Source of the DNA: Rhodoligotrophos defluvii
GTDB lineage: Bacteria > Pseudomonadota > Alphaproteobacteria > Rhizobiales > Im1
Length of the DNA: 64,000 nt
Reading direction: 5' to 3'
Assembly (NCBI RefSeq): GCF_005281615.1
Contig: NZ_SZZM01000002.1
Coordinates: forward strand, 186,001-250,000
Positions 1 through 64,000 of this stretch are shown one piece after another (the first letter of the stretch is position 1; every line of letters begins with the position of its first letter). Under the pieces are notes generated by a model. The model searched no databases and was not told the origin of the DNA. It was given only the letters and a program-made list of their open reading frames with translations. Made by a program: the position numbers and the translations under genes.

Positions 1-944
1 CGATTGTCGTCGGGCTCGCCCAGCACCTTCTCGCCCACATAGGGCTCGTAATAAGCCGCGGTCCGGCCGCTGGTCGAGCAGTCCGGGCACCATTCGACGC
101 CAGTGAGCCGCACCCATTCATCGCCAAAGCCCGTGCGCCAGCCCGAGCGGATGATCGCCTCGATCAGATCATCCTCGCGGCCGCTGGCCAAAAGCCCCAC
201 GCGCATGCGCAGTTCGCCGTTCTCCCGCATCTTCTGGTAGGCGATGATGCCTTGCGTCGAGCACAGGCTGTTATGCACCGAGGTGATGCCGTAGGAGGCG
301 AAATCGTCGAACACCTTCACCAGCCCGCCGGCAAAGTCGTCCGGCGTGAAATCGCGCTGGCAGTAATTGACCACCTCGTGCGCGGCGGTCTCGCGCAATA
401 GGCCGGTGAGCTCGCCGGTCTCGGGGTGCCGGTCGAGGCGGCCGAACGGCGGATCCTGGCTCTCGCGGGTGAAGCCCACGAGCTTGAGGGCGGCGCTGTT
501 GGCAAAGCCCAGGTGCGAGTCGCGGCGGTAGAGGAAGGCAGGCCGCCCGCCGGCTGCGTTGTCGAGTTCTTCCCGCGTAGGATAGCCCCCCAGCCGCAGA
601 TCATCATAGCGGAAGCCCACGAACCAATGCCCGGCGGGCTTCCCCTCGGTTGCGCGCCGAACGAAATCGAGCACCTCCGCCTTGCTGGAGAAGCCGGTCG
701 ACAGGTCGGTCCAGCGCCCGAGCCGCGCGCCATGCATATCCGGATGGCAATGGCTGTCGATGAACCCGGGCAGCACCGTGCGGCCGCCGCAATCGATCAC
801 CTCGGCCTTGGGCGCCAGCGCACGGATCTCCTGCGTGGTGCCGCGGGCCACGATACATCCATCGTGGATCGCAAAGGCCTCCACGAAGGCACCCTCGCGT
901 TCCATGGTGGCGATCTTGCCGTTGATCACAAGACGATCGATCAT
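1..944 (-). CDS. YtcJ-type amidohydrolase (3' end outside window)
   Basis: Reads leftwards from an ATG at 944 and is still open at base 1, so about 314 N-terminal residues are visible. The N-terminus (MIDRLVINGKIATMEREG) and the metal-binding segment PGFIDSHCHPD, with its HxH motif, are those of the amidohydrolase-3 (YtcJ/exoenzyme-regulatory) family, which hydrolyses amide or cyclic amide bonds in the cytoplasm with a bound divalent metal. The remaining metal ligands lie beyond the edge. It is divergent from the Pot-type transporter at 1171 and shares a 226-bp intergenic region with it, which suggests co-regulation. The substrate cannot be read from sequence; given the neighbours, a lactam, hydantoin-like or N-acyl compound is an inference. 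Confidence 0.85.
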   Translation of the reverse strand, partial: MIDRLVINGKIATMEREGAFVEAFAIHDGCIVARGTTQEIRALAPKAEVIDCGGRTVLPGFIDSHCHPDMHGARLGRWTDLSTGFSSKAEVLDFVRRATEGKPAGHWFVGFRYDDLRLGGYPTREELDNAAGGRPAFLYRRDSHLGFANSAALKLVGFTRESQDPPFGRLDRHPETGELTGLLRETAAHEVVNYCQRDFTPDDFAGGLVKVFDDFASYGITSVHNSLCSTQGIIAYQKMRENGELRMRVGLLASGREDDLIEAIIRSGWRTGFGDEWVRLTGVEWCPDCSTSGRTAAYYEPYVGEKVLGEPDDN

Positions 945-1120
945 TGGGCGTTTCCCTTCCGGCGCGCCCCTCGGCGCAGATGTTCTGAGGACGGATTCAT
1001 CCGGTTTTGGACGAGCGAAGCGGTGAGACCAGGATTTCTAACACAACCCGCCCCGGCGCAAAGCCCGGAATTCTTTCGCCTTCCACACGCGTTGCGAACC
1101 TCTCCCCTTGACCGGACCCT

Positions 1121-1140
1121 GTGACCTCATTCAGGATCAC
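1121..1140. promoter_or_regulatory. Imperfect inverted repeat in divergent amidohydrolase/transporter region
   Basis: GTGACCT and AGGATCAC face each other across 5 bases; the arms are complementary apart from one inserted A. It lies 31 bases upstream of the start chosen for the binding-protein gene, in the shared divergent region, where a regulator site is expected. TTGACC at 1109-1114 could be a -35 element. Only the symmetry supports this call. Confidence 0.25.
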
Positions 1141-1170
1141 GGACCAATGAGAACAACTGGGGAGCGCGCG

Positions 1171-2208
1171 ATGAAAGCCGGACTGTTTGGCGCAACTGCA
1201 CTGGCCATCTTGGCTTTGCCGATGGCCGTTTTGCCTGCGAATGCGCAGGAAACCCTTACGATCGCATCCTGGGGCGGCGTCTACCAGAAGGCTCAGCGCG
1301 ACGCCTGGTTCGACGTGGTGGAGAAGGAGCTCGGCATCAAGATCAAGGAGGACTCGACCTCCGGCATCGCCGATGTCCGCGCCCAGGTCGCATCCGGCAG
1401 CCCCACCTGGGACCTCGTCCAGCAGGGTAATTACAGCTGCGCCATCCTCGACAAGGAGGGCAATGTCGAAAAGCTCGATCCCAAGATTCTCGCCATCAAG
1501 GGCATTCCCGACAACATGAAGGGCGAAGGCTGGATCGGCAACCTGGTCTATGCGGCAACCCTCGCCTGGAGCGACGAGAAATACCCGGACAAGAAGCCCA
1601 GCTCCTGGGCTGACATGTGGGACACCGAGACCTTCCCCGGCGGGCGCAGCATGCGCCGCAGCCCGGTCTACACCCTCGAATCGGCCCTGCTGGCTGACGG
1701 CGTGCCCATGGACAAGCTCTATCCGCTCGATACCGAACGGGCATTCAAGAAGCTCGCCGAGATCAAGGACGATGTGGTGGCCTGGTGGACGTCGGGCGCG
1801 CAGTCGGCGCAGCTCCTGAAGGACCGCGAAGTCGACATGGTGACCATCTGGAACGGCCGTGCCGAGGCGCTGGCGCAGGAGGGCGAGAAGGTCAGCCTCA
1901 CCTTCAACCAGCAAATGCTGCTCACCGATTGCTGGGTGATTCCCAAAGGGGCCAAGAACAAGGACCTGGCAATGAAGGCGATCGAGATCATGAGCCGGCC
2001 GGAGGTCCAGGCACGCATCGCGCTGTTCATCAATTACGGTCCGGCCAATACGGAGGCGTTCGACACGGGCGTCATCAAGCCCGAGGTCGCCGCCAGGCTG
2101 CCCAGCGCACCGGAGAATGCCAAGAAGGGTTTCGTGCTCGACGCGAATTACTGGGCGGACAATCTCGATAAGCTGACCCGAGAATTCGACCTGTTCATTC
2201 AGGAATGA
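1171..2208 (+). CDS. ABC transporter substrate-binding protein, spermidine/putrescine (PotD) type
   Basis: A periplasmic solute-binding protein of about 345 residues. I chose the ATG at 1171 because GGGGAG precedes it by about 8 bases and it begins a normal Sec signal peptide (MKAGLFGATALAILALPMAV, cleavage near NAQ-ETL). In-frame starts at 1108 and 1147 would add a hydrophilic extension. The mature start TLTIASWGGVYQKAQRDAWF is typical of the PotD/SBP_bac_8 family. It is the first gene of a five-gene rightward run (binding protein, ATPase, two permeases, M24 hydrolase). Polyamine-type proteins of this family also bind opines, amino-acid derivatives and lactams, so the ligand is not assigned. 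Confidence 0.9.
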   Translation: MKAGLFGATALAILALPMAVLPANAQETLTIASWGGVYQKAQRDAWFDVVEKELGIKIKEDSTSGIADVRAQVASGSPTWDLVQQGNYSCAILDKEGNVEKLDPKILAIKGIPDNMKGEGWIGNLVYAATLAWSDEKYPDKKPSSWADMWDTETFPGGRSMRRSPVYTLESALLADGVPMDKLYPLDTERAFKKLAEIKDDVVAWWTSGAQSAQLLKDREVDMVTIWNGRAEALAQEGEKVSLTFNQQMLLTDCWVIPKGAKNKDLAMKAIEIMSRPEVQARIALFINYGPANTEAFDTGVIKPEVAARLPSAPENAKKGFVLDANYWADNLDKLTREFDLFIQE

Positions 2209-2260
2209 CAGCCGTGGCCGAAGGCGCTCGCCCTCGGCCCATCAGCACGGTAGCGCGAGT

Positions 2261-3406
2261 ATGAACGTAACAGCGGGCATGCGGCAGCCGGCTACGGCTG
2301 CGCCTTCCGGCCGAGTGGCGTCGCTCCCCATCACCATCGAGAACGTGGTGAAGACCTATGGCGGCTTCGCCGCGCTCGACGACATCAGCCTCTCGATCGA
2401 GAGCGGCGAGTTCATCACGCTGCTTGGACCCTCCGGCTCGGGCAAAACCACGCTGCTCATGGTGATCGCCGGGTTCGTGCGGCCCGATTCCGGCAGCCTC
2501 CGTTTCGGCGACCAGGAGGTGGTGCTGCTGCCGCCGCATAAGCGCGACATCGGCATGGTGTTCCAGAACTATGCGCTGTTCCCGCACATGACCGTTGCCG
2601 GGAACCTGGCCTACCCCCTCAAGCTGCGCGGCGTGAGCAGGTCCGAGATCGCCAGGCGGGTGGAGGCGGCCCTCGATCTCGTGCAGCTCAAGGGTTATGG
2701 CGACCGCAAGGTCGACCAGCTGTCCGGCGGGCAACGGCAGAGGGTCGCCGTGGCCCGGGCGGTCATTTTCGAGCCGCGCATATTGCTGATGGACGAGCCG
2801 CTGTCGGCGCTCGACAAGAATCTGCGCGAGCAGATGCAGCTCGAGCTGCGCAGAATGCATGACCGTCTCGGCCTGACGACGGTCTATGTCACCCACGACC
2901 AGCGCGAAGCGCTGACCATGTCCGACCGCATCGCGGTCATCAATCACGGCAAGCTGGTCCAGCTCGACCGCCCCCAGGACCTCTACCAGCGCCCGCGCAC
3001 CCAGTTCGTAGCCAGCTTCATCGGGGAATCCTTCACGCTTCCGGTCGAGATCCGCAACGGTCAGCCCATGCTGTTCGGCCAGCCGCTGCGCACCCGCGAG
3101 CGCCTCGATACGAGCCGACCGCAAGTGCTCGTGCTGCGCCCGGAGAAGCTGAGGGTTCTCACCACCGGGCCTGATGCCGATACCAACACGATCGCTGGAA
3201 AGGTCCGCCAGACGGTGTTCCAGGGCGACAGCGTGGTGGCCTATATCAACACGGCCGATGGCCAGGAGATCGCCTTGCGCCGTCCGCATCAGAGCGGAGA
3301 GACCCTGCCTGCGGTCGGGGCCGATGTGCGCGTCGGCTTCTCCGTCGACGACACGATCATCGTGCCCAGGGAAGATGATGCCGACGCGAGCGCGGTCGCC
3401 CGATGA
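2261..3406 (+). CDS. ABC transporter ATPase, PotA type
   Basis: The 381-residue cytoplasmic ATPase of the first Pot-type importer. Visible motifs in order are Walker A GPSGSGKTT (about residue 57), Q-loop MVFQNYALFPHM, signature LSGGQRQRVAVARA, Walker B ILLMDEPLSALD and the switch histidine in YVTHDQREA. A C-terminal extension of about 130 residues matches the TOBE region of PotA/UgpC-type subunits. Its end overlaps the next permease start (ATGA at 3403-3406), so the two are translationally coupled. The first 25 residues before SLPITIENVVKTYGG are low in conservation, and a later start is possible. Confidence 0.93.
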   Translation: MNVTAGMRQPATAAPSGRVASLPITIENVVKTYGGFAALDDISLSIESGEFITLLGPSGSGKTTLLMVIAGFVRPDSGSLRFGDQEVVLLPPHKRDIGMVFQNYALFPHMTVAGNLAYPLKLRGVSRSEIARRVEAALDLVQLKGYGDRKVDQLSGGQRQRVAVARAVIFEPRILLMDEPLSALDKNLREQMQLELRRMHDRLGLTTVYVTHDQREALTMSDRIAVINHGKLVQLDRPQDLYQRPRTQFVASFIGESFTLPVEIRNGQPMLFGQPLRTRERLDTSRPQVLVLRPEKLRVLTTGPDADTNTIAGKVRQTVFQGDSVVAYINTADGQEIALRRPHQSGETLPAVGADVRVGFSVDDTIIVPREDDADASAVAR

Positions 3407-4317
3407 GCGCTGTCCTGGAAGCGCAATCGCCATCGCCTGCGGCCAAGCGCCAAGGCAAGAATGCCGAAGCCCTGGCACAGCTTGCAAGCCGCGAGCGGCA
3501 GTCCCTGCTCGCCCTGACCGTGCCGGCGTTGCTGATCGTGGGCTGCGTCGTGCTCATTCCCATGGGCTGGCTGTTCTGGCTATCCATCGTGGGACAAGAC
3601 GGACTGACGCTCGACCATTACGAACGCCTCCTGCACCCGTCTTATCGGCTCACCCTCTCCACCACGTTCCAGCTCGCCTTTCTCGTCACCGGCATTTGCC
3701 TGGTGCTCGGCTACCCCCTGGCCTATCTCGCTGCGCAGCTCCCGCCGCGCGCGGCAAGCCTCGTGCTGATCTGCGTGCTGTTTCCGTTCTGGACGTCGCT
3801 GCTGGTGCGCACCTATGCCTGGCTGGTGCTGCTCCAACGCCGCGGCCTCGTCAATGATTGGCTGCAGGGCATAGGGCTGATCGATGAGCCGCTGCGCCTC
3901 GTCCACAACTTCACCGGCACTACCATCGGCATGACCCACATCATGCTGCCCTTCATGGTGCTGCCGCTCTATGCCACGATGAAGACCATCGACGAGGGTT
4001 ATATGCGGGCGGCGGCCAATCTCGGGGCATCGCCCATCAAGGCTTTCTGGCAGGTGTTCGTGCCGCTGTCCGTGCCCGGCCTGATCGCCGGACTGATCGT
4101 GGTGTTCGTGCTCTCTCTCGGCTTCTATGTCACGCCCGCCCTGCTTGGTGGCGGCCGGGTGATGATGTGGGCCATGCAGATCGAGCGCTCCGTTGCCGTC
4201 TATTCCGACTGGGGCGCCGCGAGCGCCCTCGGCGTCGTGCTGCTGGTGATCACGCTTGGCATTCTCTGGCTGGTGGCGCGGCTAACCGGCGCCTTCACCA
4301 TGATCGGGGGCAAGTGA
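3403..4317 (+). CDS. ABC transporter permease, PotB type
   Basis: A 304-residue inner-membrane protein with about six hydrophobic helices. It carries the permease EAA loop in the form MRAAANLGASPIKAFWQVFVPLSVPG near residues 200-225, which contacts the ATPase. An N-terminal hydrophilic stretch of about 35 residues precedes the first helix (LTVPALLIVGCVVLIPMGWL). It overlaps the ATPase gene by 4 bases and the next permease by 1 base. It pairs with the 4317-5129 gene as the heterodimeric channel. Confidence 0.92.
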   Translation: MSAVLEAQSPSPAAKRQGKNAEALAQLASRERQSLLALTVPALLIVGCVVLIPMGWLFWLSIVGQDGLTLDHYERLLHPSYRLTLSTTFQLAFLVTGICLVLGYPLAYLAAQLPPRAASLVLICVLFPFWTSLLVRTYAWLVLLQRRGLVNDWLQGIGLIDEPLRLVHNFTGTTIGMTHIMLPFMVLPLYATMKTIDEGYMRAAANLGASPIKAFWQVFVPLSVPGLIAGLIVVFVLSLGFYVTPALLGGGRVMMWAMQIERSVAVYSDWGAASALGVVLLVITLGILWLVARLTGAFTMIGGK

Positions 4318-5129
4318 TGCTGAACCGGCCGGCAACCTCGACCCAGATCACCCACTTCAGGCGCCTGTGGCTCTATGTCTTCTGCGGGCTGGTCATCCTG
4401 TTCCTGATCGCGCCGACCTTGCTCGTGATCCCCATGAGCTTCTCCGGGTCGCGCTATCTCACCTTCCCGCCCGAATCCTGGTCAACCCGCTGGTACCGCG
4501 CGTATTTCGACTCGATCGAATGGCGAGACGCCACATGGGTGTCGTTCCAGGCGGCGATCTGGACCACGGTGGTTGCGACCGTATCCGGCACACTCGCCGC
4601 CTACGGCCTCTATACCGCCCGTCTTTCGGCTGGCCGCTACGTCCAGGTTCTGCTGGCGCTGCCCATGATGATTCCGGTCATTTTGCTGGCGATCGGCGTC
4701 TTCATTTTTTTCGCCCCGCTCGGCCTCAACAACTCCATTCCCGGCCTGGTGCTTGCCCATTCAGCCCTGGCCATTCCCCTTGTGCTGATCTCCGTCACCG
4801 CGGGGCTGCACAATTTCGATCTCAACCAGGAGATGGTAGCGCGCAGCATGGGCGCATCCCGCCCCTGGGCGTTCCTGACCGTCACCCTGCCGCAGATCCG
4901 CAATTCCGTGATTTCCGGCGCTCTGCTCGCCTTCATCACCTCGCTCGACGAAGTGGTGATCGCGCTGCTCATCGTCGGTGGCGAGAAAGCGACCCTCACC
5001 CGGCGCATGTTCCTGGCCTTGCGGGACGAGATCGACCCGACGATTGCAGCCATATCGACCCTGCTGATCGCCGTTTCCATCATCCTTTTGGGGATGACCC
5101 AGTTCCTCCAGTCCGGACGCAAGCGCTGA
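4317..5129 (+). CDS. ABC transporter permease, PotC type
   Basis: A 270-residue permease partner. The start is fixed by a TGATG overlap with the preceding stop (TGA 4315-4317, ATG 4317-4319); the same frame is open further upstream but reads through the previous gene. About six transmembrane helices are visible. The EAA loop is MVARSMGASRPWAFLTVTLP, followed by SFITSLDEVVIALLIVGG-like sequence typical of PotC. It completes the first importer. The M24 hydrolase follows 31 bases later on the same strand. Confidence 0.92.
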   Translation: MLNRPATSTQITHFRRLWLYVFCGLVILFLIAPTLLVIPMSFSGSRYLTFPPESWSTRWYRAYFDSIEWRDATWVSFQAAIWTTVVATVSGTLAAYGLYTARLSAGRYVQVLLALPMMIPVILLAIGVFIFFAPLGLNNSIPGLVLAHSALAIPLVLISVTAGLHNFDLNQEMVARSMGASRPWAFLTVTLPQIRNSVISGALLAFITSLDEVVIALLIVGGEKATLTRRMFLALRDEIDPTIAAISTLLIAVSIILLGMTQFLQSGRKR

Positions 5130-5160
5130 GCCCCGGAGCTCAGCACAACGAGGTGCCCCG

Positions 5161-6318
5161 ATGCTGCATTTCGAGCGAGAAGAATTCGAGACGCGCCTCG
5201 CCAACGCGAGGGCGGCCATGCGACGCGAGGGGCTGGATGCCCTGCTGCTCTTCGCCCAGGAGAGCATGTATTACCTCACCGGCTATGACACGTCCGGCTT
5301 CGTGTTCTTCCAATGCGCGATCATGACCGCCAATGACGAGCCGCTGACCCTGCTCACCCGCCGGCCCGACTTGGAGCAGGCCCGCCGCACGTCGACCATG
5401 GAAGACATCCGCCTGTGGTATGACGCCCCCGGCATGGATCCCTCTCGCGAGCTGATGGCGATCCTGGAAGAGAAAGGCCTGAAAGGCGCCCGCGTCGGCA
5501 TCGAGATGCGCACCTTCGGGCTCACCGCCGACAATTACGAGCTCGTGCGCCGCCGCCTCAGCAATTGGTGCGAGCTGGTGGACGCCTCGAACCTGGTGCG
5601 CCAGCTGCGTGCGGTGAAATCGCCTGCCGAGATCGCCTATGTCCGGCGCGCGGCGGAGCTCGCTGATGCGTCGCTCGTGGCCATGCTGGAGGCATCGCGA
5701 CCCGGTGCGTTCGAGGGCGAGATTGCCGCGGCCGGAGCCGTGCCGATTCTCGCGGGCGGCGGTGATCCGGCCCCCTCCGGTCCCGTGCTCGGCTCGGGCG
5801 ACCGCGCCCTGCTCGTGCGTAGCGCCACCGGTTTCCGCACGCTGGACCCGGTTGACCAGCTGACCATCGAGCATGCGGGGAGCTATCGCCGCTATTGCGC
5901 CTGCCTCATGCGCACCATCTCCATCGGCCGCGCCAACCCGGTGCAGCAGACGATGTTCGACGTCACCCTGGAGGCGATCACCGCCATGACCGAGGCGGCA
6001 CGGCCGGGCAACACCATCGGGGCCATCGATGATGCGCACCGCGCGGTCTATGACCGGGCGGGCTACGGGCACGCCCGTATGTCCGCTTGCGGTTATTCCC
6101 TTGGCGCGACCTATCGGCCGTCCTGGATGGACGTTCCGCCCATGATCTATTCGGGTAACGAGATGGCCATCGTGCCAGGCATGATCCTGTTCCTGCACGC
6201 CATCTTGATCGATGCGCCGCAGAACCTGGCCATGTCCTTAGGCTATACCATCCTGACCCGTGACGGCCCGGCCGAGGTGCTGAGCAAAGTCAAGCCCGAA
6301 TACGTCGTGCGAACCTGA
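5161..6318 (+). CDS. M24-family (creatinase/ectoine-hydrolase-like) hydrolase lacking metal ligands
   Basis: 385 residues with a creatinase N-terminal domain (about 1-150) and a pita-bread M24 domain (about 155-375). In metal-dependent M24 peptidases the core motif has two Asp ligands; here the matching positions are Glu237 (in LTIEHAG) and Ala247 (in YCACLMRT), and the late Glu of the GMxFxxEP motif is His (GMILFLHAIL). The active site is therefore of the metal-free type known in creatinase and the ectoine hydrolase DoeA/EutD. That suggests C-N bond hydrolysis of a small cyclic or guanidino-type compound, not proteolysis. It sits last in the first Pot-type transport operon, so the substrate is probably what that transporter imports. 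Ectoine itself is not proven: no doeB-like gene is nearby. Confidence 0.82.
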   Translation: MLHFEREEFETRLANARAAMRREGLDALLLFAQESMYYLTGYDTSGFVFFQCAIMTANDEPLTLLTRRPDLEQARRTSTMEDIRLWYDAPGMDPSRELMAILEEKGLKGARVGIEMRTFGLTADNYELVRRRLSNWCELVDASNLVRQLRAVKSPAEIAYVRRAAELADASLVAMLEASRPGAFEGEIAAAGAVPILAGGGDPAPSGPVLGSGDRALLVRSATGFRTLDPVDQLTIEHAGSYRRYCACLMRTISIGRANPVQQTMFDVTLEAITAMTEAARPGNTIGAIDDAHRAVYDRAGYGHARMSACGYSLGATYRPSWMDVPPMIYSGNEMAIVPGMILFLHAILIDAPQNLAMSLGYTILTRDGPAEVLSKVKPEYVVRT

Positions 6319-6330
6319 CCTGCCGCAGCC

Positions 6331-7614
6331 TCAGCGCGCCTCGAGACGGTCGAGCAACCGGAACCACTGAGCCGCAACCGCCATGGCCGGCAGCCTCAGG
6401 CCGTGGAACGGCACGGGCCGCATGGGCGTGACCGGCAACGGCAAGCCCTTGTGCGTGCCAGCCAGCACCGCCTCGGCGATCGCCTTGCCCACGGCCGGCG
6501 CGATCGCGACGCCGCGGCCGCTGAAGCCGAAGACCGCGATGAGCCCCGGCGAGGGCTCATGCACGCGCAGCCGGCGCCCCGGCGTGATATCCACCTGACC
6601 GGCCCACACATGCTGAAAGCCTATTTGGCCAAGCTGCGGGAAACTGCGGCGCATGGTTTCGGCCAGCGCCGTCACATGGGCCTCCGCGATGCTCTCGCCG
6701 CCCAGGGAGCCGCGTCCGCCGAACACGAACCGGCCCTGCTCGTTGAAGCGGAAATAGAGCAGAAGCCGCCGATTATCGGACACCACATGGCCCTGCGGCA
6801 GAATGGTGCGCTGGATCTCTGCTGGCATGGGCGGCGTGGCGATCTGGATCGATTGCACCGGCAATATGCTGCGCCTCAGCGCCGGGATGAGGTCGGTCGA
6901 GTAGGCGCCGGTCGCGACCACCACCTGGCTTGCGAGCACCGCGCCGGATGCGGTTGCGACCCGCCATGACGACCCCTCCCTGGTGATGGCGATGACGGGC
7001 GAACCGGTGTGAATGCGCGCCCCCTGCCTCATCCCAGCGGCAGCTAGACCGCGGGCGAAAGACAGCGGGTTGAGCGCGCCGCCACGGGGATCGAGATAGC
7101 CCGCCGCATAAATTGGTGCGCCGATCAGGGCAGCCGTCTCTTCCCGGTCGAGCAGGCGCACGGGCAACCCACGCGCCTGCCATTGCCGGGTGCGACTCTC
7201 CATGGCCGGAATGCCGCGCATACCGGCGATTCCCAGGATCCAGCCGTTGCGTCGGTAGGCGCAGGCAATGTTGTGCCGGGCAATCAGGTTTTCCACCAGG
7301 GTGCCGGCCTCGGCCCCGAGCCTGCTCATGCGTTCGCCCAGATCCTCGCCCAGGCGGGCGATGAGCGTCTCAGGATCGTCCTTGAAGCAGGGGATGACCT
7401 GCCCGCCATTACGGCCCGAGGCACCCCAGCCGGGCTCCTGCGCTTCCAGCAGCACGGTATCGACGCCAGCTTCCGCCAGATGGAGGGCGCAGGAGAGACC
7501 GCAGAAGCCGCCGCCCACCACGGCGACATCAGCGCGGATCTCGCCGGCAAGGGGCACGGTTGCCGGGGCGGGTTCGGCGGTGGCGGCCCACAGCGAAGAA
7601 GCAGCAATCACCAT
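6331..7614 (-). CDS. FAD-dependent oxidoreductase, DAO/PuuB type
   Basis: 427 residues. The dinucleotide motif VAVVGGGFCGLSCALHLAEAG starts near residue 30 and is followed by GASGRNGGQ near residue 65, the FAD-contacting signature of gamma-glutamylputrescine oxidoreductase (PuuB) and related amine or amino-acid oxidases. A C-terminal VFGFSGRGVAIAPAVGKAIAE closes the FAD domain. Members oxidise a secondary or primary amine to imine/aldehyde with O2 or quinone. It lies downstream of the 5-oxoprolinase gene on the same strand (100-bp gap) and converges on the M24 hydrolase with a 12-bp gap. The short leader before the FAD motif and the weak ribosome-binding site leave the exact start uncertain. 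Confidence 0.88.
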   Translation of the reverse strand: MVIAASSLWAATAEPAPATVPLAGEIRADVAVVGGGFCGLSCALHLAEAGVDTVLLEAQEPGWGASGRNGGQVIPCFKDDPETLIARLGEDLGERMSRLGAEAGTLVENLIARHNIACAYRRNGWILGIAGMRGIPAMESRTRQWQARGLPVRLLDREETAALIGAPIYAAGYLDPRGGALNPLSFARGLAAAGMRQGARIHTGSPVIAITREGSSWRVATASGAVLASQVVVATGAYSTDLIPALRRSILPVQSIQIATPPMPAEIQRTILPQGHVVSDNRRLLLYFRFNEQGRFVFGGRGSLGGESIAEAHVTALAETMRRSFPQLGQIGFQHVWAGQVDITPGRRLRVHEPSPGLIAVFGFSGRGVAIAPAVGKAIAEAVLAGTHKGLPLPVTPMRPVPFHGLRLPAMAVAAQWFRLLDRLEAR

Positions 7615-7714
7615 ATCAGCGCTCGACGACGGAGGGTGTGGCGGGGAGCTATTGAACCACGCCTCTGCCGGTCAGAGAACACTCTCGATCGACGCCCGGC
7701 TCCTCCGGTTCGGC

Positions 7715-10700
7715 TCAGGCGTGGTCAGGAGGGCCATACCCGCCCCCCGTCGGCGTCTTGATGATGATCGCATCTCCCGCATCCAGCACGGTCTGGTCCG
7801 CGCCTTGGAGACGCTCCATCCGCCCCTCCTTGCGGCGCACCAGGTTCTCGCCGCACTCGCCCGGCTCGCCGCCATGGAGCCCGAAGGGGCGCACTCGGCG
7901 GTGGCCTGAGAGAATGGCGCAGTCCATGCGGGTGAGGAAGCGGATGGTGCGGGAGGTGCCGTCGCCGGCATTCCACTTGCCCCGCCCGCCAGAGCCGCGC
8001 CGGATATGGAAATCCTCCAGCACCACCGGATAGCGCAGCTCCAGCACCTCGGGATCGGTGAGCCGGGAATTGGTCATATGCGTGTGCACCGCATCCGCCC
8101 CGTCGAAACCGGGGCCAGCCGGTGCGCCGGAGCAGATGGTCTCGTAATATTGATAGGTCTCGTTGCCGAAGGTCAGGTTGTTCATGGTGCCCTGGGCGGC
8201 AGCCATGGCACTCAGCGCGCCGAACAGGCAATTGGTCACCGCCTGGCTCACCTCCACATTGCCGGCAACCACCGCGGCGGGATAGCGGGGCGATAGCATC
8301 GACCCCTGCGGGATGATGACGTTGATCGGCCGCAGGCATCCCGCATTCATCGGGATATTGCCTTCCACCATCACCCGGAAGACGTAAAGCACGGCAGCGC
8401 GCGTCACCGGCTCGGGCGCGTTGAAATTGTCATCCCGCTGCGGCGAGGTGCCGGTGAAATCCACCGTGGCCTCGCGCCGCTCACGATCGATCGAAATCTT
8501 CACCCGGATGACGCAGCCCTGATCCATCTCATACTCGAAGGACGAGTCCTTCAGGCTACTGATCACGCGCCGCACGCTCTCGGCCGCATTGTCCTGCACA
8601 TGGCCCATATAGGCCTGCACCACGTCGAGGCCGAAATGGTCGATCATCCGGCGCAGCTCGGCCACGCCCTTCTCGTTCGCGGCGATCTGCGCCTTCAGGT
8701 CGTTCACGTTCTGCACAAGGTTGCGGACGGGGTATTTCGCACCCATGAGCAGCTCATTGAGCGCCTGTTCCCGGAAGCGGCCGCGATCCACCAGCTTGAA
8801 ATTGTCGATATAGACCCCTTCCTCCTCGATCGTGGTGGCGCGCGGCGACATGGAGCCCGGCGCGATGCCACCCACATCAGCATGATGGCCGCGCGAGGCC
8901 ACGAAGAACAGGATCTCGTTGCCGGCCGCGTCGAACACTGGGGTCACGACAGTAATGTCCGGCAGATGTGTCCCGCCATTATAGGGCGCGTTGATAGCAT
9001 AGACATCGCCGGGCCGGATGTTGCCCTTATGTGCCGCGATCACGCTTTCCACCGACCGGTCCATGGAGCCCAGATGCACCGGCATATGCGGTGCATTGGC
9101 CACGAGCTGCCCTTGCGCGTCGAAGACGGCACAGGAGAAATCCAGCCGCTCCTTGATGTTCACGGAATAAGCGGTGTTCTGGAGGGTCACGCCCATCTGC
9201 TCGGCAATGGACATGAACAGGTTGTTGAACACCTCCAGCATCACCGGGTCGGCCTCGGTGCCCACCGCCGGCGCGACACGGGCGGCTTCCGTCCGCTGCA
9301 GCATCACGTGGTTCTTGCGGCTGATCTCCGCGCGCCAGCCGGGCTCGACGACGATGGTCTGATGCGGCTCGATAATCAGTGCGGGGCCGGCCACCTGTGC
9401 ACCCGGTCCCAAGTCTTCCCGCATGAACACCGGCGCCTCGTGCCAGGCCCCTTGCGAGAAGAAGCGCGTGTGCACGGCCGGCGAAGGCTGACCAGACACG
9501 ACCGGCAGATCCGGCTCGTCAGCGACGCCACCGCCGCCCACCGCCTCGACGGAGACCGCATCGATGCTCAGCGCGCGAGTCTCGTCGATGAAGCCGAAAC
9601 GGGAGCGGTGCGCTGCCTCGAACCGCGCCGTCATGTCGGCAATGCCACCGAAGTCGATCTCGAGAGACGTGTCCGTGCCGGCATAGCGGATATGGGCCCG
9701 GTGGTGGATGATGATGTCATCGGCCGGAACGCGCTGATGCAGCAACTCGCCATGCGCCTCGGCGGCGAGCTCGTCCAGAGTGTGGGTGGCAGCCGCAAGC
9801 CCGTCCGCATCGAGCGGCACCTCCACCGTGCGCTGGCGCGTCGCGCGGATATCGGCCAGCCCCATGCCATAGGCCGAAAGCAGGCTCGACAAGGGGTGGA
9901 TCATCACCGTCTTGATGCCGAGCGTATCAGCCACCAGGCAAGCATGCTGGCCGCCGGCGCCACCGAAACATTGCAGCGCATATTCGGTCACGTCATAGCC
10001 GCGCTGCACCGAGATCTTCTTGATGGCGTTGGCCATGTTCTCAACCGCGATGCGGATGAAGCCGTCGGCAACGGATTCCGGCGTTGCCCCTTCCCCCACC
10101 CGCGCAGCAAGCTCGCCAAAGCCTTGGGCGACGGCCTCGGCATCGAGCGGCTGGTTTCGCTCAGGCCCGAAGATCGCCGGGAAGAACCGCGGATCAAGCT
10201 TGCCGACCATGACATTGGCATCGGTCACCGCCAGCGGCCCGCCCCGGCGGTAGCAGCGCGGACCGGGATTGGCGCCGGCGCTGTCCGGCCCGACCTGGAA
10301 GCGCGCGCCGTCGAAATGCAGGATTGAGCCGCCCCCGGCCGCCACCGTATGGATCAGCATCATCGGCGCGCGCATGCGCACCCCGGCCACCTCGCTCTCC
10401 AGCGTGCGCTCGAACACGCCGTCGAAATGCGACACGTCCGTCGAGGTGCCGCCCATGTCGAAGCCGATGATCTTGTCGAACCCGGCGATGCGGGCGGTCT
10501 CCACACAGCCGACCACGCCGCCGGCCGGACCGGACAGGATCGCATCCCGCCCCTGGAACAGGCGCGCATCGGTCAATCCGCCCGACGACATCATGAACAT
10601 GACTCGGGCGGTGCCTTCGTCATCGCCGCCATCAAGGTCCGACGCCACCTGGTCCACATAGCGGCGCAGCACCGGCGAGAGATAGGCATCCACCACCGTG

Positions 10701-11329
10701 GTATCGCCGCGGCCCACTAGCTTGATCAGGGGGCTGACTTCGTGCGACGCAGAGACCTGCGTGAAGCCCACCTCGCGCGCCAGAGCCGCCACCGCCTTCT
10801 CGTGCGCGGGATAGCGGTAGGCATGCATGAACAGGATGGCGCAGGCGCGGATGCCTTCGGCGAAGATCGCTTCGAGGTCACGGCGGATCGCCTGCAGGTC
10901 CAGCGCTCTCTCCACCGTGCCATCCGCCAGCACCCGTTCGCCGACCTCCAGCACGCGCTCATAGAGCTGGTCGGGCTTGATGATCTTCTTGGCGAAGATA
11001 TCGGGCCGCGCCTGATAGCCAATGCGCAAGGCGTCGCCGAAGCCCTTGGTGACGACGAGCACCGTCCGGTCGCCCTTGCGCTCCAGCAGCGCATTGGTGG
11101 CGACCGTGGTCCCCATCTTCACCGTGGCGATCCTTTCCGACGGAATCCGTTCGCTAGGGCCCACACTCATGAGCTCGCGGATGCCCTGTATGGCCGCATC
11201 CCGATAGGCTTCCGGGTTATCCGACAACAGCTTGAGCGCTGCGAGGCCGCCATCGGGCCTACGGGCGATGACGTCCGTGAAAGTGCCGCCGCGATCTATC
11301 CAGAAGTCCCACTTGCCTGAAGCCATCAT
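7715..11329 (-). CDS. 5-oxoprolinase (ATP-hydrolysing), single-chain HyuA-HyuB fusion
   Basis: 1204 residues. The start [26 protein letters not shown] is diagnostic of the hydantoinase/oxoprolinase N-terminal (ASKHA-type nucleotide-binding) domain. [16 protein letters not shown] follows near residue 295. The B-type domain begins near residue 700 ([27 protein letters not shown]). The fused A+B architecture at about 1200 residues is that of ATP-dependent 5-oxoprolinase, which opens 5-oxo-L-proline to glutamate; separate HyuA and HyuB chains are commoner for hydantoinases and acetone carboxylase relatives. A pyroglutamyl-peptidase gene in the divergent operon supports this reaction. GGAAAA precedes the tandem ATGs at 11329/11326. 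It is divergent from the MarR-type regulator with an operator candidate between. Confidence 0.9.
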
Positions 11330-11360
11330 TTTTCCATTATGAATGCGGTATGAATGCGAG

Positions 11361-11380
11361 GCATTTTATCGATAAAGTGC
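11361..11380. promoter_or_regulatory. Operator candidate between 5-oxoprolinase and MarR-type regulator
   Basis: A 20-bp inverted repeat with one mismatched pair. Its core, TTTATCGATAAA (11365-11376), is a perfect 12-bp palindrome, flanked by GCA on the left and TGC on the right. It lies 32 bases upstream of the 5-oxoprolinase start and about 60 bases upstream of the GTG chosen for the regulator, within a short AT-rich stretch. Position and symmetry suit a dimeric winged-helix repressor controlling both directions. Confidence 0.6.
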
Positions 11381-11439
11381 CGACATTTTGTCAATATAGT
11401 CAACCAGCATCCATCGACCGCAATCCGGAGACGTCTGAC

Positions 11440-11961
11440 GTGTCGCTTTCCTCACCTGCTCCCGGCCCCATTGTTTCGTCAGCCCATCTGGCCGCAGGGG
11501 CCTTGCCCGTGCTCTCGGAATTCGAATTTGGCCTGATCCTCGTCTCGCATGCCTTCCACCGCTGGATGGTGCGGGCCATGGCAGCGGCCGGGCTGCCGGA
11601 TCTCTCGGCCATCGACGTGCTGGTGCTCCACTCTGTGCAGCACCGCTCCAAGGCGAAACGGCTGGCCGACCTGTGCTTCGTCCTGAATATCGAGGACACC
11701 CACGTGGTCAGCTATTCGGTGAAGAAGCTCGAGCGGATGAAGCTCGTGACCAGTCAGCGGCAAGGCAAGGAGAAGTTCATCTCCGCCACGCCCGCGGGGA
11801 CCAAGGCTTGCGAGCGCTACAAGGCCATCCGCGAGACGCTGTTGGTGCAACCCGTAGCATCACTCGGGCTTGACGAAGCAAGCATGTCGCGCATCGCTGC
11901 GCAGATGCGCACCCTTTCCGGCTATTATGATCAAGCCGCTCGCGCAGCCGCATCGCTGTAG
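11440..11961 (+). CDS. MarR-like winged-helix transcriptional regulator
   Basis: About 173 residues from a GTG at 11440, preceded by GGAG (11427-11430) with 9-base spacing. An ATG at 11350 is in frame, but the extra 30 residues would overlap the palindromic operator and look non-protein-like. The core (HAFHRWMVRAMAAAGLPDLSAIDVLVLHSV, then KRLADLCFVLNIEDTHVVSYSVKKLERMKLV) matches MarR-type winged helices, with a recognition helix around TSVSYSVKKL-like sequence and a wing QRQGKEKFISATPAG. It probably represses the divergent 5-oxoprolinase and the transporter/peptidase operon that follows; the effector may be 5-oxoproline or a related compound (inference). Confidence 0.75.
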   Translation: MSLSSPAPGPIVSSAHLAAGALPVLSEFEFGLILVSHAFHRWMVRAMAAAGLPDLSAIDVLVLHSVQHRSKAKRLADLCFVLNIEDTHVVSYSVKKLERMKLVTSQRQGKEKFISATPAGTKACERYKAIRETLLVQPVASLGLDEASMSRIAAQMRTLSGYYDQAARAAASL

Positions 11962-12054
11962 GAGTGATGTGCTGAAGCCAACTTCTCGACAACTTATCTA
12001 CATTTCGCCATCATGAGGCCTGGACGGGGAGCGTTCTCAAACGGGAGGGTTTTC

Positions 12055-13221
12055 ATGACCATCATGCTGAAAGCCGTAAGCCGCCGGACAGTGCTCAAAT
12101 CGGCGGCCATCGGCGCGGCTGCGTTCGGCCTCAGGCCGGACTTGGCCCTGGCGGCAGGCCAGACGGTGACGCTGGCCGATATCGGTGTTGGCGATCCCAA
12201 TGGCGACTGGTCGACCTACACCAAGGAAACGGGCAACACCGTCAACGTGGTGTCGATCGGCAACGGCCCGTCGGCAGTTCTCAATCAGCTCATTGCCGGC
12301 GGCGGCCGCCAATCCTACGACATCATCAACATTGTCGGCGGCATGCAGAACCCGCTGGTGGAGAACGACCTTATCGTGCCCCTCGATGTGAGCCGGCTCA
12401 AGAATTGGCAGAACAATGCCTATATCGCGGAATACTTCAAGCCGGGCTCCAAGGGCTTTGACTTCATCGGCTATGAGGGAACCATCTACGGCGTGCCCAC
12501 CGTGCTCCAGGGCGACTCCTTCGCCTACCTGCCGGAGAAGACGGGCGGCACGCTCGACAGCTATGGCGCGCTGTTCGACCCCAAGTTCAAGGGCTTCGTC
12601 GCCCTTGAGGACAACTACACCACCGCCGGTCAGAAGACGGCGCTTTACCTGAAAAGCGCCGGGCTCACTGAGATCAACGACCCCTCCGACATGAGCAAGG
12701 AAGAGATCGCCAAGGTGGTCGATTTCCTCATCGAGAAGAAGAAGGAAGGCCAGTTCCGGGTCATCTGGTCGAGCTTCGAGCAAGCGGTGAACCTGCTCGT
12801 CAACCAGGAAGTCTATGTCATGGACTGCTGGGAACCGATGGTGTTCGCGGCCAAAGCAAAGGGGGTGGACGCGGTCTATGCCAAGCCGAAGGAAGGCTAC
12901 CTGCTCTGGGCCATGGCCGCCTATCTCGTCAAGGGCGACCGTTCGCCCGAGAAGATCGAGGCTTCATACCAGCTGCTCGATTACATGCTGAGCCCGGAAT
13001 ACGGTGCGATGATCACCAGCCTGCGCGGCTACATGACCAATCCGCAGGCGCCGGCCTTCGCCGCCCAGTCGGACAAGTTCGACGAGGCGACCGCCAAGCG
13101 GATCGCCGAGATCGATGCAGGCGTGAAAGAAAAATTCGAGGCCGGCGGCACCTGGCAGGCGCGCTGGCCAACAAACATCGAGACCTATGAGGAGGAATGG
13201 CAGCGCTTCAAGGCGGCCTGA
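12055..13221 (+). CDS. ABC transporter substrate-binding protein (second Pot-type system)
   Basis: A periplasmic binding protein of 388 residues. GGGAGG six bases before the ATG at 12055 decides the start; an upstream in-frame ATG at 12013 has no such site. The N-terminus carries SRRTVLKSAAIGAAAFG, a twin-arginine-like signal with cleavage near ALAAG, so export may be by Tat. The mature part begins QTVTLADIGVGDPNGDW and belongs to the PotD/extracellular type-1 solute-binding group. It heads an operon with two permeases, pyroglutamyl-peptidase and the ATPase. Likely ligands are pyroglutamyl peptides or 5-oxoproline, judged from the enzyme embedded in the operon. Confidence 0.88.
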   Translation: MTIMLKAVSRRTVLKSAAIGAAAFGLRPDLALAAGQTVTLADIGVGDPNGDWSTYTKETGNTVNVVSIGNGPSAVLNQLIAGGGRQSYDIINIVGGMQNPLVENDLIVPLDVSRLKNWQNNAYIAEYFKPGSKGFDFIGYEGTIYGVPTVLQGDSFAYLPEKTGGTLDSYGALFDPKFKGFVALEDNYTTAGQKTALYLKSAGLTEINDPSDMSKEEIAKVVDFLIEKKKEGQFRVIWSSFEQAVNLLVNQEVYVMDCWEPMVFAAKAKGVDAVYAKPKEGYLLWAMAAYLVKGDRSPEKIEASYQLLDYMLSPEYGAMITSLRGYMTNPQAPAFAAQSDKFDEATAKRIAEIDAGVKEKFEAGGTWQARWPTNIETYEEEWQRFKAA

Positions 13222-13236
13222 GGCCTCGAGGTCGAG

Positions 13237-14112
13237 ATGAGCCTTGCCGTGAAGCGCCGCGATCCGGCAGCGCTGGTCCTGCTTGCGGGGCCGGTGCTGC
13301 TCTGCGCGCTCGCCATCATCGTGCCGCTCGTGCTGACGCTCGTCGTCAGCTTCTGGGAGCGCAAGATGATCGGCATGCAGCCGGGCTTCACTCTCACCTC
13401 CTATGGGCTGTTCTTCGAAGGCGCGCGCTTCTCCGTGCTGAGGCGCAGCTTCTTCGTGGCGATCAGCTCGACCCTGATCATGCTGCTGATCGCCTATGCC
13501 GTTGCCTATCTCATCACCTTCCGGCTGAAGCCCAGCCGGACCAGGATCTTCCTGTTCCTGCTCTCCGTACCGTTCCTGGTGAACTATGTGATCAGGACCT
13601 TCGCCTGGGCCTATCTGCTCGGGCGCACCGGACCGGTGAACCAGTTCCTGCTCGACCTCGGTGTGATCAACCAGCCGCTCGACTGGCTCCTGTTTTCTGA
13701 TTTCGCGGTCTATCTCGGCCTGATCGCCGCCTATATGCCCTTCATGGTCTACCCGATCTGGCTGTCGCTGAGCGCGATCGACAAGCGCCTCATCGAGGCC
13801 AGCTGGATGCTGGGCGAGGCGCCGCTGCAAACCTTCCTGCGCGTGGTGCTGCCGCTTTCCCTGCCCGGCGTGTTCGCGGCCGCCATTTTCGGGTTCGTCG
13901 GCGCCTTCGGCGAGGTCGCCGTCTCGCAGATCCTCGGCGGGGTCGGCTACCAGCTCATGGGCAATGCCATCACCAGCTCGCTGGACGTGCTGAACTATCC
14001 CATGGCGGCAGCGATGTCGACGGTGGTGGTCGGCTGCATGCTGATCATGCTGCTCCTGTGGCTCAGGTTCTTCGACCTGCGCCTGTTCCTCGGCAAGGTG
14101 CTGGGGCGCTGA
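13237..14112 (+). CDS. ABC transporter permease, PotB type (second system)
   Basis: A 291-residue integral membrane protein with about six helices. The EAA loop is LIEASWMLGEAPLQTFLRVVLPLSLPG near residues 185-210. It follows the binding protein after 15 bases and ends one base before the ATG of its partner permease. The frame and gene order match PotB-type subunits. Confidence 0.91.
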   Translation: MSLAVKRRDPAALVLLAGPVLLCALAIIVPLVLTLVVSFWERKMIGMQPGFTLTSYGLFFEGARFSVLRRSFFVAISSTLIMLLIAYAVAYLITFRLKPSRTRIFLFLLSVPFLVNYVIRTFAWAYLLGRTGPVNQFLLDLGVINQPLDWLLFSDFAVYLGLIAAYMPFMVYPIWLSLSAIDKRLIEASWMLGEAPLQTFLRVVLPLSLPGVFAAAIFGFVGAFGEVAVSQILGGVGYQLMGNAITSSLDVLNYPMAAAMSTVVVGCMLIMLLLWLRFFDLRLFLGKVLGR

Positions 14113-14113
14113 G

Positions 14114-14878
14114 ATGAGAGGCAGCCTGCACCTTCTGGTCTGGCTGTGCCTCGCGGCGGTGCTCGTCTTCCTCTATGCGCCCCTCGTGCCGCCGCTGCTG
14201 CTGGCCATACGCGACCCGCAGACCGGCGCGGCTACGCTCAACAACTTCGCGGCGATCGGGGCCGACCCGACCCTGGTGAGTGCCATCACCAATTCCGTGC
14301 TGCTCGCCGCCATCGTCGGCATCGCCGCCCCCCTGCTCGGGCTTGCGGCAGCCCAGGCGGTACGCAGCTTCGGGCTGCCGCGGCTCATCATCACCATCGT
14401 TCTGCTGCCGCTGTTCATCCCCGGCGTGAGCATGGGCGTCTCCACCAGCCTGTTCTTCAGGCTCACCGGCATCGACCCCTCCCTGTTCACCATGGCCGTT
14501 GTGCAGACCCTATGGGCGTTGCCGTTTGCCTTTCTCATTATCCTGACGGTGATGTCCGGCTTCGACACGCTTTATCTGGAGGCCGCCTATACGTCCGGTG
14601 CCAACCGCCTTCAGGCCTTCCGGGAGGTGGAGCTGCCGCAGATCGCTCCGGGCCTGACCGGGGCTGCGACCTTCTCCGTCATCCTGTCGTTCAACGAGAC
14701 GGTGCGGACGGCTGTCGTGCAAGGCGGCAACAACACCGTGCAGACCTTCATCTGGTCGCGCTACCAGCAGGTCGGCTTGACCCCGAACATGTACGCCCTG
14801 ATGAGCCTGATCATCATCGTCACCCTGCTGCTCATCCTCGTTCTGGTGGCGCTCGGCCGCAAGCAGCAGCAAAGCTAG
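14114..14878 (+). CDS. ABC transporter permease, PotC type (second system)
   Basis: A 254-residue permease with six predicted helices. The EAA-like loop reads EAAYTSGANRLQAFREVELPQIAPG, and FSVILSFNETVRTAVVQGG follows where PotC proteins have the conserved SFDE-type segment. It ends 11 bases before the pyroglutamyl-peptidase start, whose ribosome-binding site overlaps this gene's stop region. Confidence 0.9.
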   Translation: MRGSLHLLVWLCLAAVLVFLYAPLVPPLLLAIRDPQTGAATLNNFAAIGADPTLVSAITNSVLLAAIVGIAAPLLGLAAAQAVRSFGLPRLIITIVLLPLFIPGVSMGVSTSLFFRLTGIDPSLFTMAVVQTLWALPFAFLIILTVMSGFDTLYLEAAYTSGANRLQAFREVELPQIAPGLTGAATFSVILSFNETVRTAVVQGGNNTVQTFIWSRYQQVGLTPNMYALMSLIIIVTLLLILVLVALGRKQQQS

Positions 14879-14889
14879 GAGAAGCACTC

Positions 14890-15549
14890 ATGGCCGACAT
14901 TCTCCTGACCGGCTTTCAGCCCTATGGCGGGCGGCAGCTCAACCCCTCCGCCGAGGTCTTGCGCGCCCTCGGTGGCAGCAGCATCGAAGGCGCGACTGTG
15001 CGCACCCTGTTGCTCCCATGCTCATTCACCGCGGCCAAGGATCCGCTGGAGCAGGCCATCGCGACGCACCGGCCCACGGTTGTCCTTTCAACCGGCCTGT
15101 GGCCTGGCGAGCCAATGATCCGGCTGGAGCGGGTGGCCGTCAATCGCGCGAGCTTCGAGATCCCCGACAATGACGGCGCGCTCCTTCTCGATGATCCCGT
15201 CGACGCCCAGGGGCCGGTCGCCCGCGCCGTCACGCTGCCCGTCGGCCGCATCATCACGGCGCTGCGCCGCAAAGGCATTCCGGCGCGCACCTCCGATACC
15301 GCCGGCACCTTCCTCTGCAACGCCACGCTCTATCGCGCGCTGGCCGCCTGCGAGCAGGTGGGCCACGGTGCCCGCTGCGGCTTCCTCCATTTGCCCTATC
15401 TGCCGCAGCAGGTGGCGGAGCTGCTGGATGAGCTGAGCCAACAGGGCCAGCTCGAGCTTCACCAGCGGGCGGACCTTGCCTCCATGAGCCTCGACACGAT
15501 GGTGGAGGCGGTGCGCACCACCTTGGCCGTCTCAGTCGCCGGGGCTTGA
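14890..15549 (+). CDS. pcp: Pyroglutamyl-peptidase I (peptidase C15)
   Basis: 219 residues, close to the usual 213-220 of the family. The start ATG at 14890 follows AGGAGAAG. The N-terminus ILLTGFQPYGGRQLNPS is the family hallmark. The catalytic triad is visible: Glu80 in RLERVAVN, Cys143 in SDTAGTFLCNATLY, and His167 in GFLHLPYLP. The enzyme removes an N-terminal 5-oxoproline (pyroglutamate) from peptides in the cytoplasm. It is embedded between permease and ATPase genes of one importer, and the divergent operon encodes 5-oxoprolinase, so uptake, peptide cleavage and ring opening to glutamate form one route. Confidence 0.93.
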   Translation: MADILLTGFQPYGGRQLNPSAEVLRALGGSSIEGATVRTLLLPCSFTAAKDPLEQAIATHRPTVVLSTGLWPGEPMIRLERVAVNRASFEIPDNDGALLLDDPVDAQGPVARAVTLPVGRIITALRRKGIPARTSDTAGTFLCNATLYRALAACEQVGHGARCGFLHLPYLPQQVAELLDELSQQGQLELHQRADLASMSLDTMVEAVRTTLAVSVAGA

Positions 15550-15554
15550 GACCT

Positions 15555-16616
15555 ATGCCCGATCAGCCGCTCCTGCATGTCAGCCAGGTTGAAAAGAGCT
15601 TCGGCCCGCTGGTCACCGCAGCCGGCGTGGACCTGCAGGTGAGCAACGGCGAGTTCTTCACCATGCTCGGCCCGAGCGGCTCGGGCAAATCCACCGTCCT
15701 GCGCATGATCGCGGGGCTGGAGCAGCCGGATGCCGGCCGTATCCTGATCGGCGGCCAGGACGTGACCGAGCTTCCGCCTTGGCGCCGTGAGCTCGGCATG
15801 GTGTTCCAGCAATATGCGAACTTCCCCCACATGACGGTCGCACAGAATGTCGGCTATGGCCTGCGGCGCAAACCCATGGACCGCGGCGCCATCGCCAGGC
15901 GGGTATCGGAGCTCCTGGAGCTGGTCAATCTGCCGGGCTTCGAGCAACGGTCGGTCACCCGGCTTTCCGGCGGCGAGCAGCAGCGGGTCGCCATCGCTCG
16001 GGCGCTGGCGCCGCGGCCGCGGCTGTTGCTGCTGGACGAGCCGTTGTCCGCCCTGGACGAGAAGATCCGCCGGGAGATGCAGGCCCAGCTCAAGGATATC
16101 CAGCGCGCCACAGGAACGAGCTTCGTCTATGTCACCCATGACCAGGAAGAGGCGCTGACCATGAGCGACCGGGTGGCCGTGCTCAACCACGGGCACCTGG
16201 TGCAGGTTGATGAGCCGCACACGCTGTTCCGGCGCCCCAGGACCAAGTTCGTGGCGGACTTCTTCCGCGGCAGCAATGTGATCACCGGGCAGGTGTCCGA
16301 CGGTGCCTTTACCTGCGCGGCGTTTCGGCTGCCTGTCTCCGGCACGCAGGCCCGGCTGGCCGAGCCGCCGGCCGTGGCGATCCGTGGCGAGGATATCCGG
16401 ATCAACGGAACGCCGGGCCCTCAGGATCTCAGCTTTCCCGCCGAACTCGTCCGGATCACCTATCGCGGTGTCTATACCGATTATCAGCTGCGCCTCGCCG
16501 ATGGTCAGCTGATCACCGCTTCAGCCACCGCGAATCCGGGTGTCGACGTCGGCCAGTCCGTTGAGGTCGCAGTCGCCAAGGAGAGTGTGGTGCTCCTGGA
16601 GCCAGAGCCGGTCTGA
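15555..16616 (+). CDS. ABC transporter ATPase, PotA type (second system)
   Basis: 353 residues from the ATG at 15555; a TTG at 15546 overlapping the pcp stop is in frame but less likely. Motifs are Walker [15 protein letters not shown]-loop MVFQQYANFPHM, signature [15 protein letters not shown], Walker B LLLLDEPLSALD and switch YVTHDQEEA, followed by a TOBE-type C-terminal domain of about 110 residues. It completes the second importer. It is the last gene of the operon: the stop is followed after 6 bases by the left arm of a long inverted repeat. Confidence 0.92.
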   Translation: MPDQPLLHVSQVEKSFGPLVTAAGVDLQVSNGEFFTMLGPSGSGKSTVLRMIAGLEQPDAGRILIGGQDVTELPPWRRELGMVFQQYANFPHMTVAQNVGYGLRRKPMDRGAIARRVSELLELVNLPGFEQRSVTRLSGGEQQRVAIARALAPRPRLLLLDEPLSALDEKIRREMQAQLKDIQRATGTSFVYVTHDQEEALTMSDRVAVLNHGHLVQVDEPHTLFRRPRTKFVADFFRGSNVITGQVSDGAFTCAAFRLPVSGTQARLAEPPAVAIRGEDIRINGTPGPQDLSFPAELVRITYRGVYTDYQLRLADGQLITASATANPGVDVGQSVEVAVAKESVVLLEPEPV

Positions 16617-16622
16617 GCACGG

Positions 16623-16723
16623 CTTTCCGCGTGCATTGGGCCGGCAATTTCATGAGCTGAACCAGGAACTGGCGCTTCCATACTTCGTTCCGTCCCAAGT
16701 TGGCTTTGAATGCACGCGGAAAG
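16623..16723. repeat. Perfect 15-bp inverted repeat flanking the PRC-barrel gene promoter
   Basis: CTTTCCGCGTGCATT at 16623-16637 is exactly complementary to AATGCACGCGGAAAG at 16709-16723, with 71 bases between. The left arm begins 7 bases after the ATPase stop codon; the right arm contains the GGAAAG of the next gene's ribosome-binding site. The EcfG-type promoter lies inside the loop, so only read-through transcripts from upstream would carry both arms. Confidence 0.75.
16665..16689 (+). promoter_or_regulatory. EcfG-type (general stress) sigma factor promoter
   Basis: GGAAC at 16665-16669 and CGTT at 16686-16689 are separated by exactly 16 bases, the alphaproteobacterial EcfG/RpoE-like general-stress consensus (GGAAC-N16/17-CGTT). 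Predicted transcription starts near 16696, about 36 bases before the PRC-barrel ATG. PRC-barrel proteins are common members of this regulon, which supports the call. Confidence 0.7.
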
Positions 16724-16731
16724 GAACGAAG

Positions 16732-17553
16732 ATGTTGCAGAGGGCATCACAGCTCAACGGCTATTCCCTTCGCGCTACTGACGGGGAGATCGGCAGCGTG
16801 GATGATCTTCTCATCGATGATCAGTCCTGGACCGTGCGCTGGCTGGTCGTCGATACGGGCACCTGGCTCTCCGGCCGCCGCGTCTTGCTGCCGTCCTCTC
16901 ATTTGGGGAGGAGCGATCGCGAATTACGGCACATCGCCGTAGACCTGTCGCGGGAGCAAGTCAGGAACAGCCCGGACGTCGACACGCACAGGCCGGTATC
17001 GCGCCAGGTCGAAGCGTCAATCTACGGCTATTACGGCTGGAATCCCTATTGGTACGGGATACCGATGGCCTACGGGGCGCCCATGATAGCCGGGGCCGGC
17101 CTCGGCTATGGCGAGCTCCCACCATATCCGTTGGAGAGAAGAGAGGCCTCACCTGCCGACAACGCGATCGCCCGGCGCGCCACGGCAGAAGCCGAGAGGC
17201 AGCGCGAGGAGGACCAGCATCTGCGCAGCATCGCGGAAGTCACGGATTATTACATCGAGGCGAGCGACGGCGACATCGGTCACGTGGAGGACTTCCTCAT
17301 TGACGAAGACGCATGGGTGGTCCGCTATGTCATGGTCGATACGAAAAACTGGTGGCCAGGCAAGTTCGTGCTGATTGCGCCGGAGTGGGTGGAGGACATC
17401 CGCTGGAGCGAGCAAACGATCCGGGTCCAGCGCACGCGCGAAGACATTAAGAACGCGCCCGAATTCGATCCGTCGCGGCCGGTTGAACGCGATTACGAGG
17501 CGCGGCTCTACAACTACTATGGGCTTCCGCCCTATTGGCGGCCAACGGCTTGA
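16732..17553 (+). CDS. Double PRC-barrel domain protein
   Basis: 273 residues from the ATG at 16732, after GGAAAGGAACG; the frame is open upstream into the ATPase gene but that part is not conserved-looking. Two PRC-barrel domains are visible: residues about 8-95 (YSLRATDGEIGSVDDLLIDD, then WLVVDTGTWLSGRRVLLP) and about 165-255 (YYIEASDGDIGHVEDFLIDE, then YVMVDTKNWWPGKFVLIAP). A Tyr/Gly/Pro-rich linker separates them (YGYYGWNPYWYG). No signal peptide. PRC-barrels occur in stress and RNA- or membrane-associated proteins; the biochemical role here is unknown. The EcfG-like promoter suggests a general stress protein. Confidence 0.85.
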   Translation: MLQRASQLNGYSLRATDGEIGSVDDLLIDDQSWTVRWLVVDTGTWLSGRRVLLPSSHLGRSDRELRHIAVDLSREQVRNSPDVDTHRPVSRQVEASIYGYYGWNPYWYGIPMAYGAPMIAGAGLGYGELPPYPLERREASPADNAIARRATAEAERQREEDQHLRSIAEVTDYYIEASDGDIGHVEDFLIDEDAWVVRYVMVDTKNWWPGKFVLIAPEWVEDIRWSEQTIRVQRTREDIKNAPEFDPSRPVERDYEARLYNYYGLPPYWRPTA

Positions 17554-17577
17554 GACAAGCCGCCGGCGCTGCCCGTT

Positions 17578-17706
17578 CGATCGCTCCCATGGAGAGACGG
17601 CTGTGCCGGCCCTCACAACACCATCCCGCTTCTGCTGCTTGCGATAAATGTTGAGCCAGAGCTGGATCGCCCCTATTTGCCGAAAGGTGTTGTGAGGGAG
17701 CGATCG
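17578..17706 (+). repeat. Bipartite inverted repeat sequestering the ribosome-binding site of the P-loop gene
   Basis: The right arm has two joined segments: GGTGTTGTGAGGG (17686-17698) pairs with CCCTCACAACACC (17610-17622), and GGGAGCGATCG (17696-17706) pairs with CGATCGCTCCC (17578-17588). Together they could form a stem of 13 + 8 pairs with a roughly 21-base side bulge and a 63-base loop. GGGAG (17696-17700) is the Shine-Dalgarno of the ATG at 17708, so an RNA with this fold would mask translation initiation. Confidence 0.65.
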
Positions 17707-17707
17707 G

Positions 17708-18325
17708 ATGGGATTGATCATCAATCCGAGAGGAGCAGGCGGATCGGGGAAAACGGAACTGGTCCGCAGAATACTTGAGAAATACGGATGGATCCGCGGG
17801 GCATCGTGCAGCAATACTGGAATAGAGCTCATCAATCGACCTGGGCGCGGGCGCCCTTTCGGCTATCATATCCGGCATCCGGGACGCGGGCGGCCGCTTG
17901 TCGTCCTTGGCGATTATGAGGTGACGAGCGGCGGGTGCGACACGATCCCGATCGCTCATGGCGGCCTTGAGGAGATCGCGCGGTCCGCTGACGCCTTCGC
18001 GACCGCCGGACATGATGTTCTCATCGAAGGATTGGCATTGGGCGCGGACGTCAAATATTCGATGGCTCTGGCGCGTACGCACGACCTGCGCATTATCCGG
18101 CTGAGCACGCCGGTCGACCAGTGTGCACGTAATCTCGTCTCACGTCGGCGAATGCGCAGAGATCTGCTCCCGCAGGTTGAACGGACGACGGCGATGGTAG
18201 ACCGGCATATTGAAGGCGCCTGCCAGCAATTGCGTGCCTATGCGCATATCGAGGTTGCAGCTTTCGAAGACGCTCTCGCGCGCGCACTGTCGCTGCTCGG
18301 CATCGGGGCGTTCGAGGCGGCCTGA
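17708..18325 (+). CDS. Small P-loop ATPase/kinase-like protein, function unknown
   Basis: 205 residues. Walker A is GAGGSGKTELVRR (about residues 9-21) very near the N-terminus, and HDVLIEGLALGADVKYS (about 107-123) could carry a Walker-B-like acidic residue. Arg-rich VSRRRMRRDLLPQVERTTAMVDRH near 145-170 may serve as a lid. The layout resembles small AAA/kinase-like NTPases but no specific family is recognisable. It stands alone between the PRC-barrel gene and the leftward RraA cluster. Translation may be controlled by the inverted repeat that includes its ribosome-binding site. Confidence 0.7.
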   Translation: MGLIINPRGAGGSGKTELVRRILEKYGWIRGASCSNTGIELINRPGRGRPFGYHIRHPGRGRPLVVLGDYEVTSGGCDTIPIAHGGLEEIARSADAFATAGHDVLIEGLALGADVKYSMALARTHDLRIIRLSTPVDQCARNLVSRRRMRRDLLPQVERTTAMVDRHIEGACQQLRAYAHIEVAAFEDALARALSLLGIGAFEAA

Positions 18326-18408
18326 TCACGGGGGCGCGCTATTCGAGATCATCCGCCGCCCAGGCGTATTGATGGAGCCCGCCACGGCCGCTCAAGGCCT
18401 GCCCTGCC

Positions 18409-19005
18409 CTACTTGAGCCCGAGCAGTTCCAAAGTGGATTTGCCCTCCCGGATTTCGGCGAGGAAGATCTCCTCGCGCGCCCTGCGCATTTTCGCTTTTT
18501 CGAGGATGGATGAAATGTGGGTTCTCGGGAGACAAATCACCCCATCTCGGTCGCCGACGACCAAGTCTCCCTCTTGGATTGACACGCCGCCGATGAAAAC
18601 CGATGCGCCGGGCTCCCCCGCATAGCCCTTGGTCGTGCCGCTCAGGCCGACACCACGCGCGAACACCGGGAAGCGCAACTGTTCCAGCGCGGCGGTATCG
18701 CGAACACCACCGTTGACGACCACGCCTGCGACCTCGCGTTGTTGTGCCATCGCGGTGAGGATCTCGCCCCAGTAACCGCACGTCGCACCGGCCCCATCAA
18801 TCACCAGAACGGCGCCTTTGGGTGTCCGATCCATGGCCAAATGAATGGCGAGATTGTCTCCGGACGCACAGCGCACCGGATATGCAGGTCCGGCCAATTG
18901 AGCACCGGCCCACATCGCCCGGATGTCCGGCCCCAGCCAAGCCTGCAGCTTGGATGCCTCCAGCAGAGTTGCTGTGCCGAGCTGAAGAACCGCGGCGAGA
19001 TCCAC
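18409..19005 (-). CDS. RraA-family protein (aldolase/decarboxylase-like), copy 1
   Basis: 198 residues from a GTG whose first base directly follows the stop of copy 2. Conserved features are GPAYPVRC, the ALVIDGAG segment, a GEILTAMAQ helix and the metal/substrate motif GGVRD. Catalytic family members are 4-hydroxy-4-methyl-2-oxoglutarate or oxaloacetate-type Mg-dependent aldolases/decarboxylases; the E. coli RraA branch instead inhibits RNase E. Three adjacent copies next to a transporter favour catabolic roles. It is the last gene of the leftward cluster. Confidence 0.82.
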   Translation of the reverse strand: MDLAAVLQLGTATLLEASKLQAWLGPDIRAMWAGAQLAGPAYPVRCASGDNLAIHLAMDRTPKGAVLVIDGAGATCGYWGEILTAMAQQREVAGVVVNGGVRDTAALEQLRFPVFARGVGLSGTTKGYAGEPGASVFIGGVSIQEGDLVVGDRDGVICLPRTHISSILEKAKMRRAREEIFLAEIREGKSTLELLGLK

Positions 19006-19662
19006 CTAGGAACCCTTTCTTTGCAGCAGGTGATAGGCGTGGTTCCGACGCGCTTCTCGCAGCGTTGTGCCGGATGAGACTTCGGAAATGATCCGAGCCT
19101 CCGTCGCTTCGATCTCCTGCGCCGTTCGCAGCACAGCCTCGGCGCAATCCCAGGGCACCACCACCACCCCGTTGGAATCCCCGAGGATGATATCGTTCGG
19201 GCGAACCGGGATATTGCTCAGCTGAACCGTTCCACCGACCTCAGCCAATTCGATCCGATCCTTGCCGGTCCGCATGTATCGCCCCCTGCTGAAGATCGGA
19301 TACTGATTGTCCAGAGCCAGATCGACATCACGGCACACACCGTCGATGACGGTTCCAGAAAGACCGCGCCGCAAGGCCACTTGGGTCAGGATATCCCCCC
19401 ACACCGTGCAGTCGATACGGCCACCATTGTCGATCACCACAACCGCCCTCGCGGGGATGTCGTCGATGAAGTCGCCCACAGTGCCCTTTTCGCGAGAGAT
19501 CGGCCGATAGCGCACAGTGAACGCCGGCCCTGCCATCCTGACCTTGTTGAAAAGCGGAAGAAGCCCGAGGCAACACCCCTCAACGCCGATCCTGTCCATG
19601 GCGTCGGACACCGAGGGCGTGGACAGGTTCTTCAAGCCTTCCGATATTGCATGGACGTCCAT
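19006..19662 (-). CDS. RraA-family protein, copy 2
   Basis: 218 residues. The N-terminus LKNLSTPSVSDAMDRIGVEG is the typical family opening (ST-x-xVSDAM/L). RAVVVIDNGGRIDCTVWGDILTQVA follows, with DGVCRD as the R-D motif expected to bind Mg2+ and the oxoacid. It lies 3 bases after copy 3 and abuts copy 1, so the three form one transcription unit. The proteins are diverged from one another, so this is not a recent duplication; they may be subunits of mixed oligomers or act on different intermediates. Confidence 0.85.
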   Translation of the reverse strand: MDVHAISEGLKNLSTPSVSDAMDRIGVEGCCLGLLPLFNKVRMAGPAFTVRYRPISREKGTVGDFIDDIPARAVVVIDNGGRIDCTVWGDILTQVALRRGLSGTVIDGVCRDVDLALDNQYPIFSRGRYMRTGKDRIELAEVGGTVQLSNIPVRPNDIILGDSNGVVVVPWDCAEAVLRTAQEIEATEARIISEVSSGTTLREARRNHAYHLLQRKGS

Positions 19663-19665
19663 GGC

Positions 19666-20379
19666 TCATTCACCTCCCCGTTCCATGATCTTGGCAAATT
19701 GCCTGTCATGCATGACTTCGACCACCGATCGGCCCGAGCGTACAGCTTCGATCATCGCCGCCTCGCGCTTTTTCACGCGCTCGGCAATATCGAGAACGTC
19801 AGCGATACGGTCTTGGCCGATGAACACGGTCCCACTCGCATCGGCAACGACATAGTCGCCGGAGGAAACCTTCACGCCGGCGAATTCCACGTCGCAGTCA
19901 AAATCGGTCTGGACGAGACGGTTACGCGCGCTGACGTGGACGGCACTCCTCCCGAAGACCGGAAAGCGTAGTTCTCTGTTCTCGTCGAGATCGCGGCCCG
20001 CGCCATCAATCACCACGCCGCGAATTCCCTTTATGATCGCGGCGTGGGCGATAATCCCGCCCCAACATGAAATGGATTTGTCGCCGGCATTGGCGATCAC
20101 GAGAACAGTGTCGCTATCCGCCTTTTCGACCGCCGGCGTGATCATGTGCTGCGTTTCCCCGGCGGCCTTTTTATTGTCCACTTGCACCGTGAGAGCCCGC
20201 CCGACGATACGCTCACACGGCCACAACGGCAGGATGCCATTCGTGGAACCCGGGAGCCCGAGGAAGTCCAGGGCGTCGGAGATCGCGCACGAATCCATGT
20301 ATTGCAAGCGAGGCAGCATTCTGGCTTTCCATGTTTGACGCGAAGGTGTTTCGTCTTCAGAACATGCTCGCCGCCACAT
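19666..20379 (-). CDS. RraA-family protein, copy 3
   Basis: About 237 residues from the ATG at 20379, which has GGAAAGAG upstream. An ATG at 20319 (after GGAAAG, giving MLPRLQYMDSCAISDALDFLG) fits the family N-terminus equally well, and an ATG at 20523 is also in frame. Motifs present are DTVLVIANAGDKSISCWGGIIAHAA and DGAGRD. It is the first RraA gene of the leftward set and lies 64 bases downstream of the glutamate-type ATPase gene. Probable Mg-dependent 2-oxoacid aldolase or decarboxylase; substrate unknown. Confidence 0.82.
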   Translation of the reverse strand: MWRRACSEDETPSRQTWKARMLPRLQYMDSCAISDALDFLGLPGSTNGILPLWPCERIVGRALTVQVDNKKAAGETQHMITPAVEKADSDTVLVIANAGDKSISCWGGIIAHAAIIKGIRGVVIDGAGRDLDENRELRFPVFGRSAVHVSARNRLVQTDFDCDVEFAGVKVSSGDYVVADASGTVFIGQDRIADVLDIAERVKKREAAMIEAVRSGRSVVEVMHDRQFAKIMERGGE

Positions 20380-20443
20380 CGTCCAATTCTCTTTCCGCCA
20401 CACGCCGATATGCGTTTCGTATCGCACAGTTCGAGGATACTCC

Positions 20444-21178
20444 TCAGCTCTCGGAGCGTAAAATACGGGATAGGAACTGTTGGGTGCGTTCCGATTCCGG
20501 ATGGACGAAGAATGATGTCGCATCCCGGTTTTCCATGATCTCTCCGTCGCTCATGAAAACCACGCGATCCGCGACCTTGCTGGCGAACCCCATTTCATGT
20601 GTGACGACGATCATCGTCATGCCTTCCTCGGCGAGCAAGATCATGACGTCGAGGACCTCGCTGATCATTTCGGGATCGAGCGCCGATGTCGGCTCGTCAA
20701 AGAGCATTGCGACCGGATCCATGGCGAGCGCACGGGCGATTGCAACCCGCTGCTGCTGTCCCCCGGACAGATTCCCGGGATATTTCTGGCCATGGGCAAC
20801 CATATCCACGCGACGAAGAAGCTCGTGTGCCTTTTCCAAGCTCTCTTGTCTGGTACGGCGCAGTACATTCACCTGCGCCAACACGATGTTTTCGATCGCA
20901 TTGAGGTGCGGGAACAACTCGAAATGCTGGAACACCATTCCGACGCGAGCGCGCAGTTTCGGAAGTTCGGTTTTCGGATCCCCCACGCTGACGCCGCCCA
21001 CGATGATTTCGCCCTTCTGAAAGGGCTCGAGGCCGTTCACGCATTTGATCAAGGTTGATTTCCCGGAGCCGGAAGGGCCGCATACAACGACCACCTCGCC
21101 TCTCGCGACCTCCAGCGAGCAGTTATTCAGCACACGGAAATTACCGTAGTGCTTCGAAACGTTGCGAATTGAAATCAC
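20444..21178 (-). CDS. Amino-acid ABC transporter ATPase, GltL/GlnQ type
   Basis: 244 residues, the usual length. Translation most likely starts at the GTG at 21178 (V-I-S-I-R-N-V-S-K), preceded by a run of G residues; the frame is open for another 470 bases upstream inside the permease gene but that is not coding in this frame. Motifs: Walker [15 protein letters not shown]-loop [12 protein letters not shown], signature [15 protein letters not shown], Walker [15 protein letters not shown] and switch VTHEMGFA. It serves the two permeases and binding protein upstream. Confidence 0.93.
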
Positions 21179-21219
21179 CGAGATACCCCCCGCTTGGCGG
21201 CTGGTAGGCGGAACAGCCT

Positions 21220-21903
21220 CTACTTCTTTCGTTTTGCCAGCTTCCCGATGTACTGCGAGAAGGCGAAGGACATCGCGAGATAGACAACCGCGACGAAAAC
21301 GTACATTTCCGGCAAGCGGCCGTCGCGCTGGCCGACCTTGGTCGCGGCGCCGAGAAAATCGGTAAGGGAGAGCACGTAGACGAGCGACGTGTCCTGAAAA
21401 AGCACCAGAAGCTGCGTCAACAAGGCTGGAACCATGTTGCGGATGGCCTGCGGCAGGATGATGAGCCGATAGAGCTGCGCGCCATTGAGGCCCAACGCCA
21501 TGCCTGCATTTCTTTGCCCGTCCGGAATGCCTTGGATGCCGGCTCTGACGATCTCGCAGAAATAGGCCGCCTCGATGAGTATGAACGGGATCAGCGCCGA
21601 GAGAAACGCGCCGACCGGCACGGGCCTCGGGAGGCCGAAAATCCATTGGGGAATGAACGGGACAAGGAAATAGAACCAGAATATCAGTAGGATGAGCGGT
21701 AGGGACCGCAGCAGGTTGACATATGCCGCTGCAGCATAGGACAGGAGGTGGAAGCGCGACAGACGGGCTATCGCGAGGAGGGTTCCAAGGACGAAGCCTC
21801 CAGCGCCAGCAAGGAGTGTCAAAAGCAGCGTGAACCGCATTCCCACCAGGAACAAATATCCGATCGAGTTCCAGATGACTTCAAAATCAAACTCGGAGAA
21901 CAT
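21220..21903 (-). CDS. Amino-acid ABC transporter permease, GltK type
   Basis: A 227-residue membrane protein. The segment [21 protein letters not shown] is almost that of E. coli GltK, and the EAA loop appears as [25 protein letters not shown]. About five transmembrane helices. The gene overlaps the 3' end of the GltJ-type permease by 17 bases. With its partner it forms the inner-membrane channel for glutamate/aspartate-type substrates. Confidence 0.92.
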
Positions 21904-22660
21904 TTGCCTTCCTTGTAGGATTGGCCGCGCCTTGACGCTTGATCATCCCAGGTATTTGGCAAGCCTGTTCAATGGTTCCCATGATCTTTACAACCGTGAA
22001 GTTCATCGCGAGATAGATCAGGCTTGCAACCGTAAACACCTCGAAAATGTGAAACGTGAGCTCCTGAATGAGGCGAGAGCTTGCGGTAAGTTCGACGACT
22101 CCGATGGTCAGCGCGATAGCGCTGTTTTTTATGACGCCGATGAACTCACTGGTGAGAGGTGGCACGACGAGACGGAACGCGACCGGCAGCAGCACCAGCC
22201 GGTAGGCCTGTCCCCGCGTCAGACCGAGCGCGAGCGCCGCGTTAATCTGGCCGGGAGGGCGGCTCTGAATAGCAGAGCGGAGCAATTCGGCAATCCGCGC
22301 CGAGGTATAAAGACCCAGCGCAGCGACCGCCATGATAAACGGCGCTAAAGAAAGCTGCTTTACCCAGGTCGAAGCTTTGCTCGGCAGAAATTCCGGGAAA
22401 ACAAAGTACCATAAGAACATCTGGACGATGAGCGGAATATTTCTAAACAACTCCACATACGTTGCGGCACCGATACTGAGTATGCGGTTCTCTGCCGTGC
22501 GGAGCACACCAACGATAGCGCCCAGCACGAGCGCGATCCCGTAGGAACTCAAGGCAACAGCGGCGGTCCAAAGGGCTCCGTGGAGCAGCACCGCCATGTA
22601 TGTGTGGGTGCCGTCCGGCGCCAATTCGAACAGGACGCCCCAATCCCAGTTGTAGCTCAT
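21887..22660 (-). CDS. Amino-acid ABC transporter permease, GltJ type
   Basis: 257 residues from the ATG at 22660 (MSYNWDWGVLFELAP), preceded by GGTGGG; an ATG 15 bases upstream is in frame but has no ribosome-binding site. The N-terminus and the stretches YVELFRNIPLIVQMFLWYFV and VPPLTSEFIGVIKNSAIALTIG closely resemble E. coli GltJ. Five or more hydrophobic helices and an EAA loop (AALALGLTRGQAYRLVLLPVA) are present. It follows the binding-protein gene by 69 bases in the leftward operon. Confidence 0.93.
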   Translation of the reverse strand: MSYNWDWGVLFELAPDGTHTYMAVLLHGALWTAAVALSSYGIALVLGAIVGVLRTAENRILSIGAATYVELFRNIPLIVQMFLWYFVFPEFLPSKASTWVKQLSLAPFIMAVAALGLYTSARIAELLRSAIQSRPPGQINAALALGLTRGQAYRLVLLPVAFRLVVPPLTSEFIGVIKNSAIALTIGVVELTASSRLIQELTFHIFEVFTVASLIYLAMNFTVVKIMGTIEQACQIPGMIKRQGAANPTRKANVLRV

Positions 22661-22729
22661 CGCAACCCACCACATCCATGCTCGCCGGGAAGCGTTCCGG
22701 CGAGCAAGTCTCCCGTTTCGGGCACAACG

Positions 22730-23656
22730 CTACTTGTAATAGGCTGGATCGGCCGTATCCGAAGGCTGGGCCAGTGCTTTGCGCATGCCGCTGCTAATCG
22801 GCAGGTTGAGGACAATGCCACGGGGCGGAATGGGCTCCATGAACCACTTGTTGTAAAGCGATTCCATCTTGCCGGACGTGATGATCTCCAACATGGCGGC
22901 ATCAACCGCCGCCTTGAACTGCGGATCATCGCGGCGGAGCATGATCGCGTATGGCTCGACCGAAAGCGCCTCCTCCGAAATAATGTAACCATCAGGGTTG
23001 CGCGAATTGGCAATGCTGGACGCAGCCAGGATGTCGTCGATCACCATGCCCGCAACGCGATCGGTTTCGAGGAGAAGGAAGGTTTCGGCTATGTCCTTGC
23101 CCTGCACGATCTCGAGGTTCAGATTGCGTTCGGCATTCAGCGCCTGCAGCAGACTTATGGTGGTGCTTCCGGCCACCGCAGCCACCCTTTTCCCCGCGAG
23201 ATCGGCCAGTTGCCTCACGTCGGAATCCTTTTTCGCGGCGACGCGGATCGCGGCAACGAAATGAGTCATGGTGAAGGCGACCTGCTCCTGCCGACGGAGA
23301 TTGTTGGTTGTGGAGCTGCATTCGAGGTCGATAGTGCCGTTTAGAAGCAGTGGAATACGCGCAGATCCCGCCACAGGAACAGTGGTGATCTTGAGCGGCT
23401 CCAGATCGAAGCGCGCCTTGATCTTGTCGGCCACAAGCCGGCACAGCTCATAGGCGTACCCGACGACCTCGCCGTCATCGGTGACATAGGAGAACGGAAT
23501 GGACGCTTCGCGATGCCCAATAGCAATTGTTCCGGTGTCGGCGATTTTCTTCAGCGTACCCGAAAGTTCTCCAGCATTGGGGGTGGCTGGAAAGACGGCC
23601 ATAAGTAGCCCGCCAAGAGCCAAACCGCCCAAGATGTTTGGAATTCGTATGGACAT
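22730..23656 (-). CDS. Glutamate/aspartate-type periplasmic binding protein (GltI-like)
   Basis: 308 residues with an N-terminal signal peptide (hydrophobic GGLALGGLLMAVFPATPNA, cleavage near residue 29). The mature protein has IAIGHREASIPFSYV, RIPLLLNGTIDLECSSTTNN and MLRRDDPQFK, all characteristic of GltI, so acidic amino acids or close analogues are likely ligands. It is first in a seven-gene leftward set (gltI-J-K-L-like then three rraA-like genes), suggesting that the imported compound is processed by the RraA enzymes. A short inverted repeat lies upstream in the region shared with the RidA gene. Confidence 0.92.
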   Translation of the reverse strand: MSIRIPNILGGLALGGLLMAVFPATPNAGELSGTLKKIADTGTIAIGHREASIPFSYVTDDGEVVGYAYELCRLVADKIKARFDLEPLKITTVPVAGSARIPLLLNGTIDLECSSTTNNLRRQEQVAFTMTHFVAAIRVAAKKDSDVRQLADLAGKRVAAVAGSTTISLLQALNAERNLNLEIVQGKDIAETFLLLETDRVAGMVIDDILAASSIANSRNPDGYIISEEALSVEPYAIMLRRDDPQFKAAVDAAMLEIITSGKMESLYNKWFMEPIPPRGIVLNLPISSGMRKALAQPSDTADPAYYK

Positions 23657-23784
23657 AAGCGTCTCCCGTCAGTCCGTTCCTGCACGAAGGGAGCCGATTC
23701 TGGGTGTTTCCCCCAATTTTGCTCCTCCCCAGCTCAGCAAAACATATGGACTTGATCCGGTCCAATTCGATCGGCGTGCATCTG

Positions 23785-23803
23785 TCATATCTGGCGGATA
23801 TGA
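23785..23803. promoter_or_regulatory. Inverted repeat, operator candidate between GltI-like and RidA genes
   Basis: TCATATC and GATATGA are perfect 7-bp arms around TGGCG. A wider pair, CTGTCA (23782-23787) and TGACAG (23808-23813), overlaps it. It lies roughly midway in the 263-bp divergent region, suiting a dimeric regulator that controls both the transporter/RraA operon and the RidA gene. Confidence 0.45.
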
Positions 23804-23919
23804 AGACTGACAGGATGTGCCAGCCTGATGCCATCTGCCGGAAAGCGTGAATACAGTAAGTCGCCGATAGTATTGGCCAAGCAGCTGCTCCGATAACAGA
23901 TAATCCTCATTGCGATCAC

Positions 23920-25047
23920 ATGCGCAAAGGTGAAGGAGCCAAAATCGGCCCCTTCGTTGCAACGGAAATCACGAGCGACCTCGAGGTCCACATCTTGTCC
24001 AGCACCGATCCGCGCCGCCGCCAAATATTTCCGTCATCGTCAAAGCCATTGGGGCCATACTCTCCCGGAATATTGGCCGACGACTATCTCTACATCTCCG
24101 GACAAGGCGGTCGGACGATGCAGGAATCGATCGACAAGGTCGCTGCCATCTTGCGCGCCGCAGGTCTGGATGCGCACAATATTGTCTCTACTCAAATCTA
24201 TCTAAGCGCTGCCGGCGATGCCCCATTGGAGATGCAGGCTTACGATCACTATGTCGGATCGCACCGCCCGGCTCACTTGGCATTTGAGGTTTCGCGAATG
24301 CCCCTGGTGTCGGGCGATCCGAGCCAGCCGACAAAGACGGAGCTTCTTGCTGTGGCCTGGACCGGAAAGCCGGCATTTCTGCCGGAAATCGACAATCGCG
24401 TTAGCCGGGTTTCGGGTGCCGCCACGATGGACCGCATGTATTTTGCCTTGGACGGTTGGGCTGATCCAACCGCAGAAGGGCTGCGCTCGTTCTTAGGCGA
24501 CCTTTCGCGGCACCTCACAGAGCATGGAATGGATGTCGACCACCTCGCCTCTCTGACTGTCGTCTACGATGGTTCGTGGGACGATGCCACTGTCCGGGAA
24601 GGCTTTGGCAGATTGCTCGATGGAATGGGCGTGGCGGTCAGCTTCCTCCGCGTGAACGCGCTGATCGGCCGTTCGACCATCGCGGTCTCAGCTGTCGCGG
24701 CATTGGACAGACAGGCGCTCGATGGCAACCGACCCGGCCTCGACAGCGCGCGGCTCGGCGACACGCTTTTCTGCGGCACATCCCGCGGAACGGGCGCGAC
24801 GACGGCCGATGCGACGCGCCATTCTCTCGTGCAGCTCGCGAGCAGTGCTTCCGCGCACGGCTTTTCGATCGAGGATGCTGCATTTGTGAACGTCTTTCTC
24901 GGTGATCTGACGCAATTTGCGGCGATGAACGAGGTGTACGGAACGTATTTTTCGGAGCCGCCGCCGGCGCGCGCGACCGTCGAGCTCCAAAGGCCCGCCT
25001 CTCCGTCCAGCATGATGGCTTCGATGGTTCTCGCACGCAGCCGCTAG
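23920..25047 (+). CDS. Triple RidA (YjgF/YER057c/UK114) domain protein
   Basis: 375 residues, three times the usual size of about 125. Repeat 1 (about 31-148) has YLYISGQGG and RPAHLAFEV; repeat 2 (about 155-265) is the most diverged; repeat 3 (about 275-375) has DTLFCGTSRGTG and the full signature PPARATVEL. RidA proteins hydrolyse reactive enamines/imines formed by amino-acid-metabolising enzymes, using a conserved Arg that binds the carboxylate. Arg351 fills this place in repeat 3, whereas repeat 1 has His119, so probably only one canonical site remains per chain and the polypeptide may mimic a trimer. It overlaps the convergent SDR gene by 4 bases at the 3' end. The ribosome-binding site is weak and the start tentative. 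Confidence 0.8.
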   Translation: MRKGEGAKIGPFVATEITSDLEVHILSSTDPRRRQIFPSSSKPLGPYSPGILADDYLYISGQGGRTMQESIDKVAAILRAAGLDAHNIVSTQIYLSAAGDAPLEMQAYDHYVGSHRPAHLAFEVSRMPLVSGDPSQPTKTELLAVAWTGKPAFLPEIDNRVSRVSGAATMDRMYFALDGWADPTAEGLRSFLGDLSRHLTEHGMDVDHLASLTVVYDGSWDDATVREGFGRLLDGMGVAVSFLRVNALIGRSTIAVSAVAALDRQALDGNRPGLDSARLGDTLFCGTSRGTGATTADATRHSLVQLASSASAHGFSIEDAAFVNVFLGDLTQFAAMNEVYGTYFSEPPPARATVELQRPASPSSMMASMVLARSR

Positions 25048-25820
25048 ATGGATCGAATCTGGCCACCGTCGACACGCAGTATTGCGCCCGTAATGAAGGA
25101 TGCCGGGCCGCTGCAGAGAAACGCTGCGGCCGCCGCCACTTCGCCGACCGCGCCATAGCGGCCGATTGGGATCTGTGCGGACGACATCCTCCTGATCTCA
25201 GAGACATCTAGCCCTCGGCGTTTCGCATTTGCAGCGTCTATCTCGACCACACGCTCCGTTTCGATACGACCTGGCACGATGGTGTTGAGCGTGACGCCGC
25301 AGGGAGCGACCTCGTTGGCAACGGTTTTCATCCAGCCAACCAGCGACGGCCTTAGCGCATTGGATATGCCAAGGTTCTCGATGGGCTGAACAATGCCGGA
25401 TGAAGAAATGTTGAGAACCCTCCCCCATCGCTGATCGACCATGCTCGGCAAGCAAAGATCCACCAACTGAACCAGCCCGAGAAAGAGACGCTCGAACCAC
25501 CGCATCCATTCCGCGCTCGGCACATTCCTGGCTGGACCCGCGGGAGGTCCTCCGGAATTCAGCACAAGCACATCGGGCGGACCGAAACGCTCGACGACAC
25601 GCTGGTGAAAACTCGTGGTGGCGTTGATATCTCCGGTGTCCCAGGCAAAGCCCTGTACATGAGCACCAATGCCGGCCGCGGCCGCAGAAGCTGACAAGGA
25701 TGATCGACTCGTGATCGCGACATGCGCGCCTTCATGGGAAAGGCGCTCCGCGATCGCTCGGCCCATTCCCCGGCTCGCACCGAGTACAAGAGCCCGCTTC
25801 CCCGCGAGTTCGAGATCCAT
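25044..25820 (-). CDS. SDR-family oxidoreductase with atypical active site
   Basis: 258 residues from the ATG at 25820, which has GGGGAAG upstream; an in-frame ATG at 25835 lies before that site. The NAD(P)-binding motif is LVLGASRGMGRAIAE and the late VNxIxPG-type segment is TLNTIVPGRIETE. ILRVDGGQIRS closes the fold. The usual YxxxK catalytic pair is not present: the aligned stretch is SNALRPSLVGWMK, giving Ser and Arg in those places. Known SDR subgroups with SNxLR exist, so the protein may still be a reductase/dehydrogenase using altered chemistry. It lies between the RidA and MmgE/PrpD genes. Confidence 0.82.
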   Translation of the reverse strand: MDLELAGKRALVLGASRGMGRAIAERLSHEGAHVAITSRSSLSASAAAAGIGAHVQGFAWDTGDINATTSFHQRVVERFGPPDVLVLNSGGPPAGPARNVPSAEWMRWFERLFLGLVQLVDLCLPSMVDQRWGRVLNISSSGIVQPIENLGISNALRPSLVGWMKTVANEVAPCGVTLNTIVPGRIETERVVEIDAANAKRRGLDVSEIRRMSSAQIPIGRYGAVGEVAAAAAFLCSGPASFITGAILRVDGGQIRSI

Positions 25821-25970
25821 TTGGCACTTCCCCATGTTTTCGTCTTTTGGTCGCGATTACGACGACTGGGATCGTCGTTAAGCCGCTGAACAAGTTCCAC
25901 AATAACGATGATGGCGGCGAGTATGCATCAATATTACACGCGATTCCAAATGAATATGCAACACTACCTT

Positions 25971-25993
25971 AGATATTACAAAAATAAATATCT
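25971..25993. promoter_or_regulatory. AT-rich inverted repeat upstream of MmgE/PrpD gene
   Basis: AGATATT and AATATCT form perfect 7-bp arms around 9 bases. The site sits in a very AT-rich 130-base stretch (about 25,915-26,045) between the divergent SDR and MmgE/PrpD genes, unlike the GC-rich surroundings. It probably marks promoters for both, with LysR-type or other dimer binding; two LysR genes lie downstream. Confidence 0.4.
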
Positions 25994-26076
25994 GATATTA
26001 ATTGTATCATCACGCCATTCAGACTCTTAATATGTGCCATTCCCAACGCACTCTCTGACATTCTGGTCGAAATTTT

Positions 26077-27450
26077 ATGGATAATGGCGCGAATAACCTA
26101 CCGTTGACTTCGCTTCTGGCCGCGACCTGCTTTGAGGCACCGAACACCGTAGAGCGTGCAGCCATCGACGAGCTTGCGAAACAGTGTGTGCTCGATTGGA
26201 TCGGCGTGTCTCTGGCAGCCATCAAAGAGCCCGCGCCAAAACTCCTGCGCGACGAATTTCTGAAGGAGGGCGTTGGAGAGGAAGCCTCGATCGTCGGCCA
26301 TCCGCGAAAGGCCCACGCAGCGACGGCAGCCATGCTCAACGCAGCCCTTTCGCATGCATTGGATTATGACGACGTCAACCTGGCCATGCCGGGCCACGCT
26401 TCCGTTCCCGTACTGTCGACTGTGCTGGCGCTCGCCGAGAAACGGGGCGCCTCGGGCAGCGATCTGCTGGATGCCTTTGTCGTGGGCTACGAAGCAGTAT
26501 GCCGCTTGGCACAGCTGGTGGCGCCCGGTCACTACGCACGGGGCTTTCAAGCAACCGCGACTGTTGGATGCCTCGGGGCCGCAGTCGGCGGCGCCTACAT
26601 CCAACGATTGGATCACGCCCATACGCTGACCGCACTGTCGATTGCCGCGTCCCAGGCAGCAGGCATGAAGTCCGTATTCGGATCGATGAGCAAGATCCTG
26701 CAGGTGGCGCGCGCCGCGCAGAACGCAGTGGTTGCAGTGAACCTTGCGCGTCGCGGCCTGACCGGCCGCTCGGATATTCTGGAATGTAGCCAGGGCTTCG
26801 CGGCGACACACTCGCCGGACTTCAACCCCGAGGCAGCCCTTCAAAACCCGCGCGGCGGGCTGCACTTGTTCGACAATTTGTTTAAGTACCATGCCGCCTG
26901 CTTCGAGACGCACTCGACAATCGACAGCGTGCTCATGCTCATACGCGACGGCCTGTCGCCCGACGAAGTTGAAAGAATGGTCGTTCGCGTCAACCCGGCT
27001 TGCGACAAGATTTGCAACATCCAGTCGCCGAGAACCGGCATGGAAGGAAAATTCAGTTTCCGCCTGCTTGCAGCCTTTGCCGCGCTGGGCATCGATACCT
27101 CGAGCCCGGAAAGTTATACGGACGAAAACGTCAACAGAAGCGATGTCGTCGAATTACGAGATCGCATCCGCGTGGAGTTCGATGAACGCTTCCCGCTGAC
27201 ATTCGCGCAAGTCACGGCGTTCACCCGCGGCGGGCGCGAATTGTCAGCCAGATCGGATTGCGGCATGCCCGAAACCGATGTGATGCAGCAAGGCGAGCGG
27301 GTAATCTCCAAATTTCACATGCTCGTCGAACCGATATTGGGACCCGCTCGAACGAGAGAAATCGTCTCCTGCGTAGGCCGGCTGGAGAGGTTGGGCGAGG
27401 TCCGCGAGCTCTGCGCGACCTTTTCGGGAACATCGGCGGCCGTTTGGTGA
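26077..27450 (+). CDS. MmgE/PrpD family protein (2-methylcitrate dehydratase-like)
   Basis: 457 residues, the usual length. Family features are DWIGVSLAA near residue 47, LNAALSHALDYDDVN near 88-102, GYEAVCRLAQLVAPGHYARGFQATATVG and FKYHAACFETHSTIDSV. Members dehydrate 2-methylcitrate or isomerise related tricarboxylic acids (cis-aconitate decarboxylase is a relative) in the cytoplasm without an Fe-S cluster. Here there is no methylcitrate synthase or lyase nearby; instead it is followed by an RraA-family gene, suggesting dehydration or isomerisation of a hydroxy-acid that the aldolase-like enzyme then cleaves (inference). Confidence 0.85.
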   Translation: MDNGANNLPLTSLLAATCFEAPNTVERAAIDELAKQCVLDWIGVSLAAIKEPAPKLLRDEFLKEGVGEEASIVGHPRKAHAATAAMLNAALSHALDYDDVNLAMPGHASVPVLSTVLALAEKRGASGSDLLDAFVVGYEAVCRLAQLVAPGHYARGFQATATVGCLGAAVGGAYIQRLDHAHTLTALSIAASQAAGMKSVFGSMSKILQVARAAQNAVVAVNLARRGLTGRSDILECSQGFAATHSPDFNPEAALQNPRGGLHLFDNLFKYHAACFETHSTIDSVLMLIRDGLSPDEVERMVVRVNPACDKICNIQSPRTGMEGKFSFRLLAAFAALGIDTSSPESYTDENVNRSDVVELRDRIRVEFDERFPLTFAQVTAFTRGGRELSARSDCGMPETDVMQQGERVISKFHMLVEPILGPARTREIVSCVGRLERLGEVRELCATFSGTSAAVW

Positions 27451-27486
27451 CGGCTAGTGGAAACGCTCGCTGGGACATCTCCTATT

Positions 27487-28212
27487 ATGGATGAAGATCG
27501 TCGCAAAATCCTGTCGTCGCTTTCGACGGCCACCATAACCACGCTCCTGTTGAAAAGTGGCGTGCGCAGAACGTGGATGAAGGGTCCTAGACGGCTGCGG
27601 CCAGGTAATCGGCTGGTCGGACCAGCCTTCACCCTCCGCTTCATCCCCGGCCGAGAGGATTTGGCGAACCCGGCGGCCTGGACTTCGCCAAGCTCGAGCC
27701 GCGCCGCAATCGAGCGCGTCGAACCCGGCAGTGTCGCGGTTGTCGCTGCCGGCGGCATTGATGACTGCGGAATTCTTGGCGACATCTTGTGCGCCCGGTT
27801 GAGGCTGCGGGGGGTTGCAGGCCTCGTCAGCGATGGGCCGGTTCGTGATGCGGCCGGCGTGATCGCGACAGGCCTGCCCGTCTGGGCCCGAGGTGCAGCA
27901 GCACCACCCTCGATCGCTGGATTGACATTCGTCGGGTGCCAAGAGCCGGTGGGGTGCGGCGGCGTTGCGGTGCTTCCCGGGGACATCATCGTAGCAGACG
28001 ACGACGGCGCGGTGGTCATCCCGAAAGAGCTCGTGGACGAGATCATCAAGGATGGGCCTGCGCAGGAGGAACTCGAGGCATGGATTCTGAAGGAGGTCGA
28101 GGAGGGTCAGCCCCTCCCCGGTCTTTACCCGCCCGACGAGGCGGCCAAGGCCAGATTTGCAGCGCGAACTCCGCCTACGGCGTCTGCAAGCAACGGCGCT
28201 CCCTCGGGATGA
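27487..28212 (+). CDS. RraA-family protein, copy 4
   Basis: About 241 residues from the ATG at 27487; a GTG at 27457 is in frame and would add 10 residues. The opening LSSLSTATITTLLLKSGVRRTWM and LVGPAFTLRFIPGREDL, then VAAGGIDDCGILGDILCARL and SDGPVRD, are family motifs, with R-D as expected metal/oxoacid ligands. The C-terminus is extended by a low-complexity tail. It belongs to a different RraA branch from the three copies at 18.4-20.4 kb. It follows the MmgE/PrpD gene closely and its last 88 bases overlap the 3' end of the convergent LysR gene. Confidence 0.82.
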   Translation: MDEDRRKILSSLSTATITTLLLKSGVRRTWMKGPRRLRPGNRLVGPAFTLRFIPGREDLANPAAWTSPSSSRAAIERVEPGSVAVVAAGGIDDCGILGDILCARLRLRGVAGLVSDGPVRDAAGVIATGLPVWARGAAAPPSIAGLTFVGCQEPVGCGGVAVLPGDIIVADDDGAVVIPKELVDEIIKDGPAQEELEAWILKEVEEGQPLPGLYPPDEAAKARFAARTPPTASASNGAPSG

Positions 28213-29099
28213 GCCGTAACAGCATGCACCTGCGCTTTGATCGCGGCGATGAGCTTGCCTAGCCCGCTGGCCTGCGGCCGGTTTCGCGATGTCGCAAGAA
28301 CAATGTGACGGGTGACTGGCGGATCGGCGATCGGGAGGGCGAATATCTGATGCGATGCGATCTGGCGGGCGACGCTCGCAGCCGGCAGGACCGATCCGGC
28401 AATCCCGCTTTCGACGAACTGAACGATCGAAGAGAATGAATCGACCTCGAACTGGATATCGAGCCGCAGGTGCCTTGCGTTCGCGACCTCTTCGAGCAGA
28501 ACGCGTAGAGCGTGAGGCCGGGCCGGCAGCACGAGCGGCTGCCGGCAGAGCGTCTCGAAGCAAATCTCTGACTTGGCCTGCCATTTGGAGGCGGCCGTCA
28601 CAAAACACAGGCGTTCGTAGAACAGCGGCTCGGCGGAAAACTGGTCGGCAGCCCTTGGGCGATACATGATCGCGACATCCGCCTCGCCGCGGGACAGCTT
28701 GTCAACCAGGCTGGTTGTGAAGCCCTCGATAAGGCGCAGCCTGATGCCGGGGAACTCCGAGAGCAGCGCCGTCGTGAGCGGCAGGGTCAGAACTGCGCTC
28801 AAAGTTGGCGGCAGTCCGATAACGGCATTGCGGACGCCACTACCGAGATGAGAGATCAGCTCTGCCGCATATGAAAGGTCAGAGAGGATGGCGCGAGCGC
28901 GGCCAAGCAAGGCCTCGCCCGCTTCCGTCAGGATGAGACCCCGGCCGTTCCGATAGAACAACGCGGCTCCAAGTTCGTCCTCGAGCAGACGAAGCTGACG
29001 GCTAAGCGAGGGTTGGGTCAGCGAGAGCGACAGCGCAGCGCGTGACAACGACCCGCTCTCGGCAATTCTCACGAACAAGGCGAGCTGATCTGAGGTCAT
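28125..29099 (-). CDS. LysR-type transcriptional regulator
   Basis: 324 residues. The N-terminal winged helix has LALFVRIAESGSLSRAALSLSLTQPSLSRQLRLLEDELG, standard for LysR. The effector domain runs from about residue 90 to 295, including GIAGSVLPAASVA. The last 29 residues overlap antisense with the end of RraA copy 4, which suggests antisense coupling. It is divergent from a second LysR gene at 29262 with a 162-bp intergenic region. Probable regulator of the MmgE/RraA or transporter genes. Confidence 0.9.
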   Translation of the reverse strand: MTSDQLALFVRIAESGSLSRAALSLSLTQPSLSRQLRLLEDELGAALFYRNGRGLILTEAGEALLGRARAILSDLSYAAELISHLGSGVRNAVIGLPPTLSAVLTLPLTTALLSEFPGIRLRLIEGFTTSLVDKLSRGEADVAIMYRPRAADQFSAEPLFYERLCFVTAASKWQAKSEICFETLCRQPLVLPARPHALRVLLEEVANARHLRLDIQFEVDSFSSIVQFVESGIAGSVLPAASVARQIASHQIFALPIADPPVTRHIVLATSRNRPQASGLGKLIAAIKAQVHAVTAHPEGAPLLADAVGGVRAANLALAASSGG

Positions 29100-29261
29100 G
29101 GCATACCGGCCTCCGCGGCCCGCCCCCTCTCGGCAGTTCGGGTCTGCCTGTGTCGATTTCTATTGCCACGATACGGTAAGCATGCAGCAAGATCCGCAAA
29201 AATATATTTATCCTCGCTCATTGATATGTTAATCGTATGAACAATCAACGATCGAGACATC

Positions 29262-30131
29262 ATGGACTTTCGCGACGTAAGGCGGCTGACCTATTTCGTG
29301 GCTGTTGCCGAAGAGCTGCATTTCGGACGGGCCGCAGCACGATTGGGCATGGCCCAGCCACCTCTGAGCCAGCAGATCCAGGACCTCGAAGCCCGATTGC
29401 AAGTCAAGCTGTTCGAGCGCAACCGCCGTGCCGTGACGCTGACGCCGACGGGCGAGCTCCTCCTGCGAGAAGCACGTCGAGTCCTGTCGGATATCGAAAG
29501 GCTCCAGGTCATCGCGCGCCGAGCGAAGGACGGTATGCGTAACGTGCTGCGGATCGGATGCATCACATCTGCACTGTTCGATCCTTTGCCGCGTCTCCTC
29601 GCGGCCGCAAAGGAGCGAGATCCGGAATTCGAGGTCCTCATACGAGAAGTCAATACGGCCCATGCCCAGGACATGCTTCGGCGCCGGGAGATTGACATCG
29701 CACTCATTCGGATTATGCGGACTGAGAAGGATCTCACCGTCCTTCCGCTTACGTCCGACCATTTGGTTGCCGCGGTTCCACATCGCCACCGGCTTGCACG
29801 GGAGAGGCAAATCCATATAACGCGACTTGCGGACGAAGAGATGATCTTCGCATCCCGCCATGTGAATCCTGAACTCTACGATGCGATCATCTCGGGCTGT
29901 ATCCGGAACGGCTTTAGCCCTTTGATCAAGCATGAGGCCGTCTCGATCATCTCGCAGATAGGCTTTGTCGCATGCGGCCTCGGCGTGGCGATCGTACCAA
30001 AGACATCTTCGCGGCTGCGCGTCGGCAATGTGAAATTCATCGAGCTGGACGAGCAGATCCGGATCAACGAAATCTCGCTCGTGTTTCGTAATGATCCGGG
30101 ATCAGAGCGACTGAAGAATCTCCTGATATGA
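29262..30131 (+). CDS. LysR-type transcriptional regulator
   Basis: 289 residues. The helix-turn-helix segment RLTYFVAVAEELHFGRAAARLGMAQPPLSQQIQDLEARL is of the CatR/BenM-like LysR subgroup (MAQPPLSQQI). The effector-binding domain spans about 90-285, with IAIVPKTSSRL near the end. It lies 88 bases before the cupin gene on the same strand and is divergent from the other LysR gene, so both may share operator sequences in the AT-rich gap. Confidence 0.9.
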   Translation: MDFRDVRRLTYFVAVAEELHFGRAAARLGMAQPPLSQQIQDLEARLQVKLFERNRRAVTLTPTGELLLREARRVLSDIERLQVIARRAKDGMRNVLRIGCITSALFDPLPRLLAAAKERDPEFEVLIREVNTAHAQDMLRRREIDIALIRIMRTEKDLTVLPLTSDHLVAAVPHRHRLARERQIHITRLADEEMIFASRHVNPELYDAIISGCIRNGFSPLIKHEAVSIISQIGFVACGLGVAIVPKTSSRLRVGNVKFIELDEQIRINEISLVFRNDPGSERLKNLLI

Positions 30132-30219
30132 CGATCTTCGTCTTTCAGCCAGGCGAACAAAATATTGTTCCGAAGACCGCGGCAGCCGGTATATGGCCTG
30201 GTTTTTAGGAGGGCAACGG

Positions 30220-30561
30220 ATGATAAACAAGGACGCGATCGCGCCGCGCCCGTGGGGCTCCAACTGCTTCAGCTGGGACCTGGTGGACCGGCCTGACATG
30301 CTTGTCGTTCAAGAGGCGATGCCCCCAGGAACATCCGAGCTGCGCCACTTTCATACCAAGGCGCGGCAATTCTTCTTCGTCCTTTCGGGAGAGCTGACGA
30401 TCGAGGTGGAGGGCGAAAGAACCAAACTGGCGGTTCACGACGGCATCGAGATCGTGCCAGGCCGGTCTCATCAGGTCCTCAACGAATCCGATCGGGAGGC
30501 AACATTTCTTGCAATAGCATGCCCCACGACGAAGGGAGATCGCACATTGAGCCCCCGGTGA
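30220..30561 (+). CDS. Small cupin-domain protein
   Basis: 113 residues from the ATG at 30220, chosen because AGGAGG lies 7 bases upstream; an upstream in-frame ATG at 30193 precedes that site. The single cupin barrel has PGTSELRHFHTKARQFFFVLSGELTIE (motif 1 with His and Glu-like ligands) and GIEIVPGRSHQVLNES (motif 2 with His). It probably binds a divalent metal. It may act as an isomerase, lyase or sensor for the adjacent pathway; the function is not assignable. Confidence 0.82.
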   Translation: MINKDAIAPRPWGSNCFSWDLVDRPDMLVVQEAMPPGTSELRHFHTKARQFFFVLSGELTIEVEGERTKLAVHDGIEIVPGRSHQVLNESDREATFLAIACPTTKGDRTLSPR

Positions 30562-30641
30562 AGCGGCGGACGCCGGCGCGAAGGCTCGTGTGAAGGAAAC
30601 GCATCATGTTTGATTAGACGCCAGGTCTCACAACTGAGCTC

Positions 30642-31310
30642 TCAAGCTTCCGACCTGGCCAGCAGGTAAATTCGTTCGCTCGGAAACTCCATTTCCGGAT
30701 AGGGCGGCCGGATGAGCGTGGAGTCGATGGTGAAGCCGGCCTCCTTCAGCATCTCAGACAATTGTGCCGGCGAGAAGAAGTAGCCTGTCAGCGAGACTGG
30801 CTTGCCGAACCACTCGTCCACCTGCGTAGCACCGTCGCCGACGTGAAATGCGACGAGCAAGAGGCCATCCGGTTGCAAATTTCGCCTGAACCGGTGGAAG
30901 GCCTCCTGAAGATCGGACGGAGGCAGATGAATGAGCGAATAGAAGGCCACGATCCCAGCTGGCGCTTTCGGCCTTTCGCCGAGATCCGCAAAGCCGCCCA
31001 CGGAAAAGGCGACTTGGGGGTGAGCCCGGCGTGCTTCCGCAATCATGGCCGCCGAAATGTCGATACCTTCCACCTCCACGCCGGCATCATGCAAGTACCG
31101 CGTCACGTCGCCTGGCCCGCAGCCGATGTCAAACACTGGGCCGCGGCGGCCGAGCCGCTGAACAAACTGGTGGAGAAATGCCAAATCGAGCGGCTTGCGG
31201 TCCACGCCGGCGACACTTGCAGCATACGCCTGGGCGACTGCGTCATAGCTGTCCGCCACGCGTCGATCCCGTTCTGCACTCTCCATTGGCGGCATATCAC
31301 CGGATGTCAT
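30642..31310 (-). CDS. Class I SAM-dependent methyltransferase
   Basis: About 222 residues from the ATG at 31310, overlapping the upstream ABM-domain gene by 14 bases; ATGs at 31295 and 31286 are alternatives. SAM-binding motif I is VFDIGCGPGDVTRYL, followed by the acidic VEVEGIDISAAMI and later GIVAFYSLIHLPPSDLQEAFHRFRRNLQPDG, a methyltransferase-11/25-type fold. The acceptor is unknown. Coupling to the ABM protein suggests both act on one small molecule. Confidence 0.85.
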   Translation of the reverse strand: MTSGDMPPMESAERDRRVADSYDAVAQAYAASVAGVDRKPLDLAFLHQFVQRLGRRGPVFDIGCGPGDVTRYLHDAGVEVEGIDISAAMIAEARRAHPQVAFSVGGFADLGERPKAPAGIVAFYSLIHLPPSDLQEAFHRFRRNLQPDGLLLVAFHVGDGATQVDEWFGKPVSLTGYFFSPAQLSEMLKEAGFTIDSTLIRPPYPEMEFPSERIYLLARSEA

Positions 31311-31626
31311 GCTGGCCCGTTGCGACTTTTGCGAGATCAAGCAAATGCACTTCCCCGATCGTCGTAGTCTGCTCGGCCGTGAGGAGGTCCGCAGCGAGAA
31401 TCCTGGACACGGTCTCCTGGTAAGTCGGCGAGGTATCAAGTGCTTTCACGGCGTCCAGGTCTTCCCAGAACGTCATAACGAGGCCTGTCTCGTCATCACG
31501 GCTCATCACGCAGCCGAGAAATCCCTTTTGCTTGCAGAACATGGGCAGGGAAATCTCTCGCGCAAACGTCTCGTATGCGTCACCGCGTCCAGGTTTCAAT
31601 CCTGTCTTCCAGAGTCGCCCGATCAT
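31297..31626 (-). CDS. Antibiotic biosynthesis monooxygenase (ABM)-like domain protein
   Basis: About 109 residues from the ATG at 31626, with GAGG six bases upstream. An in-frame upstream ATG at 31707 would add a sequence without family character. The dimeric alpha-beta barrel pattern is visible: IGRLWKTGLKPGRGDAYETFARE, FLGCVMSRDDETGLVMTFWEDLDAVKAL, then a C-terminal strand EVHLLDL. Such proteins are small monooxygenases, heme-degrading enzymes or binding proteins; no catalytic residues can be named. It is followed by an overlapping methyltransferase gene. Confidence 0.72.
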   Translation of the reverse strand: MIGRLWKTGLKPGRGDAYETFAREISLPMFCKQKGFLGCVMSRDDETGLVMTFWEDLDAVKALDTSPTYQETVSRILAADLLTAEQTTTIGEVHLLDLAKVATGQHDIR

Positions 31627-31747
31627 TAGGAGCCTCATTTGGTTGAGAGCGGAGTCGAACTTGGCCTCGTACGCAGATAACGTGAACCCGGATAGGTATA
31701 AGGGCATATTCGCCGGTCGCCTTTGTCAAGCACCTGAATTGAGGATC

Positions 31748-31778
31748 TTGAACTTCAAGCTGCTTCAAGCGGTAGACG
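31748..31778 (+). promoter_or_regulatory. MerR-type promoter, second copy (no MerR gene adjacent)
   Basis: TTGAAC (31748-31753) and TAGACG (31773-31778) are separated by 19 bases, the long spacer of MerR-controlled promoters. The spacer differs at only three positions from that of the MerR-linked promoter at 34704-34734. One half-site has changed, giving CTTCAAG-CTG-CTTCAAG instead of an inverted repeat. It points right into a gene-poor stretch and towards the VOC gene. Confidence 0.5.
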
Positions 31779-31784
31779 AGCGTC

Positions 31785-32185
31785 AGTGCTCAAGTAGGGA
31801 AGACGATCCATGTTCATGGAACTAGGCGCAAAAGCGGAAAAGTTGCCCCGGGAGGCAGTAACAGCGGGCTGCTTTCTCGGTTTCCCTTGGGGGTGGAGCC
31901 TGAATGCACGATTGCGCTCACCAGAACCTTGCCGCTTTCCCTGGACACACTCTAGGTTGTCTCCATCGCATATGCGCCGCTGCATGGGCGGGAACGCGGA
32001 GACAGCTATCCGTGTCGGTGGCCGTTACCGCATGCAGATCCGATCCGAGCGAGTTCCTGAAACACCCTGCGGCGCCCGGAAAACGGCAGCACGGGAGCTC
32101 ATGCGCACCACTGGCCGGGACAGCGAGGGCCCTGAAGGCCCGAACCGGTGCGGCCGGCCTCGACCGAATGGCTCGACAGGCTAAA
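31785..32185. other. Gene-poor stretch between MerR-type promoter and palindromic repeat
   Basis: Open frames on both strands (for example 31810-32184) give arginine- and proline-rich products without recognisable domains, so I annotate no gene. Because a good MerR-type promoter points into this stretch, it may hold the remnant of a lost target gene. An ATG at 31810 lies after AGGGAAG-type sequence, but the predicted product looks non-coding in composition. Confidence 0.5.
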
Positions 32186-32285
32186 GCATTTTCGAGCGAG
32201 GTGGACACCGGTTCGCGTGAAGAAAATGCGACCAAGCAAGGACCTAGCGCGGATCCGCGATTCGCAGAAAAGCGGAACGCGCTAG
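32186..32285. repeat. Rhizobial-type palindromic interspersed repeat (two hairpins)
   Basis: First hairpin: GCATTTTC (32186-32193) pairs with GAAAATGC (32222-32229), with a GGTGGACACC inner palindrome. Second hairpin: CTAGCGCGGATCCGC (32244-32258) pairs with GCGGAACGCGCTAG (32272-32285) with one mismatch and a one-base offset. The wording AAGCATTTTCGAGCGAGGTG followed by GACACCGGTTCGCGTGAAG is, from memory, a common intergenic repeat in Bradyrhizobium, Mesorhizobium and relatives. Confidence 0.7.
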
Positions 32286-32325
32286 AAACCACCCTGCGGC
32301 CCGAAACAGACAAGGGAGCAAGACA

Positions 32326-32718
32326 ATGATCCGTTGCAACCTATCTTCGGTATTGGTGCACGACCAACAGAAGGCCGAGGACTTCTATGTCGGCAAGCTG
32401 GGCTTCGTGAAAAAGCAGGATTTTCCGGCCGACGGAGCGCGATGGCTGACGGTGATCGCGGCGGATGGCTCGGGGGTCGAGTTGCTGCTGGAACCCTCCG
32501 GCTATGAGTTCTCGCGCGCCTACCAGAAGGCGCTCTACGACAATGGCATCCCCTTCACCTCGCTCGGCTGCGACAACGTTCAGGCGGAATATGAACGGCT
32601 TACGAAGCTAGGCGTGCAATTCCGGAGAGAGCCCCAGAAGCATGGGGATTACCCCACCACCGCCATACTCGAGGATGGCTGCGGAAACCTGATCATGCTG
32701 CACGAGTCCACTGAGTAA
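32326..32718 (+). CDS. VOC (glyoxalase/bleomycin resistance) family protein
   Basis: 130 residues from an ATG with GGGAG nine bases upstream. It has the paired beta-alpha-beta-beta-beta modules of vicinal-oxygen-chelate proteins: LSSVLVHDQQKAEDFYVGKLGFVKKQDFP, then PFTSLGCDNVQAEYERLTKLGVQF and AILEDGCGNLIMLHEST. The final Glu-type ligand position is present. Members are metal-dependent lyases, dioxygenases or drug-binding proteins; the role is unknown. A hairpin follows directly after the stop. Confidence 0.85.
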   Translation: MIRCNLSSVLVHDQQKAEDFYVGKLGFVKKQDFPADGARWLTVIAADGSGVELLLEPSGYEFSRAYQKALYDNGIPFTSLGCDNVQAEYERLTKLGVQFRREPQKHGDYPTTAILEDGCGNLIMLHESTE

Positions 32719-32738
32719 GGCCGTGACGCTTCACGGCC
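32719..32738 (+). terminator. Hairpin terminator after VOC gene
   Basis: GGCCGTGA-CGCT-TCACGGCC, a perfect 8-bp GC-rich stem with a tetraloop, begins immediately after the TAA stop. No clear T-run follows, so it may be a weak or factor-assisted terminator. Confidence 0.55.
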
Positions 32739-32879
32739 ATTGAACCAACGGTCCCATAGAGCGCGTCATCCGTCCGGGTACGTCCATGTGCTGGAGACGG
32801 CGATTTCAGCCTCTATGGGACGGCAAAGCTGCGGCGTCTGCTCATTACGCGTTCGCGGCAGCCTTTTTCATGGTCCGGG

Positions 32880-34016
32880 TCACCTTATAAGAGCGTTGAT
32901 CAGGGCGCGGCCGAGCCTCGATTTAATCCTCGCTCTAAGACTTTCCAGATTTGCCGCAAAGCCAATCGCCGATCTGGTTGTGACCGTTCCGTCGGCGCGA
33001 GGTATTTTGAGTATTTGCTCCGCGTTTCCATGTGCCAGCTTTTCTCTATCCGCGGCCGATAGATTTACGCTGCGTAGGAAATCGACCCCTTCGATATTGT
33101 CGCGGAACGGATCATCAACAGCAAATAGGATATTGTCGATATTGATATAGGCCTTTGCGCATTCGAATACGGGCTGATCAAAAACCCCACTCGTCGTGAT
33201 GAACACGTTCCGTGACATATAGTAATTCAAACTCCTTTCCATACCGGCGCTGGATGGCGCGATATGCGCGGCCCGAGCCGCTTCCGCTCTAATGAGCCAC
33301 TCGCCAAAGGTGAGGGCTTGGGCCAGACGCGCCATGGTGTAGGGTATTAATTCACCCATATGCCCGACAATGATCTTTAACTTTGGATGACGATCAAATA
33401 CGCCCGAAACAATCATCCTCAGCAGGTGCGTACCGGTTTCTACGAGAAACCCCCAGGCCGGGATGAGAGCGGGATAGTTTTCATAATAAGCGTCAATGAC
33501 AGGTGGGGGAGGATCAGTCGGGTGAATGTATATCGGAACATCAAGCGCTTCGGCCCGGCTGAGCAGGACTGAGAAGGAGCGGTCATCGAGATACTTCCCG
33601 TTGGTGTGCCCATTGACAAGGGCACCCTTGAATTGATGCTGCCTAACAGTTCGTTCAAGCTCGTCGGCGGCATCCGGTGGCGATTGCGTAGGCAGCATCG
33701 CAAAGCCGGCAAACCGCTCGGGATAGGCCCTCACTATTTCGCCCAACCAATCATTGACCTCTCGGCATAGAGCCACCGACAACCCTGCATCAGTGAGCGC
33801 TTGGACGCCGGGCTGCACATGGGAAAGCACTTGCAGGTCAATCCCTGCCGCGTCCATACGACGGATGCGCTCCGGTCCCACATCCATGAGCCTGGGCTTG
33901 ACCAATCTGAACCGCTGCTGGAGCCAATCCGGATAGTGCTCCCAAACCTTGGGGTGCAAAAATGCTTCCTCCAGAGCAATAATCCGTGCGGCGGGTTTGC
34001 CGTTGATGAGCATCAT
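32880..34016 (-). CDS. Amidohydrolase-2 family protein (2,3-dihydroxybenzoate decarboxylase-like)
   Basis: 378 residues. The N-terminal IIALEEAFLHP supplies the acidic metal ligand seen in gamma-resorcylate and 2,3-dihydroxybenzoate decarboxylases. VPIYIHPTDPPPP, IIVGHMGELIPY and ILFAVDDPF carry the expected His, His and Asp ligands of the TIM barrel. The enzyme would decarboxylate an aromatic hydroxy-acid or hydrolyse a lactone/enol-acid. The gene is notably AT-richer than its surroundings (43-50% GC in sample lines), which suggests acquisition from elsewhere; no pathway partner is adjacent. Confidence 0.85.
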   Translation of the reverse strand: MMLINGKPAARIIALEEAFLHPKVWEHYPDWLQQRFRLVKPRLMDVGPERIRRMDAAGIDLQVLSHVQPGVQALTDAGLSVALCREVNDWLGEIVRAYPERFAGFAMLPTQSPPDAADELERTVRQHQFKGALVNGHTNGKYLDDRSFSVLLSRAEALDVPIYIHPTDPPPPVIDAYYENYPALIPAWGFLVETGTHLLRMIVSGVFDRHPKLKIIVGHMGELIPYTMARLAQALTFGEWLIRAEAARAAHIAPSSAGMERSLNYYMSRNVFITTSGVFDQPVFECAKAYINIDNILFAVDDPFRDNIEGVDFLRSVNLSAADREKLAHGNAEQILKIPRADGTVTTRSAIGFAANLESLRARIKSRLGRALINALIR

Positions 34017-34241
34017 CGCACCTTTCGATGGCGCCTTGGTGAGACCGCGCAGTAGCTTGGATGTTCTGCGTGCGATCTAGGGTCCACGCGTCGATACGAC
34101 GAAAATAGACATTGCAGCCGTGACTGGTGAAACAACTTACAGCGACTCAGGTAGCGGGAGAAACGCTGGGAACGGTCTGGGCAACAATTTACAATAGTCT
34201 AGGCCGCAGTACGGTCGATTTGAGAGAAAGCCCTCCAGCGC

Positions 34242-34607
34242 TCACGAGGCTCGCAGCCATTCCCAGGCCTCGGCCAGCTGATAAGATTTGAAGAGGCGCA
34301 GCTCGCCCTTCACCACGAGGCTCGCGAGCCGAACACACCACTCCTCCCAAGCGGGCGCGCCGACGATCGCCACCCTTTCAAATCTGCTTCTGAATTTGAA
34401 ATCAAGCTCCGTGTTCGCCCAAGCAGCGTGGAGGTCCCAGCCGCGAAAATCCTCGTCCATATAGAACAGGACGCGAAGCGTTCCGTAGCGCTGAATCAGG
34501 CCTTCCAACCAGGAGACGAGCACGTCGCTGTAGTCTCCACCTGTCAGCTTGCCGGTTGCCCTGATCCCGACAATATCTCCGTTGCTTTCCTTCATGAAAT
34601 CGATCAT
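34242..34607 (-). CDS. STAS/SpoIIAA-like protein
   Basis: 121 residues. Features of the SpoIIAA-like (STAS/SEC14-type) family are VGIRATGKLTGGDYSDVLVSWLEGLIQ, LRVLFYMDEDFRGWDLHAAWANTELDFKFR, then FERVAIVGAPAWEEWCVRLAS and a C-terminal ELRLFKSYQLAEAWEWL. The biochemical role is unclear; relatives are small soluble proteins. Its promoter (34704-34734) is of the MerR type, so expression probably responds to the metal or stress sensed by the divergent MerR protein. Confidence 0.82.
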   Translation of the reverse strand: MIDFMKESNGDIVGIRATGKLTGGDYSDVLVSWLEGLIQRYGTLRVLFYMDEDFRGWDLHAAWANTELDFKFRSRFERVAIVGAPAWEEWCVRLASLVVKGELRLFKSYQLAEAWEWLRAS

Positions 34608-34703
34608 CGAAACCTGCTCTTATTAGATCTTGCCGCAACGCTGCAGGACGCTGACCTTTCCGCCAAAGCTCTTCTTCCGCTTCACAGGTGTGAGGCTGTG
34701 GCT

Positions 34704-34734
34704 TATCTACCCCTTCAAGCACCTTGAAGTTCAA
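34704..34734 (-). promoter_or_regulatory. MerR-controlled promoter with 19-bp spacer and dyad operator
   Basis: Read leftwards: -35 TTGAAC (34734-34729), a spacer of exactly 19 bases, and -10 TAGATA (34709-34704). The spacer holds CTTCAAG-CAC-CTTGAAG, a perfect dyad (34713-34729). The over-long spacer with a centred dyad is the hallmark of MerR-family activation by DNA distortion. It faces the STAS gene; the MerR gene starts 24 bases to the right. Confidence 0.75.
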
Positions 34735-34757
34735 GACGACTGGCTGGAAATTTTTTC

Positions 34758-35183
34758 ATGGCCCTGAGGATAGGCGAGTTGGCGCGGATCACCGGCACGA
34801 CGACGCCGACCATCCGGTATTACGAAGCAATCGGACTTCTGCCGCCGGCGCATCGCGCGTTCGGCGGACAGCGCACCTACGGCCGAGACGACGTGAGGAA
34901 GCTGGCATTCATCCGCCGTTGTCGAGAATTCGGCTTTCCGATCGCGCAGGTTCGCGATCTCGTCTCGCTTATGGACGACCAGGAACGATCATGTCGCGAG
35001 GCGCGCACCATAGCGGAAGCACATCTGGCAAACCTTCGCAGCAAGCTCGCCGAGATACAGGCGTTGGAGCGCAGTATTCTGGAACTCATAGAAAGCTCCG
35101 ACAGGCTCTGCCGCTATGGGCCTGGGGCCAATTGTGGCGTCCTCCAGCAATTGGCCGAACCCGAAGATCCTGAGTGGCAATAA
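34758..35183 (+). CDS. MerR-family regulator, metal-sensing (CueR/ZntR/CadR) type
   Basis: 141 residues. The winged helix is LRIGELARITGTTTPTIRYYEAIGLLPP, followed by the dimerisation helix SKLAEIQALERSILELI. Cys79 sits where ZntR/CadR-type sensors have their conserved Cys, and Cys118 and Cys126, eight apart, form a C-terminal loop (LCRYGPGANC) like the CueR/PbrR metal loop. This suggests a thiolate-bound soft or divalent metal; which metal cannot be told. It is divergent from the STAS gene, with its dyad operator between. No efflux ATPase is nearby. Confidence 0.85.
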   Translation: MALRIGELARITGTTTPTIRYYEAIGLLPPAHRAFGGQRTYGRDDVRKLAFIRRCREFGFPIAQVRDLVSLMDDQERSCREARTIAEAHLANLRSKLAEIQALERSILELIESSDRLCRYGPGANCGVLQQLAEPEDPEWQ

Positions 35184-35250
35184 TCGACGGAGGCAGTGGT
35201 CTCCAACGGAAGACTGCCAATGGAGATCTGGCCACGGGCTACAACCGGCA

Positions 35251-35883
35251 CTACCTCGTCTCAGCGCGCGTCTTCGATCCACAGACCAGATCGACCGCAG
35301 ACCGCGCGATATCGTCGAGCACCTCTCGCGACTGTCCCGCGCGTGCGCGGACCGCAAGCGAATGCATGACAACTGAGAGGAATCGCGACAATGCGACCGT
35401 ATCCGTTTGCCGCTCGAGTTCTCCGCGCTCGACCGCGATTTGCAGTCTGTTTTCGATGACGCCCTCGAAAGCATCCAAGCTGCCGGACAGAATCGCTCGA
35501 ATTTCCGGGTGGTTTACGGCCTCCACCGTGGCCGTGCCGATCAGAAAACAGCCGCGCGCCGAGCGCTCACCGGCGAGATAGGTATCGAGTGATCTGGAAT
35601 AGACCAGATGAAGCCCCTCTTTCAGCGGTCGATCGGGGCTGAGAGCATCGCGCAGCGCCCCCAGACTCTCGTCCCTGTATCGCTCCAGCGTCTTGAGATA
35701 GAGCGCCTCCTTGTCGCCGAATGCACCATAGAGGCTAGGCCGATTCATCGATGTGGCGGCGCTGATATCGTCGAGAGATGTTGAGCTGAACCCGCCGTCC
35801 CAGAAGACGCACCTCGCCTGCTGGAGCGCTTGATCAGGATCATAGGCGCGCGGTCGCCCGGTTTTCTTGGGGAGTTTCGACAT
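35251..35883 (-). CDS. TetR-family transcriptional regulator
   Basis: About 210 residues from the ATG at 35883; an in-frame ATG at 35901 is an alternative. The DNA-binding domain RPRAYDPDQALQQARCVFWDGGFSSTSLDDISAATSMNRPSLYGAFGDKEALY is typical of TetR (AcrR-type). The ligand domain ends VVMHSLAVRARAGQSREVLDDIARSAVDLV. It is divergent from the GST gene and probably represses it and itself; the shared gap is 134 bases. Confidence 0.9.
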   Translation of the reverse strand: MSKLPKKTGRPRAYDPDQALQQARCVFWDGGFSSTSLDDISAATSMNRPSLYGAFGDKEALYLKTLERYRDESLGALRDALSPDRPLKEGLHLVYSRSLDTYLAGERSARGCFLIGTATVEAVNHPEIRAILSGSLDAFEGVIENRLQIAVERGELERQTDTVALSRFLSVVMHSLAVRARAGQSREVLDDIARSAVDLVCGSKTRAETR

Positions 35884-36017
35884 TTGTACTGGTTCGAACA
35901 AAATCCGTTGACGCGATCCATTTTATGCGGAATAGTACAAAAGTCCACCTAAGATCTGGTCGCGGTCATCTGACGAGCTGTGGTGACCAGGCCTTGTGGC
36001 AAAGATGGAGGTTGCCC

Positions 36018-36668
36018 GTGAAACTCTATATGCATCCAGGGGCCTGTTCGCTGTCCCCCCACATCGTTTGCAGGGAACTCGGCATCCCGATCGAGCTCAT
36101 CAATGTGGACCGCGCCACCCACCGGACCAGCGACGGCGAGGATTTCATTCGCATTAACGCAAACGGCTATGTTCCCGTCCTCATGCTGGACAATGGAGAG
36201 AAACTGACCGAGGGACCGGCGATCGTGCAGTACCTTGCCGAGCTGCATCCGGAGGGCGGCTTGCTGCCGAGCTCTGGCACGATAGAACGCGCACGGGTCC
36301 AATCCTGGCTGAACTTCATCACCTCCGAACTCCACAAGCCGATGGCCATGCTCATGATGCCGCCCTACGCGCCGGCAAAGGCGGCGCTACTCGATCACGT
36401 ATCGAAGCGGCTCACCTGGCTGAGCAAGCACATGAAGACTCCGTATGTCACCGGCGAAGCATTCACGGTGGTCGACGCTTACCTCTTCGTCTGCCTCAAC
36501 TGGTCTCCCTGGAACAGTGTTGAGCTTGCGAGATGGCCGGGCCTTCAAGCCTTCATGAAGAGCGTCGGGCAGCGACCGAAAGTTCAAGAGGCGCTCGCTG
36601 CCGAGGGCCTCGGACCCTACGGAGATAGCGGCATCTTCTACGCTCCCGTTGCGCGCTCAGAGCAATAG
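36018..36668 (+). CDS. Glutathione S-transferase
   Basis: 216 residues from the GTG at 36018, because GGAGG stands 6 bases upstream and KLYMHPGACSLSPHIVCRELG is the exact opening of bacterial beta-class GSTs. The frame is open 93 bases further left without family character. The thioredoxin-like domain (1-80) ends with the cis-Pro and glutathione-binding segments GYVPVLMLDNG and LTEGPAIVQYLAE; the helical domain runs to about 205. The conserved catalytic Cys10 in PGACSLSPH is present. Detoxification or thiol-transfer role, probably controlled by the divergent TetR protein. Confidence 0.9.
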   Translation: MKLYMHPGACSLSPHIVCRELGIPIELINVDRATHRTSDGEDFIRINANGYVPVLMLDNGEKLTEGPAIVQYLAELHPEGGLLPSSGTIERARVQSWLNFITSELHKPMAMLMMPPYAPAKAALLDHVSKRLTWLSKHMKTPYVTGEAFTVVDAYLFVCLNWSPWNSVELARWPGLQAFMKSVGQRPKVQEALAAEGLGPYGDSGIFYAPVARSEQ

Positions 36669-36778
36669 CCGAAGCTGTCTCGCCGATCATGCGACTGATG
36701 GATACCGAAACGATATCGCACAGGATCGCATGCAGCAGAAGCTTCGGGAACTGAGGTCGGAAAAAAGTTTGCGGCGCA

Positions 36779-36805
36779 TGTCACACAGGGGGCTTGTGTT
36801 TCGTC
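36779..36805 (+). promoter_or_regulatory. ECF41-type sigma factor promoter (autoregulatory)
   Basis: TGTCACA at 36779-36785 and CGTC at 36802-36805 with a 16-base spacer match the ECF41 signature (TGTCACA-N16-CGTC) exactly. It lies 35 bases before the small coupled gene at 36840 and thus transcribes that gene and the ECF41 sigma gene, giving positive autoregulation. Confidence 0.78.
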
Positions 36806-36839
36806 ATGTCATCGCAACCCGCACTATGGAGGAACAGCA

Positions 36840-36992
36840 ATGACCGCCCCGCCCCAACCCGCTCGCCCGCTGCGGTGTGGTCAAGCCACTGATCGGATCA
36901 CTCTGCTCATCGGCGCGATCAACGCCTTCCGCCGTCTCAATGTCGGGCTCCAAGTCAGACGTGCCGGATCCAGCATCCGGAAGGCGGCGTGA
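36840..36992 (+). pseudogene. Truncated carboxymuconolactone decarboxylase-like mini-gene coupled to the sigma gene
   Basis: 50 codons. GGAGG (36828-36832) precedes the ATG by 7 bases, and its TGA overlaps the ATG of the sigma gene (TGATG, 36990-36994), so it is very probably translated and couples translation to sigma. The middle, TDRITLLIGAINAFRRLNVGLQV, resembles the C-terminal helix of AhpD/carboxymuconolactone-decarboxylase-like proteins (ALTLAIGAINAWNRL-type), the usual partner of ECF41 sigma factors. The domain body with its catalytic CxxC is missing, so it appears to be a deletion remnant kept for its promoter and coupling role. Too short for certainty. Confidence 0.55.
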
Positions 36993-37870
36993 TGGTCCCG
37001 CAGCCGAACCAGGACGCGGCGGACTCTTTTGATCCGCTGCGTCCGAAATTGACCCGCATTGCCTACCGCATGCTGGGATCGATGGCCGAAGCCGAGGACG
37101 TGGTGCAGGATGCCTTCCTGCGCTGGCTCGATGCCGACCGCAGCGCGGTGCGTCAGCCGGAAGCCTTCCTGCGCCGTATCGTCACCCGACTGTGCCTCGA
37201 CGTGCTGAAATCAGCACGTCGGCAGCGCGAGACCTATATCGGACCTTGGCTGCCCGAGCCTGTTGTGGAGACGGAGCCGGACGAGTTGGACGACGTGACA
37301 CTGCCGCTGATGATGGCGCTGGAGCGGCTATCGCCGCTTGAACGCGCCGCGTTTCTTCTGCACGACGTGTTCGGCCTCGGGTTCGACGAGGTCGCCGAGA
37401 CCATCGAACGCGATGCCGCCACCTGCCGTCAGCTCGCCAGCCGCGCGCGCACGCATGTTCGGGCGGGCCGGCCGCGCTTTCCCGTCTCGAAGGAGCGAGG
37501 TTTCGAGATCGCCAAGGCTTTTTTTGCAGCATCCCGTGGCGGTGACACCGAGGCCCTTCGGTCGCTGCTTGCCGCGGATGTGACGATTTACTCCGATGGC
37601 GGGGGAAAGCGTCCCGCTGCCAGAGCACCGATCGTTGGCATCGAGGAGGCTGTGCAGGTCCATGCTTCGCTCGCGCGGATGTTCGCGCGGAGCATGTCGC
37701 AGCTCGTCAGCTTTGAGACGATCAACGGCTTGCCCGGCTTCGTTACGATCGAGGGCGATGGCCTTCCGCAGACCACCGCCCTAGAAATCGTCGACGGCAA
37801 GATCATCGCGATCTACATCATGCGCAATCCGGACAAGCTGCGTCACCTTGCGGAAGGAAGCGTTCATTGA
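36992..37870 (+). CDS. ECF41-group sigma factor with SnoaL-like C-terminal domain
   Basis: 292 residues from the ATG at 36992, coupled to the preceding mini-gene; a GTG at 36989 is also possible. Region 2 (IAYRMLGSMAEAEDVVQDAFLRW) and region 4 (LSPLERAAFLLHDVFGLGFDEVAETI) are typical of ECF sigma factors. The C-terminal extension shows the ECF41 marks WLPEP (86-90), DGGGK (202-206) and NPDK (279-282) in a SnoaL-like fold that replaces an anti-sigma factor as an internal regulator. It probably recognises its own promoter at 36779. The inducing signal is unknown. Confidence 0.92.
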   Translation: MVPQPNQDAADSFDPLRPKLTRIAYRMLGSMAEAEDVVQDAFLRWLDADRSAVRQPEAFLRRIVTRLCLDVLKSARRQRETYIGPWLPEPVVETEPDELDDVTLPLMMALERLSPLERAAFLLHDVFGLGFDEVAETIERDAATCRQLASRARTHVRAGRPRFPVSKERGFEIAKAFFAASRGGDTEALRSLLAADVTIYSDGGGKRPAARAPIVGIEEAVQVHASLARMFARSMSQLVSFETINGLPGFVTIEGDGLPQTTALEIVDGKIIAIYIMRNPDKLRHLAEGSVH

Positions 37871-37889
37871 TGGCTCGGGACGGGCTCTC

Positions 37890-38234
37890 TCAGCTCCCTG
37901 GCAAAAGGCGCTTCTCGTATCGCCAGACTTCGAGCTCGACCACGCCGTCGGGTGTAGGCAATCGGCTGACCACCACGCCCGACCGGCACCACCCGCTTTT
38001 CTCATAGAATCGGGCAGCACGCTCGTTGCCGATGGCGCATGCGAGCCAGGCAGTTTCGACCCCGATCTGGCGAAGGCGGGCTTCGGCGTGGGCGATCAGG
38101 GTTGAAGCGATGCCTGATCCGCGGGCTTCGCTCCCCACATAAAGCTGATTGAGCTCGTCGCCCTTGAGCAGGTAGAAGCCCAGCGGTGCACCCGCCGGGC
38201 CGATCACGGCTGCATCCGCCCGCTCCGCACGCAA
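37890..38234 (-). pseudogene. GNAT acetyltransferase C-terminal part, out of frame with its N-terminal part
   Basis: About 114 codons, in which LNQLYVGSEARGSGIASTLIAHAEARL is the acetyl-CoA-binding motif A (R/Q-x-x-G-x-G/A) and TAWLACAIGNERAARFYEKSGW is motif B of GNAT acetyltransferases. The missing N-terminal part of the domain is encoded at the end of the 38204-38770 frame, one base out of register. The only in-frame start is a TTG at 38234 without a ribosome-binding site. It is most simply the tail of a frameshifted fusion gene. Confidence 0.7.
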
Positions 38235-38770
38235 CGCGCAGTGAAGCTTTCAAGTGTACGATGTCTCGTAAGCTCTTGCGGCAGTCGGTCGGCGTGCGCG
38301 TCCTTCCAGCCATCGAACCAAAGCCTGGCAAGCTCGCCCATCTCTGCATCCATGACGGGCCGAGGCGCGGCGGCGCGTGCCGCAAGCTTTCGGGGCGCAA
38401 GCCTGAGGTAACTTGCCTCTATGAGCGTCGAGACTTCCCTCCAATCCGTATCCTCATCGAGCACCAGTCCGGCGATATCCGGCCACCAACGAGGACGGAA
38501 GAATGGAGGACGCTCAAAATAGTCCGGATCTATCTCGACCCGCGAGGAGCGGAAGGTCAGGACGCATCCCCGACCCTCTATCCCCGTGGCGCGCGCGTAA
38601 GCCGGCGGCCATCCCCGGTCGATCATGAGCACATGGGCGAAATTCTTTCCACGAACCGTCCAGCGCGTGCCGGCCCACGCAGATTCTTCGACAGCCTCCG
38701 GGAGCGCCAGGCATCGCCAGCGTAGCTCGTCAAGCCATCTGTCGGGAACCGAACCGCGATCGTTGCTCAT
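38204..38770 (-). CDS. MmcQ/YjbR-like protein fused to the start of a GNAT domain, frameshifted
   Basis: 188 residues. Residues about 8-125 (LRWRCLALPEAVEESAWAGTRWTVRGKNFAHVL to EASYLRLAPRKLAARA) resemble the MmcQ/YjbR DNA-binding-like fold. The next part, MGELARLWFDGWKDAHADRLPQELTRHRTLESFTAR, matches a GNAT N-terminus. Reading then ends in CVRSGRMQP-stop, while the neighbouring frame gives LRAERADAAVIGPAGAPLGF, the natural continuation. Adding one base near 38233-38235 would restore a single YjbR-GNAT protein of about 295 residues. Confidence 0.7.
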   Translation of the reverse strand: MSNDRGSVPDRWLDELRWRCLALPEAVEESAWAGTRWTVRGKNFAHVLMIDRGWPPAYARATGIEGRGCVLTFRSSRVEIDPDYFERPPFFRPRWWPDIAGLVLDEDTDWREVSTLIEASYLRLAPRKLAARAAAPRPVMDAEMGELARLWFDGWKDAHADRLPQELTRHRTLESFTARCVRSGRMQP

Positions 38771-38818
38771 TGCAGCCCTACCGGTAGTCGAAGGCCATCG
38801 CGCTCATCTCTCTGCCAG

Positions 38819-39292
38819 TTAGTCAACCATAGGCGCTATGGAGTGCGTCTGCTTCAGGCATCGCAGCGCGAAGGTTGACCGCGAATGGCGGATGCCGGGC
38901 ACCCTGTACAGCTTCTTGCGCAGGAACTCTTCGTAGCCGGCGGTGCCGTTGACGGCCACCTTTATGAAATAATCGTATTCCCCGGTCGTCAGATAGACCT
39001 CGAGCACTTCCGGCATTGCCGCCATTGCGCGCCCGAAGCTTTCCAGGATCTCGTCGTCGTGGCGGTCCAGCGTGACCTCTATGATGACCGTCTCCGTCGC
39101 GCCAAGCAGCCGCTGGTTCAGCAGGGTAACATAGCCGGTGATATAGCCATCCTGCTCCAGCCGGCGGATTCTCTGCCAGCACGGGCTGGGGGAGAGCCCC
39201 ACCATCTCGGCCACCTGGCTGTTGGAAAGCCGCGCATTCCCGAGCAGCACCCGCAGAATCTTGCGGTCGATGCGATCCAGCGGTTTGACCAT
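38819..39292 (-). CDS. bkdR: Lrp/AsnC-family regulator (BkdR-like)
   Basis: 157 residues. The N-terminal helix-turn-helix (LDRIDRKILRVLLGNARLSNSQVAEMVGLSPSPCWQRIRRLEQDGYI) and the C-terminal RAM/ACT ligand domain (VIIEVTLDRHDDEILESFGRAM, GEYDYFIKVAV) are standard for Lrp. It is transcribed away from the branched-chain keto-acid dehydrogenase operon exactly as bkdR is in Pseudomonas, where it activates bkd in response to branched-chain amino acids. The shared region carries repeated CAGAA/TTCTG half-sites. Confidence 0.82.
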   Translation of the reverse strand: MVKPLDRIDRKILRVLLGNARLSNSQVAEMVGLSPSPCWQRIRRLEQDGYITGYVTLLNQRLLGATETVIIEVTLDRHDDEILESFGRAMAAMPEVLEVYLTTGEYDYFIKVAVNGTAGYEEFLRKKLYRVPGIRHSRSTFALRCLKQTHSIAPMVD

Positions 39293-39304
39293 GCGAAGAC
39301 TCTT

Positions 39305-39338
39305 CAGAACGATTCTTCTGCAATTATCGCGTTCTGCA
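39305..39338. promoter_or_regulatory. Repeated half-sites, possible Lrp/BkdR binding region
   Basis: CAGAA (39305-39309), TTCTGCA (39316-39322) and TTCTGCA (39332-39338) are spaced by about one to one and a half helical turns; the last two are direct repeats 16 bases apart, and the first two form an inverted pair. It lies 13 bases upstream of the Lrp-type start and about 470 bases upstream of bkdA1. Lrp proteins commonly bind such phased degenerate sites. Confidence 0.4.
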
Positions 39339-39416
39339 GATGAGTTGTCTACTCTCGCGCCTGTTCACGGTCAAAAACGAAAGCCGCTTCCATGCACCTT
39401 CCGATAAGTTTCCTAC

Positions 39417-39674
39417 ATGGAAGCCGACAGCCAGTTCATACGATTCACCTCGTGCGATCCGCTCAATCACTTGGCCAGAGTGCTGGGCATTGTGCAGCGG
39501 ATGGGCTTCCTTCTGCAGTCCATGTCGGTCCGCCCCGCCGCCCAAGAGCGGTCAAGCGTAGTGCTGCTCTACCGGCCTGTGGGCACCCTCACCGCCGACA
39601 CTTTCGTCGCTCGCGTGTCAGTGCTGCCTGGCATCGAAGATCTGTCCCATGGGAGCGAAAGTGAAGTGTGTTAG
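39417..39674 (+). CDS. Small ACT-like domain protein (IlvM-like)
   Basis: 85 residues. The stretch CDPLNHLARVLGIVQRMGFLLQSMSV followed by SSVVLLYRPVGTLTADTFVARVSVLPGI matches the beta-alpha-beta pattern of small ACT domains such as the acetolactate synthase small subunit IlvM (R-V/I-LxxxxxRGF-x-I/L). It lies between bkdR and bkdA1 on the bkd strand. If real, it may bind a branched-chain amino acid and modulate an enzyme. No good ribosome-binding site is visible, so translation is uncertain. Confidence 0.5.
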   Translation: MEADSQFIRFTSCDPLNHLARVLGIVQRMGFLLQSMSVRPAAQERSSVVLLYRPVGTLTADTFVARVSVLPGIEDLSHGSESEVC

Positions 39675-39796
39675 AATTGGGCAGATAGCGAAAGCGGCAG
39701 ATATGCATTTCACCCGTCCCGTATGCGGCTCTTCGTTCACGCTTGCCATGCGAAACTCCGTACGTCCTGACCACCGACTTCACGTCCTCGTCGTGA

Positions 39797-41044
<1,248 letters not shown>

Positions 41045-41046
41045 TC

Positions 41047-42060
<1,014 letters not shown>

Positions 42061-42061
42061 C

Positions 42062-43300
42062 ATGGGACTGCTCTCGATCCGTGTTCCCGACGTCGGCGAA
42101 GGGGTAGCCGAGGCGGAACTCGTCGAATGGCATGTGGCGGTCGGGCAAGACGTTCGCCAGGATGATACGCTCGCGGCCGTGATGACCGACAAGGCAACCG
42201 TCGAAATCCCCTCACCCGCGGGAGGAAAGGTGGTCAAGCTCGCGGCGGCCGTCGGCGAGACCGTGGCGGTCGGCGCCGAGCTTGTGCGGCTGGAGGTCGA
42301 GGGTGAAGGCAATGTGGCGGAAGAGCCTGCAACGGCCCCGGTCGAGCAGCCGAAACTCGAGGCATCACGGGCAAGGGGTGCCCAGCAAGACGAAGCCCCA
42401 CCGGTCCATCCGCCTGTTGCGCGTTCGCCCGGCGCCAAGCCACTGGCATCGCCGGCGGTGAGGCTGCGCGCCATTGAAGCGGGCATCGACCTTCGCCTCG
42501 TGCCGGGCAGCGGCCCGGCCGGCCGCATTACGCACGAGGATCTCGACGCGTTCGTATCGGGCAAATCGAGCGCTCAGGTCGGCCGCAAGGTCCCCAACGC
42601 GGAGATCAGCGAAACCATCATCGTCGGCCTTCGTCGCAAGATCGCGGAGCGCGTTTCGCATGCCTATCGCGAGATCCCCCACTTCGCCATCATCGAGGAA
42701 GTGGACGTGACCGCACTGGAGGCGCTGCGTGCCAAGCTGAACGAGGAGCACGCTGACGACAGGCCGAAGCTGACGGTTTTGCCATTCCTCATGCTGGCGA
42801 TTGTCGATGCGGTGCGCCGACAGCCGGCGCTCAATGCCCATTACGATGCCGAAGCCGGCGTGCTGCGCCAGTTCGGCGGCGTTCACATCGGCATCGCCAC
42901 GCAGACGGAGGCCGGGCTGATGGTGCCCGTCATACGGCATGTCGAGACGCTGAACCTCTGGGAATGCGCGGAGGACGTGGCTAGCATGTCGAACGCAGCC
43001 CGAGAGGGCAAGGCAACCCGCGAGGCGCTGACGGGCTCCTCGATCACCATTTCCTCGCTGGGCCCCCTCGGCGCGCTGGCGACGACCCCGATCATCAATC
43101 ATCCGGAAGTGGCGATCGTCGGCGTGAACCGCATGGCCGTTCGCCCACACTGGGATGGCACCCGCTTCGTGCCGCGCAAGATGATGAACATCTCCTGCAG
43201 CTTCGACCATCGCGTGGTCGACGGCTGGGATGCCGCCGTCTTCGTTCAGCGCTTGAAGGCGCTTCTCGAAACGCCAGCCCTCATCTTTGTGGATGCGTGA
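42062..43300 (+). CDS. bkdB: Branched-chain 2-oxoacid dehydrogenase E2 (dihydrolipoamide acyltransferase)
   Basis: 412 residues. The lipoyl domain (1-80) has the modified Lys in VMTDKATVEIPSP. A Pro/Ala-rich linker follows, then the peripheral subunit-binding domain (LASPAVRLRAIEAGIDLRLVPGSGPAGRITHEDLDAF), and the catalytic domain ends ISCSFDHRVVDGWDAAVF with the His-Asp pair of HxxxD. The ribosome-binding site GGAGA overlaps the E1 beta stop region. It forms the complex core and transfers acyl groups to CoA. Confidence 0.95.
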   Translation: MGLLSIRVPDVGEGVAEAELVEWHVAVGQDVRQDDTLAAVMTDKATVEIPSPAGGKVVKLAAAVGETVAVGAELVRLEVEGEGNVAEEPATAPVEQPKLEASRARGAQQDEAPPVHPPVARSPGAKPLASPAVRLRAIEAGIDLRLVPGSGPAGRITHEDLDAFVSGKSSAQVGRKVPNAEISETIIVGLRRKIAERVSHAYREIPHFAIIEEVDVTALEALRAKLNEEHADDRPKLTVLPFLMLAIVDAVRRQPALNAHYDAEAGVLRQFGGVHIGIATQTEAGLMVPVIRHVETLNLWECAEDVASMSNAAREGKATREALTGSSITISSLGPLGALATTPIINHPEVAIVGVNRMAVRPHWDGTRFVPRKMMNISCSFDHRVVDGWDAAVFVQRLKALLETPALIFVDA

Positions 43301-43303
43301 GCC

Positions 43304-44698
43304 ATGGCCGAACTGACCTGCAAGCTCCTGGTCATTGGTGCCGGACCGGGCGGCTATCTCTGCGCCATTCGCGCCGGCCAACTCGGCCTCGATACCGTCA
43401 TTGTCGAAAGTGGCAGGCTTGGCGGCACATGCCTCAATGTGGGCTGCATCCCCTCCAAGGCGCTGATCCACATCGCCGACGAATTCCACCGGCTGAGCGG
43501 CAACCGGCAGCTTGAAAGCATGGGCCTGAAGGCCGGCAGGCCCAGCCTTGATCTCGCAACGGCGGTCGGGTGGAAAGACACAATCGTGTCGCGCTTGAAC
43601 CAGGGCGTCGACGGCCTCCTGCGGAAGGCAAAGGTCAGGGCTATGCTCGGCCGCGCGCGCTTTCTCGATGGCAAGACCGTCGAGGTTCAATCAGATGACG
43701 GCAGCCATGTCGTACACGCCGAGGCAGTGGTCATCGCCACCGGTTCAGCGCCGCAGGCGCTGCCGCACCTGCCCTTCGGCGGGCCCATTCTGTCTTCGGC
43801 AGATGCTCTGTCGCTTGTGGACGTCCCGAACAGGCTCGCGGTGGTCGGAGCCGGCTATATCGGACTGGAGATCGGGACGGCATTCGCGAAGCTCGGCGCA
43901 AAGGTCACCGTGGTCGAGGCGGCTGAGCGCATCTTGCCGCAATATGACGCCGAGCTGACCGCCCCGGTCGCGAGGCGGCTGAAGGACCTCGGCATTGAGG
44001 TTTTCACATCGGTTCAGGCCAGCAGATATGACGGAGGCGCCAAGAGCCTCGCGCTTGAGCCGGCTGGCGAGGGACCGAGGCAAATCTCGGCCGATAAGGT
44101 GCTGGTGACGGTTGGGCGGCGGCCGGTCGTCGAAGGCTGGGGCTTGGAGGAGCTCCAGCTGGCCATGAACGGCCGATATGTGGCGATCGGCGACCGCTGC
44201 GAGACCTCGATGCGCAGTGTGTATGCGATCGGCGACGTTACCGGCGAGCCCATGCTCGCCCATCGCGCCATGGCGCAGGGCAAGATGGTCGCGGAGATTA
44301 TCGCAGGTCTGCCGCGCAGGTGGTCGGCGCAATGCATTCCCGCCGTCTGCTTCACCGACCCGGAGGTGGTGACCGCGGGTCTCTCCCCGGAACAGGCAAA
44401 GCAGGAGGGCATCCAGGTCGTCGCGGGCAGCTTTCCCTTCCGCGCCAGCGGCCGCGCCATGAGCATCGCACGGGAGGACGGCTTCGTCCGTGCCGTCGCC
44501 CGCGCAGACAACCATGTGCTCCTCGGCGTGCAAGCTGTCGGTGCCGGAATCTCGGAACTGGCCTCTACCTTTGCGCTCGCGATCGAAATGGGCGCGCGGA
44601 TCGAAGACATCGCCGGCACGATTCACGCCCACCCGACCATGGGCGAAGCCTTCCAGGAGGCTAGCCTGGCCGCCATCGAGCGCCCCCTCCATTTGTAA
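43304..44698 (+). CDS. lpdV: Dihydrolipoamide dehydrogenase (E3) of the BCKDH complex
   Basis: 464 residues. The FAD motif VIGAGPGGYLCAIRAGQLG and the redox disulfide GGTCLNVGCIPSKALI are complete. The NAD motif VVGAGYIGLEIGTAFAKLG follows, and the C-terminal interface carries the catalytic His-Glu in IHAHPTMGEAFQEA. It reoxidises E2 lipoamide with NAD+. Last gene of the bkd operon; 4 bases after bkdB. Confidence 0.95.
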   Translation: MAELTCKLLVIGAGPGGYLCAIRAGQLGLDTVIVESGRLGGTCLNVGCIPSKALIHIADEFHRLSGNRQLESMGLKAGRPSLDLATAVGWKDTIVSRLNQGVDGLLRKAKVRAMLGRARFLDGKTVEVQSDDGSHVVHAEAVVIATGSAPQALPHLPFGGPILSSADALSLVDVPNRLAVVGAGYIGLEIGTAFAKLGAKVTVVEAAERILPQYDAELTAPVARRLKDLGIEVFTSVQASRYDGGAKSLALEPAGEGPRQISADKVLVTVGRRPVVEGWGLEELQLAMNGRYVAIGDRCETSMRSVYAIGDVTGEPMLAHRAMAQGKMVAEIIAGLPRRWSAQCIPAVCFTDPEVVTAGLSPEQAKQEGIQVVAGSFPFRASGRAMSIAREDGFVRAVARADNHVLLGVQAVGAGISELASTFALAIEMGARIEDIAGTIHAHPTMGEAFQEASLAAIERPLHL

Positions 44699-44894
44699 GC
44701 CAGCCGCGCGCGCGCCTCATGGTCGATGGTGGGTGCAGTATAATTGCCGGCCCTCCATGGATTGGACTGTCGCGCATTGACGCGGCGACAGCGTCCTTGC
44801 GCGCCAGTGCGTCATTTGCAAAGCCCATTGTTACGCGCCGCAAAACCGTTAATCGTTCTCACGGGGATCGAACAAGAACGGGGCAGGAACCGGC

Positions 44895-45797
44895 ATGAGC
44901 CTTTTGGCCATATCCGAGCAGGCCATCAACGGCTTGATCGTCAGCGCCATTTACGCGCTGACGGCGCTGGGCCTCGCCATCATCTTCGGCGTGCTGCGCA
45001 TCGTGAACTTCGCCCATGGCGAGTTCTACATGCTCGGCGGCTATGCCTATTACGTCGCGGTGACCACGCTTGGCGTGCCACCGGTCCTCGGCGTCGCGAC
45101 CGCCGGCTGCGCGCTGATGGTGCTCGGTGGGCTCGTCGAATGGCTGCTCATCCGCCCGGTTCACCAGGGCAAGGTCGACCGGCCGGACGAATACGCCATC
45201 ATGGTCACTTTCGCCCTGTCGATCCTGCTACTCAACCTGGCCAACAGCGTCTTCGGTCCATGGCCGCAGCGTCCTCAGCCGCTGTTCCGCGGCCGCGTCG
45301 AGATCGGCGAGCTCGTGATCAGCGGCGATCGGTTGGCGGCAGCGGGAATGGCGGTCCTGTTGATCACGGTCGTTCTCCTGGCGCTGCGCTTTACCTGGGC
45401 CGGCAAGGCGGTGCGGGCCGTGAGCCAGAACCGGCAGGCCGCCGAGATCTATGGCATCAGCGTCGCCCGCGTCGGCCTGATCGCCTTCGGGGTCGGCGCC
45501 GCGCTCGCAGGCCTGGCCGGCGCGCTGATCGGGCCGGTCTTCAACGTCACCCCGCCCATGGGCGTGGTCCCGGCAATCAAGGCCTACATCATCGTCGTCC
45601 TGGGTGGACTGGGCTCCATTCCCGGCGCCATCATCGGTGCGCTGATCCTCGGCCAGGTCGAAAGCTTCGCCACCATTCTCATTCCCGATCCGAGCCGCGC
45701 GCTGGCCTATAAGGACGCCTATGGGCTGCTCGTTCTCGTGCTCATCCTGCTGGTGCGCCCGCAGGGTCTGTTCGGCACCAGGGAGCGGCGGGCATGA
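44895..45797 (+). CDS. livH: Branched-chain amino-acid ABC transporter permease LivH
   Basis: 300 residues, highly hydrophobic. The signature INGLIVSAIYALTALGLAIIFGVLRIVNFAHGEFYMLGGY near the N-terminus is that of LivH-type permeases. GLGSIPGAIIGALILGQVESF is found near the C-terminus. The start ATG at 44895 follows GGCAGGAACC. It overlaps livM by 4 bases. With bkd immediately upstream it forms a branched-chain amino-acid uptake and oxidation region; a specific ligand is not proven. Confidence 0.92.
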   Translation: MSLLAISEQAINGLIVSAIYALTALGLAIIFGVLRIVNFAHGEFYMLGGYAYYVAVTTLGVPPVLGVATAGCALMVLGGLVEWLLIRPVHQGKVDRPDEYAIMVTFALSILLLNLANSVFGPWPQRPQPLFRGRVEIGELVISGDRLAAAGMAVLLITVVLLALRFTWAGKAVRAVSQNRQAAEIYGISVARVGLIAFGVGAALAGLAGALIGPVFNVTPPMGVVPAIKAYIIVVLGGLGSIPGAIIGALILGQVESFATILIPDPSRALAYKDAYGLLVLVLILLVRPQGLFGTRERRA

Positions 45798-46735
45798 CGC
45801 AGCGCGACCCATGGAAAGCCGCCACCGTTGCCCTGCTGCTCCTGGCCTTCATCGGCCTGCCGCTGTTGGGCCTGACGGAATATTGGATCTACACGCTGAC
45901 GATCGGCTTCTACTATGCGCTTCTGGCGGCGAGCTGGTCGCTTCTGGTGGGCTATGTCGGGCGCATCAGCTTCGCGCAGGCAGCCATGAGCGGCCTCGGC
46001 GGTTATGTCTCCGCTCTCAGCATCGTCTATTTCAACCTGCCGGTGGTCGGCGGATTGGCGCTCGGGGTTCTGCTCGCCGGGATCATCGGCTTTGCGCTGG
46101 GTCTGCTGACACTGCGCCTGCATGGCGCCTATCTGGGCCTCACCACCATCGCCTTTGCCGAAATTCTCCGCATCACAATAACTGCCGAGCATGGCGTCAC
46201 CCAAGGCAGCCGCGGCTTGCGGACGGCCGCGCTCATTCCCGGGGGCACGCGGCTCGACTACTACTATCTTTTCCTCGCCGTCACCGCTTTCTGCCTCGTG
46301 CTGATGTGGCTTCTCATCCGATCGCGCATCGGCCTGTTCTTCCAGTCGATCCGCGAGGACGAGGACGGCGCCGCCAGCCTCGGCGTGAACGTCACCCTGT
46401 GGAAAGCCTTCGCCTTCGCCTGCTCCAGCGCCTTTGCCGGCCTGGCCGGCGGGCTCTATGCGCATTTCGTCCAGCTCATCGCGCCGTCCATGATGTCGCT
46501 GCAGGAAATGGGCTTCATCCTGGCCATGGCCGTGATCGGCGGCTTCCACAACGTGCTCTACGCGGCGCTCGGCGGCGTGCTTCTGCAGACCTTGCTGGAG
46601 GCGCTGCGCGAGTTCGGCCAGTGGCGACTGGTCATCTTCGCCCTGGTGGCGATCCTTATGCTGCGCTTCGCGCCCAACGGCCTGTTCGGCACGCTTGCCG
46701 CCGCCATGGCGAAAGGGAGAAAACGCCATGGCTGA
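45794..46735 (+). CDS. livM: Branched-chain amino-acid ABC transporter permease LivM
   Basis: 313 residues with about nine hydrophobic segments. YWIYTLTIGFYYALLAASWSLLVGYVGRISFAQAAMSGLGGY is the LivM hallmark, and the EAA-type loop is SIREDEDGAASLGVNVTLWKAFAFACSSAFAGLAGGLYA. The gene overlaps livG by 8 bases. The C-terminus (MAKGRKRHG) is basic. Confidence 0.92.
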   Translation: MTQRDPWKAATVALLLLAFIGLPLLGLTEYWIYTLTIGFYYALLAASWSLLVGYVGRISFAQAAMSGLGGYVSALSIVYFNLPVVGGLALGVLLAGIIGFALGLLTLRLHGAYLGLTTIAFAEILRITITAEHGVTQGSRGLRTAALIPGGTRLDYYYLFLAVTAFCLVLMWLLIRSRIGLFFQSIREDEDGAASLGVNVTLWKAFAFACSSAFAGLAGGLYAHFVQLIAPSMMSLQEMGFILAMAVIGGFHNVLYAALGGVLLQTLLEALREFGQWRLVIFALVAILMLRFAPNGLFGTLAAAMAKGRKRHG

Positions 46736-47459
46736 GCAGCTTGCCATCAGAGGGCTTACGAAGCGGTTCGGCGGGCTGGTCGCGCTCAACGCGATCGACC
46801 TCCACATTGCGCCCGGCGAACTGGTGGGCCTGATCGGACCGAACGGTTCCGGCAAGACGACCCTGCTGAACGTCATCAGCGGCTACTACGCCGCCGATGC
46901 CGGCGAAGTGCGCTATGACGGGCGTATGATCCTGGGGCTTGCCCCGCATCAGCTCGCCCGGCTGGGCATCGGCCGCTCCTTTCAGGTCACCAAGGTGTTC
47001 CGCCGGCTGACCGTTCTGGAGAACATGCTGGTCTCGGGCCTGGCCGACTGGCGGGTGTCGCGCCCGACCGCCGCCGAGCGGGCCATGGCCATCCTCGAGG
47101 ACTTCCAGCTGACGCGGCTCGCCCACGAACCGGCTGCGACCCTTTCGGGCGGCCAGGCCAAGCTGCTCGAGTTTGCGCGCATCATGATGCTGACGCCGCA
47201 GCTGATTCTGCTCGATGAGCCGTTCGGTGGCGTGCATCCGGAATTGAAGAGCTTCATGTACCAGAAGATTCGTGACTGGAACGGAAACGGCATCACCGTC
47301 ATCCTCATCAGTCACGACATGGGCTCGATCTTCGGCCTGAGCCGCCGCGTGGTGACCCTGAGCTACGGCGACATCATCTGCGACGGCACGCCGGAGGAAA
47401 CCCGTGCCGACAAAGCGGTGCTGGAAGCCTATCTCGGAGACTCCCAGCATGTTGCTTGA
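46728..47459 (+). CDS. livG: Branched-chain amino-acid ABC transporter ATPase LivG
   Basis: 243 residues from the ATG at 46728, preceded by GGGAGA; an in-frame start at 46695 lies deep in livM and is unlikely. Walker A GPNGSGKTTLLNV, the LivG-type LARLGIGRSFQVTKVFRRLTVLENM region, signature LSGGQAKLLEFARIMM and Walker B LILLDEPFGGVHPE are visible. It overlaps livF by 11 bases. Confidence 0.92.
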   Translation: MAEQLAIRGLTKRFGGLVALNAIDLHIAPGELVGLIGPNGSGKTTLLNVISGYYAADAGEVRYDGRMILGLAPHQLARLGIGRSFQVTKVFRRLTVLENMLVSGLADWRVSRPTAAERAMAILEDFQLTRLAHEPAATLSGGQAKLLEFARIMMLTPQLILLDEPFGGVHPELKSFMYQKIRDWNGNGITVILISHDMGSIFGLSRRVVTLSYGDIICDGTPEETRADKAVLEAYLGDSQHVA

Positions 47460-48165
47460 AGTCAAGAATCTGCATGCCGGCTACAGCCGCGACATCGACA
47501 TCCTGCGCGGTGTCGACGTGATCGCGCGGCCGACCCAGCTCACCACCATCATCGGCGCCAACGGCGTCGGCAAGTCGACGCTGCTGAAAGCCATCATCGG
47601 CCAGTTGCGCCCGCACACCGGGACCATCACCTACGGCGACCGGGACCTGACCGCAGTGGAAACGCGTGATCTGGTGCGCATCGGCATCGCCTATGTGCCG
47701 CAGGGCCATGCGCTGTTCCAGGACATGACGGTGGCCGAGAATGTCGAGATGGCGACCTGGTCGTTCCGCGGCGACAAGCCCCGTGCCCGCCGTGCGATCG
47801 AACGGGTCTATGAACGCGCGCCCTATCTGAAGGAGTTTCGCGGCCGCCGAGCGGGCCTGATGTCGGGCGGCCAGCAAAGGCTGATGCAGCTCGAGCTCGC
47901 CCTGATGAGCGATCCCGATCTGCTGCTGATCGACGAACCGACCGTCGGGCTGGACCCCAAGCGGGCGGGCGCGATCTATGCCCATCTGCGCCGCCTGGTG
48001 ACGGAGGAAGGACGCACCATTCTCATGGTCGACCAGAACGTGTTGGCCGGCACCGATGTCGCCGATTACATCTACGTGCTGGAACTGGGCGCCAACAAGC
48101 TGGAAGGCACCAAGGCCACGTTCGATAGCGAATACCGCGAGACCATCGCGGATTGGCTCATCTGA
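47449..48165 (+). CDS. livF: Branched-chain amino-acid ABC transporter ATPase LivF
   Basis: 238 residues from the ATG at 47449 inside the end of livG; the frame is open 45 bases further left without start support. Walker A GANGVGKSTLLKA, IAYVPQGHALFQDMTVAENV, signature MSGGQQRLMQLELALM and Walker B LLLIDEPTVGLDPK are as in LivF. A GC-rich hairpin lies 47 bases downstream, between it and the convergent binding-protein gene. Confidence 0.93.
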   Translation: MLLEVKNLHAGYSRDIDILRGVDVIARPTQLTTIIGANGVGKSTLLKAIIGQLRPHTGTITYGDRDLTAVETRDLVRIGIAYVPQGHALFQDMTVAENVEMATWSFRGDKPRARRAIERVYERAPYLKEFRGRRAGLMSGGQQRLMQLELALMSDPDLLLIDEPTVGLDPKRAGAIYAHLRRLVTEEGRTILMVDQNVLAGTDVADYIYVLELGANKLEGTKATFDSEYRETIADWLI

Positions 48166-48212
48166 CGCGGGCACCTGATCTTCCGCAGACCCCACCGAAC
48201 CAGACGAAAACA

Positions 48213-48234
48213 CCGCGCGAGGCCTGCCGCGCGG
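48213..48234. terminator. Hairpin between convergent livF and binding-protein genes
   Basis: CCGCGCG and CGCGCGG form a 7-bp stem around an 8-base loop. In the leftward direction the stem is followed by TGTTTTCG, a short T-run, so it suits termination of the binding-protein transcript; it may work both ways. Confidence 0.5.
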
Positions 48235-48258
48235 CGCTTCTGGACGCCTTGCCGCCGT

Positions 48259-49479
48259 TTACTCCGGCTTCAGCACCATCTTGTCGACGGTCGCTTCCGC
48301 TCTCGGCCAGAGGATCGCTGCCTCGGACGGCGTCTGGTTCGGCTCCGTATATTGGATGACGAAAATCGGCACCTCAGGCCACTGCTGGAACCGCCAGGCC
48401 GGATCCTTGTCCTGCGGGAAATAGATCTCGCCGCGCGTACCCTTCCATCGCAGGTTCCGCAGCGCCTCCTGCAGGGCGGGTCCTTCGGTCGAGCCGGCCG
48501 CCTTGATCGCCTCGGCGATGACCATGACACCGTCATAGCCTTCCATCGCCACCGCGTTTGCCGGACGGCCGAACTTCTCCTCGTAAGCCTTGGAGAAGCT
48601 GCGCGACAGCTCCGTGTCGGGCTTGCCCGGCAGACCCGCCGGATTGCCGATGACATAGACACCGGCATCACCCATCACTTTCCAGAACTCCGGCTCCAGC
48701 ACGTCGGAACCGGCCGCGAAGATCGCAGTCTCGGCAGTCGGCGCAAGGCCCAGATCATAGGCCTGACGCAGCATGAGCAGCAAGTTGGAGCCCGTAAAGC
48801 CCGCGACGATCAGATCCGGCACCGGGTTGGCGCGCTTGAGTTGCAGAAGCTGCGGTGTGAAGTCGCTCACCGTGCGCTCCGCCGTGAAGGAGGTGACGTT
48901 CGCGCCGGTGTCTTTGAGGTTCTTCGTGAACACATCGATGATGCCGAAGCCCCAGTCGGAATTCTCCGAGATGATGGCGATGTTCTTGAAGCCGGCTTCC
49001 TTCACCCAATCGGCCGCCTGCGAATAGACGAGCGAGTTGGCCACCGTGATGCGGAACACTTCCGGTATTCCCGCCGCGGTCACGGCATCCGCCCAGCACT
49101 CGCCTGCGATGAAGGGAATGTCGTGCTTCTGCGCGACGGGCCCGACCGCGATACAGACCGCGCTATGCGCGCTGCCGGTGACCGCCGCGACGCCTTCGCT
49201 GGTGGCCAGGCGCTCGAACGCGGCAACGCCCTTCTCCGGCACGCCCGACGTGTCTTCGACAATGAGCTCCACCCGCTTCCCGAGCAGCCCGCCCTTGGCA
49301 TTCAACTCCTCCGCCGCGACGATCATGCCGTCGCGGAGGGACTCGCCCGTCTGCACGCCTCCGGGTGGCGAAAGCGGCGCGATGCCGCCGATCTTAATCG
49401 TTTCCTGCGACCAGCCGACCGCGGTTCCCGCGAACAAGGCGATGGCCGCCACCGCGCAGAGCTTGCTTAGCTTCTTCAT
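48259..49479 (-). CDS. Branched-chain amino-acid type periplasmic binding protein (LivK family)
   Basis: 406 residues from the ATG at 49479, because GGGGAGGTGATGTC precedes it and MKKLSKLCAVAAIALFAGTAVGWSQ is a clean Sec signal peptide. The longer open frame upstream is not conserved-looking. The mature IKIGGIAPLSPPGGVQTGESLRDGMIVAAEELNAKGGLLGKRVELIVEDTSG is the type-I periplasmic fold of LivK/Peripla_BP_6. It converges on livF and would serve the LivHMGF importer. It is divergent from the regulator at 49683, which may control it. Confidence 0.92.
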   Translation of the reverse strand: MKKLSKLCAVAAIALFAGTAVGWSQETIKIGGIAPLSPPGGVQTGESLRDGMIVAAEELNAKGGLLGKRVELIVEDTSGVPEKGVAAFERLATSEGVAAVTGSAHSAVCIAVGPVAQKHDIPFIAGECWADAVTAAGIPEVFRITVANSLVYSQAADWVKEAGFKNIAIISENSDWGFGIIDVFTKNLKDTGANVTSFTAERTVSDFTPQLLQLKRANPVPDLIVAGFTGSNLLLMLRQAYDLGLAPTAETAIFAAGSDVLEPEFWKVMGDAGVYVIGNPAGLPGKPDTELSRSFSKAYEEKFGRPANAVAMEGYDGVMVIAEAIKAAGSTEGPALQEALRNLRWKGTRGEIYFPQDKDPAWRFQQWPEVPIFVIQYTEPNQTPSEAAILWPRAEATVDKMVLKPE

Positions 49480-49682
49480 GACATCACCTCCCCTAGAGGA
49501 CGCACTGTGAGGTGCTGGCGCCATTGCAGGCATCGGAGATTTCCTGGACAAACCGGAAAATCCTCTTCGACCTCGCCCCAGTGTGGGCCGAAGGCGCCTG
49601 GCCGGCAATCGCCGAAATGGCCTTGCTCTGTCGCGAATTGCAGCTAAAAGTGCTTCCATAAGCGACAGCGCACGGAGACGGC

Positions 49683-50528
49683 ATGAACCAGGACTTTATC
49701 CAGAATCTCCGCCTTCTCTGCAGCTACCACCGCTCGATCACGGAGGTGACGCGCAAGCTCGCGATGAACCGCCAGCAGTTCATGAAGTATCTGGGCGGCG
49801 GAGCGTTCCCTTCCAGCAGCAATCTGCGGCGCATTTGCGATTTCTTTGGCGTGGAGGAATACGAGATCCTCATGCCTCACGAGCGCTTCAGCGAGGTCGT
49901 TCGCCTGCGCCCGGCCGCTCGGCAGATCACCAGCGAACTGCCCGTCGGCGCCCAGCGGGTGATGCGCCTGGCCATCGCCCAGCACGCGCAGCTCGCCAAA
50001 TATTGCGGCTACTACTATAAGTATTTCTATTCCTTCTCGACGCCGTCTTTCATTCTGCGCTCGCTTGTCTGCATCTATCAGGACGAGAAGCTGACGCTCT
50101 ACAAGACGGTGGAGTTGCTCAGCCGGCCGGAGCAGCGCGACGCGAATTCGGATCTGTTCAAATATCGCGGCGTTGTACTGCCGATCGGCGATCGCCTGCA
50201 CATGATCGACCATGAATCGGTGCTCGGCAACGAGATGTCTCAGACCATCCTCTATCCGCCTTACCGGAACAGAGTCTCCGCCCTCATCGGCCTGATGATC
50301 GGCATCACCGCCACGGAAGCGCACCAGCCGGTAGCCGCTCGCGCCGTGCTCGAATATCTCGGCCGTCAGGTCGACAGGCGGAAGGCGATCGCCGGTTGCG
50401 GGCTGTTTGCGCAGGACGCGCCGGAGGTGCCCCGGTCCGTCCTGACCTATCTCCGCGAGGCTTCTCCCACCGACAGCTTTCTGATGCGCGCCGGCCCGGA
50501 CTACGACAAGGTGCGCTCGCCTGCATGA
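49683..50528 (+). CDS. Cro/CI-like helix-turn-helix regulator
   Basis: 281 residues. The N-terminal MNQDFIQNLRLLCSYHRSITEVTRKLAMNRQQFMKYLGGGAFPSSSNLRRICDFFGVEEYEIL (residues 1-62) is an XRE-like DNA-binding domain. The remaining 210 residues (rich in Tyr: GYYYKYFYSFSTPSF) have no recognisable ligand domain. ATG at 49683 follows CGGAGACGG. It is divergent from the LivK-type gene, so it may regulate branched-chain transport; the opposing hotdog gene at 50538 converges on it. Confidence 0.75.
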   Translation: MNQDFIQNLRLLCSYHRSITEVTRKLAMNRQQFMKYLGGGAFPSSSNLRRICDFFGVEEYEILMPHERFSEVVRLRPAARQITSELPVGAQRVMRLAIAQHAQLAKYCGYYYKYFYSFSTPSFILRSLVCIYQDEKLTLYKTVELLSRPEQRDANSDLFKYRGVVLPIGDRLHMIDHESVLGNEMSQTILYPPYRNRVSALIGLMIGITATEAHQPVAARAVLEYLGRQVDRRKAIAGCGLFAQDAPEVPRSVLTYLREASPTDSFLMRAGPDYDKVRSPA

Positions 50529-50537
50529 CCCGAGGGC

Positions 50538-51551
50538 TCAGGGCAAGGCGCAGCTTGCCCAGCCCACGGCGGTCATCCGGCCGTCGGACTCCCGGCGGGC
50601 CCAGACATCCAGTTCAATCGCCCGCCGGCCATCGGCCTCCTTTGTCACGGAGGTGACAACGCCGGAAAATTCCACGGGATCAAAGACCTGCAGCGTGTTG
50701 ATGAACTTCATCTTCAGCCACCCTCCCGTGAACCACGCAAGGCCGAACACGCGGGCCATGAGCTCGGCGGCGGCGCCATATTGCTGCTGGCCCTGGACGA
50801 TCAGCGTCGGAAGCTTGGCGGCCCGAGCGATCTGGAGATCGTTGTGCGTGTTGCGAACGAATTCGCCGATGCGGGAGAACACCGCCGTCTGCTCGGCGGT
50901 GAAAATCTTGCGCAGAGGAAGCAGCACGTCGCCTTCGCGGGTGTCGGCGGTCGCCGCCTCGATCTGGCGCGCATCCGCTGGAACCTCGCCCGTGACCCGC
51001 CGTTCGGGCGTGGGGCTGGCGCCGCGGCCGGCGATCAGCCCCGGCACCGTGCGCAGGATCTCGACGCCCCGATGGCGCACGATGCTGCGGCCATCCTCGC
51101 CGACCGCCTGCGCTTCCATGACCACATAGCCCTGCCCGCGCCGCTCATAGGCGTCCACATAGGTCCCCGACAAGGTCACCCGTTCACCGAGCCTGACCGG
51201 GTTGTCGAACCACATCTGCTCCTCGGTGTGGAAGCCCACGGTCTTGCTGGCACCGTAACGGGTGGTGAACAGCTGCACCAGGTCGTTGCCAAGCAGCGCC
51301 GGCTGGCCGATCCGCGCGCCGCCGAACGCCGGGCAGCCCTCCAGATACCAGGAGCCGTAATCATCCTGGGTGAACGAGAAGCGCTTGATCTTGTGATCGT
51401 CGACCGTGATCGTCACCGGCCCCAGCTGTTCCGGAATCTCGAGATTCTCGAAGACCGGCTCCTTCAGCCCGGCCTCGAGATCCTCGACGGTGACGGCCCG
51501 CCGCGGATCGGTCAGGTCGCGCCACGGAGCAGGTGCGGTCGACTGGCTCAT
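50538..51551 (-). CDS. Double-hotdog (MaoC-like dehydratase) protein
   Basis: 337 residues from the ATG at 51551, with AAGGACGAG upstream; an in-frame ATG at 51584 lies before that site. Two hotdog halves are visible: about 25-190 (FSFTQDDYGSWYLEGCPAFGGARIGQPALLGNDLVQLFTTRYG) and about 215-335 (EFVRNTHNDLQIARAAKLPTLIVQGQQQYGAAAELMARVFG). The His-Asn-Asp part in the second half resembles the R-hydratase motif DxNPxH in altered form. Members hydrate enoyl-CoAs; exact activity unknown. It ends the leftward operon ATPase-permease-binding protein-hotdog. Confidence 0.72.
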   Translation of the reverse strand: MSQSTAPAPWRDLTDPRRAVTVEDLEAGLKEPVFENLEIPEQLGPVTITVDDHKIKRFSFTQDDYGSWYLEGCPAFGGARIGQPALLGNDLVQLFTTRYGASKTVGFHTEEQMWFDNPVRLGERVTLSGTYVDAYERRGQGYVVMEAQAVGEDGRSIVRHRGVEILRTVPGLIAGRGASPTPERRVTGEVPADARQIEAATADTREGDVLLPLRKIFTAEQTAVFSRIGEFVRNTHNDLQIARAAKLPTLIVQGQQQYGAAAELMARVFGLAWFTGGWLKMKFINTLQVFDPVEFSGVVTSVTKEADGRRAIELDVWARRESDGRMTAVGWASCALP

Positions 51552-51609
51552 TGTCTCGTCCTTACGATTAACATGTCCGGCCAAGTAATGGAGGGCGCAG
51601 GCGAAGGCG

Positions 51610-52620
51610 TCAGAAGGTCAGCCGCGAGGGCAGCACCTTCCGCTTGCGGGCCTCCGGATCATACCATTCGGTCACATTGGCCTTGGTGATCAGCGGTGAT
51701 TCGAAGGCGATCGTCTTCTGGATCGGCTTGCCGCGCAGAATCTGCACCGCCGCCTCGACACCCTCGACTCCGAAGGGCAGATACTCCCAGACGGCCTCCA
51801 GGTCCCCGTTGTAGATGGCCTCCAGCGCTTCGACGGTCAGGCCGTCATAGCCAGTGAACCACATCTGATCCTTGCGGCCCGCCTCCTTGGCGGCGCGCAC
51901 CGCGCCGAGCGCCATGTCGTCGTTGTGACAGTACACCGCATCGATCTGCTTGTTGGCCTGCAGCATGTCCTCCATGCCTTTAATGGCCTGGGTGCGGTCG
52001 TAATTGGCGACGATATGGCCGACGATCTTGATGTCCGGGTGCTTCTCGATCACCTCTCGCCAGCCCTTGCCCCGCTGCTGGTTGATGAGCGAGCCTGGCT
52101 TGCCCTCGATCTGGGCCACCATGCCCTTCCCGTTCAGCTTCTTGACGTAGTACTCGCCCGCCGAGCGCGATGTCGCCATGGTGTCGGTGGCGAGATGGCA
52201 AGCGAAATCGGTCCCCTCCGCCAGGGGCGAGCTCAGCACCACAATGGGGATCTTGGCCTGGTTGACCTCCTTCACCGCCGGCGTGATCGCCTCGGCGTAA
52301 TAGGTCGAGATGATGATGAGGTCCACATTGCGGACGATGAGGTCTTCGATATCGCGGATCTGCTTCGCCGGCTGGTCGTGGGCATCGTAGACGACGGCGT
52401 TGAGGCCGTATTTCTTGGCGGTCTCCTCGACCCCCGCCTGCTGTTGCTTGATCCATTCGGTGTTGGAGAACGACATCGTGAAGCCGATGGTCTTTCCCTC
52501 CACGGCTTGAGCGAAGGACTGGCTCGTCCAGATCGCCGGTGCGGCGGCGAAGGCCGCCCCCGCCGCGCCGACCTTCAGAATATCACGGCGGCTTGCCCGC
52601 CTTGGTATCTCGCGCGTCAT
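51610..52620 (-). CDS. Sugar-type ABC transporter binding protein (RbsB family)
   Basis: 336 residues. The N-terminus RRASRRDILKVGAAGAAFAAAPAIW is a twin-arginine signal (SRRDIL), so export is probably by Tat. The mature TIGFTMSFSNTEWIKQQQAGVEETAKKYGLN starts the RbsB-type (Peripla_BP_4) fold; IEDLIVRNVDLIIISTYY and AVYCHNDDMALGAVRAAKEAG are typical. The ligand could be a sugar, sugar acid or polyol. Third in the leftward operon. Confidence 0.92.
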   Translation of the reverse strand: MTREIPRRASRRDILKVGAAGAAFAAAPAIWTSQSFAQAVEGKTIGFTMSFSNTEWIKQQQAGVEETAKKYGLNAVVYDAHDQPAKQIRDIEDLIVRNVDLIIISTYYAEAITPAVKEVNQAKIPIVVLSSPLAEGTDFACHLATDTMATSRSAGEYYVKKLNGKGMVAQIEGKPGSLINQQRGKGWREVIEKHPDIKIVGHIVANYDRTQAIKGMEDMLQANKQIDAVYCHNDDMALGAVRAAKEAGRKDQMWFTGYDGLTVEALEAIYNGDLEAVWEYLPFGVEGVEAAVQILRGKPIQKTIAFESPLITKANVTEWYDPEARKRKVLPSRLTF

Positions 52621-52647
52621 GTTTCCTCCTCCAATGCGGACGTTCGT

Positions 52648-53631
52648 TCAGCGCCGCTTTCTCCATTCGCTCATGACCACCGCCAGCACGATGATCACCC
52701 CCTTGAGCAGCATCTGTGAGTAGGGGGACACGTTGAGCAGGTTGAGGACGTTCGACAGGAACGCCAGAATGAGCACGCCGAGCACCGTGCCACCGACCCC
52801 GCCGACCCCGCCGTCGAAGGTGGTGCCGCCGATCAGCGTCGCCGCGATGGCATCGAGCTCGTAGAGGGTGCCGGCATTGGGCTCGCCCACCGTGAGGCGG
52901 CTCGCCAGCACGATCCCGGCAAGCCCGGCCAGCAGACCGCTGACCATGTAGACCTCGACCTTGTTGCGCTCCACCGCAATGCCGGAAAGCCGCGCGGCCT
53001 CTTCATTCGCACCGACCGCATAGATGGCCCGGCCGAATATGGTGTAGCGCAGCACCAGTGCGGCGATCAGCCAGACGATGGCGAACAGCACGACCGGCAC
53101 AGGAATGGGTCCGATATAGCCGGAGCCCAGAAAGGTGAAGGCGGGCGAGGCGTCCCGCACGATGATGTTGCTGCCCTCCGTGTAGATATAGACGAGCCCG
53201 CGCACGAAGATCATCGTGCTGAGGGTTGCGATGAAGGGTTGCAGCCGGAGCCAGGTGATCAGCAGGCCGTTGACGAGTCCGACCGCGACGCCCGCCAGGA
53301 TCCCGACCAGGGCGGCGACGCCGACCCCGTAGGGCGCGAAGGCCGCCATGAGCGCGGCCGACAGACCGACGATGGAGCCGGCCGAGAGGTCGATGCCGCG
53401 ATTCAGGATGACAAAGGTCATGCCGATGCTGACGAGCCCGATCATCGTGGCACCGCGCAGCACGTTGAGAATGTTGCGCGGCGAGAGGAAATAGGGCGAG
53501 AGCAGGCTCGCGATGACGAGCAGCAGCACGAGCGCCAGCACGTTGCTGTAACGCACGAGGAAGCCGAGCAGCCCGCGGCCGCCAGGCTTTGCATGAGCAG
53601 TCGCGGCATTGGTCGCGGCCGTGTCGGTCAT
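52648..53631 (-). CDS. Sugar-type ABC transporter permease (RbsC family)
   Basis: 327 residues with eight or more helices. FLSPRNILNVLRGATMIGLVSIGMTFVILNRGIDLSAGSIVGLSAALMAAF is the diagnostic RbsC segment. The N-terminal 20 residues are hydrophilic. It overlaps the ATPase gene by 4 bases and is followed by the binding protein after 27 bases. Confidence 0.94.
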   Translation of the reverse strand: MTDTAATNAATAHAKPGGRGLLGFLVRYSNVLALVLLLVIASLLSPYFLSPRNILNVLRGATMIGLVSIGMTFVILNRGIDLSAGSIVGLSAALMAAFAPYGVGVAALVGILAGVAVGLVNGLLITWLRLQPFIATLSTMIFVRGLVYIYTEGSNIIVRDASPAFTFLGSGYIGPIPVPVVLFAIVWLIAALVLRYTIFGRAIYAVGANEEAARLSGIAVERNKVEVYMVSGLLAGLAGIVLASRLTVGEPNAGTLYELDAIAATLIGGTTFDGGVGGVGGTVLGVLILAFLSNVLNLLNVSPYSQMLLKGVIIVLAVVMSEWRKRR

Positions 53632-55142
53632 AAGTGGAGCCCTTGTTGTGAAGTTTCGGCCGGCAGGGCGAGAGCGAGCAGCCGCTCCTCGGTGGCGCGC
53701 GCCCCCTCCACGTCACCCGTGATTTCGCCGCCGCTCATCACCAGCACCCGGTCCGCCATGCCGAGGATCTCCGGAAGCTCCGACGAGATGAGCAGCACCG
53801 CCATGCCCTCTCGGGCGAGTTGGTCGACGAGGGTGTAGATCTCGCGCTTGGCCCCCACGTCAATACCGCGCGTCGGCTCGTCGAGAATGAGAACGCGCAC
53901 GCCCTTGAGCAGCCAGCGGGCGAGGATGCATTTCTGCTGGTTGCCGCCGCTGAGCAGTGCGACCTGCTGTTCGGCATGCGGCGTGCGCACGTTCAGCCGG
54001 TCGATGAAGATCCTGGCTTGTCCAGTCTGGACGCGCGTGTTCAGCACGCCGTGCCGGCTATATCGCTCTGGTGCGGCGAGCGTGACGTTCTCCCGCACCG
54101 AGAGCGGCATGAATAGTCCATCGCGCCGGTCCTCGGCGACATAGGCGACGCCGTGCCGGATGGCGTCCGCCGGGCTGCGCAGCTTGACCGGCACACCATC
54201 GATCAGGATCTGACCCGAGGAGATCGGGTCGGCGCCGAACAGCGCTCGTGCGAGTTCCGTGCGGCCTGCGCCGACCAGTCCGGAGAGGCCGAGGATTTCG
54301 CCGGCGCGCAGCACGAGGCTCACGTCGCGGAAGCCCTTGCCGGAAATCCTCTTCGCTTCCAGAACAACTTTGCCCGTTTGACGCCCTTTCTCCGGAAAGC
54401 GCTCGCCCAGCTCGCGCCCGACCATCAGGCCGATGAGCCTCTCCTTCGTGGTCTCGGCCAGATCGAGCGTGGCCACATGGCGGCCGTCCTTGAGCACGGT
54501 CACGCGTGAGGCGATGCGGAAGATCTCATCGAGGTGATGGGAGATGTAGAGGAAGCTGACCCCCTCCGCCTGCAGGCCCTTGACGATGGCGAACAGCCGG
54601 TCGACTTCGACGGGCGTCAAGCTCGCCGTCGGCTCGTCCAGGATGATCAGCCGCACCTCGAACGCCAGCGCCTTGGCGAGTTGCACGAGCTGGCGCTGGG
54701 CAACCGATAGCGTCTCCACGGCAACGCGCGGGTCGAGGTCGAGGCCCACCCGGGCCATGAGCGCACCCGCCCGGCGATGGGCCTCCGCCCAGTCCACGCA
54801 ACCCCATGCCGCGCGCGGCATTCGTCCCATGAAAACGTTTTCTGATATAGACAGGGAGCCACACAGCTTCGGCTCCTGGTGCACCATGCTGATGCCCAAT
54901 CCGAGAGCCGCGAAGGGATCCGCAATTTGCACCGGCGCACCGTCGAGGAAGATCTCGCCCTCGTCAGGCCGGTAAATCCCATCGATAATCTTCATCAAAG
55001 TGGATTTTCCGGCACCATTCTCCCCGACAACCGCATGTATTTCAGCGCGCTTGAGCGATAGAGATACTTCATCCAGCGCCACGACGCCTGGAAAGCGCTT
55101 TGAAATCTTGCGCACATTGAGAAATGCCGGGTCGGTATCCAA
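53628..55142 (-). CDS. Sugar-type ABC transporter double ATPase (RbsA family)
   Basis: 504 residues. Translation probably starts at a TTG at 55142: GGGAGG lies 5 bases upstream and the protein then begins just before FLNVRKISKRFPGVVALDEVSL. Starts further left (up to 55283) would add a non-conserved tail. Two ABC domains: the first has GENGAGKSTLMKI, LSVAQRQLVQLAKAL and LIILDEPTASLTP; the second has GLVGAGRTELARALFG (degenerate Walker A, normal for RbsA), LSGGNQQKCILARWL and VLILDEPTRGIDVG. First gene of the leftward operon. Confidence 0.93.
   Translation of the reverse strand: MDTDPAFLNVRKISKRFPGVVALDEVSLSLKRAEIHAVVGENGAGKSTLMKIIDGIYRPDEGEIFLDGAPVQIADPFAALGLGISMVHQEPKLCGSLSISENVFMGRMPRAAWGCVDWAEAHRRAGALMARVGLDLDPRVAVETLSVAQRQLVQLAKALAFEVRLIILDEPTASLTPVEVDRLFAIVKGLQAEGVSFLYISHHLDEIFRIASRVTVLKDGRHVATLDLAETTKERLIGLMVGRELGERFPEKGRQTGKVVLEAKRISGKGFRDVSLVLRAGEILGLSGLVGAGRTELARALFGADPISSGQILIDGVPVKLRSPADAIRHGVAYVAEDRRDGLFMPLSVRENVTLAAPERYSRHGVLNTRVQTGQARIFIDRLNVRTPHAEQQVALLSGGNQQKCILARWLLKGVRVLILDEPTRGIDVGAKREIYTLVDQLAREGMAVLLISSELPEILGMADRVLVMSGGEITGDVEGARATEERLLALALPAETSQQGLHL
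54831..54842. promoter_or_regulatory. LacI-type palindrome inside the RbsA-like gene
   Basis: GAAAACGTTTTC, a perfect 12-bp palindrome with a central CG pair, as LacI-family operators have, sits about 300 bases inside the coding sequence and 376 bases from the similar site at 55218. Auxiliary operators inside the first gene are known for LacI-type repression, but chance within coding sequence is possible. Confidence 0.35.
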
Positions 55143-55217
55143 ATGTTCCTCCCGTTTCACCTGCAGTGTCGCAGATGCGCGCTGTTTTACGGCTTGTGGT
55201 TGGCGCGGTGGCAATAT

Positions 55218-55229
55218 AAAAACGTTTTT
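55218..55229. promoter_or_regulatory. LacI-type operator candidate upstream of the RbsABC operon
   Basis: AAAAACGTTTTT, a perfect 12-bp palindrome with a central CG, lies 76 bases upstream of the RbsA-like start and 80 bases upstream of the CoA-transferase A1 start, so it could serve both divergent operons. A LacI gene is 5 kb away and has AAACGTTT-type sites at its own promoter. Confidence 0.55.
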
Positions 55230-55309
55230 GTACGATTTGCGCAAGCTGAAAATGCGCGAAACGGCGAGGGTGGTACCAACCACCCGCCCCCTTGGCGTCC
55301 GGAGCCTCT

Positions 55310-56200
55310 ATGAAGGACAAGCTCGCTTCTCTCGAAACCGCCCTCGCGCCCGTCTCATCCGGCGCAACGTTGGCCATCGGCGGCAGCCTGCTCAGGCGCC
55401 AGCCCAACGCCGCCATTCGTGAGCTGATCCGGCGCGGGGTCAGGGATCTGACCCTGCTGACCTGGGCCACCACAACAGCGACCGACCTGCTCGCCGCCGC
55501 CGGCGCCGTGAAGCGCTGGGAGGGCATCTATGCCGGCATGTTCAGCCATGGCCTCGCGCCCAACTTCCGCCGCGGCGTCCAGAGCGGAGCGATCGCTGTG
55601 CGCGATTTCTCCGAATGCGCCCTGGTCGCCCGCTTCCGCGCGGCCGCAGCCGGCCTCGCCTTCATGCCGGTCCGATCCATGCTTGGCTCCGACATCGCCG
55701 CGCGCAACCCGGAGCAGATCCGGCCCATGACCTGCCCGTTCACGGGCGACAAGCTGCATGCCGTCGCAGCGGCAGAGGCCGATTTCACCATCATCCACGG
55801 TTATGCCGGCGACCGTTACGGCAATGTGCAATGGCCGGTGGTGCGCGACAGCGACGATATCGACCAGCTCATGGCCACCGCTGCCAAGCGCCTCATCGTC
55901 ACCGTCGAGAAGATCATCCCGCACGAGGAGGTCAAGGTGCGGCCGACGCAAACCTACATCCCGGGCCAGTGGGTCGAGGCCATCGTCGAGGTTCCGCAAG
56001 GCGCCCATCCAGCCGCCTGCGATAGCCTGTACGATGAGGACGAGGAGCATCTGCGGCTCTATCTCGAGCACGCCCGCACGCCGGAGGGCATGGCAGCCTA
56101 TCTCGACCGCTTCGTCATGACGCCGCGCTCGCATCACGACTATCTCGCGGCGAGCGGCGCGGCCGCCCGCCTGCCGTCCCTCTCCGTCCAGCAGGACTGA
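55310..56200 (+). CDS. CoA-transferase family I-like subunit A (A1)
   Basis: 296 residues from the ATG at 55310, with GGAG six bases upstream; a TTG at 55292 is in frame. The fold opens with LAPVSSGATLAIGGSLLRRQPNAAIRELIRRGVRDLTLLT, typical of GctA/IpdA-like alpha subunits. AGLAFMPVRSMLGSDIAARNPEQIRPMTCPFTGDKLHAVAAAEADFTIIHGYAGDRYGNVQ follows. It pairs with B1 (gap 4 bases). Members transfer CoA between acids or, in the IpdAB branch, hydrolyse ring-derived acyl-CoAs. Divergent from RbsA. Confidence 0.88.
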   Translation: MKDKLASLETALAPVSSGATLAIGGSLLRRQPNAAIRELIRRGVRDLTLLTWATTTATDLLAAAGAVKRWEGIYAGMFSHGLAPNFRRGVQSGAIAVRDFSECALVARFRAAAAGLAFMPVRSMLGSDIAARNPEQIRPMTCPFTGDKLHAVAAAEADFTIIHGYAGDRYGNVQWPVVRDSDDIDQLMATAAKRLIVTVEKIIPHEEVKVRPTQTYIPGQWVEAIVEVPQGAHPAACDSLYDEDEEHLRLYLEHARTPEGMAAYLDRFVMTPRSHHDYLAASGAAARLPSLSVQQD

Positions 56201-56204
56201 TGCC

Positions 56205-57011
56205 ATGAGCACCCTCCCCGGCTTCACCACCAATGAGCTCGCAGCCTGCATCATCGCCCGCGAGATCAAGGATGACGATCTGATCTTTGTCGGCGTGGGC
56301 ACCAATGGCCGCGCCTTCACGCTAGCGGTCGGCATTCCGCTCACCGCCTCGCGTCTCGCCCAGCTGCGCCATGCCCCTGGCGCGACCGTCTACTGGGGAA
56401 ACCTGCTCGACCCCGATCTCTCCCGCATGCCGGACAACCTGCGCCAGGACAGCCTGACCCGATGGCCGGCGGCCGCCTGCCCGGCGGACACGGCCTTCAA
56501 ATGCGACATGCTCGCCCGCAGCCGCTTCGATGTCTCCTTCGAATCCGCCGCCCAGGTCGACCGATACGGCAATCTCAACATCACAGCCATAGGCGATTAT
56601 GCTCGGCCGGATGTCCGCCTGGTCGGCAGCCTCGCCCAACCCGAGCACCTCGCCTTCGTGCGCCGCCCCATCATCATCGTTGATCTCAATCGCCGCACCT
56701 TCGTCGAACAGGTGGATTTCGTGACCAGCGTCGGCCACCGCGTGCGTGGAACCCCGCGCGGCGAATTCGGCCTTCGCGGCCCCGGCCCCGCCCTGGTCGT
56801 CACCGACAACGCGATATTCGACTTCGGCGGGGATGGCGGCATGCGCCTGCGCTCCCTCCATCCGAGCATCACTCTCGAAGACGTACTGGCGCAGATGAGC
56901 TTTGCCCCGGAGATCCCGCCCCATGTTCCCGTAACGGCCACACCCGACGCGGAAGAGCTGCGCCTCATGCGCGAGGTGATCGATCCCCGTGGCGTCATGA
57001 TGCGGGTCTGA
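56205..57011 (+). CDS. CoA-transferase family I-like subunit B (B1), lacks catalytic Glu
   Basis: 268 residues. NELAACIIAREIKDDDLIFVGVGTNG and FVEQVDFVTSVGHRVRGT place it with beta subunits. Where active transferases have the acyl-accepting Glu (as in FESG of B2) this protein has YWGNLLDP with Gly65 at the aligned position, and the GSGGAND-type oxyanion loop reads GSLAQPEHLA. It therefore probably does not form a glutamyl-CoA intermediate. With A1 it may act as a hydrolase/lyase like IpdAB, or as a regulatory subunit (inference). Confidence 0.86.
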   Translation: MSTLPGFTTNELAACIIAREIKDDDLIFVGVGTNGRAFTLAVGIPLTASRLAQLRHAPGATVYWGNLLDPDLSRMPDNLRQDSLTRWPAAACPADTAFKCDMLARSRFDVSFESAAQVDRYGNLNITAIGDYARPDVRLVGSLAQPEHLAFVRRPIIIVDLNRRTFVEQVDFVTSVGHRVRGTPRGEFGLRGPGPALVVTDNAIFDFGGDGGMRLRSLHPSITLEDVLAQMSFAPEIPPHVPVTATPDAEELRLMREVIDPRGVMMRV

Positions 57012-57048
57012 ACACCCGGCCAAAGTCTCAAAATCAGGAGGAACGACC

Positions 57049-58797
57049 ATGGTGCCGACGATGGAAGCCCAGCATGCCTGCGGGCTGCGCATCGCAAACG
57101 ACTCCGGCGCCCACAGAATGGCGGCGGCGCTGCGCCGGCACGGGGTGGACGCGCTCTTTGGCCAGAGCATTCCCTCCGCCCTCCATCTGATCGCGCCGCA
57201 ATTCGGCATCAGGCAGATCGGCTATCGCACCGAGAACGCCGGCGCCGCCATGGCCGATGCCTATGCCCGCATTTCCCGGCGGGTCGGGGTGGTCACGGCC
57301 CAGAACGGGCCGGCTGCGACCCTGCTGGTCCCCGGCCTCGCCGAGGCATTGAAGGCCTCGGTCCCAGTCCTCGCCATCGTGCAGGACGTGCACCGCAAGC
57401 AGACCGACAAGAATGCCTTCCAGGAGCTCGACCACCTCGAGCTCTTCAAGGGCTGTGCCAAGTGGATCCGCCGCGTCGCGGAGGTCGACCGCATCGATGA
57501 TTATATCGACATGGCCTTCACCGCCGCCACCACGGGTCGGATGGGACCGGCGGTGCTCATGTGCCCCCTCGACCTCTTCGTCGACGTTCCCTCCGGTCAG
57601 GTGGCACCCCGCTCGGCCGCGCTCGGCACTTTTCCGCTCGACCGCACCGTCGCGGATCCCGCCCGGATCGCCGACGCCGCCGATCTGCTCGCCGCAGCCG
57701 AGCGCCCGCTGATCATCGCCGGTGGCGGGGTCCACTTGTCCGGCGCCCAGAACGCCCTTGCCGCCCTGCAGGAGCAGGCGAGCCTGCCGGTGGCCACGAC
57801 AGCCATGGGCAAAGGAGCCGTCAGCGAGGAGCACCCGCTCTCGGTCGGCGTGGTCGGCTATTTCATGGGCACCCGCGGCGTCACGCGCCATCTGCGCGAT
57901 CTGGTGACCGGGGCGGACGTGATCCTGCTCATCGGCAACCGCACCAACCAGAACGGCACCGATTCCTGGACGCTGCTGCCTCAGGATGCCACCATCATCC
58001 ATCTCGATATCGATGGCATGGAAGTCGGCCGCAACTACGAGGCAGTCCGCCTCGTCGGCGATGCCAAGCTGACGGTGGAGGCTTTGACCCAGGCGCTCCT
58101 TGCGCGCGATCTCACCCGCCGCCATGGGGCACGCGACGCGCTCGCGCGCCAGATCGCCGCGAGCAGGCTCGCCTGGCGTGACGAATGCGCCGCCTACATG
58201 AGCTCCGCTGCCCGCCCGATCCGGCCCGAGCGGCTGATGGCGGAGCTTGATGCCCAGCTGCGCGAGGATGATATCGTCGTGGCGGATGCGAGCTATTCCT
58301 CGATCTGGGTCGCCAATTATCTGCACGCCCGGCGCCCCGGCATGCGCTTCATCACGCCACGCGGCCTTGCCGGCCTCGGCTGGGGCCTGCCTTTCGCGTT
58401 GGGCGCCAAGGTGGCACGCCCCGAGGCCCGGGTCTTCTGCCTCGCCGGAGACGGCGGCTTCGCCCATGTTTGGTCAGAGCTCGAAACCGCACGGCGGATG
58501 CGCCTCGACGTGGTCGTGGCCGTCCTGAACAACCAGATCCTCGGCTATCAGAAACATGCCGAGGACGTGATCTTCGGCGGCCACACCGACGTGGTCGATT
58601 TCGAGCCCGTGGACCACGCGGCCATAGCGCGCGCTTGCGGCTGCCAGGGCATCAGGATCGAGGATCCGGCAGAGATCGCCGCGGCCCTCAGCGAAGCATT
58701 CGCGCGGCCCGGCACGAGTGTTCTCGACGTGGTGACCGATCCCAATGCCTATCCGCCGATCACCAGCTTCGAGGGCAGCCCGGACGTGGCGTTTTAA
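57049..58797 (+). CDS. ThDP-dependent enzyme of the acetolactate synthase / 2-hydroxyacyl-CoA lyase type
   Basis: 582 residues from an ATG after AGGAGG. The catalytic Glu is in YRTENAGAAMADAYARI (about residue 64), and the ThDP/Mg motif is LAGDGGFAHVWSELETARRMRLDVVVAVLNNQ (GDG to NN). The central domain runs about 200-340. Similar enzymes are acetolactate synthase, oxalyl-CoA decarboxylase and 2-hydroxyacyl-CoA lyase. With CaiB- and family-I-type CoA-transferases around it, cleavage of a 2-hydroxyacyl-CoA or oxalyl-CoA-like thioester is more plausible than acetolactate synthesis; no small regulatory subunit is present. Confidence 0.85.
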   Translation: MVPTMEAQHACGLRIANDSGAHRMAAALRRHGVDALFGQSIPSALHLIAPQFGIRQIGYRTENAGAAMADAYARISRRVGVVTAQNGPAATLLVPGLAEALKASVPVLAIVQDVHRKQTDKNAFQELDHLELFKGCAKWIRRVAEVDRIDDYIDMAFTAATTGRMGPAVLMCPLDLFVDVPSGQVAPRSAALGTFPLDRTVADPARIADAADLLAAAERPLIIAGGGVHLSGAQNALAALQEQASLPVATTAMGKGAVSEEHPLSVGVVGYFMGTRGVTRHLRDLVTGADVILLIGNRTNQNGTDSWTLLPQDATIIHLDIDGMEVGRNYEAVRLVGDAKLTVEALTQALLARDLTRRHGARDALARQIAASRLAWRDECAAYMSSAARPIRPERLMAELDAQLREDDIVVADASYSSIWVANYLHARRPGMRFITPRGLAGLGWGLPFALGAKVARPEARVFCLAGDGGFAHVWSELETARRMRLDVVVAVLNNQILGYQKHAEDVIFGGHTDVVDFEPVDHAAIARACGCQGIRIEDPAEIAAALSEAFARPGTSVLDVVTDPNAYPPITSFEGSPDVAF

Positions 58798-58808
58798 CCG
58801 ACATCCCG

Positions 58809-59984
58809 CTATTTGGCGCCGACCGCTTCGGTGCGGCTGCAATCGAGCCAGTCCGCCACCACCTCGGCCGTATGCTCGCCCAGGGACGGCGCGGGCCGCC
58901 GAATGCTGTTTGCTGTCTCGGACAGCTTCACCGTGACCCCGTGCATGGGCACCCGGCCGATGCCAGGATATTCGATATCGACGATCTGCTCGCGGTGCTT
59001 GAGCTGCGGATTGGCGACGACCTCGCCGATCGTGGCAACCTTCCCGCAAGGCACCTCGGCCCGCGCCATCATGTCCACGATCGCATCCGCATCGTGCTGG
59101 GCGGCCCATTCGGCGACAACCGCCTCGATCGCCTTCGCATTCGCCATCCGCGCCGCATGGGACGAGAAGCGCTCGTCCGCCAGAAGATGCTCGCACCCGG
59201 CGGCCTTGCACAGGCGCGGGAACAGCGCGTCATTGCCGCCATTGATGTGCACCCAGCGCCCATCCCGGCAGCGGTAGTTGTTGGCAGGGGCCGAATAGCG
59301 ATCGCGTGCGCCCCTCCGGGTAGCCTCGGTGCCGAACAGCGCATATTCGGGAATGCCGGTGAGCAGCAAGGTCACGGCGCTGTCGAGCAGCGCGGTATCC
59401 ACCACCTGGCCGCGCCCGGTGCGCTCCCGGGCCTGCACGGCGCCGAGCGCGCCGACGGTGGCATAGAGTCCCGTCACCTGGTCGACGATGAAGGCACCGG
59501 AAGGGACAGGCGGGCCATCCGCCTCGCCGGTGATCTCCATGAGGCCGCTCATCGCCTGGGCGATCACATCGAAACAGGGGCGCTGTGCGTGCGGTCCGGT
59601 CTGGCCGAACCCGGAGATGCGCACCATGATCAGCCGGGGATTGAGGGCGGAGAGCTCCTCCCATCCGCAGCCCATCTTTTCCAACGTGCCAGGCCGAAAG
59701 TTCTCGATCAGGATATCGGCCTTGGCCGCAAGGTTCCGCAAGAGCTGCTGGCCCTCCGCCGTCCGGTAATCGAGCGTGAGGCTGCGCTTGTTGCGGTTGT
59801 ACATCATCACATAAAGGCTCTCGCCGCCCACCTTGGGGGCGATGGCCCGCGCGTCTTCGCCCTTGCCGGCCCGCTCCACCTTGACGACGTCCGCGCCCAT
59901 GTCGCCCAGCAGCATCCCGCACATGGGCCCCGCGATGAAGCGCGACAAATCGAGGACCTTCAGTCCCTCTAGCGAACCGGCCAT
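58809..59984 (-). CDS. CaiB/BaiF family III CoA-transferase
   Basis: 391 residues from an ATG after GGAGAGGAA. The opening LEGLKVLDLSRFIAGPMCGMLLGDMGADVVKVERAGKGEDAR is typical of the family, as is YMMMYNRNKRSLTLDYR-like sequence near 50-65. The catalytic Asp is expected in AFIVDQVTGLYA (about residue 169). Members such as formyl-CoA:oxalate CoA-transferase activate small carboxylic acids via aspartyl-CoA. Facing the ThDP enzyme gene with an 11-base gap, it could supply that enzyme's acyl-CoA. Cotranscribed with the LacI gene upstream of it. Confidence 0.9.
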   Translation of the reverse strand: MAGSLEGLKVLDLSRFIAGPMCGMLLGDMGADVVKVERAGKGEDARAIAPKVGGESLYVMMYNRNKRSLTLDYRTAEGQQLLRNLAAKADILIENFRPGTLEKMGCGWEELSALNPRLIMVRISGFGQTGPHAQRPCFDVIAQAMSGLMEITGEADGPPVPSGAFIVDQVTGLYATVGALGAVQARERTGRGQVVDTALLDSAVTLLLTGIPEYALFGTEATRRGARDRYSAPANNYRCRDGRWVHINGGNDALFPRLCKAAGCEHLLADERFSSHAARMANAKAIEAVVAEWAAQHDADAIVDMMARAEVPCGKVATIGEVVANPQLKHREQIVDIEYPGIGRVPMHGVTVKLSETANSIRRPAPSLGEHTAEVVADWLDCSRTEAVGAK

Positions 59985-59993
59985 TTCCTCTCC

Positions 59994-61052
59994 TTAGACG
60001 GCTTCTTTCTTGCGCTTGCGGCTTGAGCTCACCTGCGGCGCGCGCGCGGTCGACCCGCGAACCACGAGGCCCGTCGGGAAGATCTGCTCGCGTGCCGGCG
60101 ACGGCCGGGGATTGCGGATGCGCTTCATCAGCATCTCCGCCGCGGCCGCCCCCATGGCGCGCTTCTGCAGGTGGATGGTGGTCAGATCGATGCGCCGGAA
60201 CGACGCGAGTTGAATATCGTCGAGGCCGACGACCGACAGCTCCGAGGGCACCTCGATCCCAAGCTCCGCGGCCGCCTCGATCACGCCCATGGCGTTGAGG
60301 TCGTTGCTCGCCATGATGGCGGTCGGCCGCTCCGGGAGCGATAGGAAGTGCAGCCCCGCGTCGTAGCCTGTTGGGAGATTGTAGTCGCCGTTGAAGATCA
60401 GCTCGGGAGCGCGATCGAGCTTGAGCCGACGCACGGCCGCCTTGTAAGACTCGAGGCGCTCGGCGGCGGTCGAGGAATCCATGGGACCACGGACGAAGCC
60501 GATGCGCTTGTGCCCGAGCCCGGCGAGATGCTCCACCGCCTGGGTGATGCCGCTCACATTGTCCGAGCCGACATAATCGTCTTGGTGGCGCGCGCTGCGG
60601 CGCTGCACCAGCACGAAGGGTGTTCCGGAATCGAGCAGCTCACGCACGCGCGGAGTATCCACATGCTGCGAAATGAGCACCATTCCGTCGACCTGGCTGT
60701 CGAGTAGGGCGCGCATGTGCCAGAGCTGCTTTTCCTCTTCTCCATCCGTATTGCAGAGCAGCAGATTGCATTTCTCGCGGATGGCGACGTCTTCGACGCC
60801 GCGGACGAAACCGGGGAAGGCCGGATTGGTGATGTCGGCGATCAGGACTCCGATCGTGAAGCTGCGCTGCATGCGCAATGCCCGCGCCACGGCCGAGGCA
60901 CGGTAGCCGAGGCGCTCGGCCGCCTCCCTCACCAGTGCCCGGGTTTCCTCGCTGACATGCTGCTTGCCAGCCAGCGCATTCGACACGGTCGACAAGGCAA
61001 TGCCGCACTCGTTGGCGACGTCGCGGATGGTAACGCGCTTCCTGTCCTTCAT
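59994..61052 (-). CDS. LacI-family transcriptional regulator
   Basis: 352 residues. The helix-turn-helix VTIRDVANECGIALSTVSNALAGKQHVSEETRALVREAAERLGYR is classic LacI, with YRASAVARALR as hinge helix. The sugar-binding core runs 60-340. It lies 9 bases upstream of the CaiB gene on the same strand and is divergent from the single ATPase gene. AAACGTTT-type sites lie in that gap. It probably represses the uptake and CoA-transferase genes until the transported compound or a metabolite binds. Confidence 0.92.
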   Translation of the reverse strand: MKDRKRVTIRDVANECGIALSTVSNALAGKQHVSEETRALVREAAERLGYRASAVARALRMQRSFTIGVLIADITNPAFPGFVRGVEDVAIREKCNLLLCNTDGEEEKQLWHMRALLDSQVDGMVLISQHVDTPRVRELLDSGTPFVLVQRRSARHQDDYVGSDNVSGITQAVEHLAGLGHKRIGFVRGPMDSSTAAERLESYKAAVRRLKLDRAPELIFNGDYNLPTGYDAGLHFLSLPERPTAIMASNDLNAMGVIEAAAELGIEVPSELSVVGLDDIQLASFRRIDLTTIHLQKRAMGAAAAEMLMKRIRNPRPSPAREQIFPTGLVVRGSTARAPQVSSSRKRKKEAV

Positions 61053-61209
61053 GCCTGGATGCTCCCTGGCGTGCGCCTGCGAACGAAGACTGGCCGCTGC
61101 GGCGAGAATGGCATTACCGAGAAATCAGAGCCCGAGATGAAACGCATCGCAAGCAGATCAGGACCGCTGTTGACGCGACAGTGATAGCATGTGTAGTTTA
61201 ACTCTCCAA

Positions 61210-61232
61210 GAAACGTTTTCGGAAATCGTTTC
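61210..61232. promoter_or_regulatory. LacI-type operator candidates between LacI and ATPase genes
   Basis: AAACGTTT (61211-61218) is a palindrome with central CG, and GAAA-TCG-TTTC (61222-61232) is a second dyad 13 bases on. They lie about 40-60 bases upstream of the ATPase start and about 160-180 bases from the LacI start. The core is the same as in the 12-bp site at 55218. Confidence 0.5.
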
Positions 61233-61268
61233 GTCCCCATTCGTCAAGTGAGGCGGGCCAGGAAGTTC

Positions 61269-62048
61269 ATGATGCAGTCCGGCGCTGGTCGCCCAATCCT
61301 ACTCGAAGCCCGCGGCATCAAGAAGTCTTACGGCGCGGTTGAGGCCCTGCGCGGCATCGACTTCCGTATCGGCAAGGGCGAGACGGTCGCCCTCGTCGGC
61401 GACAATGGCGCCGGCAAGTCCACGCTCGTCAAGATCCTCTCGGGTGCGATCCAGCCTACCGAAGGCGAGATCGAGTTCGAGCAGCGTCCGGTGGCCATCA
61501 CCTCCACCGACGTGGCGCGTAGCCTCGGCATCGAGACCGTCTACCAGGACCTCGGACTGTGCGACAATCTCAGCGTCGCCGACAATATCTTCCTCGGCCG
61601 CGAGCGGACCTGGGGCCTCGGGCCGCTGAAATTCCTCGACAAAGGGGGAATGCGCGCGGCTGCCGAGGAGGTGTTGCAAGGTCTCTCGGTCAACGCGCCC
61701 CGCGCCGATGCGAATGTATCCGGCTTGAGCGGCGGCCAGCGCCAGGCGGTCGCTCTGGCGCGTACCAAGTTGTGGAAATCTTCCCTCGCTCTCCTCGATG
61801 AGCCGACCGCCGCGCTCGGCGTGCAGGAGACGAAACGAGCCATGGATGCGGTGCGCCGGCTGCAAGACAAGGGCGTCGCGATCGTGCTCATCAGCCACAA
61901 CATGCCACTCGTGCTCGAGATGAGCCAGCGTGTGATCGTGCTCCGGCATGGCGCTAAGGTCGGCGACGTGCCGACCGACGCGGTCACCGGCGACGACATC
62001 GTCTCGCTCATCACCGGCGCGCGCCAGACCTGGATCGAGGCGGCCTGA
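61269..62048 (+). CDS. Single-domain sugar-type ABC ATPase (FrcA-like)
   Basis: 259 residues from the ATG at 61269 (a second ATG follows at 61272; GGAAG is just upstream). Walker A GDNGAGKSTLVKI, the LGIETVYQDLGLCDNLSVADNIFLGRE segment, signature LSGGQRQAVALARTKLW and Walker B LALLDEPTAALGVQE are all present. It has one ABC domain, unlike the double RbsA-type ATPase 6 kb away. No permease or binding protein of its own is visible in the window, so it may work with the RbsC-like permease or with genes beyond the right edge (inference). Confidence 0.9.
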   Translation: MMQSGAGRPILLEARGIKKSYGAVEALRGIDFRIGKGETVALVGDNGAGKSTLVKILSGAIQPTEGEIEFEQRPVAITSTDVARSLGIETVYQDLGLCDNLSVADNIFLGRERTWGLGPLKFLDKGGMRAAAEEVLQGLSVNAPRADANVSGLSGGQRQAVALARTKLWKSSLALLDEPTAALGVQETKRAMDAVRRLQDKGVAIVLISHNMPLVLEMSQRVIVLRHGAKVGDVPTDAVTGDDIVSLITGARQTWIEAA

Positions 62049-62081
62049 CGTCCCCTCGCCTTCGCAAGTCAAGGATCACCC

Positions 62082-63014
62082 ATGGCGGGTTCCCCTTCCA
62101 AGATCACGCCGCTGGCAGAGGCCGCAAGCGCCGTGGCGAACGGCGCCTCACTGACAGCCGGCGGCTTCGCTCATTCCCACCAGCCGCTGGCGTTCACCCG
62201 CGAGCTCATCCGCCAAGGCCGTTCGCGGCTCACCCTGATGAGCGTGGCCGAGTGCTGGGTGGCCGAATTCCTGGCCGCGGCGAGCATGCTTGAGAAAGCT
62301 TACTTCTCCAACTTCATGTTCGAGGGCTACGGTCGCTGCCGGTGCTTTTCCAGGGCTGTCGAGGCCGGCACGATAGCGGTCGAGGACCATAGCCATTTCG
62401 GCATGGTGTCCCGCTTCATGGCCGCGGGGCTCGGGCTGCCCTTCATGCCCATGCGGGCCATGGCGGGCACCGATATCCTCGCCGTCTCCGGATTCGAGCC
62501 GGCGCACGAAAAGGCCCAGCAGCTGCACTCGCCCTTCGGCAACGGCGTGGTCACCGCCGTATCGCCGCTGAAGCCGGACGTCGCCGTCATCCATGCCGCG
62601 CAGGCCGATCACCTCGGCAATATCAAGCTCTTCGGCACGACCTCCGTCATCGAGGAGCAGGCCCGCGCGGCGGACCTCGTGATCGTCACCGTCGAGGAGA
62701 TCGTCGATACCGATGTCATCCGCCGCCAGCCGGAGATGACGCTTCTGCCCGCCCTCATGGTCGACATGGTCGTCCACCTCCCCTATGGCGCTCACCCCAC
62801 CGGCGTCTACGGCTACTATGATCACGATGCGCCGCATCTTGCGGACTATTACGCGGCCTCCGCAACCGAGGCCGAGACGGCGGCCTGGCTCGACCGGTGG
62901 GTCTATGGCCTGCCCGATCACTGGGCCTATCTCGACGCGCTGACGATGTCGCGGCTGTTGCGCCTGCGTGTCGATCCCGCTCTCGGCTATCTGCGCGAGG
63001 CATGCCATGGCTGA
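62082..63014 (+). CDS. CoA-transferase family I-like subunit A (A2)
   Basis: 310 residues from an ATG after AAGGATCACCC. ITPLAEAASAVANGASLTAGGFAHSHQPLAFTRELIRQGRSRLTLMSV is the glycine-rich N-terminal CoA-binding part. VEDHSHFGMVSRFMAAGLGLPFMPMRAMAGTDILAVSGFEPAHEKAQQLHSPFGNGVV resembles GctA/IpdA-like proteins. It overlaps B2 by 8 bases (translational coupling). Distinct in sequence from A1. It presumably forms an A2B2 heteromer transferring CoA between two acids. Confidence 0.88.
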   Translation: MAGSPSKITPLAEAASAVANGASLTAGGFAHSHQPLAFTRELIRQGRSRLTLMSVAECWVAEFLAAASMLEKAYFSNFMFEGYGRCRCFSRAVEAGTIAVEDHSHFGMVSRFMAAGLGLPFMPMRAMAGTDILAVSGFEPAHEKAQQLHSPFGNGVVTAVSPLKPDVAVIHAAQADHLGNIKLFGTTSVIEEQARAADLVIVTVEEIVDTDVIRRQPEMTLLPALMVDMVVHLPYGAHPTGVYGYYDHDAPHLADYYAASATEAETAAWLDRWVYGLPDHWAYLDALTMSRLLRLRVDPALGYLREACHG

Positions 63015-63792
63015 TGTCAGCCACGACGAATATATGGCCATCGCCGCCGCACGCGAGATCAACGATGGCGACACCGCCTTCATCGGTACGGGTCTGCCCA
63101 TGGTGGCGGCCTATCTCGCCAAGGCGACCCATGCGCCGCGCGTGAACCTCGTCTTCGAATCCGGCATCATCGATCCGCAGCCGGTCGATCTTGCGACGGG
63201 TGTCGGCGACTATCGGCTCGCCCATGGTGCAACCAAGATAGCCGGCACGTTCTACGCCCTCAGCCTGTTGCAGCAGGGCGTCATCGACATCGGTTTCCTC
63301 GGCACGGCCGAGATCGACGCTTACGGCAACCTGAACTCGACCGTCATTGGCCCCTATTCCAGGCCCAAGGTTCGGCTGCCCGGCAGCGGCGGAGCGAACG
63401 ACATCGCCAGCATGGCGAAGCGCTTCGTCGTCATCGCCCGGCTGGACCGCAAGCGCTTCGTCGAAAAGCTGCAATACCTGACAACGCCCGGCTTTCTCAC
63501 CGGCCCAGGCGCCCGCGAGGCGGCAGGCCTGCCCGGTGCCGGCCCCGTCCGCGTCATCAGCGACCGCGCCGTGCTCGGCTTCGACCCGGTCTCGAAGCGG
63601 ATGCAGGTCGAACGTCTCTATCCCGGCGCCACGCTGGAGGAGGTTCAGGCGCATGTCGCCTTCCCGCTGCCGGCGGCGCCGAGCCTGGAGACAGAGCCGG
63701 TGCCGGACGCACGTCTTCTGCGCCTGCTGCGGGAGGTCATCGATCCCGATGGGGTTTACGTCACCCGGGCAAAGGTCGATCTCGGATCTTAG
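63007..63792 (+). CDS. CoA-transferase family I subunit B (B2), catalytic Glu present
   Basis: 261 residues from the ATG at 63007 inside the end of A2; the frame is open further left without start support. AIAAAREINDGDTAFIGTGLPMVAAYLAKATHAPRVNLVFESG contains the expected catalytic Glu51, and VRLPGSGGANDIASMAKRF the glycine-rich oxyanion loop. Both are lacking in B1. A true CoA-transferase is therefore likely for the A2B2 pair. Confidence 0.9.
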   Translation: MADVSHDEYMAIAAAREINDGDTAFIGTGLPMVAAYLAKATHAPRVNLVFESGIIDPQPVDLATGVGDYRLAHGATKIAGTFYALSLLQQGVIDIGFLGTAEIDAYGNLNSTVIGPYSRPKVRLPGSGGANDIASMAKRFVVIARLDRKRFVEKLQYLTTPGFLTGPGAREAAGLPGAGPVRVISDRAVLGFDPVSKRMQVERLYPGATLEEVQAHVAFPLPAAPSLETEPVPDARLLRLLREVIDPDGVYVTRAKVDLGS

Positions 63793-63807
63793 GAGCTGAC
63801 CCCTGCC

Positions 63808-64000
63808 ATGGCCTCTCGACACAACAAACTCGCATCCCTCGCCGAGGCTGTCAGCCTCGTCAAGAACGGCCAACTCCTGGCGCTCGGCGGCGAGGCGGGT
63901 CGTCGGCCGCCCCTAGCACTCATCTGTGAACTTATCCGCCAGGGGCGCAAACATCTGCGCCTGGCGGGCTGGGAAGGCAGCATCGCCCGCGACCTGCTCG
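63808..64000 (+). CDS. CoA-transferase family I-like subunit A (A3), cut by window edge
   Basis: The first 64 codons from the ATG at 63808, after AGGAG at 63791-63795. The sequence LASLAEAVSLVKNGQLLALGGEAGRRPPLALICELIRQGRKHLRLAGWEGSIARDLL aligns with the starts of A1 and A2. It shows a third A-type subunit in the same strand and operon as A2B2; a B partner would be expected just beyond the window. Confidence 0.82.
   Translation, partial: MASRHNKLASLAEAVSLVKNGQLLALGGEAGRRPPLALICELIRQGRKHLRLAGWEGSIARDLL

Follow-up and report, generated by a model that had tools for sequence, protein, structure and literature searches.

Does a PRC-barrel gene of Rhodoligotrophos defluvii carry in its own leader a device by which the start point of the RNA decides whether the gene is translated? 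The question is raised by a locus within the window, the whole stretch of 64,000 nucleotides analysed here (contig NZ_SZZM01000002.1, positions 186,001–250,000), where an EcfG-type promoter motif lies in the loop of an inverted repeat that reaches into the Shine–Dalgarno sequence (SD) of the gene (Table 1). The answer that we tentatively favour, with slightly less than even confidence, is that the locus is a translational insulator set by the RNA start point, so that the stress response would be the only, or at least the main, condition under which the protein is made. In particular, read-through RNA from the ABC operon upstream would bring two alternative anti-SD strands ahead of the PRC start, either of which alone would cover the SD. 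The main lock would be the promoter's own −10 region, pairing over the SD, and the back-up lock would be the 15-bp left arm of the repeat, favoured when a hairpin at the ABC stop codon (hairpin A) is open. An RNA started by an EcfG-type sigma factor at about 16697 would have an open SD because it would begin downstream of both anti-SD strands.

Table 1 Features of the locus, in coordinates of the window
Feature	Coordinates	Strand	Basis
ABC transporter ATP-binding gene, upstream operon, possible source of read-through	15546–16616	+	Pfam ABC_tran and TOBE_2; 90% identical match in same-genus genome G001
Hairpin A, astride the ABC stop codon (UGA 16614–16616); pairs 7/15 left-arm bases (16630–16634, 16636–16637)	16607–16645	+	Pair probabilities 0.91–1.0; local fold −26.1 kcal/mol
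Left arm of 15-bp inverted repeat, CTTTCCGCGTGCATT (putative back-up anti-SD strand)	16623–16637	+	Repeat search, folding
EcfG-type −35, GGAAC	16665–16669	+	Motif search
Main predicted anti-SD strand, CTTCGTTCC; contains the −10 and pairs with 16723–16731 (GGAACGAAG)	16683–16691	+	Repeat search; pair probability at least 0.97
EcfG-type −10, CGTT	16686–16689	+	Motif search
Predicted transcription start, 7–9 nt past CGTT	16696–16698	+	By analogy with S. meliloti RpoE2 promoters (PMC6180224)
Right arm of 15-bp repeat, AATGCACGCGGAAAG; overlaps SD	16709–16723	+	Repeat search
Shine–Dalgarno sequence, GAAAGGA	16719–16725	+	Sequence
Double PRC-barrel protein, 273 aa	16732–17553	+	Pfam PRC, two stretches; homologue starts
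Second repeat, left arm, in two blocks (17578–17588, 17610–17622)	17578–17622	+	Repeat search
Weak promoter-like site in second repeat, GTTGAG-N17-CTATTT	17650–17678	+	9/12 to an alphaproteobacterial consensus
Second repeat, right arm; holds SD GAGGGA	17686–17706	+	Repeat search
P-loop (kinase-like) ORF under second repeat, 205 aa	17708–18325	+	AAA_33 and Zeta_toxin below curated cut-offs; phrog_800 E 1e-4

Promoter, arms and sigma system

The original prediction described a perfect 15-bp inverted repeat enclosing GGAAC-N16-CGTT, and the sequence confirms it: the arms are complementary at 15 of 15 positions and 71 nt apart, with the promoter motif in the loop between them. Its placing of the ribosome-binding site in the right arm held in part, since the arm does overlap the SD but spans only GAAAG, five of its seven bases; the rest falls in a second inverted repeat that had not been listed. 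This second complementarity has a perfect core of 9 bp (16683–16691 with 16723–16731) within 14 nt that match at 86%. Its right strand spans the end of the SD and the spacer, and its left strand includes the −10 CGTT. The alignments of most full-length homologues begin at residue 1 or 2, which supports the ATG at 16732 as the start of the PRC gene. (Note that the PRC frame continues without a stop codon across the promoter as far back as a GTG at 16540; region 16540–16731.)

The EcfG-type reading of the promoter is supported in so far as the motif is present and the genome encodes the system that uses such promoters: the genes for NepR, PhyR and an ECF sigma factor with sigma2 similarity of the PhyR type lie together, with a GGAAC-N17-CGTT 174 nt ahead of the NepR domain. 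Studies on Sphingomonas melonis (PMC6599016) and S. meliloti (PMC6180224) count PRC-barrel genes among the targets of EcfG/RpoE2. Among the other PRC-domain matches in the genome, seven of eight of which were examined, two have the motif, 327 and 542 nt before the domain; a third match with the motif (at −1320) belongs to the same ORF and the same motif copy as the one at −327. The start point predicted here follows from the S. meliloti RpoE2 promoter sequences, in whose printed form (PMC6180224) the last letter stands 7–9 nt after CGTT; that letter was taken to be the mapped start (one in lower case denoting a start mapped by both methods).

Taken by itself, the strict motif is weak evidence because it is rarer than its backward control: the two strands of 5.49 Mb hold 90 copies of GGAAC-N16/17-CGTT versus 135 of the backward pattern, so that it is not enriched and most copies are probably due to chance. 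From the genome frequency, simple arithmetic gives an expectation of about 4e-4 strict motifs in this loop on this strand. An SD-bearing ORF start was found at 20 of the 90 strict sites, by a filter that excluded the PRC gene (its frame being open upstream through the promoter) and from which the nepR site was also absent. The longest complement to the SD region was 4–6 nt in all 20, and the largest difference in opening cost between long and short RNA among them was 6.7 kcal/mol. Within the literature searches made, we found no report of an SD-hiding arrangement at EcfG promoters.

Predicted folding of read-through and promoter-started RNA

We modelled the read-through RNA as 16560–16790. In equilibrium folding of this RNA the 15-bp helix, which the original prediction had taken to be the lock on the SD, hardly forms (pair probability about 0.004) because hairpin A occupies seven of the 15 left-arm bases, and forcing the helix incurs a penalty of 4 kcal/mol. 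The main predicted anti-SD strand is instead the −10 region, which makes nine pairs with the SD region at a probability of at least 0.97. Opening the 20 nt from 16719 to 16738 was predicted to cost 13–14 kcal/mol in the read-through RNA versus 2.8–4.4 kcal/mol in RNA beginning at 16695 or 16697, and an RNA from 16638, without the left arm, was still closed (14.4 kcal/mol). The folding prediction thus supports the proposal that the SD is free in the short RNA and hidden in read-through RNA; comparing the two RNAs, as had been suggested, left the long one closed and the short one open, but with the 15-bp helix as a back-up only.

The two helices are predicted to act redundantly, with the −10 helix as the main lock and the 15-bp arm as a spare. 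When pairs were penalised, the cost of opening the SD core was 8.2 kcal/mol with all pairs allowed, 4.7 without the −10 helix and 10.3 without the 15-bp helix; without both it was 0.7, or 2.8 if hairpin A was penalised too. Moving the 5′ end downstream gave core costs of 10.9 kcal/mol at 16680, 8.6 at 16684, 3.9 at 16688 and 1.9 at 16692, and the predicted switch from closed to open would therefore lie at 5′ ends between 16684 and 16692, just before the predicted start. An RNA thermometer was rejected, as the predicted core opening of 8.2 kcal/mol at 37 °C was still 5.8 kcal/mol at 50 °C.

How far these values stand out depends on what is compared. When only the upstream part was shuffled with dinucleotides preserved, the real value was reached in 7 of 600 shuffles for the core and in 2 of 600 for the 20-nt region. 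In a sample of 179 genes of the genome (ORFs of at least 150 aa with an ATG and an SD of at least 5, the 17708 gene being out because an overlapping ORF was preferred), the PRC gene, itself included, ranked second in the difference between long and short RNA (start at −130 versus −37). In the long form, 38 of the 179, again counting the gene itself, were as closed as the PRC gene (mean 10.7, sd 4.0; PRC gene 13.5). The gene thus stands out by the extent to which its predicted short RNA opens, and not by the closure of the long RNA. Read-through RNA should accordingly not be taken to be fully silent, and the original statement that the gene is translated only from the stress promoter is overstated because so many sampled genes are equally closed. 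Comparing the strands lends an RNA role little support: the 15-bp repeat by itself gave −41.3 kcal/mol on either strand (z for 16600–16740, −3.1 sense and −1.9 antisense), and for the second repeat the antisense RNA folded slightly better (−56.0, z −4.2) than the sense RNA (−53.6, z −3.9), so that selection on the sense RNA leaves no sign in these values. The sequence elements and the genes of the sigma system are established, and the closed state, the open state and the redundancy of the helices are predictions from folding; use of the promoter, the existence of read-through RNA and a difference in translation between the two RNAs are inferred.

Rarity, relatives and rival explanations

The best-surviving alternative is that the complementarity is functionless, having arisen by chance or by a mutation (template switching) that duplicated sequence in inverted form in front of a gene of recent acquisition. 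Partial pairing of most SDs would in any case be expected of so G+C-rich a genome, and the many equally closed genes speak for this reading; we regard it as quite possible, if on balance doubtful. Repeat statistics bear on it. In 60 first-order Markov copies of the window there was no repeat of at least 15 bp with a loop of up to 110, and 864 kb of the same genome held two perfect repeats of at least 15 bp with loops of 20–130, the one studied here and one of 21 bp. The 864 kb held 12, 9 and 1 repeats of 12, 13 and 14 bp, where three Markov copies, none with a repeat longer than 14 bp, averaged 12.3, 3.7 and 1.3; the frequency of long-loop repeats of 13–14 bp thus ranges from the Markov rate to about 2.5 times that rate. 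By these counts the presence of one 15-bp repeat in the genome is nothing out of the ordinary: it is rare but possible by chance, and what is unusual is that it lies over an SD and encloses a promoter. (The 21-bp repeat, at L137:10403–10482, has a 38-nt loop and T-runs and is the longest in that sample.)

Within the quarter of the genome that was sampled, few SDs lie under a long repeat. Including spurious ORFs, we found four entries with a repeat of at least 11 bp over the SD region among 918 SD-bearing ORF starts: one 17-bp pair counted for two divergent ORFs, the PRC gene and the next gene at 17708. Extending the count to 1.264 Mb and 1348 such starts gave five entries with a perfect repeat of at least 13 bp whose right arm ends within the last 24 nt, namely the same four and a 13-bp case ending at −24, and three more of 11 bp. 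The two longest repeats that combine a long loop with an arm over the SD belong to adjacent genes, which argues for a common cause, an argument weakened by a third long-loop repeat over an SD, of 11 bp, elsewhere in the genome (L235). (As a separate observation, two inverted copies of a 17-nt self-symmetric site, perhaps a regulator's operator, lie between divergent ORFs at L111:18550–18636.)

The descent of the locus is the second ground on which the functionless reading stands. The PRC gene is patchy, with a match at 1e-30 in 14 of 397 genomes of the order, its own included, and no match in the two same-genus genomes (G001, G002) or the one same-family genome searched; at E 0.001 for the PRC protein and E 1e-10 for the P-loop protein, G001–G003 gave no match. 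The ABC gene, 90% identical in G001, marks a boundary, for within a few bases of its stop codon, at about 16620, the similarity ends and different sequence follows. On this account the PRC gene and its repeat, probably together with the next gene, would form an accessory block (16617–18325), and the stretch would be young or acquired.

Conservation of the arms in relatives, on which the original prediction had staked itself, was not found: the arrangement is absent in 34 of 34 homologues, as far as distant homologues can test it. No repeat of at least 8 bp lay over the SD in any of 29 homologues or five plasmid homologues, all of at most 54% identity, and GGAAC-N15-18-CGTT within 300 nt occurred in 3 of the 29 and none of the five. 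(The 29 come from 30 of 31 loci: L053 was left out as the same gene region as L051, the locus itself is uncounted and L015 gave no start; the starts of L016 and L020 are doubtful, L043 and L049 are look-alike copies in one genome, four loci are from records labelled Planctomycetaceae, Betaproteobacteria, Acidobacteria and Salinivirgaceae, and four weaker matches, L022–L025, stand outside the count. The plasmid homologues are five of 20 listed, from 50 records with a match, the start of L208 being taken two codons early.) The arm arrangement is thus not a family trait; because the best homologue is 54% identical and several are from other phyla, the 34 do not speak for close relatives, none of which turned up in the searches. 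Against the functionless reading count two independent complementarities that target the same SD, a predicted switch point that coincides with the predicted start, and a next gene that repeats the plan.

Rfam 15 gave no family at E 1 or better in 15500–18500. The stretch with the 15-bp repeat matched only itself in its own genome, and that with the second repeat (17578–17706) only itself in 61 genomes. In viral contigs the trimmed arm pair had no exact match, and no relatives of the PRC or P-loop proteins were confirmed; among phages nothing matched, and the plasmid matches, among those listed, fall in the PRC coding part. Integron attC sites have RYYYAAC/GTTRRRY ends; by eye there were none here, and attC was set aside. 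A repeated element was rejected, the arms having no other copy in the genome at 0–1 mismatch and eight at 2 mismatches.

A further alternative, which we think improbable, is an attenuator or end structure of the ABC operon, in which hairpin A and the competing long helix would stop transcription or protect the 3′ end while the cover over the SD would be accidental. Hairpin A, as stable as Table 1 indicates, does sit astride the ABC stop codon and occupies some of the bases that the 15-bp helix would need, but no U-run follows it, a terminator scan of 16400–18500 gave a single site at 18475 and none at hairpin A, and the main predicted lock on the SD involves neither hairpin A nor the left arm.

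Two readings of the arms as DNA sites, each very improbable, have against them the lack of any other arm copy at 0–1 mismatch. In the first, a regulator bound to the arms as a pair of operators would cover the promoter or loop the DNA; the perfect arms, about 86 bp apart, do flank the promoter, and their eight copies at 2 mismatches elsewhere in the genome compare with three for a backward control, but by eye the arms are not internally symmetric. An invertible promoter, in which a recombinase would flip the 71-bp segment between the arms as phase variation, can hardly be expected: invertons do have this layout, a promoter enclosed by perfect inverted repeats and followed by a gene, but 71 bp is a short loop for inversion, a Pfam scan found no recombinase or invertase among 12 proteins encoded between 7.7 and 25.0 kb (PRC included, several neighbours lying outside the scan), and the arms of the neighbouring repeat look unrelated by eye. 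Arms of 10–40 nt, a range that includes those here, are given for known invertons in PMC11892184.

Known systems and the neighbouring gene

Returning to the start-dependent lock on the SD, its closest precedent is gene e of phage T4. According to PMC3014915, RNA started upstream of gene e hides the SD in a helix, the DNA that encodes the 5′ strand of this helix contains the late promoters, and RNA from them, without that strand, is well translated, an effect of roughly 100-fold; the I-TevI leader is described alike, and soc and 49 are named as further SD-hiding structures. Here, too, a helix is predicted to cover the SD in upstream-started RNA, at a cost (8.2 kcal/mol for the core, 13–14 for 20 nt) that is not extreme for the genome, and the promoter likewise lies within the 5′ strand, its −10 CGTT being inside 16683–16691 and the core opening falling to 3.9 and 1.9 kcal/mol for RNAs from 16688 and 16692. 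Unlike the T4 cases, which concern phage genes and a late sigma factor, the locus is a chromosomal accessory gene with an EcfG-type motif and two alternative anti-SD strands, predicted from sequence and folding. It thus has the layout and the predicted folding of a lock of the T4 gene e type, and its distant homologues lack the arrangement. Start-dependent hiding of an SD is already known from T4; by this analogy, a chromosomal version with an EcfG motif would be new if functional.

Two other comparisons are instructive. In IS200 one stem-loop stops incoming transcripts and another then occludes the ribosome site (PMC3196728). The PRC locus resembles this plan but, unlike IS200, has no transposase. 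The SD structure of IS200 is present in its own transcript too, whereas here a start at the promoter would remove the structure; IS10 and IS50 are likewise protected against impinging transcription. PRC-barrel genes listed with a GGAAC...GTT promoter are SMb20522 of S. meliloti (PMC6180224) and #1478 of Sphingomonas melonis (PMC6599016); for neither do the available parts of these articles mention SD-hiding arms, unlike the PRC gene here. The S. meliloti plasmid homologue L207, whose identity with SMb20522 is not established, has no strict motif or arms upstream.

The neighbouring gene at 17708 suggests a wider claim. RNA from its weak promoter-like site would have its 5′ end near 17686, on the border of the second repeat's right arm, although a score such as that of this site is expected by chance 0.81 times per kb per strand. 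The predicted cost of opening its SD core falls from 13.4 kcal/mol in RNA from 17560 to 5.7 in RNA from 17686, and that of its 20-nt start region from 20.2 to 11.5, so that the latter stays fairly closed; shuffles of the upstream part reached the real value in 3 of 600 (core) and 19 of 600 (20-nt region). It is conceivable, if unlikely, that two consecutive accessory genes, for a PRC-barrel and a P-loop kinase-like protein, each carry a built-in, start-dependent translational insulator made of a promoter enclosed by an inverted repeat, with the SD for its right arm, and that they thereby obey only their own promoters wherever they land, the first with a −10 that doubles as an anti-SD strand.

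Were the start-dependent lock on the PRC gene real, a bacterial stress gene would be insulated from neighbouring operons by translation and not by a terminator, with a −10 element doing double duty, and the principle seen in phage T4 would extend to chromosomal, probably horizontally acquired genes. It would also supply a simple rule, whether the 5′ end of an RNA falls before or after the −10, that could be tested genome-wide.
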